36,055 nucleotides of DNA, from assembly GCA_019745975.1 (NCBI GenBank), contig JAIESQ010000104.1, positions 1 through 36,055 on the forward strand. Direction: 5' to 3'. Shown here one piece after another: positions 1 to 36,055 of the stretch. This stretch comes from Pirellulales bacterium. Lineage in GTDB: Bacteria; Planctomycetota; Planctomycetia; Pirellulales; JAEUIK01. The stretch's first letter is position 1, and each line of letters opens with the position of its first letter. The translations under genes were made by a program, and so were the position numbers. The notes below the pieces were generated by a model. The model saw nothing but the letters and a program-made list of their open reading frames with translations. It was not told the origin of the DNA and made no database searches.

Positions 1-148
1 TCTCGCAACCGCAGCTTGAGGGAAGAGCCGTTTTTCATGGAATACCAGTTACCGACGATTTCTCAGAAAGTGCAGTAGTATATCCAAATTGCTTCCTGCG
101 CAGTAAGCAAATTGACCATACAGACAGTGCCACCAGCGGTGCGTTGAA
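1..148. other. Left edge, no gene recognised
   Basis: These bases lie downstream of the minus-strand cytochrome gene. They contain only very short open frames and no clear hairpin followed by T residues. The composition is more A+T-rich than the neighbouring coding DNA. I see nothing that can be named. Confidence 0.5.
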
Positions 149-3100
149 CTACTTCCCCGCGTCGGCCGGTTTGTTGCGCTGCGATAGCAAGAACGCCAGC
201 AGGTGGCCGAAGTCTTCTTCGGTGACGATATCGGCGACATTGGCCGGCATCGGCGAGAGACCATTGACTTGCCGGTCGTCGATCTCGTCGAGCGGCACGC
301 GGACCTCCTTGCCCTGGTTGTCGGCCAGCACCAGCATGTTCCCTTCGTCGCGCAAAGCCAGGCCGGCCAGCACGCGGCCGTCGGTGGTGACGATTTGAGT
401 GCTGCGGAAGGCCTGATCGACGTTGCGATTGGGATCGAGCACGTCTTCCAGCAAGCGGTCGATGCCGCGGATGCCGACGCCGTCGAGCTCGGGCCCAATC
501 TTGGCGCCTTCGCCAGCTAATCGATGACAGATGGCGCAGTTCTTGGTGAAGATTGCGCGGCCAAGGTTGGCGTCTGGTGTGGCGGTGGTTTGAGCAGCCG
601 ATTGCGCGGCAGAAAAGGCCGCGCGTCGGGCCTCGATCAACTGGGCGAGCCGTTCTTCGCGCGGCGGCAGATCCAGCGTGAGCTTTCCTATTTTGGACTC
701 GATTTCCGGCAGGCCCGCCTGCCGCAACCGCTCGAAGACGGCGCGCTCTTGCAGTAGGCGGGCAGTCGCTTTGCCCTGCTCGACGGCAGCCAGCAGGGCT
801 TCTCCGCCGGTGGGGCTGGCGGCCAGGGCCGTGGCGATTTCGACCGCCAAGCGCTCGGAAGCGGTCGGCAACTGACGGAGCAATTCGGCGCGAGACTCAT
901 CGTTGTTAATGCTCCCCAGGGCGGCGGCCGCTTTCTGGCGCACCGGTAGCGGTTCACCGGCCGCGGCCAATAGTTCGCCCAGCAGCGGAATACTGCGCGG
1001 CCCGTCGATCGCCAGACAGGTGTCGATGGCCAGCGGGCGCAGGTCGGCATGGCCGGCGGTGTTTCGCGCCACTTTGGCGACGGAACCAAAGGCGTCGGCA
1101 ATGCGGAACTCGCGCACCAGGTCGAGCCCTTCGCGAATGCGGTCGACGGCCGATTGTTCGAGCAGTTCGCCGGCCAGCCGCTGGCCCCAGCGCACGAAGC
1201 CGTCGGGCAAGGTGGCGCCGCGCTCGCCGGCGGCCCGCCACAGCGCTTGCACAATCGTGCGCTGCACGGCAGTGTCGGCTCCTTCGAACGACTCGGTGAA
1301 GGCATACAGATCGGCCATCCGCTCATCGGGCAAATAGCGGGCGATGTCGTGCAGGTAAACGCCCAGCGATTCGGCCGGGATGTCGCCGGCGGGCAGCAGC
1401 GTCAGCAGGAAGGCCGCGGACTCGGCATTGCGCACGCCGAGACTTACGTCGGCAATCTTCGCTCTCGCGGCCGGGTCGGACGCCAACAGCGAAGCCAACT
1501 GCGCATACATGCCAGGCACGAGCAACTGATCACGCAGGGCCATGCGCGCCGTGTGAATCAGATGCGTGTCGTTGGGCGGCGTATCGTTCCAAAGCTTTAC
1601 GAGCGGTGCGACATTGTCGACGTGCGGATGCCGGCCCAAGGCGTCGGCCGCCGCGCGGCGCACGAAGGGATCGGGATCGGCGAGTCTCGCGCGGACAAGC
1701 GCGAAGAGGTCCGGCGACGTAATCTTCGACCAGTCGGGCCGCTCAGCGAGCGCCTTGATCAAGTGTACGCGCACCAGGCGATCGGGATCGTCGGCCAGTT
1801 TGGCGATCAGTGGATCGAGCCGCGAGCCGAGACGCTGGAGAATCCACAGGCCATGAGCGCGCTCGGTGGCGGTGGCCTTATCGCTCTGAATCCCCCGCTC
1901 GACGAACGCGGCGACCTCTGCCAAACGATCTGGCGACGCGCGCCGCACCAACTCTTCGGTCGCCTGCACGCGCACGGTGAGATTCGCGTCGCTCAAGCGG
2001 GCCCACAGTTTCTCAGGTGTCAGCTTGCGGAGCGCCGGCACGGCGGCCGGCAGCGGCGCTTGGCCGTCGGTCCCGCGATACACGACGCGCCAGATGCGGC
2101 CGTGTCGGTTCTCACGCCCCGGATGCGTGAGCGGCACTTCATAGTGGCCGATGATGCGGCTGTAAAAATCGGCAATCCAGAGCGCCCCGTCGGGGCCCAG
2201 CCGGATATCGACCGGGCGGAACCAGGGATCGTCGCAAGCGATAAAGTCAGGCTGCTCCTGGCACCAGTAGGTCGAGCCACGCCGCTCGAGCCGATCGTGG
2301 TTGACGCGCCCCGTGACCGGGTTGCCGATGAACACGGTGTCGCGCCACTCAGCGGGGAAGTGATCGGCCGCGTAGTATACAACGCCGCAGATGCCGGTCG
2401 AGCCATGCAGATGATCGAGCATGCGCGGGCCGAAACCGAGCCCATCGTGCGGCTTGCCGAAGCTCTCGTAGTACGCGCCGCGCAACAGTTGCGTGATCGG
2501 CATCGTGTGGCAATCGGCCGAGTAGAGATTGCCCAGCGGATCGAAGTCGGTGCCGAAGGGGTTGACCTGCCCGTGCGTCCACTGCTCGATATGCGAGCCA
2601 TCGGCCCGCAGGCGGTAGGTATTGCCCGAGTGGAGCGTGATCGCCTGGCCGTCGCGGCCGGAGATCGTCGAGTCGTTGGCGAAGCCGTGGCAGCCGTAGA
2701 TCCAGCCGTCGATCCAGGTGCGGTAGCTGCTGCTCATGCCGTGCGTGTCGCGGAAGCCGACGCTCTTGTAGAACACGTCGCGCGAGTCGGCGCGGTCGTC
2801 GCCGTCGGCGTCGGGGGCGAAGCAGATATTCGGAATGCTGTAGACGAGCACACCGCCGGCGAGGTTCGTCAGGCCGATGGGGATGTTCAAGCCGTCGAGA
2901 TAAGTGTGTACGTGCTGCGCGAAGCCGTCGGCGGCGAAGTCTTCCAGGATCAGGACGCGGTCGCGCGGCGTGGTTCCTGCTTTGGCACCAAACGGATACT
3001 CGATCGACTGCGTGACGAACAGCCGGCCGCGATCGTCGAAGCTCAGGTTCATCGGCTTGGTGACTTGCGGCTCGCTGGCCACGAGCTGGATTTCGAAGCC

Positions 3101-3241
3101 GGGGGGCAAGTGAAAGCGGCGCTGCTGCTCGACGGCCGACAACGGCTCGGTCTTGGCGACGAGGTCTTGGGCATAGGCGGTGGCCTTAATGCCAGCCACA
3201 ATCGAGCAGGAGAGAACCAAGAGAGACCAACGAAGCAGCAT
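149..3241 (-). CDS. PVC-type CxxCH heme protein with propeller-like and HEAT-repeat domains
   Basis: This 1030-residue protein begins with a signal peptide (about residues 1-25, ending TAYAQ), so it should act in the periplasm or at the membrane. Residues of about 40-390 resemble the 'membrane-bound dehydrogenase' domain of planctomycete and verrucomicrobial proteins, a sugar-dehydrogenase-like beta-propeller (PPGFEIQLVASEP near the start). Residues of about 400-860 are alpha-helical HEAT-type repeats. The C-terminus carries one c-type heme site, CAICH at residues 902-906, with SPMP near 998 as a candidate distal methionine. Such proteins are abundant in Planctomycetes and are presumed to be periplasmic redox enzymes, but the substrate is unknown. 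The start directly precedes the signal peptide. The gene stands alone, with about 270 bases of repeat-containing spacer before the next gene on the same strand. Confidence 0.93.
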   Translation of the reverse strand: MLLRWSLLVLSCSIVAGIKATAYAQDLVAKTEPLSAVEQQRRFHLPPGFEIQLVASEPQVTKPMNLSFDDRGRLFVTQSIEYPFGAKAGTTPRDRVLILEDFAADGFAQHVHTYLDGLNIPIGLTNLAGGVLVYSIPNICFAPDADGDDRADSRDVFYKSVGFRDTHGMSSSYRTWIDGWIYGCHGFANDSTISGRDGQAITLHSGNTYRLRADGSHIEQWTHGQVNPFGTDFDPLGNLYSADCHTMPITQLLRGAYYESFGKPHDGLGFGPRMLDHLHGSTGICGVVYYAADHFPAEWRDTVFIGNPVTGRVNHDRLERRGSTYWCQEQPDFIACDDPWFRPVDIRLGPDGALWIADFYSRIIGHYEVPLTHPGRENRHGRIWRVVYRGTDGQAPLPAAVPALRKLTPEKLWARLSDANLTVRVQATEELVRRASPDRLAEVAAFVERGIQSDKATATERAHGLWILQRLGSRLDPLIAKLADDPDRLVRVHLIKALAERPDWSKITSPDLFALVRARLADPDPFVRRAAADALGRHPHVDNVAPLVKLWNDTPPNDTHLIHTARMALRDQLLVPGMYAQLASLLASDPAARAKIADVSLGVRNAESAAFLLTLLPAGDIPAESLGVYLHDIARYLPDERMADLYAFTESFEGADTAVQRTIVQALWRAAGERGATLPDGFVRWGQRLAGELLEQSAVDRIREGLDLVREFRIADAFGSVAKVARNTAGHADLRPLAIDTCLAIDGPRSIPLLGELLAAAGEPLPVRQKAAAALGSINNDESRAELLRQLPTASERLAVEIATALAASPTGGEALLAAVEQGKATARLLQERAVFERLRQAGLPEIESKIGKLTLDLPPREERLAQLIEARRAAFSAAQSAAQTTATPDANLGRAIFTKNCAICHRLAGEGAKIGPELDGVGIRGIDRLLEDVLDPNRNVDQAFRSTQIVTTDGRVLAGLALRDEGNMLVLADNQGKEVRVPLDEIDDRQVNGLSPMPANVADIVTEEDFGHLLAFLLSQRNKPADAGK

Positions 3242-3364
3242 GGCAAGCTCTAGGCGGGATCAACGAGGGCAGGTCGCGCGCTGGGCGCAGGCGATTTCGC
3301 ACCAGTTTAGGTAGCGGCTCCCCTGCGAGCAACAAACGGGCGGTCGTGCGAATTGAGCGCCTTG

Positions 3365-3449
3365 GTTAGCCGCGGAGCTTGCTCCGCGCGCCAACGGGTT
3401 CGATGCGGCATCGCGCGAGCTAGCGCGCGGGATAAATCCCGCGGCTAAC
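3365..3449. repeat. Branched palindromic intergenic repeat
   Basis: An outer inverted repeat (TTAGCCGCGG at the left edge, CCGCGGCTAA at the right edge) encloses smaller hairpins: CGGAGCTTGCTCCG, GCGCGAGCTAGCGCGC and GGGATAAATCCC. The whole can fold as a multi-armed cruciform. It lies in the spacer between two minus-strand genes. Similar elements are, from memory, common in planctomycete spacers. No transposase is attached. Confidence 0.7.
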
Positions 3450-3474
3450 AGATGCGGCACCGCACACTGCAAAG

Positions 3475-3491
3475 CACGGGCAGTGCCCGTG
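3475..3491. repeat. Short perfect palindrome downstream of the CehA-like gene
   Basis: CACGGGCA and TGCCCGTG are complementary arms separated by one base. The site starts about 20 bases beyond the stop codon of the 3510-5084 gene, so it could assist transcription termination on the minus strand. No T-run follows, and it may equally be a fragment of a dispersed repeat. Confidence 0.4.
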
Positions 3492-3509
3492 GCACACCAT
3501 CAACCTTGT

Positions 3510-5084
3510 CTATGGCGCGTTGGCTTTCGCGAGTCGCTCGTTCCAGAAGCGCTCGGCTTCGTCGAACAAGGACGCGTCGGCGTCGCTCAGCTTGCCCGAG
3601 GTTTTATCCGCGCGCTCGAGCATCGCGCGGCGCTCCGCCAGCCAGTCGACAAAAAACTGCACCGACGCGCGGCTGATTCGCCGTGGCTCGGCCCCGATCG
3701 AAACGTAATACGGGGCCGACGACGCGAAGCGATAGGTCTTTTCGACATCGGTTACCGCGCGGATCAAGAACCACCCGCTCTGTTCGAATGCGACTTCCGG
3801 CAGGCGACCTTCTTTGGCCCACTCTTCGATCCGCAGCGACTTGTCGAGCTTGCCGTCCTTGACGATCTCCAGATAGCTGATCGGGTCGCGCGTCGAAAGG
3901 GTGAGAAACACTTCGAGCCGCACCGGCTCGCCGTCGGGCGAGGTGAAGACGTGCCCTGGCGGCTTGCCGTTCACATCGAGCCGAATTACAGGTCCGTTGG
4001 TGACAATCACCTGACCGGCGCGAAACGCTTCCCACCAGGCGGCGGGCTCCAGCTCGCGGCCGGCGTAGACGTACATGCGGTTGTAGCCGATCGGGTTGGG
4101 AGCATCGCCCGATCCGCTACCGGCCGAGGGAGGTATCTGCAAGCCGGCATTGATCACGTGATAGTAGATCTGCTGCGACCAAAGCCCGTTGCCCCAGGGA
4201 GCGCGAAGTTGCTGGGCGTCGCGGCGGCGACCATCTCCTTCGTTGGGGCGCGTCGTCTCGCGGCCCAGATAGTCGTGACACAGCTCGATCGAATCGACGC
4301 AGCCCAGGGCCAGCGCCACCGGCAGGTCCCAAGAGAACGGATGGGCGACGTCGATCCAAGTCTTTTCGGAATCGCGTGCGCGCTTCAGCAGTCCCAACAC
4401 CGAGAGCCCGTCATCGGCGCCCGTGAGCTCTTCGGGGCGCGCGAAGTTCAGATACAAGATGTCGTTGCCGGCGCGGCGGTCTTGGCCGACCAGCGGGATG
4501 TAGAAGCGTCCACCGCCAAGCGCGACGGTATCGGTAGTGGCGTCGATCTTCGCCGAGGGGACCGCAGGATTCTTCGCAGTGGCAGCCTTCTTCGCGCCCA
4601 GCTTCCAATCGACGACGCCGGCCACGTGCAGGTCGTCGGCCTGCATCAACAATTCGAGATCACGCACTTCGCGCTGCACGTTCAAATCGCTCGACCACCA
4701 GCCCTTGGCGGCCATGTCGACGGCCCGCTTAAGGGTAACGGTCTTGGTGTCGTCGGCGTGGTCTTCGATGACGAAGTAGCCCGACTGTGTCGTGTACTCG
4801 GGGCCGCGTTCGATCTCGAAGGTGTACTGCCCTTTGGGGAGCTTCAGCACGATGTCGCCGGCAAAGGCGACGTGATCGTGGAAGTAGGCCCCGCCTTTAA
4901 TTGGTCGTGAACGCCCGGCGGGGTTCTTCAAGTGCAACCGGCAGGGGAGCAGCTCGCCAGTTTTTTCGTCGGTGACGGTCAGTCGCAATTGGCCGCCGCT
5001 GGCCACGGCGAACCTGATCGGTGCAACTGCCGCAATTAGAACCAAGGCAGCGACGAATCGGGAACTCCGGATGCAGGTGAACAT
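3510..5084 (-). CDS. Secreted CehA/McbA-like protein with altered metal site
   Basis: The protein has 524 residues with an N-terminal signal peptide (about 1-28, hydrophobic VAALVLIAAVAPI). Residues of about 30-120 look like a beta-sandwich that would precede the PHP-like hydrolase core. The core resembles the CehA/McbA metallohydrolase family: GWWSSDL near 129-134, ADDLHVAGVVDW near 149-160, an AHPFSWD segment, NRMYVYAGREL and an ITNGP-like VTNGP motif. In that family the first motif is normally DLHVH, and both histidines would bind metal. Here it reads DLNVQ (residues 133-137), so at least this part of the metal site is lost. I infer a non-catalytic or functionally changed paralogue, possibly a carbohydrate- or ligand-binding protein. 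No RBS of note is seen, and the start was chosen from the signal peptide. Confidence 0.8.
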   Translation of the reverse strand: MFTCIRSSRFVAALVLIAAVAPIRFAVASGGQLRLTVTDEKTGELLPCRLHLKNPAGRSRPIKGGAYFHDHVAFAGDIVLKLPKGQYTFEIERGPEYTTQSGYFVIEDHADDTKTVTLKRAVDMAAKGWWSSDLNVQREVRDLELLMQADDLHVAGVVDWKLGAKKAATAKNPAVPSAKIDATTDTVALGGGRFYIPLVGQDRRAGNDILYLNFARPEELTGADDGLSVLGLLKRARDSEKTWIDVAHPFSWDLPVALALGCVDSIELCHDYLGRETTRPNEGDGRRRDAQQLRAPWGNGLWSQQIYYHVINAGLQIPPSAGSGSGDAPNPIGYNRMYVYAGRELEPAAWWEAFRAGQVIVTNGPVIRLDVNGKPPGHVFTSPDGEPVRLEVFLTLSTRDPISYLEIVKDGKLDKSLRIEEWAKEGRLPEVAFEQSGWFLIRAVTDVEKTYRFASSAPYYVSIGAEPRRISRASVQFFVDWLAERRAMLERADKTSGKLSDADASLFDEAERFWNERLAKANAP

Positions 5085-5116
5085 GGCATCGCAAGCGTAG
5101 CTTGCGCGGGTTCACG

Positions 5117-5166
5117 GGCCCTCACCCGGCTGCTGCGCAGCCACCCTCTCCCGCGAGGGGAGCAGG
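5117..5166. repeat. CCCTCACCC-type intergenic hairpin repeat
   Basis: The segment contains the stem-loop GGCTGC-TGC-GCAGCC (5128-5142) followed by a CTCCC/GGGGAG palindrome. Text of this kind (CCCTCACCC..., CCCTCTCCC...) recurs in spacers of many bacterial genomes. It lies between the divergent CehA-like and acyl-CoA dehydrogenase genes, so it is not a terminator for either. Confidence 0.6.
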
Positions 5167-5253
5167 TGCAGGGCGCACAATCGCTTTTCACAGGCGCGGT
5201 CGCTAGAATACGAACCACGTTCTACCGGGTCGCCTGTCTTCTTGCCGTCGTTT

Positions 5254-5261
5254 GAGGGAAG
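5254..5261 (+). promoter_or_regulatory. RBS fixing the acyl-CoA dehydrogenase start
   Basis: GAGGGAAG lies 7 bases before the ATG at 5269. It favours that start over the in-frame TTG at 5242. Confidence 0.7.
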
Positions 5262-5268
5262 TAGCGTC

Positions 5269-6456
5269 ATGTTGCAGAGCGCCACACCATCGTCCGCCAG
5301 CCCGTTCACCGAGGAGCACCAGGCGTTCCGCCAGACGCTGCGGCGGTTCATCGAGAAGGAAGTCAACCCGCACGTCGACAAGTGGGAAGAGGACGAGAAC
5401 TTTCCAGCCCACGAGCTGTTCCCCAAGATGGCGCAGGTCGGTTTCTTCGGCGTCTCGTATCCCGAGGAATACGGCGGGCAGGGGCTCGACTACTGGTACA
5501 ACGTCGTAGTCGTCGAGGAACTGACCAACGTCAACTGCGGTGGCATCCCGATGGCCGTATCGGTGCAAACCGACATGGCCACGCCGGCGCTCAACGAGTT
5601 TGGTTCGCACGAATTGAAGAAAAAGTTCCTCGAGCCGGCCATGCGCGGCCAAATGGTCTGCTCGATCGCGGTCACCGAGCCGGGAGCTGGTTCCGACGTG
5701 GCTTCGATCCAGACCCGCGCGGAGTCGGACGGCGATCACTACCGCATCAATGGCAGTAAGCTCTACATCACCAACGGCACGCAGGCCGACTGGATTTGCT
5801 TGCTGGCGCGCACGGAGCCGGGGACCGGTTACCGCGGCATGTCGCTAATTATCGTGCCGACCAAGACACCGGGCTTTACCGTGAGCCGCAAGCTCAAGAA
5901 GATGGGCAACCACTCGAGCGACACGGCCGAACTGTCGTTCGACAACGTGCGCGTGCCGAAGTCGAACCGCATTGGCGAGGAAGGGATGGGCTTCATCCTG
6001 CAGATGCAGCAATTCCAGAAGGAGCGCTTGGTCAGCGCGCTAATGGCGGCTTGCGGCGCTGAGAAGGTGATCCGGCTGACGATCAGCTACCTCCGCGAAC
6101 GCAAGGCATTTGGCCAGCCGCTGATCGAGAATCAGTGGATCTACTTCCATCTGGCCGAGCTGATCAGTGAGGTCGAACATTTGCGACAGATGAGCTACCA
6201 CTGCGTGCGAAGGCTCGTCGCAGGGGAGGACATGACTCGCGAAGCTTCGATGGCCAAGCTCAAGGCGGGCCGGCTGGTGCGCGAAACGGCCGACTGGTGC
6301 ATGCAGTTCCACGGCGGCATGGGCTACATGGAAGAGTACCCAATCGCCCGCTACTTCCGCGATTCGCGGCTGTTGTCGATCGGCGGCGGGGCCGACGAAG
6401 TGATGTTGGGGATCATCGCCAAGTTCGAGGGCATCCTGCCCGGAAAGAAAAAGTAG
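5269..6456 (+). CDS. Acyl-CoA dehydrogenase
   Basis: This 395-residue FAD-dependent enzyme oxidises an acyl-CoA thioester to the trans-2-enoyl-CoA, passing electrons to an electron-transfer flavoprotein. Its length is standard. Both family signatures are present: VTEPGAGSDV in the first half and QFHGGMGYMEEYPIARYFRD near the C-terminus. The position used as catalytic base in medium- and short-chain enzymes (YEGT) is glycine here (SIGGGADEV). A glutamate sits in QKERL (residue 252), where the long-chain and isovaleryl-CoA dehydrogenases carry theirs. I therefore place it in the LCAD/IVD-like group, though the chain-length or branched substrate cannot be read. No ETF or other beta-oxidation gene is adjacent. 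The gene converges with the pilin pair. Confidence 0.95.
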   Translation: MLQSATPSSASPFTEEHQAFRQTLRRFIEKEVNPHVDKWEEDENFPAHELFPKMAQVGFFGVSYPEEYGGQGLDYWYNVVVVEELTNVNCGGIPMAVSVQTDMATPALNEFGSHELKKKFLEPAMRGQMVCSIAVTEPGAGSDVASIQTRAESDGDHYRINGSKLYITNGTQADWICLLARTEPGTGYRGMSLIIVPTKTPGFTVSRKLKKMGNHSSDTAELSFDNVRVPKSNRIGEEGMGFILQMQQFQKERLVSALMAACGAEKVIRLTISYLRERKAFGQPLIENQWIYFHLAELISEVEHLRQMSYHCVRRLVAGEDMTREASMAKLKAGRLVRETADWCMQFHGGMGYMEEYPIARYFRDSRLLSIGGGADEVMLGIIAKFEGILPGKKK

Positions 6457-6484
6457 CGCCAGTGGATTCGGCGGCTACCGGCCG

Positions 6485-6691
6485 TCAACTGCCCGTGCTG
6501 CCCGACTGGCTGGAGCCGGTCTGCATGGCGTTGCCGGCGTTCTGAAAGGTTTGGGCGGTTCGCAGACCAAGGCAGTTGATCGAGGTGGTGCAGACCCCCA
6601 AGATCAGCGCAAGCACGACGGCATACTCGGTGGAAGTGACTCCGTCCGAGTCGTAGAGCAGTCGTCTCCAAGCGGCCTGGTTGCCACGCAT
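6485..6691 (-). CDS. Flp family type IVb pilin (second of pair)
   Basis: This 68-residue protein has the Flp prepilin layout: a short basic leader, a glycine cleavage site, glutamate at mature position 5 (DGVTSTEYAVV) and one hydrophobic helix (ALILGVCTTSINCLG). The mature form would be assembled through a Tad-type secretion system after prepilin peptidase cleavage. The C-terminal tail is rich in Ser, Gly and Gln. It starts 15 bases after the stop of the upstream pilin gene, so the two are probably co-transcribed. Two cysteines sit in or just after the helix, which is unusual for Flp. The RBS is weak. Confidence 0.85.
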   Translation of the reverse strand: MRGNQAAWRRLLYDSDGVTSTEYAVVLALILGVCTTSINCLGLRTAQTFQNAGNAMQTGSSQSGSTGS

Positions 6692-6706
6692 CGAACCATA
6701 AGTGGG

Positions 6707-6895
6707 TTAGCTGCCAGCCGCCCCGCTGAGCGACGCCGCCGTGCGACTGAAGCTGCTCTTGGTGTTGGTGCCGAACGTCTGGATCGCGGTCAAGCAGACC
6801 AGCAAAATCAAAGCCAGCATGACGGCGTATTCGACGGCGGTTGGCCCGTCTTCGCGCCGCAAGAACTGCTTGATTCGTCGCCAAAGGGGAAACAT
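6707..6895 (-). CDS. Flp family type IVb pilin (first of pair)
   Basis: This 62-residue protein has leader MFPLWRRIKQFLRRED, then glycine followed by PTAVEYAVMLALIL with glutamate at mature position 5, the hallmark of Flp prepilins. The chosen start has a GAGGAA sequence about 9 bases upstream; a longer open frame reaching 6979 lacks such support. It shares the core TxxEYAVxLALIL with the neighbouring pilin, so the two probably arose by duplication. None of the Tad genes (cpa/tad, prepilin peptidase) is in this window. Confidence 0.88.
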   Translation of the reverse strand: MFPLWRRIKQFLRREDGPTAVEYAVMLALILLVCLTAIQTFGTNTKSSFSRTAASLSGAAGS

Positions 6896-7175
6896 GGTCG
6901 GTAGTTCCTCGCCGCTGAACCGCGACTGTGTCCTGTGGTTCGTTTTCCAAAGAGAGGCCCAAGCCCCCGAGGGCTGCACCCATCGAAGCGTAGGTTAAGG
7001 ATTTGCAACGTGTCGGGCGCGCCGCCGAAACTTCGCGCACAGAATCATTGCCATGGGCCGAGGAAAGGTCGCGCTGCCAGCAAAGGCAGCAAAGCCGGCA
7101 CAAGCCGCATGCGCATCGATGCACAACTGACGTCTGGAACCGCCACGCGTTTGGTCGCGGATCGTTGCGGCCGCG

Positions 7176-8540
7176 TTAGAGTTGCTTACGTAATTCGGCC
7201 AGCAGTTGCTCGGCAGCGTCGCGATAGAAGAATGGCACCTGCGCCTTGAGTGCCTGCTCACACCAGTGCCGGGCGTCGACTTTCTTCTTTTGCTCGCTTA
7301 ACAATCTGGCCAGATAGTACGCGGTGTCTGGCGTGATCGAGCCCGTCGATGCAGCCAGGTTCAAGGCACGCTCGGCCCGGTCCAATTGCCCGGCCTTTAC
7401 ATACAGCCAACCCAACGTGGCCGCCGCCTCGGTCACCTGCTGGAACCGCTGGGCATTGTCTTCGGCCAGCGCGAGGCCACGCCGCTGCTTGGCCTGATCT
7501 TCTTGCTCGGCTAGCACCAGTGCGAGCTGATTGCGGGCTGTGAAGCTGTCTGGCGCGGCAAGATAGGCCTGGCTGAACAGCGTCTCGGCCGTGGCGTAGT
7601 CCTTCTTCATGCGGGCGACGAGCCCTAGCACGAGTTTCGCTTCGACCGAATCGGGCGCGATTTGAAGCGCCTCATCGGCCTGCTTCTTGGCTTCGTCGAG
7701 GTTGCCCGTTTCCAAATACCACTCGGCGACACCGACGTGAGCGCGAGGGTCTTGCGGTGCTTCGGACACGGCGAGCTTCATCCAATCGGCTGCCATGGAG
7801 CGGTTCTTTTCGTCATTGCCTGCCAGGTGATAGAGCCGACCCATGGCGATTTCGGCGGCGGGCATTTGCGCGCTCAACTTAGCCGCCAGCTTGAACTCCG
7901 CGTAGGCTTCCTTCGGTTTTTGCAGGTTGAACAGCACCATGGCCAAGCGGCGGTGGAGCACGGCATTCTTGTCGTCGAGCTTCTTCCAGGCCTCGAGATG
8001 ATCGCGCGCCAGCACCCACTGGCCACGAAATTCCGCGACGGCTCCCTGACCAGCCTGACCGCGAATCAACATCCCCTTCTTGCGGACTGACTTTTCGTCC
8101 ATTTTTTCCGCGAGTTGGGCAACCTTGTCGAATAGCATGCCCGCCTCAACGATCCGTCGCTCGCCGAAGGCGAGGTCGCCAAGGACGGCATAGGCCTCGG
8201 GATCGTCAGGATGATCCTGTGCGACTTTCTCGAGTTGGGCGCGCGCCTGTGGCAGTTGGTTGGCCCTCATGAGCAAACGGGCGAACAACAGCCTTGCCGG
8301 TGGGAGCTCGGCGTGTTTGACAACGGCGGTTTCCAGGGACTGCAGCGCCTTGTCCATTTCGCCGGCGCGGAATTGCGCCTCGGCGGCCTCGATTTCCGGG
8401 AAGGGCTTTTCGGGTTCGATAGCCAGTTCGCCGGTAATCGGTTCGGCATGGATCGCGTGATTCCCGAGCGAAATCACCAACGCCAACGCGAGAACGCTTA
8501 GCCCGCGCCACGCGGCAGCACATGGACCTGTGCGCCGCAT
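7176..8540 (-). CDS. Exported TPR-repeat protein
   Basis: The 454-residue protein begins with a signal peptide (hydrophobic LSVLALALVISLG, cleavage near HAIHA). The rest is built from tandem 34-residue TPR units, about ten, for example the segment around RLLFARLLMRANQLPQARAQ and later EAKLVLGLVARMKKDYATAE. TPR arrays mediate protein-protein contacts, so a scaffold or chaperone role in the periplasm is likely; no enzymatic domain is visible. An upstream ATG at 8639 would add 33 residues before the signal peptide, so I chose 8540. It lies downstream of the thioredoxin-fold/CAP-like gene on the same strand with about 200 bases between, so co-transcription is uncertain. Confidence 0.85.
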   Translation of the reverse strand: MRRTGPCAAAWRGLSVLALALVISLGNHAIHAEPITGELAIEPEKPFPEIEAAEAQFRAGEMDKALQSLETAVVKHAELPPARLLFARLLMRANQLPQARAQLEKVAQDHPDDPEAYAVLGDLAFGERRIVEAGMLFDKVAQLAEKMDEKSVRKKGMLIRGQAGQGAVAEFRGQWVLARDHLEAWKKLDDKNAVLHRRLAMVLFNLQKPKEAYAEFKLAAKLSAQMPAAEIAMGRLYHLAGNDEKNRSMAADWMKLAVSEAPQDPRAHVGVAEWYLETGNLDEAKKQADEALQIAPDSVEAKLVLGLVARMKKDYATAETLFSQAYLAAPDSFTARNQLALVLAEQEDQAKQRRGLALAEDNAQRFQQVTEAAATLGWLYVKAGQLDRAERALNLAASTGSITPDTAYYLARLLSEQKKKVDARHWCEQALKAQVPFFYRDAAEQLLAELRKQL

Positions 8541-8741
8541 CCTCACAAGGACCTGACGCACCGAGCATTGGAGAGCACCGCAAAGCACCATGAACGCGTT
8601 TCCCCACGAATGTGAATCGCCACAGAGTCCCATGCGCATGTTGGCAGGACCCGCCGTTCAGTGTGTCAAATCGGCTGGCGATGTCAAATCGCGGGAAGGC
8701 GCACTTTGTGGCCGCTTTGTTGCCGCGCGGGCGGCGCGCCG

Positions 8742-9620
8742 CTAGCGGCGCCGGTTGGCAAATAAGCCGGTCGCGTACCAGATCCCGTTGCTGCCGCGCT
8801 TCATGTCGAAGGCGAAAAAGCGGTGCCGCGAACGAACGGCGTTCCAATGCCCTGGCGATTGTCGCCAGCTACGCACGCACTCAACGGCGGCCTCGACGAG
8901 GTTTTCGCCCGGCCAACTCTCCGCGACCACTTCAGTGGCCAGGGCCCCCTCGCCCACTCGAGCATTGATCCGATGGAAGCGAGTTTCCCAGGAGTGATGG
9001 CCTTGCACGTGGATGGTTGCCTGGTGCCGCGAGTGGCTCTCCGCTTCATGAGACAAGACCGGATGGAGCAACCCGCGCGTGCTGGCTGGCGCCTCGGGAT
9101 GCTGCCGGACCGCGAAGATGATTGTGCGCTGCGTCAAGGTGCCTGCCGGAAGCGTGAGCACGTTGTACATGGTCCGCGGCCCGTAATAGCGCCCCTCGGG
9201 AAACGGGAATGTACTAACGACCTGCCGGTAATGCCGGGAACCAGGGTGCTTGAAATCGACAATCGCAATGCCCGCCCGCCCGAGCATCTCGCGATAACCA
9301 GGACGCTCCAGCACTGTTTGCTCATGGCCGTCCACGACGATCTTGGTATCGAGCGGCACTCGGACGCGCTCAAAGCGCATCAGGCGCCTTTGCACTTCCG
9401 GTTTGTTGAGCGAGTGCTCGCCGAACTGCTCTACCAGGTCCATGCGCTTGGGGTCGTAAAAGTGAACCAGCAGCATTTTTCCTTGCTCTTTGGCCGACTT
9501 GATCGCTGCGGAATAATCGTCATGCCAGGCGACCGGCCGGGCATGCTCGCCGAAAGCCTGGCTGGAAACCGCGAGCGCCGCCACGCTAACAGCGATGTGT
9601 ACAAGACGCGAGAAGTGCAT
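8742..9620 (-). CDS. Secreted thioredoxin-fold plus CAP/SCP-like protein
   Basis: This 292-residue protein has a signal peptide (about 1-24). Residues of about 28-130 look like a thioredoxin fold (W-HDDYSAAIKSAKEQGKMLLVHFYD), but the CxxC redox motif is absent, being replaced by FYDPKRMD. Residues of about 183-292 resemble a CAP/SCP domain: SRHQ, GHHSWETRFHRIN, AESWPGENL (231-241) and SWRQSPGHWNAV (251-262), ending in a WYATGLF strand. CAP domains occur in secreted proteins that bind lipid or cell-wall material. The start at 9620 has GAAGGA about 10 bases upstream. The fusion suggests an extracytoplasmic binding or scaffold role rather than disulfide chemistry. Both domain calls are by eye. 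Confidence 0.75.
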   Translation of the reverse strand: MHFSRLVHIAVSVAALAVSSQAFGEHARPVAWHDDYSAAIKSAKEQGKMLLVHFYDPKRMDLVEQFGEHSLNKPEVQRRLMRFERVRVPLDTKIVVDGHEQTVLERPGYREMLGRAGIAIVDFKHPGSRHYRQVVSTFPFPEGRYYGPRTMYNVLTLPAGTLTQRTIIFAVRQHPEAPASTRGLLHPVLSHEAESHSRHQATIHVQGHHSWETRFHRINARVGEGALATEVVAESWPGENLVEAAVECVRSWRQSPGHWNAVRSRHRFFAFDMKRGSNGIWYATGLFANRRR

Positions 9621-9969
9621 CGGTAGTTGGTCCTTCTTGGTGAATCGTTGACGGATCGACCACCTAGCTCCCTGGCTGGGTGGGGGGGGTCGATTCGCTG
9701 GCGCGGAATGCCGGCTGTGTCGCTTGCCCTCGACGGCCGAAGCCAAGCTCCCAGGCTGCCACCAGAAAGCTGGTAGCTCTGCGAGGCATGCAGCGTATAA
9801 ACTGATTGGTCAAACTGGGTGGGGTTTTCCGGCGGGGTCCTAGTTGATAGCAGGGCTTGTGGTACCGTTCAACCCTCCTGCCGGTTGGCCAGGGCGTAGA
9901 TTCCTTAGCGGCCGCGAGAGACTCCCGATGCGAGCGCGCGCCTGTTACAAACCCGGAAGGAACCCCTCG
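9621..9969. other. Divergent spacer, no gene seen
   Basis: This 349-base stretch lies between two divergent genes and must hold promoters for both, but I cannot pick a convincing -35/-10 pair. It includes a run of G residues near 9680 and two similar short words, GCTCCCTGGCTG and GCTCCCAGGCTG. An open frame begins at 9844 in the plus direction, but its in-frame start at 9970 is much better supported. Confidence 0.5.
9955..9962 (+). promoter_or_regulatory. RBS fixing the start at 9970
   Basis: GGAAGGAA lies 7 bases before the ATG at 9970, where a signal peptide begins. It argues against the upstream in-frame starts at 9844 and 9928. Confidence 0.7.
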
Positions 9970-11997
9970 ATGCCTGCCGGCCTGCTGAAGCTCGCAACCG
10001 CCCTCACCGCAACCTTGCTTGTCGAAAGCATTTGCAATGGTGCTGAAAACGGTCCAATTGATGGGGCGCCGGTAACGACCGCTGTTTCACTCGGGCTCGA
10101 ACAGCCAACTTCGGCCCACGATGCGGCCAAAGAGGACATCGCGTCGCTGGTTGATACTGTCCGTGGCGAATTTCGACCGGTGCCACCGGAAGAACTGGAC
10201 GCAGCTCGACGCAGTGCGGTCGAATCGTTGGCCAAGCTCGACACGTATCTGCGTCGGTACAAAACCGGGGCAAGCTGGCAAAAGTACCTGCGACTTAGCG
10301 AAGTACGAGCGCTCCTTGCCCCCGGCGCCACGCCAACCGTGGCGAAGCTCTCCGAGGCGGCCAATCGGTTCGCCAGCGGGTATCGCGGCCTGGAGTCGAA
10401 GCAATTTCGCGCCCCAGCGGTTGCTCTCGATCGCTATCTGCGGTTACGGCGCGTCGCCGACGACCAGGGCATAAGCGTCGCTTTCCACCAACGCTTGGAT
10501 CAGGTCACGGCCAATCTCGACAAAGCGCTTGCTGGTGACGTGGATGCGTTGACCGCCCTAGGCGACGCCTTGGGTTGGCTCGACGAGCGCGGGTTGGCGC
10601 CGCAAGTTACCGCGGCAGTGCGTCGCAAGTTTGCCGCGCCGAACCTGGTTGTTCAGGCGTCAGAAGCGCTGTTCGCGGCGGGACTGACGGAGCAAGTTGA
10701 TACCGTTGAACCGGTGCGCGAGCAGATCATGGGCGCCAGCGTATCGGGGACCGGTCGTACAATCGGCGAACTTAAGGTGCATCCGCTCGCCGATCCCACT
10801 CGGGCGTTATTCGACGCGGAATTCCTGGGAGTCAATCGCTCGCGGACGGTGGCCGCCCAACGGTCCGCGCGTATTGCCGGCCGCGGCTACACCACGCTCG
10901 AGGCACATAAACGGCTGCGCTTCACGCCCGAAGGAATCGTCAGCGGCCCTGCCAAGGCGACCGCTTGCCTCGACACGCAGACAACTTGCGTCTGGTCGAC
11001 CGCCCCCCGGCTGCGCGGACGCATCGTGACGCGCGTGGCGCGGCGGCGGTCGGCAGAGAGCAAGCCGCAAGCCGAGAGAATTGGGTCGAGCCGCGCGGCC
11101 GACAAACTCGAGCTTCGTCTTGATCGGCAGGCCGGCGAAAGACTTGCCAAGGCAAACGTTGAGTATTGGAAGAACGTACGGCGGCCGTTGGTGGCGCATG
11201 GTCTGTTTCCGCGGATCGACTTGCTGCACACCACCGCTTCACATGTCGAGCTGATCGGGATGACAGCAGGAATGCGCCAATTGGGAGCGCCCATGCCGCC
11301 ACCCGGCATCGCACAATCGCGCGACCTGGTCGCGCGTCTGCACGAATCGGCAGTGAATAACCTGGCTCAGGGCCTTCTGGCGGGCGAGACCATCAAGTCA
11401 GAAGAAGTTGAAGCCAAGCTCGGCGAGGCAGGCGTAACGGTTCCTCCTCCGAGGCGTTCAGCCGGCGAGGAAGGTGACGAAGAGGAGGAAGAAAGTCAGC
11501 GCAAGGGGAAGTGGTCGATCACGTTCGCGGATCAAGGACCCGTCGAAGCGCGGTTTCGCGACGGCGGTTTTCGCATCACGATTCGCGGGCGGCGCTTTAC
11601 GTCTCAAGCAAACGAATTCGAGCAGGAACGAACCTACCCCAATGCGATGGTCGTTTGGGCGGACTATAAAATCGAACAGGGCCCGGACGGTCCGCGTGCG
11701 CGTCGTGTCGGCGATATCCACGCGCTGCCACCGGATGTGCTCAGTGGCAAACGGCCAAGCATGTCGACGCGCGAGACGGCCCTGGTCAGCATGCTGACGC
11801 GCGAGAACCGCATGGGGAATGTCTTGCGGAAGGAGCTCGGGGATGAGCCCTTCGCCTTGCCGGGGCGCTGGAAGGACGCCGGCGAGCTGGCGATGCGCGA
11901 ACTGAGCGCCGATGGCGGTTGGCTCGCGGCCTCTTGGGAACTGATTGGACCGGCACCCGACAAGAGCCGGCGGCGGGTCGCAAGCGCGCCACGCTAG
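9970..11997 (+). CDS. Secreted protein of unknown function
   Basis: I do not recognise a family for this 675-residue protein. It starts with a signal peptide (LLKLATALTATLLVESICNGA), so it is exported. The N-terminal half (about 40-250) looks alpha-helical and charged, with regular leucines. Around residue 499 there is a strongly acidic stretch (EEGDEEEEES) separating it from a C-terminal part of about 150 residues rich in beta-type sequence (ITFADQGPVEARF, FRITIRGRRF). That last part repeatedly uses Arg and Phe and might bind a polyanion or act at the outer membrane; this is inference. No cysteine pair, catalytic motif or membrane anchor is evident. It stands alone, followed by a small hairpin. 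Confidence 0.8.
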   Translation: MPAGLLKLATALTATLLVESICNGAENGPIDGAPVTTAVSLGLEQPTSAHDAAKEDIASLVDTVRGEFRPVPPEELDAARRSAVESLAKLDTYLRRYKTGASWQKYLRLSEVRALLAPGATPTVAKLSEAANRFASGYRGLESKQFRAPAVALDRYLRLRRVADDQGISVAFHQRLDQVTANLDKALAGDVDALTALGDALGWLDERGLAPQVTAAVRRKFAAPNLVVQASEALFAAGLTEQVDTVEPVREQIMGASVSGTGRTIGELKVHPLADPTRALFDAEFLGVNRSRTVAAQRSARIAGRGYTTLEAHKRLRFTPEGIVSGPAKATACLDTQTTCVWSTAPRLRGRIVTRVARRRSAESKPQAERIGSSRAADKLELRLDRQAGERLAKANVEYWKNVRRPLVAHGLFPRIDLLHTTASHVELIGMTAGMRQLGAPMPPPGIAQSRDLVARLHESAVNNLAQGLLAGETIKSEEVEAKLGEAGVTVPPPRRSAGEEGDEEEEESQRKGKWSITFADQGPVEARFRDGGFRITIRGRRFTSQANEFEQERTYPNAMVVWADYKIEQGPDGPRARRVGDIHALPPDVLSGKRPSMSTRETALVSMLTRENRMGNVLRKELGDEPFALPGRWKDAGELAMRELSADGGWLAASWELIGPAPDKSRRRVASAPR

Positions 11998-12015
11998 CGT
12001 CATAAAGCCGCCTCC

Positions 12016-12032
12016 GGGACGATTTGCGTCCC
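12016..12032 (+). terminator. Weak hairpin after the 9970-11997 gene
   Basis: GGGACG-ATTTG-CGTCCC forms a 6-base-pair stem-loop 19 bases after the stop codon. There is no following T-run, so an intrinsic terminator role is only possible. Confidence 0.3.
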
Positions 12033-12137
12033 GTTCCAGACAATTGCGGGTACGATACAGGGCGACGCGACCGATCGATCCCGTGATCGCGCTGTTGTCC
12101 GCGTATCAAGCGAATCGAAATCGGTCGCAAATTGCCT

Positions 12138-12142
12138 GGAGG
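12138..12142 (+). promoter_or_regulatory. RBS fixing the start at 12150
   Basis: GGAGG lies 7 bases before the ATG at 12150 and overrides the in-frame TTG at 12132. Confidence 0.7.
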
Positions 12143-12149
12143 TTGTGCG

Positions 12150-12626
12150 ATGGGCCAATACGTCGACATCCAGTTTGATTGCTTGCCGCTGCGATCGGTG
12201 AGCCGATTGGATATCCCGCTCGATGCCTCGCCCGCCTATCGCGCGCGGTGCGAGCGAATCAAGCGCGCGATCGAGGTGCATGGTTCGCACAATTCGTACT
12301 TCTTGTACAACGCCGGCTGCAAGTTTCACTTGACGAACGATCCCGCGCTGGGGATGCTCGAGTTCCGCTTCGAAGGTACGGTGCTTACCGACAGCAGCGA
12401 CGAAAAAACCGTGGCCTGCAATCTCGACGTTTCACTCGTCCGCGAAACTTGCGACTGGCTCACGGAACCGATCGTGCAGTGGTTCGTCGAAACGGTTCCA
12501 CACGTCATCAAATTAGAATTCGACGCTTACATTCACGCTGGCGATCTGGCCCGCACCATCGAACGCGCCAAGAAGCTCGAGGCGGACGTCGAGCGTGCTG
12601 GCGGGTATCTCGGCATGGGACTCTAG
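12150..12626 (+). CDS. Small cytosolic protein of unknown function
   Basis: This 158-residue protein has no signal peptide or membrane segment. It appears to be a compact alpha/beta protein with repeated acidic and aromatic residues (MLEFRFEGTV, NLDVSLVRETCDWL, VIKLEFDAYI). I recall no named domain; the layout resembles a conserved hypothetical of Planctomycetes. The start is set by a good RBS. It precedes the TIM-barrel isomerase gene by about 78 bases in the same direction, so the two may be co-transcribed. Function is not inferred. Confidence 0.8.
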   Translation: MGQYVDIQFDCLPLRSVSRLDIPLDASPAYRARCERIKRAIEVHGSHNSYFLYNAGCKFHLTNDPALGMLEFRFEGTVLTDSSDEKTVACNLDVSLVRETCDWLTEPIVQWFVETVPHVIKLEFDAYIHAGDLARTIERAKKLEADVERAGGYLGMGL

Positions 12627-12703
12627 CCGAGCATCGCCGCCGGCGCAGCGCCAAAGCGTTGGTGTACTTATCCAACGATCCAGTGCCGGTCGCAGCAAAT
12701 CGC

Positions 12704-13525
12704 ATGAAGCCAGCGCTCAGCCAAGTCTGCTCGCTAGCCAGTCCCTTCGAGAAGGACTTCACGGACTATGCCGCGGGCCATTGCCCTGCAATCGAGCTTT
12801 GGCTTGGCAAGCTCGAAGGCTACCTCGAAACGCACACGCTCGACGACGTTCGGCGCTTGCGCGGCGACGTTGGTGTCGCGACGCCGGTCGCCAGCTTTCA
12901 AGGGGGCTTGTTCGTCCACGAGGGGCAGGCGCGCGGCGAGCATTGGCGGCATTTCGAACAGCGCTTGAGCCTATGTCGGCAGCTCGAGATCGGCACCCTG
13001 GTGGTCGCCGGCGACATTCAGGCACCCATCGGGCAGGCGGAACTCGATGGCATCGTTGCTTCGTTGCGGCAAGCTGCCGATCAGGCGGCAGCTCAGGACG
13101 TACGCCTCGCGCTGGAATTTCAGTGTCGGGCCACGTTTGCCAATAACTTGCAGACCGCGGCCGCACTCGTCGACGAAATCGCACATCCGGCGCTCGGGCT
13201 GTGCTGCGACGCGTTTCACTACTACTGCGGACCGAGCAAGCTCGAAGACCTGGCCAGCGTGCCGCCCGGGAAGCTGTTTCACGTGCAGCTTTGCGATCTG
13301 GCCGGTCAACCGCGCGAATTGGCGGTGGACAGCGACCGCGTGCTGCCTGGGGATGGTGATTTTCAGCTCGAGTCGCTTCTGGGCGCGATCCACGCGTTGG
13401 GCTACGCGGGATACGTCTCCATCGAACTGATGAATCCGCAAATCTGGACGATTCCAGCGCGCCAATTCGGTGAAGTGGCGATGACGGCGCTGCGCAAGGT
13501 GCTCGGCCAGGCAAGCATGAAGTGA
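12704..13525 (+). CDS. Sugar phosphate isomerase/epimerase (xylose isomerase-like TIM barrel)
   Basis: The 273-residue protein matches the AP-endonuclease-2/xylose-isomerase-like TIM-barrel family in length and motif order. Candidate metal ligands fall at the ends of strands: E138 (LALEFQC), D169 with H172 (CCDAFHYY), H193 with D198 (FHVQLCD) and E241 (YVSIELMN). The glycine-aspartate run PGDGDF (216-220) is typical just before the last strands. Members isomerise or epimerise sugars and inositols; the substrate cannot be read. No clear RBS precedes the ATG at 12704, and a GTG at 12662 in frame is an alternative start adding 14 residues. No sugar transporter or dehydrogenase of a matching pathway is adjacent. 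Confidence 0.88.
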   Translation: MKPALSQVCSLASPFEKDFTDYAAGHCPAIELWLGKLEGYLETHTLDDVRRLRGDVGVATPVASFQGGLFVHEGQARGEHWRHFEQRLSLCRQLEIGTLVVAGDIQAPIGQAELDGIVASLRQAADQAAAQDVRLALEFQCRATFANNLQTAAALVDEIAHPALGLCCDAFHYYCGPSKLEDLASVPPGKLFHVQLCDLAGQPRELAVDSDRVLPGDGDFQLESLLGAIHALGYAGYVSIELMNPQIWTIPARQFGEVAMTALRKVLGQASMK

Positions 13526-13571
13526 GAGCGAATTCGCGCAATCGTGCGCGGAGCCGTCGACGATAGAGAGC

Positions 13572-13601
13572 GCGAAAAACCGAAGGACGCTGGGAGCGTC
13601 C
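13572..13601 (-). terminator. Intrinsic terminator of the iron-sulfur carrier gene
   Basis: Read on the minus strand, GGACGCT-CCC-AGCGTCC forms a 7-base-pair GC-rich stem, followed by TTCGGTTTTT. It lies about 40 bases after the stop of the 13642-13971 gene. On the plus strand the same hairpin, about 60 bases past the isomerase gene, has no T-run after it, so its main direction is minus. Confidence 0.6.
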
Positions 13602-13641
13602 CTCGTTGATCAGATCGCTGGCAAGATTGCGAGCCGGCAAA

Positions 13642-13971
13642 TTACGCCGAGAACGAACTGCCGCAACCGCAGCTCTTCACCGCGTTCGGATTCTCGAACG
13701 TGAAGCCGCGCTTCTCGAGTCCGTCGTAGAAATCGAGCTTCGTGCCGTCGAGGTACAGGTCGCTCTTTTTATCGACGATGACCGTGATGCCGTGTTGGAC
13801 ACTCTTGCTATCGGCCTTCTCATCGAAGTTGGTGTCGAACCCCAAGCTGTACGAGAAACCGCTGCAACCGCCGCCGGTGACACCGACACGCAGCATGTTC
13901 CCCTCGAGCTTCTGGTCCTCGATGATTCGCTTGATTTCGTGAGCGGCCTTTTCGGTCAGCGTGACAGCCAT
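13642..13971 (-). CDS. A-type iron-sulfur carrier (IscA/ErpA/HesB family)
   Basis: The 109-residue protein is of standard family length. The three conserved cysteines are present: C36 in GGGCSGFSY, and C101 and C103 in SCGCGSSF near the C-terminus. These bind an iron or a [2Fe-2S]/[4Fe-4S] cluster, which A-type carriers pass to apoproteins in the cytosol. I chose the ATG at 13971 ([10 protein letters not shown]) because it matches the usual family start; an in-frame ATG at 14016 would add 15 residues without family support. No isc or suf genes are adjacent, so it is an isolated carrier. A terminator follows it. Assigning it to IscA, ErpA or SufA specifically is not possible from sequence alone. 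Confidence 0.95.
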
Positions 13972-14102
13972 TTGAGTGCGATGCTCCGCTGGGAGTGGAG
14001 GTTCGGGGGTTTTCACATACCTTGTTGGCTAAATTATACAATCGGCAGGCCAAAGCAAAGGGTGAATAGGAAGTGGCCGCGGACGGAGCCGATCGCTCGA
14101 TG

Positions 14103-14181
14103 TCGCAACAAAAGCCCAGGGAAGGGGCGTTAACTCACACGGGGGCAAGGAACTACGTCCCCCCTTCCCTGGGTTCGGCGA
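14103..14181. repeat. Long hairpin element, copy A
   Basis: CCCAGGGAAGGGG (14115-14127) pairs perfectly over 13 bases with CCCCTTCCCTGGG (14161-14173), around a 33-base loop; TCGC (14103-14106) and GCGA (14178-14181) can extend the stem. A second copy occurs at 15239-15333 with a nearly identical stem and shared loop words (CACG, AGGAAC, ACG). This one lies upstream of the iron-sulfur carrier gene and downstream of the 14443-15021 gene. Confidence 0.75.
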
Positions 14182-14442
14182 TAGCACTCGAACCGAAAAC
14201 GGCCGCCCTGCCGGCAGGCGTCAGGGTGCTCGCTTCCATGTCTCAACGCACGAACGCGGGACAAGGTCGGGCACGGCTCGCCGTCGGAATTCTCTGGTCC
14301 CCCCTGGGACCCGGCAAGCTTCGAGTCTTGTCGTGTTGGTGCATCGCGAGCCGCCGGCGCGGCAGGGACAGCCGTTTGTGTGCGAACGCGATTCTCCGGA
14401 AGCCCCCTCACTCGTGAAGATGAATAGTCATGGTGCTGCTTC
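14182..14442. other. Spacer with no gene recognised
   Basis: Together with 13972-14102 and hairpin copy A, this makes a gene-free stretch of about 470 bases. Open frames here are short and run across the hairpin, so I reject them. It follows the stop of the minus-strand gene 14443-15021 and holds the minus-strand promoter region of the iron-sulfur carrier. No clear promoter is seen. Confidence 0.45.
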
Positions 14443-15021
14443 CTACGGAATCAGTTCCACCGGCGGCAGCTCGAGGTCGAACACCGTCTCGAAATTTGCC
14501 ACGCTCGGAGTCACCCCGGCCGGGCAAATCTGCAATTGGATCTGCGTTCCCCCTTCGGATTCCAACAGCATGTAGATGCGGTGCCGCTCCTGCAGACGGT
14601 GCATGCCGTAGACATCGCCGTGGTGGCCAAGCTGATTGCCGAAAATGTCTCGATACCAGACGCCGCCGATCTGCTTGACCGTCCAGGTGGTTTCGCGCGA
14701 GAGAACGCGCTCTTTCGGGCTGGGCGCGATGTACATGAACTGGTTGGCCATCGTGACGTCCTCGCCCAGCGAGTACATCGTGGTATCGGCCAGGATCAGG
14801 CGGTCGTAGCGAAATCGCAGCACGGTGCCGACCGGGATGTACCAGAACGGGCGGCTCTCGATGCGCGCCGGGCGACCGCCATCGTAGACCGGCAGCGGGA
14901 ATTTCTGCTCGAGCCGCGGCTGCACGCGGCCGTCGCTGTAGGCCGGGTATTGCCACTGCGCCGACGCCGAACCGACCGACAACAAAACCAACACAACTGC
15001 GCATGCGACTTGCTTGATCAC
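14443..15021 (-). CDS. Secreted protein of unknown function
   Basis: The 192-residue protein has a clear signal peptide (VACAVVLVLLSVGSASA, cleaved near residue 21). The mature part is about 170 residues, mostly beta-type sequence, with many Tyr and Trp residues (FWYIPVGTVLRFRYD, GVWYRDIFGN). I do not recognise a domain. A purine-rich GGAGAAGAG precedes the ATG at 15021. The gene lies between the two copies of the long hairpin element, in the opposite direction to the DUF1080 gene. A periplasmic or surface role is all that can be inferred. Confidence 0.8.
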   Translation of the reverse strand: MIKQVACAVVLVLLSVGSASAQWQYPAYSDGRVQPRLEQKFPLPVYDGGRPARIESRPFWYIPVGTVLRFRYDRLILADTTMYSLGEDVTMANQFMYIAPSPKERVLSRETTWTVKQIGGVWYRDIFGNQLGHHGDVYGMHRLQERHRIYMLLESEGGTQIQLQICPAGVTPSVANFETVFDLELPPVELIP

Positions 15022-15238
15022 GCTCTCTTCTCCGGGGCGGAATTGCGATCGGACGAACTACCAGAACTGGCTGCCGAGAGGAACGTGTCCTAGCCGCGGT
15101 TGGCACCGTCGCACGCGGCCCGACAACCGGCAGAATCGTTTACCTCGGCAGGATGCGAATAATTCCACCATTAGTTGGCGGTCAGCGAGTCGGCTAGTCC
15201 CCGTAGCGAGGATTTTTCTGAATTTGCCAGCGAGCGAT

Positions 15239-15333
15239 GCGACAGGACGCTAAGCCCAGGGAAGGGGGCCAACGTCGCACGTTTTTAGGAACGACGGTTC
15301 CCCTCCTTCCCTGGGCTTGGAGCGCTGTGTCGC
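15239..15333. repeat. Long hairpin element, copy B
   Basis: AAGCCCAGGGAAGG (15252-15265) pairs perfectly with CCTTCCCTGGGCTT (15305-15318). Outer arms GCGACA (15239-15244) and TGTCGC (15328-15333) extend it to a 95-base imperfect palindrome. It has the same orientation as copy A about 1.1 kb away. The rest of the spacer from 15022 to 15560 shows no gene; it contains the promoters of the two divergent genes. Confidence 0.78.
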
Positions 15334-15548
15334 TCACAAGTGCGAAGCCGCCGGGGTGTTGGAGACCCGTGGCTGGCTTATATTCACGAGCGCTGGGAGC
15401 TGACCGAGATGGTGCCGAGGGTCGCCGGCTGCTGCTTGAAATGGAAGGCGACCGTGCCGCAGCCCGCACCGTCGCCCAATGGGACGGGCTCGAACTTGTC
15501 GAGATCGGCTACGGGTTGATTAGTCGCAGTGAGGTTTACTTCGATCCC

Positions 15549-15554
15549 AAGGAG
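15549..15554 (+). promoter_or_regulatory. RBS fixing the DUF1080 start
   Basis: AAGGAG lies 6 bases before the ATG at 15561. The open frame extends upstream through hairpin copy B to 15237, but that part is spacer. Confidence 0.75.
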
Positions 15555-15560
15555 CCAAAT

Positions 15561-16280
15561 ATGACGCAACTTCAAACAGCCCGCTTGGTTCTATTGTCGA
15601 TTGCCGTGGTACTGATCGCTTGGAGCGCGGGCCTGACGCGGGGCGAAGAGCCCGCGAAACCGGTCGCGACGGCGCTCGTTCCGCCGCGCACTGGCAAGAG
15701 CGAAACGATCGAGCTGTTCAACGGCAAGAACCTCGATGGCTGGGAAGGGCACGAGAAGCTGTGGAGCGTGCGCGATGGCGTGATTGTGGCCCGCAACACG
15801 GAGACCATTCCGGTCAGCACCTACCTGCTGACGAAGCGGAAGTTCACCGATTTTCGCTTGACGTGCACCGTCAAGCTGGTCGAGTCCGAAATGCACTCAG
15901 GCATCGCCTTCTGGGGGCGCAACGCGCCGGAGCATGGCGATCGCTATACCTACGCGGGACACCTGGTGATGTTTCCGTCGGGCTGGGGAATGTACGACCT
16001 GTTCGGCCGCAACGGGCTGCCGGTCGATGGGGCACCGGCCCGCCAGGTCGGCAAACAGCACGATTGGAACGACCTGGAGATTCTGGCGCAAGGCAACCGC
16101 GTGCGCGTGGTGGTCAACGGAACTCAGGTGGTCGATTGGTCCGACCCCGAGCCAAAGCGAATTCTCGAAGGGCCAATCGGACTGCAACTCCATTCGAACA
16201 AAGTCCCCCAGGAGATTCATTTCAAGAACCTGGTGCTGACGACATTTCCCGACGACAAGCTGACGACGGTGAAGCCGTAG
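15561..16280 (+). CDS. DUF1080 (3-keto-disaccharide hydrolase-like) secreted protein
   Basis: The 239-residue protein has a signal peptide (LVLLSIAVVLIAWSAGLTRG). The mature part is a single DUF1080 domain with the family hallmark ELFNGKNLDGW at its start, then GVIVARN, SGIAFWGR and, near the end, GPIGLQLHSNKVPQEIHFKN. The fold is a concanavalin-like beta-sandwich. Some members hydrolyse 3-keto-glycosides, and many planctomycete copies are uncharacterised, so a periplasmic glycan-related role is likely but unproven. The spacer of 71 bases to the transporter gene leaves co-transcription open; the functional link to that gene is not obvious. Confidence 0.93.
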   Translation: MTQLQTARLVLLSIAVVLIAWSAGLTRGEEPAKPVATALVPPRTGKSETIELFNGKNLDGWEGHEKLWSVRDGVIVARNTETIPVSTYLLTKRKFTDFRLTCTVKLVESEMHSGIAFWGRNAPEHGDRYTYAGHLVMFPSGWGMYDLFGRNGLPVDGAPARQVGKQHDWNDLEILAQGNRVRVVVNGTQVVDWSDPEPKRILEGPIGLQLHSNKVPQEIHFKNLVLTTFPDDKLTTVKP

Positions 16281-16351
16281 CGGATGCCTTTCTGATCATC
16301 CGGCGATAAGATCCAACGCAAACGTATCGCAACTCGGGGAAAACTCTCCTC

Positions 16352-17941
16352 ATGAGCGACATTTACTGGCCAGGGGTGGGGGCCGTGGTGGCGCTCTACG
16401 GGGCGTTTATCGTCGTCGGCTGGCTCGGGGCGCGCAAGACACGACACGGTGGCGCGAGTGATTTGCTGGTTGCCGGCCGCGCGATGCCCCTCTGGATCGC
16501 CACGCTGACGATGACCGCCACCTGGGTCGACGGCGGGTATTTGCTCGGCACCAGCGAGGGAGCGCAAACGAGCCTCGCCCTGGGAATTCAGGGTGGATTC
16601 TGCTTCGGAATCAGTTTGATTCTGGGGGGCCTGTTTTTCGCCGGACGCATGCGGAGGCTGGAGTACACGACACTCGTCGACCCGTTTGAATCGCGGTTCG
16701 GCAAGGGCTGGGCGGCCGTGCTCATGCTGCCGGCACTCTTTGGCGAGACGATTTGGGCCGCCGAACTGATGGTCGCCATCGGCTCGACCATGGCCGTCAT
16801 TTTGGGGCTCAACCTAACGACTTCGATCTTGTTGTCGGCGGCAATCGTGACCTTGTATACGGTATGGGGCGGGATGTGGGCCGTCGCCTATACCGACGTC
16901 GTGCAATTAGGCTTGATCCCAGTGGGACTATTGATTGCGATTCCCTTTGCCCTGGACCGGGTCGGAGGCTGGGAGACGTGCTCAAGTCGTTACGAGGCAG
17001 CGCACGGCGAGGCGGCACGCCTCGTCCCTCCACTTCGGGCAACCGAAGGTTATTGGCAGCGTCCCACGATCCTACGGTGGTGGGAGACGAGCGCCATGCT
17101 GATCATGGGGGGCATCCCCTGGAACTGCTATTTCCAACGGGTCCTGTCCTGCAAAACTCCCAACAGCGCCCGTTGGCATTCGCTGCTCGCTGGATTGCTC
17201 ACGATGCTGTTGGTCGTTCCGCCGCTGCTGCTGGGGATGGCGGCCAGCGCGTACCAGTGGCCAGCCGAACAGGCAGCAGTCCTGGCGGCCGAACCAGCCC
17301 TCACGCTCCCTTGGTTGCTGCGGGAAATGACGCCCCACCTGGTGGCCGTCCTTGGCCTCGCGGCGATCGTCGGTGCGGTGACTTCAAGTTTTAGCGCGTC
17401 GATTCTCTCGGCCGGTTCGATGTTGAGCTGGAACGTGTACCGCCGCCTGCTGGCGCCGCAGGCGACCGTCGCGCAGCTTAAGCTGGTGATTCGTTATTCC
17501 ATCCTCGCGCTGGGAATCGGCGCGGCCGTCTTCGCGCTGCGGGTCGCCAGCGTGCAACAGCTCTGGTTTTTTACCTCTGATCTCGTGTTCGTGCTGTTGT
17601 TTCCGCAGTTGGTCATGGCCTTGTTTGATCCGCGAGCGAATCGCTATGGCTCGATGGCGGCGTTCGGCGTATCGCTCGTCTTGCGGCTGGCGGGTGGTGA
17701 ACCGCTGTTGGGATTGCCGGCGTTAGTTCCCTACCTCGATTCGATTGCCGTCGCGCTCCCCGGCGAACCCGAGCAATGGTACGATCCCGAAACTGGGACC
17801 AGCGCGATTCCGTTCAAGCTGATGGCGGCCGTAGCTGGGCTGGTGGTGCTGCCCATCGCGTCGCGGCTTACGGCGCGCTGGGATGCGCCGCGACCGCTTG
17901 AGCGGATCAATCCCTTAGCTGATCTGCTGCCGAGTGGGTGA
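16352..17941 (+). CDS. Sodium:solute symporter closely resembling the choline transporter CHT1 (SLC5A7)
   Basis: This 529-residue protein has about 13 membrane segments and belongs to the sodium:solute symporter family. Compared from memory with human CHT1, matching blocks run along most of its length: MTATWVDGGYLLGT, SLILGGLFFAGRMR, TLYTVWGGMWAVAYTDVVQL, MGGIPWNCYFQRVLS, SDLVFVLLFPQL and LRLAGGEP. Tryptophans W58, W135, W257 and W405 fall where human CHT1 has W62, W141, W254 and W406, aromatic residues that line the choline pocket, and E245 falls at the position of the pocket Asp242. I infer sodium-driven uptake of choline or a similar quaternary amine at the inner membrane. The phosphatidylcholine synthase gene follows by 19 bases and would use that choline. 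Substrate is inferred, not shown. Confidence 0.9.
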   Translation: MSDIYWPGVGAVVALYGAFIVVGWLGARKTRHGGASDLLVAGRAMPLWIATLTMTATWVDGGYLLGTSEGAQTSLALGIQGGFCFGISLILGGLFFAGRMRRLEYTTLVDPFESRFGKGWAAVLMLPALFGETIWAAELMVAIGSTMAVILGLNLTTSILLSAAIVTLYTVWGGMWAVAYTDVVQLGLIPVGLLIAIPFALDRVGGWETCSSRYEAAHGEAARLVPPLRATEGYWQRPTILRWWETSAMLIMGGIPWNCYFQRVLSCKTPNSARWHSLLAGLLTMLLVVPPLLLGMAASAYQWPAEQAAVLAAEPALTLPWLLREMTPHLVAVLGLAAIVGAVTSSFSASILSAGSMLSWNVYRRLLAPQATVAQLKLVIRYSILALGIGAAVFALRVASVQQLWFFTSDLVFVLLFPQLVMALFDPRANRYGSMAAFGVSLVLRLAGGEPLLGLPALVPYLDSIAVALPGEPEQWYDPETGTSAIPFKLMAAVAGLVVLPIASRLTARWDAPRPLERINPLADLLPSG

Positions 17942-17960
17942 GAGATAGGAACCAACCGAT

Positions 17961-18731
17961 ATGAAAGCGGGTTTGCAACAGGAGCGCATCGACGTCGTGG
18001 CGCGTTGCTACGCTTGGGGCGTGCACCTCTATACGGCTTGTGGGCTGCTGGTGGCGGGAGCGATCGCCTACGTGTTGGTAGGGGAGCGGCCGGACAAGTT
18101 CCGCCTGGCGTTCCTGTTGATGCTCGTGGCGACGATTATCGACGCGACCGACGGGTTCTTTGCGCGCCGCGCGCGCGTTAAGGAAGTGCTCCCCGGCTTT
18201 GACGGTCGGCGGCTTGACGACATCACCGACTTCCTGAACTACGTCTTTCTGCCGCTCTTCTTGATGTACCAGGCCCGGCTCTTGCCCGACGGCCAGAACG
18301 GCTGGCTGCTCGTACCCCTGGTGGCTAGCGCCTACGGCTTTTGCCAGGTCGCGGCCAAGACCGACGACGGGTTCTTCCTCGGTTTTCCGTCGTATTGGAA
18401 CTTGATCGTCTTCTACTTGTACACGCTCGACCCGCCCCCCTGGTTCACGATCGGAGCGCTAGCGCTTTTCTCACTGCTTACCTTCGTGCCGATGCGCTAC
18501 TTGTACCCCTCGCAGCCTGGCCGGTTGAATAAGTTGTCGCTGGTCTTGGGGGCGGTCTGGGGAGTACTCCTGCTGGTGATTCTGTGGGGAGCGCGTACGG
18601 AGCCGCTTGATGGCGATCGAGCCCAGCGACTGGCCTCGGTATCGCTCTTCTATCCGCTGTATTATCTGGTGGCCTCGGCGGTTGTAACCGTGCGCTATTG
18701 GCTGGCCGCTCGTGAGCTGTCCGATCGATAG
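17961..18731 (+). CDS. pcs: Phosphatidylcholine synthase (Pcs-type CDP-alcohol phosphotransferase)
   Basis: The 256-residue integral membrane enzyme would condense CDP-diacylglycerol with choline to give phosphatidylcholine and CMP in one step. The CDP-alcohol phosphotransferase motif is complete: D61, D64-G65, A68-R69, G82, D86 and D90. The interval between AR and G is 12 residues, the spacing reported for bacterial Pcs, whereas most family members have 8. GFPSYWNLIVFYLY and FVPMRYLYP in the second half also recall Pcs. About seven to eight hydrophobic segments and the length fit (Pcs is about 240 residues). It follows the CHT1-like transporter by 19 bases, suggesting one transcript for choline uptake and use. 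Another alcohol acceptor remains possible. Confidence 0.87.
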   Translation: MKAGLQQERIDVVARCYAWGVHLYTACGLLVAGAIAYVLVGERPDKFRLAFLLMLVATIIDATDGFFARRARVKEVLPGFDGRRLDDITDFLNYVFLPLFLMYQARLLPDGQNGWLLVPLVASAYGFCQVAAKTDDGFFLGFPSYWNLIVFYLYTLDPPPWFTIGALALFSLLTFVPMRYLYPSQPGRLNKLSLVLGAVWGVLLLVILWGARTEPLDGDRAQRLASVSLFYPLYYLVASAVVTVRYWLAARELSDR

Positions 18732-18873
18732 CGACTCCGCGAGTGGGCGATTGCCTGGAAAGGGGCGGGGGCCGCGCGCGCGCGATTCGGCCGGAACGAG
18801 CGCGTATTCAACAGCGATCGATCCGGCGCTAGACTATGATGGATCGGGTTAATCCCACGCGCGAGAACCATCC

Positions 18874-19986
18874 TTGACTCAGCTCGGCACTACGACCGCG
18901 CCCGATCGGGCCAAGATCGCTGACCTGCCCCTGGCGGAGGTCGAACGGCGTTTGGGGCCGGATACCTTGATCTCGGTCGTGATTCCCTGCTTCAACGAAG
19001 AGGCCGTACTCGAGCGGCTGTTCGATCGGCTTGACGATGCAGCCAAGACCTGGGGTGCCCCGTTTGAAGTGATTCTGGTCGACGACGGTTCGCGCGATCG
19101 CACGTGGCCAATGATGCTTGCTCAGCACCGGCGCGATCCCCGTTGGAAACTGATTCGCTTTGCCCGCAACTTCGGGCACCAGACAGCCTTGCGCGCTGGC
19201 CTGCACGCCGCCAGCGGCGACGTCATCGCGGTGCTCGACAGCGACCTGCAGGACCCGCCCGAGATCCTCGATCAGTTTTTCGCGAAGTGGAGCGAAGGCT
19301 ACGACGTGGTGTACGGCGTGCGTGAGAACCGCAAAGAGCACGTGTTGCTGCGCACAGCCTACGCCGGCTTCTACCGCGTGCTCTCGATGCTCGCCGAGGT
19401 CGACGTGCCGCTCGATGCGGGCGACTTCTCAGTGATCGACCGCCGCATCGTCGAAGAGTTGAAGCGCATGCCAGAGCGCAAGCCGTTCATTCGCGGATTG
19501 CGCTCCTGGGTCGGCTTCCGGCAAGTGGCGTTACCCTACGACCGTGCGCCGCGCGCTGCCGGTGAAACCAAGTACAGTTTGAGGAGGCTCGTTGGGCTGG
19601 CGATCGACGGAATTCTCAGCTCGTCGCTGGTGCCGCTGCGGTTGGCAACTTGGATCGGAGCTTGCGTCTCGCTGATTGCCTTCCTCGGAGCGCTCGTGAC
19701 GCTGGCAATCGGACTGTTCCCCGCGGCTTTCGAGGCGATCGGGATGCGTCCCGTGCCGGGTACGGCAAGCGTTATCATCTCCGTGCTGTTCATCGGCGGC
19801 GTGCAGCTTCTGTGCATGGGCATTACTGGTGAGTACGTCGGCCGCATTTACGAGAATGTCAAAGGGCGTCCCTTCTGGGTCATCCACGAGACCGTTGGGG
19901 TCGACGAGCCCGAGGCCGTGACCACGCCTGGCAGGTTGGAGGAACAGCGCGCGGGATCGCTCAAAGGCACGTCGCGAGATTACTGA
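18874..19986 (+). CDS. GtrB/DPM1-like family 2 glycosyltransferase
   Basis: The protein has 370 residues when read from the TTG at 18874; no in-frame ATG precedes the conserved N-terminus, and an in-frame stop lies close upstream. Residues of about 30-260 are a GT-A domain: SVVIPCFNEE, LVDDGSRDRT, FARNFGHQTAL and the DSDLQDPPE metal/nucleotide site. Two membrane helices follow (about 255-330), ending in GVQLLCMGITGEYVGRIYENV, as in polyprenyl-phosphate glycosyltransferases. The enzyme would transfer a sugar from a nucleotide sugar to a polyprenyl phosphate on the cytoplasmic face, supplying lipid-linked sugar to extracytoplasmic transferases. The two polytopic TPR proteins further on are candidate users, but this is inference. 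Confidence 0.93.
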   Translation: MTQLGTTTAPDRAKIADLPLAEVERRLGPDTLISVVIPCFNEEAVLERLFDRLDDAAKTWGAPFEVILVDDGSRDRTWPMMLAQHRRDPRWKLIRFARNFGHQTALRAGLHAASGDVIAVLDSDLQDPPEILDQFFAKWSEGYDVVYGVRENRKEHVLLRTAYAGFYRVLSMLAEVDVPLDAGDFSVIDRRIVEELKRMPERKPFIRGLRSWVGFRQVALPYDRAPRAAGETKYSLRRLVGLAIDGILSSSLVPLRLATWIGACVSLIAFLGALVTLAIGLFPAAFEAIGMRPVPGTASVIISVLFIGGVQLLCMGITGEYVGRIYENVKGRPFWVIHETVGVDEPEAVTTPGRLEEQRAGSLKGTSRDY

Positions 19987-20075
19987 CCGACGGGCGTTCG
20001 CCAGCGCCAACCTACAGTCGGAAAGCCAGTGGCAGCGACCGTCAAGGGCGGCCGGCTTTTCGCGCACGGCGGATT

Positions 20076-23000
20076 TCACGAGCCGGCAAGCGGCACCGTT
20101 GGCACTCGATACGGCCGTGCCTGGCGATAAAGCCGGCGACGTTCCTGGATTTCCACTGCTAACGGAAACTGCTTCGCGGCGATCGCTAGCTTGGCTGCTT
20201 TGTCGGCGGTTTGCGTAGCCTCCGAAAAGCGCTGTGCTTCGGCATACGCGGCGGCCAGCGTATCGAGGTAAGACGGTTGCTCGCTCTTGGCACATACTCC
20301 TTCGGCCAGGCGCACCGCGTCGCTTCCGGAGCGGAGTGCATCCACTGGGGAAGTCGCCAGCGCCCAGGCAAGACTATTGGTCACATCGAGGCTATCGGGA
20401 GTGAGGCGGTAAGCCTCACGCAACGTGCTCACGGCCTCGGCCGACTCACCCAATTGCGATAACGCGCGGCTCAACTGCAGGCGGGGCCCCGGATCGTCGG
20501 GATGTCGCTCGACGATCTCGCGAAGCTGCTCCAGGCCAGCGCTCTTGTCTCCCTGCTGGAACCGCACCAGGGCCAGCGTCAATCGGGCTTCGGAGTTGTC
20601 GGGCTCCGAGGAAAGAACCTGCTTGAGATGGGCTGCCGCTTCTTCGAGGCGACCCTGCTGCCAGCGTCGGTTGGCGAATCGCAGCTCGCATTCCGTGGCA
20701 CGATCGGGCTCAATCTCCAGCACCGCGTCGAACTGGGCGCGGGCTTCGGCATCGCGGTCGAGCGCCAACAGCACCTTGGCGAGCTCCCAGCGCGCGGCGA
20801 CAAACCCCGGATTGATGTGTTGGGTGAGCTCCTCCAACTCGGCCAGGGCAGTCGGCACATTCTGTTGCGACAAGTTGGTAACGGCACGCAGGAACCAGGC
20901 TCGATGATCGCGTGGAGCAATGGCGATCGCAGCGTCGAAGTCGGCCGTGGCACCGGCGAAATCTTGAAGATGGAATTTCGTCCAGCCACGCTCGACGAAA
21001 TACTTGGATTCGCGAGGATTTCGCGAAACCGCGTGATTCAGATCGGCTAGCGCCGCCAGGTGATCGTCGGCCTGCTGATGTAGCCGGCCGCGCTCAAACC
21101 AGGCTTCGGCGGAGTTCGGATTCTGCTCGATGGCCAGCGCGAGATCGGCAATCGCGCCGGCGGAGTCGCCTCGCTTTTCGCGATAGAGCGCGCGTTGGAT
21201 GTAATAGGCATCGCGCCGGTCTGCCGGAACGTCGTCGACCGCCGTGTAGCCGGAGAGTAGATCGGCTGGCGTCGCGGCCGACGCTAACTGATCGGCGCTC
21301 TTCGTGCTGACGAACCCTACCGTGCCGGCCATCATTTCCTGCCAGGTTTGATGGCCGTAGCAAATGATGCGATTGGGATCAGGATTGCGGAGATTGTCGG
21401 CCGAATTGTCGAAGTGCGCTACGCAGTGGAGACGCGTCCCCTTTGGCAACGCCTTGGGACGGCGCAGCAGGTAGACGGTCTGCCAATCAAAATCGTAGCG
21501 CGGGATGTCCAAGAGTACTTCCCGATCGCCGTTGGGGTAGTGTGCCTCGAAGCGCATCGATTTGCCGCGCAAGTGCATGTGAGCGTTGAGCCAAATGAGC
21601 TTCGAATCTTCCAGAAACGTGTACCAAGCGACGACGGGTTCGTTAGCGGCTCCCGGCGGGATGGCGAAATCGGTCGATTCGGCTAGTGACGAACTGAAGC
21701 GACTCGACGACTTTCGCTCCACGGTCTGGGGATCGGCGAATCGCAGCGCCACGCTCGTGCGATCCAACTGGCGGCGCCCGCTCGCCGTGTAGTGCATTTC
21801 GAACACAATCTGCGAACCGGCCGGTACGAGGATCAGGCCCGAATCATCGCCCAAATCGGGTAGTTCCTCGGCGTCGGCTGGATGGCCGACGTAGCCGGTG
21901 AAGTGAACCCCCGGTACGTACCCACCAATTTCCGAGACTTTGCCTTGGCGACGCAGCTTGAAGAAATCCCCCTTGGGAGCGATGAACACTGCCATGTGAT
22001 GCACCACCGCGCGGCAGTCGGGTCGGGCCTGCACGGCCGATAACCATTTGTCTTCCGTGAATCCGGGGTCAACCGTGAAATACTGATAATCGAGAACCCC
22101 TTCAGCCGGAACTTCGAACGGCTCGTCCTGGATAAAAAGCTCCCGATCCCAGGGTGTATTGTCGACCGTGGCAGCAAAATCAATCGGTGGTGGTAATTCG
22201 GCTTTGTCCCCCTCGGGAGCGCCGTGCGCGACCCATTCGCCGATTAGACGCTTTTCTTCGTCCGTCAAACGCGAGTCGTTGAGAAACTCACCGAACTCGG
22301 GGTTCGCATGCCAGGGGGGCATCCGCCCCGTGCTCACGACTTCGCCGATCATCAAGTCCCAACCAATCACGTCGTCGTAGGTCAAGAGCGGAAACGGCGC
22401 GATCTCACCTGGTCGATGGCAGCCCTGGCAGCGTTGCTGAAAGATCCGCGAAATCTGCTTCGACCACGTCACGGGACTATCGTTGTCGGCCGGGCGCTTT
22501 CGGCCAATCAGGCAGCCCGGCGCGACAGTCGTAGGCATGGTTACCGGCTTACCCGCCAGCAGCTCGTCGAGCGCCACGGCCAAATCGTGTCGGGTTGGAT
22601 GCGGTCGCTGATAGTTCACGCCTCGGTCGATGCCGTATTGATCGTCGATCCGACCGCGGTAGCGTACGCGGCGCGCGGCGTCGAGCACGAATACCTCGGG
22701 TGTGCGCGTCGCGCCAAATGCCGCGGCTACCTCGCTCGCTGGGTCGCGCAACACGGGAAACGGAATCGCATAGGTGCGCGCGTAGTGCTCCACTTCTCGC
22801 AAATCGTCCTGGCGGTTGCTGTCGACGGCCAAGAATGCCACGCCGCGCGACGCCAACTTGTCGTGCAAAGCGACCAGGCGACCTGTGTAAAGTTGGACCA
22901 GGGGGCACTCAACTCCAACGAACGCCACGACGACCAGTGGATGGTCGGCGAGAGCGGAGAGCCGATGCTCGACGTTCGAAAGGTCTTTCAGCGCGAAATC

Positions 23001-23171
23001 GCCGATTTGGCGGCCAATGGTCTCGTCGGCGGCGGCCGCGGTGGGCGGCTGCGCTGCAACCGCCGGAGTGGCAGTTTCTTGCGCGACACCCCGCAGACGC
23101 AAGGGGTCGGCCAGGAGCAGTCCAGCGACGACAGTCACAATGGTCAGCCAATGGCGAATGCGCGTCACCAT
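20076..23171 (-). CDS. Redoxin / c-heme / copper monooxygenase-like / TPR fusion protein
   Basis: This 1031-residue exported protein has a hydrophobic signal (about 8-23). A redoxin domain (55-205) carries one cysteine, C89 in VECPLVQLY. A c-type heme site CQGCH lies at 248-252. Residues of about 340-625 resemble the two-domain core of copper type II ascorbate-dependent monooxygenases: HHM at 391-393, MHY at 459-461, HMH at 531-533 and EMM at 612-614, matching in order the two copper sites of peptidylglycine monooxygenase. TPR repeats follow from about 680 to the end. An oxidative role in the periplasm is likely, but the substrate is unknown. The open frame extends to 23357, but that part runs through a palindromic repeat; I start at MVTRIRHWL. 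It lies downstream of the 23354-26137 gene on the same strand. Confidence 0.85.
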   Translation of the reverse strand: MVTRIRHWLTIVTVVAGLLLADPLRLRGVAQETATPAVAAQPPTAAAADETIGRQIGDFALKDLSNVEHRLSALADHPLVVVAFVGVECPLVQLYTGRLVALHDKLASRGVAFLAVDSNRQDDLREVEHYARTYAIPFPVLRDPASEVAAAFGATRTPEVFVLDAARRVRYRGRIDDQYGIDRGVNYQRPHPTRHDLAVALDELLAGKPVTMPTTVAPGCLIGRKRPADNDSPVTWSKQISRIFQQRCQGCHRPGEIAPFPLLTYDDVIGWDLMIGEVVSTGRMPPWHANPEFGEFLNDSRLTDEEKRLIGEWVAHGAPEGDKAELPPPIDFAATVDNTPWDRELFIQDEPFEVPAEGVLDYQYFTVDPGFTEDKWLSAVQARPDCRAVVHHMAVFIAPKGDFFKLRRQGKVSEIGGYVPGVHFTGYVGHPADAEELPDLGDDSGLILVPAGSQIVFEMHYTASGRRQLDRTSVALRFADPQTVERKSSSRFSSSLAESTDFAIPPGAANEPVVAWYTFLEDSKLIWLNAHMHLRGKSMRFEAHYPNGDREVLLDIPRYDFDWQTVYLLRRPKALPKGTRLHCVAHFDNSADNLRNPDPNRIICYGHQTWQEMMAGTVGFVSTKSADQLASAATPADLLSGYTAVDDVPADRRDAYYIQRALYREKRGDSAGAIADLALAIEQNPNSAEAWFERGRLHQQADDHLAALADLNHAVSRNPRESKYFVERGWTKFHLQDFAGATADFDAAIAIAPRDHRAWFLRAVTNLSQQNVPTALAELEELTQHINPGFVAARWELAKVLLALDRDAEARAQFDAVLEIEPDRATECELRFANRRWQQGRLEEAAAHLKQVLSSEPDNSEARLTLALVRFQQGDKSAGLEQLREIVERHPDDPGPRLQLSRALSQLGESAEAVSTLREAYRLTPDSLDVTNSLAWALATSPVDALRSGSDAVRLAEGVCAKSEQPSYLDTLAAAYAEAQRFSEATQTADKAAKLAIAAKQFPLAVEIQERRRLYRQARPYRVPTVPLAGS

Positions 23172-23242
23172 CGATCGCCGGCGATCATCAGCAGGTCTCG
23201 CCGAGCGGGCACAAAGTCTAGAAGCAGATTCAAAACCTGGTT

Positions 23243-23314
<72 letters not shown>

Positions 23315-23353
23315 CCGACGCGGGTTCATCGCCGGTTCTGAAACTGCTTCTAC

Positions 23354-26137
23354 TCACGGCACGCTCCCGCTGAGTTTTTCCTGCACGCGCTGCAGGTTCT
23401 GTTGTGCCCCAGCATGATTCGGATCAATTTGCAGGGCCTGTACAAAACAATCGCGTGCCGCGGGCCATCGTTCGCGACGGGCCAGTACCATGCCGAGGTT
23501 GTTGTAGGCCTCGACATAGTTTCGGTTCAGTTGAATCGCCGCGCGAAGCTGCAACTCGGCTTCTTCGAAACGTTCGGTTCTCGCCAGTAAGACGGCCAAG
23601 TTGTTGTAGGGCTCGGCAAACTTGGGCTGCGCGGCGATCGCCTCGCGAAACAAGCGCTCGGCCGGTTCCAATTGCGATTTTCCCAGCAGCAACAATCCCA
23701 GGTAATTCTTCGCTTCCGCGTAGTCGGGTTGACGCGCGATGGCGTCACGGAAGCGCCGCTCGGCATCGGCGCCGCGCTGCTGCCGCAGACGCGCGACGCC
23801 AGCGGCGACCGCCGCATCGGCCCGTTCCGGTTCGCGCCGCGACAACTCGTCGAATTCGCGCACCGCCTCGTCGAATTTGCCAGTCAACGCCGCGATCATC
23901 CCCAACTGATAGCGCGCATCGGCATGCCTTGGGTTTCGGGCCAAGAGGGCGCGCAGTGCAGCTTCGGCCTTGATCGTGTCGTTCTTTCGCAGATAAGCGA
24001 TCGCCATGTGATAGCGCGCGTCGTCGAGGTTGGGGTCGCGGTCGATCGCGGCCTGAAACTCGGCCAGCGCGACGTCGAACTTTCCTTGCCCCATTCGTCC
24101 CAGACCCAGCGCGTCGAAGGCCCCGGCCCGCGTGTCGTCGAACCAGGCAACTTCGTGTGCGTAGGCCAGTCCTTCATCGTACTGACCGGACTCGAGCAAC
24201 TGTTTGGCCAACTCGAGCTGTAAATCGAGGTCCGCGGGCTTATCGGCCAAACCTTTACGCAAGAGTTCGATCGCCTGCGGCCGGCAGTCCGCCGCGGCCA
24301 GCGATCTGGCGCGCGAGACGAGCGACAGCGTTGGTCCTTCGCCGAGCGAGGGACTGTACCACAAGTGGTCGATGTACCAGCGATCGAGCGTGGCGTCGTC
24401 TGAGGCGACGCCCGTAAGATCCTGCCGAAGGACAATCAGTGGCGACGGAAGGTGGTCGGAGAAGAGAATCTCTTGGCGATCATCTTGTGGATTCGGAAAC
24501 GGCACCGTGATTTGCCCCTGGCTGTAGTCGACGTTGTCGGTAACAACGCACATCAGTCGCCGGGGCCGATCCTTGATCAAACGAGCGACTGCGAACCACC
24601 CCTCGGCTTCGAATGCGTTGACGGCGTAGCCGCCCACCGGGCGAGCAACGTAGCCGAGCCTGGGCAGCGCCAGATAGCAGTCGAACGGACCGCCAGCGAT
24701 CAGAGCTTCGTCGGACTTCAGTTCGGCTGCGACCTTGTCCAGTGCCGCGATGGTGCTGCGTTGATCGACTCGATACTCGTGGCTACGCTCCAGCAAGTCG
24801 CTGGATCGCGCCCAGGTTTGCAGTTGTGGAAACAACAACCCCGAACGGTTCACGAGGTTGACGCCGACTAACAGCCAGATGCAGCCGATCGCCAGCGGCC
24901 GCCAGCGCGACTCTCGCAAGCACAACGACCCAGCGATCACGTACAGAAAGGGCACCGCCATCGTGAGGTTACGCGGCAGCGGGTCTTCGACGAAGAGTAC
25001 ACCGACAAAAATGCCACTCACGATCAGCCAGGCCAGGAACAACTCGGGGCGTTGCAGCAACCGTGTCGAAACGGTCGCTTCGCCAGCTCCCGCGCCGGCC
25101 GCAGCGCGTTGAAGAAGCAGCTTACGCCCCCCCACTCCCGCGACGATTACGGTCGCGGCGGCCAGTACGACGACCAGTGCAGCCACGTCGGGATACAAAC
25201 TCAACGACGCGCTCCACCCGAGGTAGTCGTGAAGTGCCGCGAAACCGTTTGCCGGTCGAGCTTCGAAGTACACCCAACCTGCGATCAGACCCTGCAAAAT
25301 GAGCAAGGCACTTAGCAGCACGAAACCAAGGATGTCAGCCACCCTACTTCGGCGGGCTGCGCTGGGCAGGCGGCTGCCGTCGTGCACGGACAAACGCGTT
25401 GCCACCAGCGACACGATTGCATAGCTCCAAATCGCGGTCGTCGCGATCAAGCAGGAGCTCTTGATGGCAAAGCCGGCCAGCGTCGCCAAGGCCGCCCAGC
25501 CGAGACGGTTGCCTACCGCCAAGAGGCCGGCCACGGCGACGAACGTGGCCGCGGCCAGGTCGTTACCGATCATGTCGACTTGGACGCTAAAGAGCGGCGT
25601 CGTCAACACCGCGGCCGTGACCGCCAAGCTCCCCCACCAGCCGCCGATGGGCCGCAACCAGGCATAGACCACCAGGAGCAAGGCGGCCGCGCAAGCGAGG
25701 GTTGCCAGGTGCATGACAGCGAATACGGCAGTCGGACTCAGTCCAGCACGAAAGAGCAGAGCGACGAGCGTCGGCACCACGCTCGTCCCCTGGGCGCGCG
25801 GCCCGCCTGCACGGAAAGGTTTTTCAACTTGCAGCAGGCGGCGATAATCAAATTGGTTGGTATCCAGCCAATCCGCTTCGACAAACAAGCTAGTGGCGCT
25901 ACCGCCATAGGGCGGAGCCGGCAGAATGCCGATGCGCCAGCCGCTCAGTCCAACCCAAGTGGCAAGCCAGATCGCCGCCCAACGCCAAACAGCGCTCCGG
26001 CGCCCGACCTCGCCACGCTTGCCAGCGCGTAATTCGCTCGCTTCCGGGTGCCCCGAGCCCTCTCTCGGCAGGTGGGGCTCCTTGGGGCGCGACTCGCCGA
26101 GCGGCGCCGTGGTGCCCGATGGAGAGCGGGGTTTCAT
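23354..26137 (-). CDS. Polytopic membrane protein with C-terminal TPR array (GT-C-like)
   Basis: From the ATG at 26137 the protein has 927 residues: a cytoplasmic tail, roughly 10-12 membrane segments (about 55-440), a soluble domain and about eight TPR repeats (about 640-927). The first extracytoplasmic loop holds SLFVEADWL, an acidic motif placed like the catalytic loop of GT-C glycosyltransferases. It is a clear paralogue of the divergent gene 26334-28559: both share FSxQVDM, RSTIAA and LALPRxGYVxRPxxGYxVNAFE. I infer a lipid-sugar-dependent glycosyltransferase at the inner membrane, with TPRs for partner binding, but no catalytic residue is proven. Extending to 26254 adds only a low-complexity stretch without RBS. 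The spacer to the redoxin gene contains a palindrome. Confidence 0.82.
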   Translation of the reverse strand: MKPRSPSGTTAPLGESRPKEPHLPREGSGHPEASELRAGKRGEVGRRSAVWRWAAIWLATWVGLSGWRIGILPAPPYGGSATSLFVEADWLDTNQFDYRRLLQVEKPFRAGGPRAQGTSVVPTLVALLFRAGLSPTAVFAVMHLATLACAAALLLVVYAWLRPIGGWWGSLAVTAAVLTTPLFSVQVDMIGNDLAAATFVAVAGLLAVGNRLGWAALATLAGFAIKSSCLIATTAIWSYAIVSLVATRLSVHDGSRLPSAARRSRVADILGFVLLSALLILQGLIAGWVYFEARPANGFAALHDYLGWSASLSLYPDVAALVVVLAAATVIVAGVGGRKLLLQRAAAGAGAGEATVSTRLLQRPELFLAWLIVSGIFVGVLFVEDPLPRNLTMAVPFLYVIAGSLCLRESRWRPLAIGCIWLLVGVNLVNRSGLLFPQLQTWARSSDLLERSHEYRVDQRSTIAALDKVAAELKSDEALIAGGPFDCYLALPRLGYVARPVGGYAVNAFEAEGWFAVARLIKDRPRRLMCVVTDNVDYSQGQITVPFPNPQDDRQEILFSDHLPSPLIVLRQDLTGVASDDATLDRWYIDHLWYSPSLGEGPTLSLVSRARSLAAADCRPQAIELLRKGLADKPADLDLQLELAKQLLESGQYDEGLAYAHEVAWFDDTRAGAFDALGLGRMGQGKFDVALAEFQAAIDRDPNLDDARYHMAIAYLRKNDTIKAEAALRALLARNPRHADARYQLGMIAALTGKFDEAVREFDELSRREPERADAAVAAGVARLRQQRGADAERRFRDAIARQPDYAEAKNYLGLLLLGKSQLEPAERLFREAIAAQPKFAEPYNNLAVLLARTERFEEAELQLRAAIQLNRNYVEAYNNLGMVLARRERWPAARDCFVQALQIDPNHAGAQQNLQRVQEKLSGSVP

Positions 26138-26333
26138 AAGGTCTTCAACGGCGCTGAAACGAATTGGGCGAGAGCGAGCCACTGCTGGCCTACAGCCGCG
26201 CGCAAGCTGGGAGTTGCCTTCATGCTGACACGGATTTCCGCGGCTCGCAAGCATCGCAGCATGTTAGGCTGCGGAAGCTCTGTGATATGCTGGTCGTACC
26301 GGTCGATCACTCCGCGCCATTTTCAGTTCGTTC

Positions 26334-28559
26334 ATGATGGCCCCCTCGCCCGCTGCCGAAGCATCGCCGCGCGCTCGCGTCGCAGTCGAGCGCCGGCCGT
26401 CGACTTTGCAACTGGCCATCTTGTTTCTCGCGGCGTTCGCCTTGCTGGTCGCGTGGCGGCGCGACATCCTCTTCGACCCTCCGTACTTCGAGTTTGCCAC
26501 GGGCCTGTTCATGGAGGCCGATTTTCTAGCCGAAACGAACTACGACTACCACCGCTTGCGGTATGCCGAGAAGTACGTCGCGGAGGGAGGACCGTACGCC
26601 TATATGACGAGCGTGCTGCCGACCTTCATCGCCTGGCTGATGCGGTCGACGTCGGAGCCGAACCGCGTGTTTCTTTACTACCACTTGTTCAATATCGCTT
26701 GCGCGTCACTGGCGCTCGTCAGCGTTTACGCCCTGATCGCCGCGCAGATCGGGAGCCTGCTGGCAGGGTTGTGCGCGGCCGCGGTGATTTCCAGTCCGAT
26801 TTTCAGCACCCAGGTCGACATGCTGGGCATGGACCTACCCATGACAGCGTTTGCCGTCCTGGCGGCGTCATTGTTGGTGAACGGAAGGCCCTGGGCGGCA
26901 AGCGTGGCCAGTTTTCTCGCCTTCCTGATGAAGCCAACGGGCGCCCTGGTGACACTCGTCATCATCGCCTATCTGGGGCTACTGATTCTTGCGTGGGGAT
27001 GGCAACGGTGGCGCGGAGGCGCACGGGAACTGGCCTGGCCGCGATCCGCGCTAACTGCCCTGGCTCTCGCAGGGCTAGTGCTGCTGCTGGAATTGGCCAT
27101 CTCACGTTGGGGGGGCATCAACGAAAAGCTGATTGGGATCATTCCACCTGACAGCAGCTTTCTCGACGTCAGGTTGGTCTGTCCCGACCTGGTCGTCTTC
27201 GGGTTCGCGGCGCTGGTTGCCTCGCTACCTGTTCTTTGGAGGTCACTGCGCCGCGGGGAGTTCGCTACCCTGGCGTCAGCGAGACCAAGCGCCGGCTTGC
27301 TTGCCTCGACGCTCATCGTCTGTTGGTTGATGCTAGGCGCAACAACCGCTGCCATCGTGCGATACGGTTACGTGTCTCCACGTTACTTCACGTTGTGGGT
27401 GCCATTTCTGTTCGCTGTACTTGGCCTCGTACTGGCCAGCAGTCCCTGGCGCAGCGGCTGGTCGGCCGTAGCCTTGGCCGCGATCGTCGGTTTCAACCTG
27501 GTGAATTGGGACGGCAAGTTCTACCCGCGACCTGACGATGTCACATCCTGGACACGTACCGAAAACCGCTGCCGCGCTTATCTGACCGACATGCGCTCGA
27601 CGATCGCCGCCGTGCGTGAGATCGAGAAACGAGCCGCTTACGATCCAATCCTGGCTGGTCATCCATTTCCCTATTTTCTCGCGCTGCCGCGCATGGGGTA
27701 CGTCCAGCGCCCGTTGCACGGCTATTCGGTCAATGCCTTCGAGAACGAGCGTTTTCCAAACTGGGCCAAGGCGCTGGTTGATCGCCCCGAATCGCTCGTC
27801 GTGATCTGGGTCAAAAACTACTACTATCACCACGCCTTGGCGCGTGTGCCGCCACCCGAACCCGGGGACGAAATCATTTATCAAAGCGACGATCCCTCGC
27901 CGCTTGTCGTGTATCGCAAGCGCTTTTCCAAGTTGGCCTGGGAATCGGGCGAAGCCGATCGCTGGATTCTCGAGAACTCTTGGCAGGATCCGACGGACCG
28001 CAGCAAGCTCGGAGCACGTCCCGAGCTTTTGGCGGCGTTTGGACGTCCCGACTTGGCGCTGCGCTTGCTCGAGCCAGCCCTGGCCGCCAACAGCGACAAC
28101 GTCACGCTGCGTCTCAAGCGCTGCCAATTGCTTGCGCAGGCCGGTCGCATCGTCGAGGCCCGACGCGAGATCGACACATTGCTCGGCGAGCATCCCCATG
28201 ATGCCGAGGTCCTGTTTCGACGGGGGCTGTTGGCCGAGGTCACGCGAGACTTCGAGCTGGCCTTGGGCAGCTACGATGCGGCGATCGCGGCAAATCCCAA
28301 CCACACGGCCTCCCGTTTCCGCACGGCCCTGCTTTCGCTGGAACGTAGCGACTTCAAGAGAGCCGACGACGAACTGCGCGCGTGCCTTCGGCTGCAGCCC
28401 AACAACGCGGTCTATCGCAATGCCTTGGGGGTCTCCTTGGCACGACAGGGCCGACTCGACCTGGCGCGACGTGAGTTCGACGAAGTCCTGCGGATCGCTC
28501 CAGGTGACCGCACCGCGATCGAGAATCTCGGGCAACTCGACAAAATGCCGCCCCAATAG
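26334..28559 (+). CDS. Polytopic membrane protein with TPR repeats, paralogue of the divergent neighbour
   Basis: The 741-residue protein has about 10 membrane segments (about 25-400), a soluble domain and a short TPR region (about 580-741, near four repeats). It shares with its divergent neighbour GLFMEADFL in the first loop, PIFSTQVDMLGMD, RSTIAAVREI and LALPRMGYVQRPLHGYSVNAFE, so the two arose by duplication, followed by loss or gain of TPR repeats. The first-loop EAD motif suggests a GT-C-like glycosyltransferase that would use a polyprenyl-phosphate sugar such as the product of the 18874-19986 enzyme; this is inference. Two adjacent ATGs (26334, 26337) can serve as starts and no good RBS is seen. 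The 196-base spacer to 26137 must hold divergent promoters. Confidence 0.83.
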   Translation: MMAPSPAAEASPRARVAVERRPSTLQLAILFLAAFALLVAWRRDILFDPPYFEFATGLFMEADFLAETNYDYHRLRYAEKYVAEGGPYAYMTSVLPTFIAWLMRSTSEPNRVFLYYHLFNIACASLALVSVYALIAAQIGSLLAGLCAAAVISSPIFSTQVDMLGMDLPMTAFAVLAASLLVNGRPWAASVASFLAFLMKPTGALVTLVIIAYLGLLILAWGWQRWRGGARELAWPRSALTALALAGLVLLLELAISRWGGINEKLIGIIPPDSSFLDVRLVCPDLVVFGFAALVASLPVLWRSLRRGEFATLASARPSAGLLASTLIVCWLMLGATTAAIVRYGYVSPRYFTLWVPFLFAVLGLVLASSPWRSGWSAVALAAIVGFNLVNWDGKFYPRPDDVTSWTRTENRCRAYLTDMRSTIAAVREIEKRAAYDPILAGHPFPYFLALPRMGYVQRPLHGYSVNAFENERFPNWAKALVDRPESLVVIWVKNYYYHHALARVPPPEPGDEIIYQSDDPSPLVVYRKRFSKLAWESGEADRWILENSWQDPTDRSKLGARPELLAAFGRPDLALRLLEPALAANSDNVTLRLKRCQLLAQAGRIVEARREIDTLLGEHPHDAEVLFRRGLLAEVTRDFELALGSYDAAIAANPNHTASRFRTALLSLERSDFKRADDELRACLRLQPNNAVYRNALGVSLARQGRLDLARREFDEVLRIAPGDRTAIENLGQLDKMPPQ

Positions 28560-28697
28560 CATCAAGCCCAGCCGATTCGCCATGCCCCTTGGCTCGACCG
28601 GGTGCCCGTGCTAGGTTTTAACCGCGCGTCGGCACTCGCCGAATATCAATACCAGTGCCGCGTTGTTTGGTCCTCCGTCACTCCCGCTCGACAAATC

Positions 28698-29210
28698 ATG
28701 AAACAGGCGATTTCTGGCGTTACCGATCCCGAAACGACCGAAGTTACGGTGATGATCGTCTGGCCGACGATCGCGGCGACGTCGTTGGGTCGATCACTCG
28801 GCCGGCTCTATGCGATCCGCTCGGGGTTCGGCCGCACGGTTACCTTCGGCCGGATTTTCGTGCTGCTGTCGATCCCCGTCGCCTTGGGGCTGTTCTTCTT
28901 CATGTTGCTGCCGGGCATCGGGCGCCGCTACCGGCTCACCAATCGCCGCATGCTGATCGAGCACGCGCTTAGCGGCAAGGCGATCAGTTGGGTTGCCCTG
29001 GAGGATTTCGACGGCATTCGCATCGAGGTGTTGCCAGGACAAGAGTGGCACGCCGCCGGCGAGATGATCTTCCTCAAGGGGCAGGTCGAGTCGTTTCGAC
29101 TTCACGGCGTCTCGCGCCCCGAGTCATTTCGCCAGACTTGCCTCAAGGTCCGCCAGGCCTACGTGGCCGTCAAGAAAATTCGCGAGCACGAGGCAGCCGC
29201 CACGGCGTGA
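28698..29210 (+). CDS. Small membrane protein with bacterial PH-like domain
   Basis: The 170-residue protein has one strong membrane segment (about 53-71, FVLLSIPVALGLFFFML) and possibly a weaker one near 19-38. Residues of about 76-155 read like a bacterial PH domain: RYRLTNRRMLIEHALSGKA, then IPLEDF-like WVALEDFDGI, and FRLHGVSRPESFRQTCL near the end. Such domains occur in membrane proteins of unclear function. I chose the ATG at 28698; the open frame reaches 28602, but the added part looks like spacer. No RBS is evident. It lies 138 bases after the polytopic TPR gene and may be an independent unit. Confidence 0.75.
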   Translation: MKQAISGVTDPETTEVTVMIVWPTIAATSLGRSLGRLYAIRSGFGRTVTFGRIFVLLSIPVALGLFFFMLLPGIGRRYRLTNRRMLIEHALSGKAISWVALEDFDGIRIEVLPGQEWHAAGEMIFLKGQVESFRLHGVSRPESFRQTCLKVRQAYVAVKKIREHEAAATA

Positions 29211-29267
29211 TTCGCGTTGCACGCAACGACGGACACGGCCGGATCGAGACACCAGTGCAAGCGACCG

Positions 29268-29960
29268 CTATTCGCGCGCGAGGCCCAGAGCTTCGTAAAC
29301 ACGCGGATCGGCCAGGCTCTCCACGACCAGCGAGGCCTTGTCGAAGTTGTGCCGCCGGCTGTGCCCCCCTGGTACCGCGATCGTAAACGCGCCGGCCGCG
29401 GCCGCGGCTCGGCAGCCGTTTTCGCTGTCTTCGAGCACCAACAGTTCGCGCGGCTCCAGGTCGAACCGCGCCGCCGCCCGCTGATAGATCTCCGGAAACG
29501 GCTTGCCCTGCACGACGTCCTCGGCCGTCAGAATAAACTCGAAGCGTGGCTCCAGCCCGAAGCGCGAGAGCACGTCGACGACGAACGCCCGCCGGCTGCT
29601 CGTGGCAATCGCCTTGGGAATCCGCGCACGCTCCAGCGCTGCGAGCAAATCGAGCAAGCCCGGCATGGTTTCCAGGCGTGAGTCGAGCACGCCGGCGAAA
29701 ACTTCGTCGGACTCGGTCTCCAACTGCTCGATGCTGTCGACCAGTTGATGCCAGTCGATCATCAGTTGCAGTGCGATGCTGCCGGGGCGCCCCATCATGG
29801 CGTCGAGCAGATCGGCGTCGAACGTCTTGCCGCGGCGCCGCAGCACCTCGCCCCCCACAAACTGGTACAACTCTTCGGTGTTGAACATCAGACCGTCGAG
29901 ATCAAACACGACCGCCTTGGCGGGCGATTGCGGGAACTGGTTATGCGGGGTTTTCGGCAT
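29268..29960 (-). CDS. HAD-superfamily phosphatase (beta-phosphoglucomutase-like)
   Basis: The 230-residue protein has the HAD catalytic motifs in order: DLDGLMFNTE (about 20-29, nucleophile Asp and acid/base Asp), a Ser/Thr motif in ATSSRR, lysine in GKPFPEIY and the acidic motif LEDSENG. The cap domain is the alpha-helical C1 type inserted after motif I. Members dephosphorylate sugar phosphates and other small phosphoesters, or act as phosphoglucomutases; here the substrate is unknown. It converges with the PH-like gene (57-base spacer). The start fits the family N-terminus, with a few extra residues before the catalytic aspartate. Confidence 0.93.
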   Translation of the reverse strand: MPKTPHNQFPQSPAKAVVFDLDGLMFNTEELYQFVGGEVLRRRGKTFDADLLDAMMGRPGSIALQLMIDWHQLVDSIEQLETESDEVFAGVLDSRLETMPGLLDLLAALERARIPKAIATSSRRAFVVDVLSRFGLEPRFEFILTAEDVVQGKPFPEIYQRAAARFDLEPRELLVLEDSENGCRAAAAAGAFTIAVPGGHSRRHNFDKASLVVESLADPRVYEALGLARE

Positions 29961-30182
29961 GGCTCGATTCCGCTCGGCGGTCTCGTCTAAGAGAACTCAA
30001 CACAAGAATAAGGCCGTCACAAATAAGAGCATTCCTTGAACGCGCAGGAATCGCAAGTTATTGCAAAACAAGCGGTTCCGACGCAAGTCACTGGCCCTGG
30101 CGAATCGCAATCGAGTCGGTTCCTTTCAGAAACAACGTGCCTTGCAGTCGACAAAAAAACTGCCAATCGCAGAAACTTTTTC

Positions 30183-30212
30183 TTGACTCCCGTAGGGCCC
30201 CGCGGTTACTTT
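30183..30212 (+). promoter_or_regulatory. Possible promoter of the PEP-CTERM gene
   Basis: TTGACT (30183-30188) and TACTTT (30207-30212) are 18 bases apart, about 90 bases before the start at 30300. The -35 word is good and the -10 word weak. The rest of the 29961-30299 spacer shows A-rich and T-rich runs (for example near 30156 and 30177) but no gene. Confidence 0.3.
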
Positions 30213-30286
30213 ATCGCTGCCAGAGGCAATTTTGAACGGCGTTGTCCGCGATGTGCAGTAATGCGCTCGCGGCCGGCGCTTGACTT

Positions 30287-30293
30287 AAAGGAG
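30287..30293 (+). promoter_or_regulatory. RBS fixing the PEP-CTERM protein start
   Basis: AAAGGAG lies 6 bases before the ATG at 30300, just ahead of the signal peptide. It rules against the open frame start at 30036. Confidence 0.75.
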
Positions 30294-30299
30294 TCGCTA

Positions 30300-31820
30300 A
30301 TGCGGTTACATTTCGTGCGTCTCACGGCTGTTGATAGCCGCGCGCGCAGGTTTGCGTTTTTCTCTGCCGCCATTCTCGCGGCTCTAGTTGTCAACTTCGG
30401 CGTGCCTGTCGTCGCATACGATGTGACTGGCAGCATCGGCCAGAACTTCTTCAATGGCTTCACGATTAACGAAGGTTCGTCGGGGACGGCTGCGCTGCAG
30501 TTGAACGTGTCCCCCGCCAACTCCTCGGGCTTTGCGGGGACCACGACGCACCGCATCAACGGTGGCAATCCGCTGACATTTAGCGCGTCGGGCAGCACTG
30601 CCGGCAGCGCCACGCCAACGACGGGCGGCGATAACGGCAACGGCACGGCCGACTGGTCGGCGTCGTTTCAGTACAACTTGCCGGGCGTCTACAACATTTC
30701 CTACGGCGGCACCGTGAGCTGGTTGCACAGCGCCAACGGTTCGTGGAACCCAGTCACGAGTAACTACAGTGGCACGGGCTTCCAGGGTGTCGGCGGCAAT
30801 GTCAACGTTACGGTCAACAACGTTGCGCCAACGATCACCAGCGCCAACCTGAACGGCATCAATGGTGACCAATCGGTCGGTCAGGGCGGTAGCGTATCGC
30901 TCAACATGACGGCCACCGACGCCGGTAGCCAGAACACAAACTTCACCATCAATGGCGTCGGAGCGGGCTCCGCGTCCGGAACCCCTGGCAGCACTCGTAC
31001 CTCGGGCAACTCCAGTTTCTCGGCGGTCGGCGTCGCCCCAGGTGTTTATGCGCAGACTTTCCAGGCCGATGATGGAATTACCACGGCCTCGAACGGCCCG
31101 GTCACTCGCTTTGTCACGGTGACGAACGTGGGACCGACGATTACCAGCGCCAATATCAATGGCGTCAATGGGAACTTCACGGTCAACGAAGGCGTCGCAG
31201 TCACCTTGAACATGACTGCCACCGATCCAGGTAACGACATCATCAACTTCACCATTAACGGTGGCGTTGCGGGTAGCTCGCCAGTGCAGGCTGGAAACTC
31301 GACGAGAACTTCGAGCGATGTCGGGGTTGGCGGGTTCTTGCCTGGCCTCTACACGCAGACCTTCCAGGCGACCGACCAGTACGGCGCCGTGGACGGTCCG
31401 ATCACTCGTGTGCTGACGGTGCTCAACGTCGGCCCGACGATCACTGGCATCACGCCGAGCCAGGTGATCGACCCCACGCAGCCGTTTAACTTCTTCATGA
31501 CGGCGACTGACCCGGGCGTGGCACTCGGCGATACACTGACGTACAACTGGGACTGGGATGACGACGGTCAGTTTGACGACTACACCGGGTCCTCGGGAAC
31601 CATTCCGGCGAACTATTTCCCGAACGCCGTTGGCACGCATAAGGTTTCCGGGCAAGTCACGGATAGCAATGGCGACTCGGCCACTGGATCGTTCGTCCTG
31701 ACGATCGTCCCCGAGCCTTCGACGGTGCTCATGGCAGGACTGGGTGCCGCTGGGCTGGGATTGGTCGCGGCGCGACGTAAAGTGCGGCGCCGTAAGGAGC
31801 AGCCGCCCAACGGCAGCTAG
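30300..31820 (+). CDS. PEP-CTERM secreted protein with Ig-like repeats
   Basis: The 506-residue protein starts with a signal peptide (about 1-39, FAFFSAAILAALVVNFG). The mature part is Gly/Asn/Ser/Thr-rich and beta-type. At least three related units begin NVAPTITSANLNG, NVGPTITSANING and NVGPTITGITP, each leading to a xMTATDxG segment; the last has the PKD-like WDWDDDGQFDD turn. The C-terminus is a classical PEP-CTERM sorting signal: VPEPSTVLM, a hydrophobic helix and a basic tail (RRKVRRRK). Exosortase would cleave it during export, so the protein is surface or matrix material; no exosortase gene is in this window. A strong terminator follows at 31945. The repeated DNA units suggest growth by internal duplication. 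Confidence 0.93.
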   Translation: MRLHFVRLTAVDSRARRFAFFSAAILAALVVNFGVPVVAYDVTGSIGQNFFNGFTINEGSSGTAALQLNVSPANSSGFAGTTTHRINGGNPLTFSASGSTAGSATPTTGGDNGNGTADWSASFQYNLPGVYNISYGGTVSWLHSANGSWNPVTSNYSGTGFQGVGGNVNVTVNNVAPTITSANLNGINGDQSVGQGGSVSLNMTATDAGSQNTNFTINGVGAGSASGTPGSTRTSGNSSFSAVGVAPGVYAQTFQADDGITTASNGPVTRFVTVTNVGPTITSANINGVNGNFTVNEGVAVTLNMTATDPGNDIINFTINGGVAGSSPVQAGNSTRTSSDVGVGGFLPGLYTQTFQATDQYGAVDGPITRVLTVLNVGPTITGITPSQVIDPTQPFNFFMTATDPGVALGDTLTYNWDWDDDGQFDDYTGSSGTIPANYFPNAVGTHKVSGQVTDSNGDSATGSFVLTIVPEPSTVLMAGLGAAGLGLVAARRKVRRRKEQPPNGS

Positions 31821-31944
31821 GTAGCAAGAAGTCCGGCTCGAGTGGCAACAATTTGCGTAACCGACGCAATTGAACAACGCCTGGATTGAGCAATTCGCTC
31901 CATGGCGTAAGAATGCCGATCGAGCGGCGTATCAGAATCCGGGA

Positions 31945-31982
31945 CGTCGGGCCGCGCTCTGTGCGCGGCCCGACGCGTTTTT
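31945..31982 (+). terminator. Intrinsic terminator after the PEP-CTERM gene
   Basis: CGTCGGGCCGCGC (31945-31957) pairs perfectly with GCGCGGCCCGACG (31963-31975) around a 5-base loop TCTGT, followed by CG and TTTTT. This 13-base-pair GC-rich stem is a textbook rho-independent terminator on the plus strand. It separates the PEP-CTERM gene from the next gene. Confidence 0.9.
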
Positions 31983-32011
31983 ACCCCGGTTTCTGCTGCC
32001 CATTCCCAGCC

Positions 32012-32019
32012 GGAAGGAG
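32012..32019 (+). promoter_or_regulatory. RBS fixing the start at 32027
   Basis: GGAAGGAG lies 7 bases before the ATG at 32027. The frame opens earlier (31886), but that part overlaps the terminator hairpin and is rejected. Confidence 0.75.
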
Positions 32020-32026
32020 CTACCAA

Positions 32027-33367
32027 ATGGCAAATCTCTGCCAACTAACGGATTACCTCACGATGACGACGAGTAGTGGCAGAGCGGAACCGATCGGTCC
32101 ATCAGTTGTTTGCCGTGGAACCGGCCGCTTTCTAGTGGCGGTGGTCGCGTGCCTTGGCCTGATCGCGGGACCATGCGTCGACGGCGCGGCTGCAAGTGAA
32201 GAGCTCCCGGCCCCGACGGCAGAGCAGGCAGCCCAAGAGGGCGCCGCCGCGGCGCCGGTTGCCGATGACGAAACCAAGCCGGCTGAGTCAAGCGATGCTC
32301 CCGCCGCTGCGGCCGGCGAATTGCCGGTGCCGGCCGATGCCGCAAATCCTGCCGGTGAAGAGCTTCCGCCGGGCGACGGCGGACAACCCGATGTCGAGGC
32401 GATCGCTCCGGGAGCTACCCAGGACGTCCTTGCGCTCGGCATGAAGTATCTGACTGTCGACAAGTTGCTCGATCTGGTCGGGGCTCTCGTCTCGATGTCG
32501 GACGATAAGCCGGTCCCCAAGCCGCTGCTACCCAAGGGAACAATCGTCTCGGCTGGCGTTCACCTGACGCCCGAGGTGATTGATCTGCTCGAACGACGGG
32601 CGTCGGAGCCGGAGTTCCACGAGTTGCTGCGCGACGTGGCGCCCGATGTGGCCGATATGGCGCCCACGCTGGCGGGGCTTGGCCCGCTCTTGCGCAAGAT
32701 CAAACCCGAAGTGCAAGTCGTCTTTGCCAAGCCACGCGAAGCGCAATCGCCGGCGCCAGGCAAGCTAGTTGTCCCCACCGCGGCCTTTGTTTATCAGCCA
32801 GCGGACATCTCCGAGGCCAAGCCGCGACTGCTGGGTCTCTACCTGGCGGTGATTGCTGAACTGAACGCGCGGGCGAAGCAGCGTGGGCTGCCCCTCTTTC
32901 AGCTTAAGAGCGGCCCACAGGGGGACCACTTTGTCGCCACGGCCCGACTGCCCAAGGATGCCAGTCCGGAGGTGGCCGACGCCTATCCTGGCGGACGGAA
33001 CTTCTCGCCGTCAATCGCCATGCTTGGCAATCGCTTCATCGTGTCGAGTAACGCCGATCTGCTTAACGATCTGATCGCCTTGGCCAACAAGGAGCCCGCC
33101 AAGGTGCAACTGGTCAAAGGCCCGCGCGTCGACGTGACGCCAGCGGCCGCGGCGTTGCTGGCGCTGGACAACGCCCAGCATCTCTTCGGGTCACACGGAC
33201 CTGGTGGGCCGGCGCAAGCCGGGGTGATCCCGCATCTGGACGTGGTGCGGCAGGTCCTCGAGAGCATGCCCAACCAGCCTCGTCCTTTGCCGCGGCTCGG
33301 CGAACCGCCCGTGTTGAGAAAGCCGGCGCGTCAACCGCGACCGCGCTCGCGCGGCACGCCGCTGTAG
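32027..33367 (+). CDS. Exported protein of unknown function with Ala/Pro/Glu-rich linker
   Basis: The 446-residue protein has a long polar N-terminus, then a hydrophobic segment (about 35-52, FLVAVVACLGLIAG) that is either a late signal peptide or a membrane anchor. Residues of about 55-125 are a low-complexity Ala/Pro/Glu/Asp linker. The rest (about 130-410) looks globular, with helical leucine-rich stretches (LTPEVIDLLERRA) and strands (IAMLGNRFIVSSN). The C-terminus is Pro/Arg-rich. I do not recognise a domain. A second ATG at about residue 13 is a minor alternative start. The gene follows the terminator closely, so its promoter must lie within or beyond the hairpin region. Confidence 0.8.
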   Translation: MANLCQLTDYLTMTTSSGRAEPIGPSVVCRGTGRFLVAVVACLGLIAGPCVDGAAASEELPAPTAEQAAQEGAAAAPVADDETKPAESSDAPAAAAGELPVPADAANPAGEELPPGDGGQPDVEAIAPGATQDVLALGMKYLTVDKLLDLVGALVSMSDDKPVPKPLLPKGTIVSAGVHLTPEVIDLLERRASEPEFHELLRDVAPDVADMAPTLAGLGPLLRKIKPEVQVVFAKPREAQSPAPGKLVVPTAAFVYQPADISEAKPRLLGLYLAVIAELNARAKQRGLPLFQLKSGPQGDHFVATARLPKDASPEVADAYPGGRNFSPSIAMLGNRFIVSSNADLLNDLIALANKEPAKVQLVKGPRVDVTPAAAALLALDNAQHLFGSHGPGGPAQAGVIPHLDVVRQVLESMPNQPRPLPRLGEPPVLRKPARQPRPRSRGTPL

Positions 33368-33396
33368 GGCAGGCCCGTCGCGACGAAGCGACAGGA

Positions 33397-34065
33397 TTAC
33401 GTTCGCTCGAGCCAGGGCGCCACGATGTCGGCCAGTTCGCCGAGCATCATGCTCGTCGCGCCCCAGATACGGTGTTCGCCCAGCATCAGGTGCGGCGCAT
33501 GAAACTCGAGGTTGCGCACGTCGAGCTTGTGCTGTCCGAAGTTGGTCGGGTCCACCAGATGATCGAGCGACAATTCCAGCACGTCGGCCACTTCGCTCGG
33601 ATTGGGCAAGAAGGCTGGGCGGTCGTTGACCACGGCCAGCCATGGTTCCACGGAAAAATTGCTCACGAACAGATAGAGCGGCGTTAGTCGCCCGACCAGC
33701 CGGATTCGGTCAGCCGGCACTCCCAGTTCTTCTTCAAGCTCGCGGAGAGCGGCCTGTTCGCTGGTTTCGTCCGGTTCGATCAGACCTCCGGGAAAGCTGA
33801 TTTGCCCTGCATGATCGGTCATGGTGACGGGCCGCAGCGTGAGCGGCACATGCCAGCGGCCCTCGTGCGGATAAAGCAGCACGAGCACGGCCGCTTGCCG
33901 GGCGTCGTCTGGCGGAGGCGCGTAGTGCCGCCCAAAGCTCAGCTCCGGCTCGAAGCGCGATTGCGCCGTGCGGCCCGGCAACGGTAACCGCAGGCGCTCG
34001 ACGAGAAACGACTCAAGGTCCTCGAGCTCTGTCGGACTGGGGTCGTTCTGAGATTCCGTTGCCAT
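33397..34065 (-). CDS. NUDIX hydrolase, CoA pyrophosphatase type
   Basis: The 222-residue protein contains the Nudix box: GGLIEPDETSEQAALRELEE, continuing EELGV, with the expected Glu residues for magnesium binding. Just upstream, LTLRPVTMTDHAGQISFPGG is the extra motif of the CoA-pyrophosphatase (NudL/Nudt7-like) group. Such enzymes cleave CoA or acyl-CoA into 4'-phosphopantetheine species and 3',5'-ADP, acting in CoA turnover in the cytosol. The sequence supports the subgroup but not the exact substrate. It converges with the preceding gene (29-base spacer) and is divergent to TruB. No signal peptide is present. Confidence 0.92.
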   Translation of the reverse strand: MATESQNDPSPTELEDLESFLVERLRLPLPGRTAQSRFEPELSFGRHYAPPPDDARQAAVLVLLYPHEGRWHVPLTLRPVTMTDHAGQISFPGGLIEPDETSEQAALRELEEELGVPADRIRLVGRLTPLYLFVSNFSVEPWLAVVNDRPAFLPNPSEVADVLELSLDHLVDPTNFGQHKLDVRNLEFHAPHLMLGEHRIWGATSMMLGELADIVAPWLERT

Positions 34066-34222
34066 GTTCGACTTGTTCGAAGTTCGCGCTGCGGCGAGTC
34101 ATTGCGCCGACACGCCACGCCGCGCACGACAGCCCACACGCTACAATATGTCGAATTCCGACCGGCTTGTCAGCTTGGGAAGCGTTGAGCACGTTTTGTC
34201 AGTTACTGGTTTTCCTCTCCCC

Positions 34223-35098
34223 ATGCTGACACACGGGCTACTAGTCGTCGATAAACCGGCCGGACTCACGTCGCGTCAAGTCGTTGATCGAGTGGCGCGG
34301 CTGGTGCGTCCGGCGAAAGCCGGTCACGCCGGCACGCTCGACCCCTTGGCCACCGGCGTGCTGGTGGTGTGCATCGGCCAGGCGACGCGCTTGATCGAGT
34401 ACGTCCAGCGCATGCCCAAGTCGTATCGGGCGACGCTGTTGTTTGGCCGATCAAGCCCGACCGATGACATCGAGGGCCCGATCGTGCTCGAAGATGAGCC
34501 GCGAATTCCTTCCTTAGAGCTGGTAACTGCCGCCGCGGCGCGGTTCATCGGCACCATCCAGCAGCGCCCGCCCGACTATTCGGCGGTGCGCGTCGGCGGT
34601 CGACGGGCGTACGATCTGGCCCGGCGCGGACAGGCGCTCGACTTGCCGCCACGACCCGTGCAAATTCATGACTTGCGCATCGTGACCTACGAATACCCCG
34701 AGCTGGTGTTTGACGTCGATTGCGGATCGGGCACTTACGTGCGCTCGCTAGTGCGCGATCTAGCCGCCGCGCTGGAGACGACCGCCGTCATGTCGGCGCT
34801 GGTCCGCACGGCGATCGGCGATTTCAAGCTAGCCGATGCGTGCCCACTTGAGACATTGAATCCGGAGACGCTCGCCGCGCGGCTGTTGCCGATGCGCGCC
34901 GCCGTCGTTGCCTTGCCGGAGATCCTCCTGTCGGATGAGGAGGTGCAGCGTATCGTCCGCGGCCAGTCGATCCAACGGCCGGCCGCCTCGGGCGACAGCG
35001 AGTGGGCAGCGATCAACGCGACGGGTGAGTTGCTAGCGATCTTGGCCCGACGCGTCGATGGCGCGCTCGGCCCGACGAGGGTGTTTACTCAAGCATGA
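34223..35098 (+). CDS. truB: tRNA pseudouridine-55 synthase TruB
   Basis: The 291-residue enzyme isomerises uridine-55 in the T-loop of tRNAs to pseudouridine. The N-terminal GLLVVDKPAGLTS, the catalytic GHAGTLDPLATGVL with its aspartate, the AVRVGGRRAYDLARRG block and CGSGTYVRSLVRDLA are all TruB hallmarks. The open frame reaches 34064; in-frame ATGs at 34148 and 34223 lack clear RBS, and I chose 34223 because the protein then starts at the family N-terminus. In many bacteria truB follows rbfA and infB; here neither is adjacent, so the usual operon is broken. It is divergent to the NUDIX gene, with the promoter probably in 34066-34222. Confidence 0.95.
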   Translation: MLTHGLLVVDKPAGLTSRQVVDRVARLVRPAKAGHAGTLDPLATGVLVVCIGQATRLIEYVQRMPKSYRATLLFGRSSPTDDIEGPIVLEDEPRIPSLELVTAAAARFIGTIQQRPPDYSAVRVGGRRAYDLARRGQALDLPPRPVQIHDLRIVTYEYPELVFDVDCGSGTYVRSLVRDLAAALETTAVMSALVRTAIGDFKLADACPLETLNPETLAARLLPMRAAVVALPEILLSDEEVQRIVRGQSIQRPAASGDSEWAAINATGELLAILARRVDGALGPTRVFTQA

Positions 35099-35215
35099 TG
35101 CCTGGTTGCATGTAACCTCGCGTGATTTACCTGACGTTGCTACGCTGATTGAATCGTATCGCTGTCTATCTCCCCAATTTCAATTTCGGCCTGCTAACCT
35201 CTCTGGTGCCGAACA

Positions 35216-35941
35216 ATGCCACGCATAGCGTTGCCACCGCTTCTCGAATCTCGCCTACTCGACACGAGCTATCACGGGCCAATTCTCTCGTCGCTCGAGA
35301 CTTGTTCGACCTTCCTCGGCGACTCTACTCGGAGTTTGGTCTTTTTTCCCGAATACACTGATCATGGCACCCGACACGTTCAAAGTGTGCTCGATTCTGC
35401 GGCCGACCTGCTAAGGCCGCTCGACGAGTGGCTTCTGACACCTTCCGACGCTGCCGTCATAACGCTTGCAACGCTTTTACATGACTCAGCAATGCATCTT
35501 ACGGAAGACGGCTTTCTTGCGCTTCTGCGGTCGACTTCACATAAAGGAATCGCAGGACTCGACCGAGACTCTTGGCCCGTTACATGGCAACGCTTCTTCA
35601 CAGAGGCCCAGCACTGGGACGATGCGCAATTATTTCGCATCTTGGGCGATGGCACTATCGACAGATCTCGGCAAGGAAATCTAGCGCAGTGGATTCGACC
35701 GCTGGAAGAGATGGGACAACCTGACAACTGGTCGACTCATTACCGTAAACTGATCGGCGAGTTTATTCGGCGACATCACGCTCGACTCGCTCATGAATTC
35801 GCAGTTCTCGGTGTCCCAACGCCAAGTGGCGATCCTCATTTCCTCATTTCCTGTGAACCAAGACTTGCAGACCTATCAGGGTTCGTAGCGCGCAGCCACA
35901 GCATGGCCCTACGAGACACCTTCTCGTACCTAGACCCTTAA
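35216..35941 (+). CDS. HD-domain protein, probably truncated at its C-terminus
   Basis: The 241-residue ORF contains the metal-binding HD motifs: YTDHGTRHVQSVL (H50, H54) and LLHDSAMHL (H89-D90). HD domains hydrolyse phosphoesters such as nucleotides. The sequence recalls the N-terminal part of much longer bacterial proteins that join an HD domain to a GHKL/Hsp90-like ATPase, but this ORF stops at RDTFSYLDP, just where a palindromic repeat begins, so it may be a remnant. Hand counts of three 60-base blocks gave about 60, 47 and 52% G+C, lower than the TruB gene, suggesting horizontal acquisition. No RBS is clear. Whether the protein is functional is open. Confidence 0.6.
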   Translation: MPRIALPPLLESRLLDTSYHGPILSSLETCSTFLGDSTRSLVFFPEYTDHGTRHVQSVLDSAADLLRPLDEWLLTPSDAAVITLATLLHDSAMHLTEDGFLALLRSTSHKGIAGLDRDSWPVTWQRFFTEAQHWDDAQLFRILGDGTIDRSRQGNLAQWIRPLEEMGQPDNWSTHYRKLIGEFIRRHHARLAHEFAVLGVPTPSGDPHFLISCEPRLADLSGFVARSHSMALRDTFSYLDP

Positions 35942-35966
35942 ACCAGCGTAGCTGCGAAGCTGGGTT
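35941..35966. repeat. Palindromic repeat at the end of the HD-domain ORF
   Basis: AACCAGC (35941-35947) and GCTGGGTT (35959-35966) are near-complementary arms with GTAGCTGCGAA between. The element touches the stop codon of the HD-domain ORF. The remaining bases to 36055 show no gene. Confidence 0.55.
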
Positions 35967-36055
35967 GGTCGATGGCGCAAAAAAACTCGAAATCTCTCGG
36001 CGTTTTGTCGGGTATTGATGGTATCGACACCACATCAATCCGCGCGCCACGGAGG

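Follow-up and report, generated by a model that had tools for sequence, protein, structure and literature searches.

The closest described relative of the transporter discussed here is sfCHT from Salimicrobium flavidum, whose structures (9RWS and 9RWT) appeared in May 2026 together with evidence for Na+-dependent choline uptake and for inhibition by hemicholinium-3, and whose role was discussed as osmoadaptation (PMC13220886). A bacterial CHT as such is already known, with structures and transport data, so that the bacterial CHT1 counterpart suggested in the initial annotation of this DNA had been anticipated in print. The same paper calls the roles of prokaryotic CHT homologues unclear and does not settle how chloride dependence arose; its main text does not mention an operon, gene neighbourhood, genomic context, planctomycetes or phylogeny, and phosphatidylcholine appears there in the reference list only (PMC13220886). 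In human CHT1 (SLC5A7), chloride is held in the loop 63-VGGGY-67, and two patient variants are described, G65E as potentially doing away with chloride binding and D349N as abolishing transport (PMC11589582). As regards the lipid, Agrobacterium, Sinorhizobium and Brucella import choline through ChoXWV and pass it to Pcs, which makes phosphatidylcholine (PMC3972451, PMC8371380); there, however, the importer is an ABC system, whereas the locus described here carries a symporter and its genome has no ChoX-type match (a family whose cut-off was reached by none of 14 control genomes either). Phosphatidylcholine has been reported in planctomycetes (PMC3035269, PMC12254169), and a pairing of CHT with a phosphatidylcholine synthase gene (pcs) was absent from the matches listed among titles and abstract openings of open-licence PMC papers.

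The window, by which we mean the whole 36,055-nucleotide stretch of Pirellulales bacterium DNA that was analysed, holds two ATG-started ORFs with the short gap between them that had been noted at the outset (Table 1), and we think it very probable that these form a minimal module by which external choline is imported and turned into phosphatidylcholine. The symporter would draw choline in through a four-tryptophan cage, driven by the sodium gradient as in CHT1 and sfCHT, and the Pcs-like enzyme would then convert choline and CDP-diacylglycerol in one step to phosphatidylcholine and CMP. Such a two-gene module had been proposed in the initial annotation and is the best reading of the genomics, which supports it well through placement of the transporter among the CHTs, the residues of the choline and Na2 sites, the catalytic motif of the partner, and adjacency and co-occurrence that recur across genomes; from these observations we infer choline as the substrate, sodium coupling, the Pcs reaction and co-transcription of the pair. 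Choline transport by the window protein gains further support from the experimental precedent of sfCHT (PMC13220886).

Table 1. Positions in the window of the two genes, the gap between them and the codons and motif discussed in the text.
Feature	Position	Strand	Basis
Na+/solute symporter of CHT type (529 aa), D-type (Asp-loop) clade; probable choline importer	16352..17941	+	ORF, Pfam, tree, model
Codons W58 (cage; CHT1 W62), V59, D60 (CHT1 G64, chloride loop)	16523..16531	+	alignment, DNA
Codon F85 (CHT1 Y91)	16604..16606	+	alignment
Codon W135 (cage; CHT1 W141)	16754..16756	+	alignment
Codon D182 (CHT1 D188, Na3 ligand; kept)	16895..16897	+	alignment
Codon W257 (cage; CHT1 W254)	17120..17122	+	alignment
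Codon S348 (CHT1 D349, Na3 ligand; changed)	17393..17395	+	alignment
Codon W405 (cage; CHT1 W406)	17564..17566	+	alignment
Intergenic gap, 19 bases	17942..17960	+	ORF list, DNA
Phosphatidylcholine-synthase-like CDP-alcohol phosphotransferase, 256 aa	17961..18731	+	PF01066, NCBIfam Pcs models, structure model
Catalytic motif DxxDGxxAR-x12-GxxxDxxxD, residues 61-90	18141..18230	+	motif scan; motif from PMC3972451

The family of the transporter is clear from several directions. It matches Pfam SSF (1.4e-33), and a phmmer search of all PDB sequences ranked sfCHT (9rws, 422 bits) above human CHT1 (279) and SGLT1 (54), with a profile from ten relatives giving 611, 446 and 92 bits for the same three proteins; the long matching blocks with CHT1 noted in the initial annotation are thus real and far beyond chance. 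Its structure model (pLDDT 91.5) is closest, in a library older than the sfCHT entry, to human CHT1 (9bfj; Z 46.6, rmsd 2.5, 471 residues aligned) and next to SiaT (Z 33.8), as befits an SSS symporter with the LeuT-type fold. In a tree of 81 rows (from 92 aligned, after removal of three fragmentary rows, two poor outgroups and six same-genome second copies), 75 rows make up a CHT-type group with support 100/99, outside which lie SGLT1 and five other SSS rows. Other SSS branches, such as those for proline and pantothenate, were rejected at 25-55 bits against NCBIfam models, far under the cut-offs and set against 422 bits to sfCHT, while the general SSS superfamily model gave 142.5 bits (cut-off 184). 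Sequence, tree and fold therefore all give the CHT branch, and not one of the other SSS branches to which the initial annotation had looked for contrary evidence. Calling the protein CHT1-like is nevertheless only part of the matter, since human CHT1 groups with bacterial CHTs that have glycine in the chloride loop (G-type) whereas the window protein falls in a separate clade (D-type) with changes at the chloride loop and the Na3 site, G64 to D60 and D349 to S348, which had been missed.

At the choline site the correspondence is close. The four pocket tryptophans that had been picked out align with the cage of CHT1 exactly as proposed, Y63 (CHT1 Y67) is also present, the Na2 ligands A56, V59, A342, S345 and S346 match A60, V63, A343, S346 and S347 of CHT1, and the gate residues R43, Q262 and R263 are kept; cage, Na2 and gate residues are likewise those of sfCHT. 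The tyrosine Y91 of CHT1 is replaced by Phe in 52/53 D-type rows, the window protein among them. The ion sites are a different matter, in that sfCHT has Gly in the chloride loop and Asp at the Na3 position where the window protein has Asp and Ser. The canonical chloride loop is missing, 59-VDGGY-63 standing in its place, and the CHT1-type Na3 site is incomplete, because S348 and A349 replace D349 and S350 although D182 is kept. Changes equivalent to G64D and D349S, falling as they do on functional CHT1 sites, count against the module and mean that the CHT1 mechanism is not simply transferable. Since VDGGY replaces VGGGY, with Asp in every D-type row, we have filed the transporter as a divergent variant of the CHT clade rather than as a canonical CHT.

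The partner passes the PF01066 model for CDP-alcohol phosphotransferases (24.1 bits, cut-off 22), and its own structure model (pLDDT 78.8) is nearest to the phosphatidylserine synthase 7pow (Z 14.5, rmsd 4.1, 197 residues aligned), so that family and fold agree. All five NCBIfam Pcs models match most of its length at 121-160 bits, the next family reaching 27 bits; the cut-offs, at 300-440, were set for named lineages (Legionella, Pseudomonas, Agrobacterium, Borrelia and Bradyrhizobium types), and scores this far under them count against the module and mark the window protein as a putative lineage outside the five named groups. It does, however, share with those groups the motif with a 12-residue AR-to-G interval, D61xxD64G65xxA68R69-x12-G82xxxD86xxxD90, just as the initial annotation had it, and the x8 form is absent. 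The x12 motif is found in 45/47 partner rows (the misses being L087 and the stub L062), and all five Pcs models match each of the ten partners tested.

The adjacency of the two genes is recurrent in relatives. Of 57 genomes, made up of 56 relatives and the one that contains the window, ten have the transporter (at least 377 bits; next match 122), and exactly these ten have Pcs (at least 159 bits). In each of them the two genes adjoin on a single contig, nine times in tandem and once, in G001, divergently; the co-occurrence gives a Fisher value of 2e-11, uncorrected for relatedness. An even sample of 392 planctomycete-phylum genomes, again including the window's own and with thresholds of E <= 1e-60 for the transporter and E <= 1e-15 for Pcs, has the transporter in 3, Pcs in 5 and both in 3 (Fisher 1e-6, uncorrected for relatedness). 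The genes adjoin in the window and in G100 and lie on different contigs in G121, while G427 and G140 have Pcs alone, and these two of the five Pcs genomes count against the module. Among planctomycetes, then, the pairing expected from the initial annotation is borne out in its tight linkage, although the module itself is rare.

A wider scan of named genomes, limited to the best 80 of 85 relatives and seeded by two short window-like peptides, one of them typical of the window's own clade, gave 79 loci, 72 of CHT type (L042-L113), six of these 72 being contigs also counted in the 57-genome set. Within these best 80 of 85 relatives, CHT loci span Planctomycetota, Acidobacteria, Deltaproteobacteria, Bacteroidetes, a Nealsonbacteria bin and others, and pcs is present in 37/72, in tandem, convergent and divergent order: at 26 of 44 D-type loci, all tandem (887 bases apart in L055, and as a stub at the contig end in L062), at 9 of 25 G-type loci (two tandem, five convergent and two divergent), at one of two loci with Cys in the chloride loop (convergent), and at one further locus, the fragment L106. 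On the tree, pcs adjacency was gained or lost at least 12 times. When whole genomes were searched for 30 loci that have no complete local pcs, the gene turned up in 16. Of the 18 D-type loci with no local pcs, 13 have it in the genome (in three of these 13 the contig stops just behind the transporter), and it is absent for the other five (four Bacteroidota and L080), which again counts against the module; of the 16 G-type loci with no local pcs, 10 genomes were searched and one (L102) has it.

Genes for another probable use of choline lie beside most of these G-type loci. Again among the best 80 of 85 relatives, 14 of the 16 adjoin homologues of genes for betaine synthesis or its control, namely choline dehydrogenase, betaine-aldehyde dehydrogenase, GbsB or CudC, a choline regulator. 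NCBIfam names come from three loci, L083, L091 and L095, whose genes served as queries, the remaining assignments being by similarity; 12 of the 14 belong to one family, Cyclobacteriaceae. The nine pcs-linked G-type loci gave no match to the betaine-gene queries, one of them (L088) having a GMC oxidoreductase gene beside pcs. That one transporter family adjoins two distinct pathways which both consume choline supports choline as the substrate, and the gene pairs furnish concrete roles, in phosphatidylcholine synthesis for one CHT branch and in the making of betaine for part of a second. One might argue from the betaine-linked loci, and from two genomes with pcs, G048 and G100, whose matches to the choline dehydrogenase family reach 566 and 455 bits (cut-off 732), that choline serves mainly for glycine betaine or nutrition in our organism too and that pcs is a side use. 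We consider this quite improbable, because the 44 D-type loci (best 80 of 85 relatives) are free of betaine genes save for L066, where an aldehyde dehydrogenase matched weakly (81 bits), and because the best betA-family match in the window's own genome reaches just 37 bits. That genome also has no BCCT match, and with neither BCCT nor ChoX-type match and with betA-family matches so weak, the window transporter is, of the families tested, its best candidate for a choline importer.

Other readings of the pair keep a matched transporter and enzyme, or doubt that choline is carried well. The substrate might not be choline but some other amine alcohol or quaternary ammonium compound, such as an ethanolamine with part of its methyl groups, from which the partner would make the matching phospholipid; D60, F85 and F406 do differ from the CHT1 binding site, and methylated phosphatidylethanolamines are reported from some planctomycetes (PMC3035269). 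We hold this to be unlikely, in view of the intact four-tryptophan cage, of a partner to which all five Pcs models match while no other family comes close, and of the finding that Y91F in CHT1 barely alters apparent choline affinity (PMC13220886). That the transporter no longer carries choline well, being degenerate or a sensor, is an idea invited by the two changed positions important in CHT1, to which we give hardly any credence, since the reading frame is intact and the clade is widespread and conserved, with 46 distinct rows in one supported group. Choline import for phosphatidylcholine thus stands as our preferred reading, and it need not be the sole source of the lipid: PS decarboxylase is found in 9/12 genomes, the window's own included, so that a PE-based route to phosphatidylcholine is possible, and PF04191, the phospholipid methyltransferase family, has matches in 10/12 but is too broad a family for a methylation route to be called.

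What is new here is that the window transporter belongs to a distinct CHT clade in which G64 has become Asp and D349 has gone while the choline cage and the Na2 ligands are kept. Over the 92 aligned rows, the G64 column holds Asp in 53/53 D-type rows and the D349 column holds Ser in 51 and Ala in 1 of 52 readable rows, with Asp in none, whereas all 28 G-type rows, among them CHT1 and sfCHT, carry Gly at 64 and Asp at 349 (same-genome second copies, five D-type and one G-type, are counted in these figures). The D-type rows form one clade of 46 rows (support 99/100) in the 81-row tree, which persists when 16 differing columns are removed (SH-aLRT 100); position 349 then changes once on the tree and position 64 twice. 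The second change is consistent with the Cys of L078:5001-6527 and L081:3526-5109, a small CHT lineage with Cys in its chloride loop (WVCGGY) that keeps the Na3 Asp. As the changes at 64 and 349 fall on one branch, coupling between them is beyond statistical test. Distant SSS proteins have Asp at 64 in 0/21 readable rows, which points to a derived Asp loop, and Asp at 349 in 12/18; against a derived Asp loop, three Acidobacteria SSS proteins (L116:5001-6287, L117:5001-6314 and L119:5001-6311), all of them devoid of the tryptophan cage, share Asp at 64 and Ser at 349 with the D-type. Two D-type CHTs from bins labelled Acidimicrobiia (L068) and Cyanobacteria (L082) sit together among Acidobacteriota in the tree, reflecting either horizontal transfer or wrongly binned contigs.

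The simplest reading of the Asp loop is that the negative charge of D60 takes the place of the chloride of CHT1, though with less certainty than we attach to the module. Taken further, the D-type would have gained a carboxylate in the chloride site as it lost the Na3 Asp and so become a chloride-independent choline importer, perhaps moving fewer Na+ per choline, an idea that we entertain tentatively and would put somewhat short of even. Working exactly as CHT1 does, with bound chloride, two sodium ions and a neutral Asp loop, strikes us as doubtful though hardly far-fetched: the fold as a whole is retained, as are the cage, D182 and the Na2 ligands, and SGLT1, which couples two sodium ions, has Thr at the D349 column, for which reason the firm claim that Na3 is lost was dropped. 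What tells against it is the clean division of the clades at both columns, together with the reported harm of patient variants G65E and D349N at the same sites (PMC11589582). A CHT1 mechanism would touch the ions only and is compatible with the choline module. If D60 does replace chloride, the D-type would be fitted to bacteria of low-salt settings that put choline into membrane lipid, Gly-loop CHTs would work mostly in bacteria of saline ones, in many cases to supply betaine, and a natural exchange would reveal the role of chloride in the neuronal choline transporter and how replaceable it is. The Asp clade is in this sense a natural variant that makes the CHT chloride question testable, and we regard it as the most valuable lead from this locus.

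A link with salt is suggestive only: protein acidity looks as if the D- and G-type CHTs divided along salinity. Net acidic residues per 100, in proteins around the loci, have a median of -1.02 for D-type and +1.42 for G-type (34 and 18 genomes; Mann-Whitney 4e-6; GC-adjusted G-type effect 1.77 +/- 0.64), in a comparison with a crude gene caller, small samples and confounding by relatedness and GC. It used loci L042-L113 with added regions L143-L182, an earlier version having used the loci alone. There are exceptions on both sides: G464, G458 and L089 are G-type and negative, and the window's own D-type genome stands at +0.9.

The pair is flanked upstream by a 3-keto-disaccharide hydrolase-like gene and downstream by a family 2 glycosyltransferase. 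None of five neighbouring window genes (13642-14016, 14443-15021, 15237-16280, 18874-19986 and 20076-23357) had a match at 1e-8 among the 3950 ORFs of 90 loci, so that a wider conserved operon was rejected and the conserved unit is the transporter and pcs. The last of the five, a 1093-residue protein on the reverse strand, has one weak match to L042 (8.3e-6) among the matches listed at 1e-5, and to the eye resembles a redoxin-type part followed by tetratricopeptide-type repeats.
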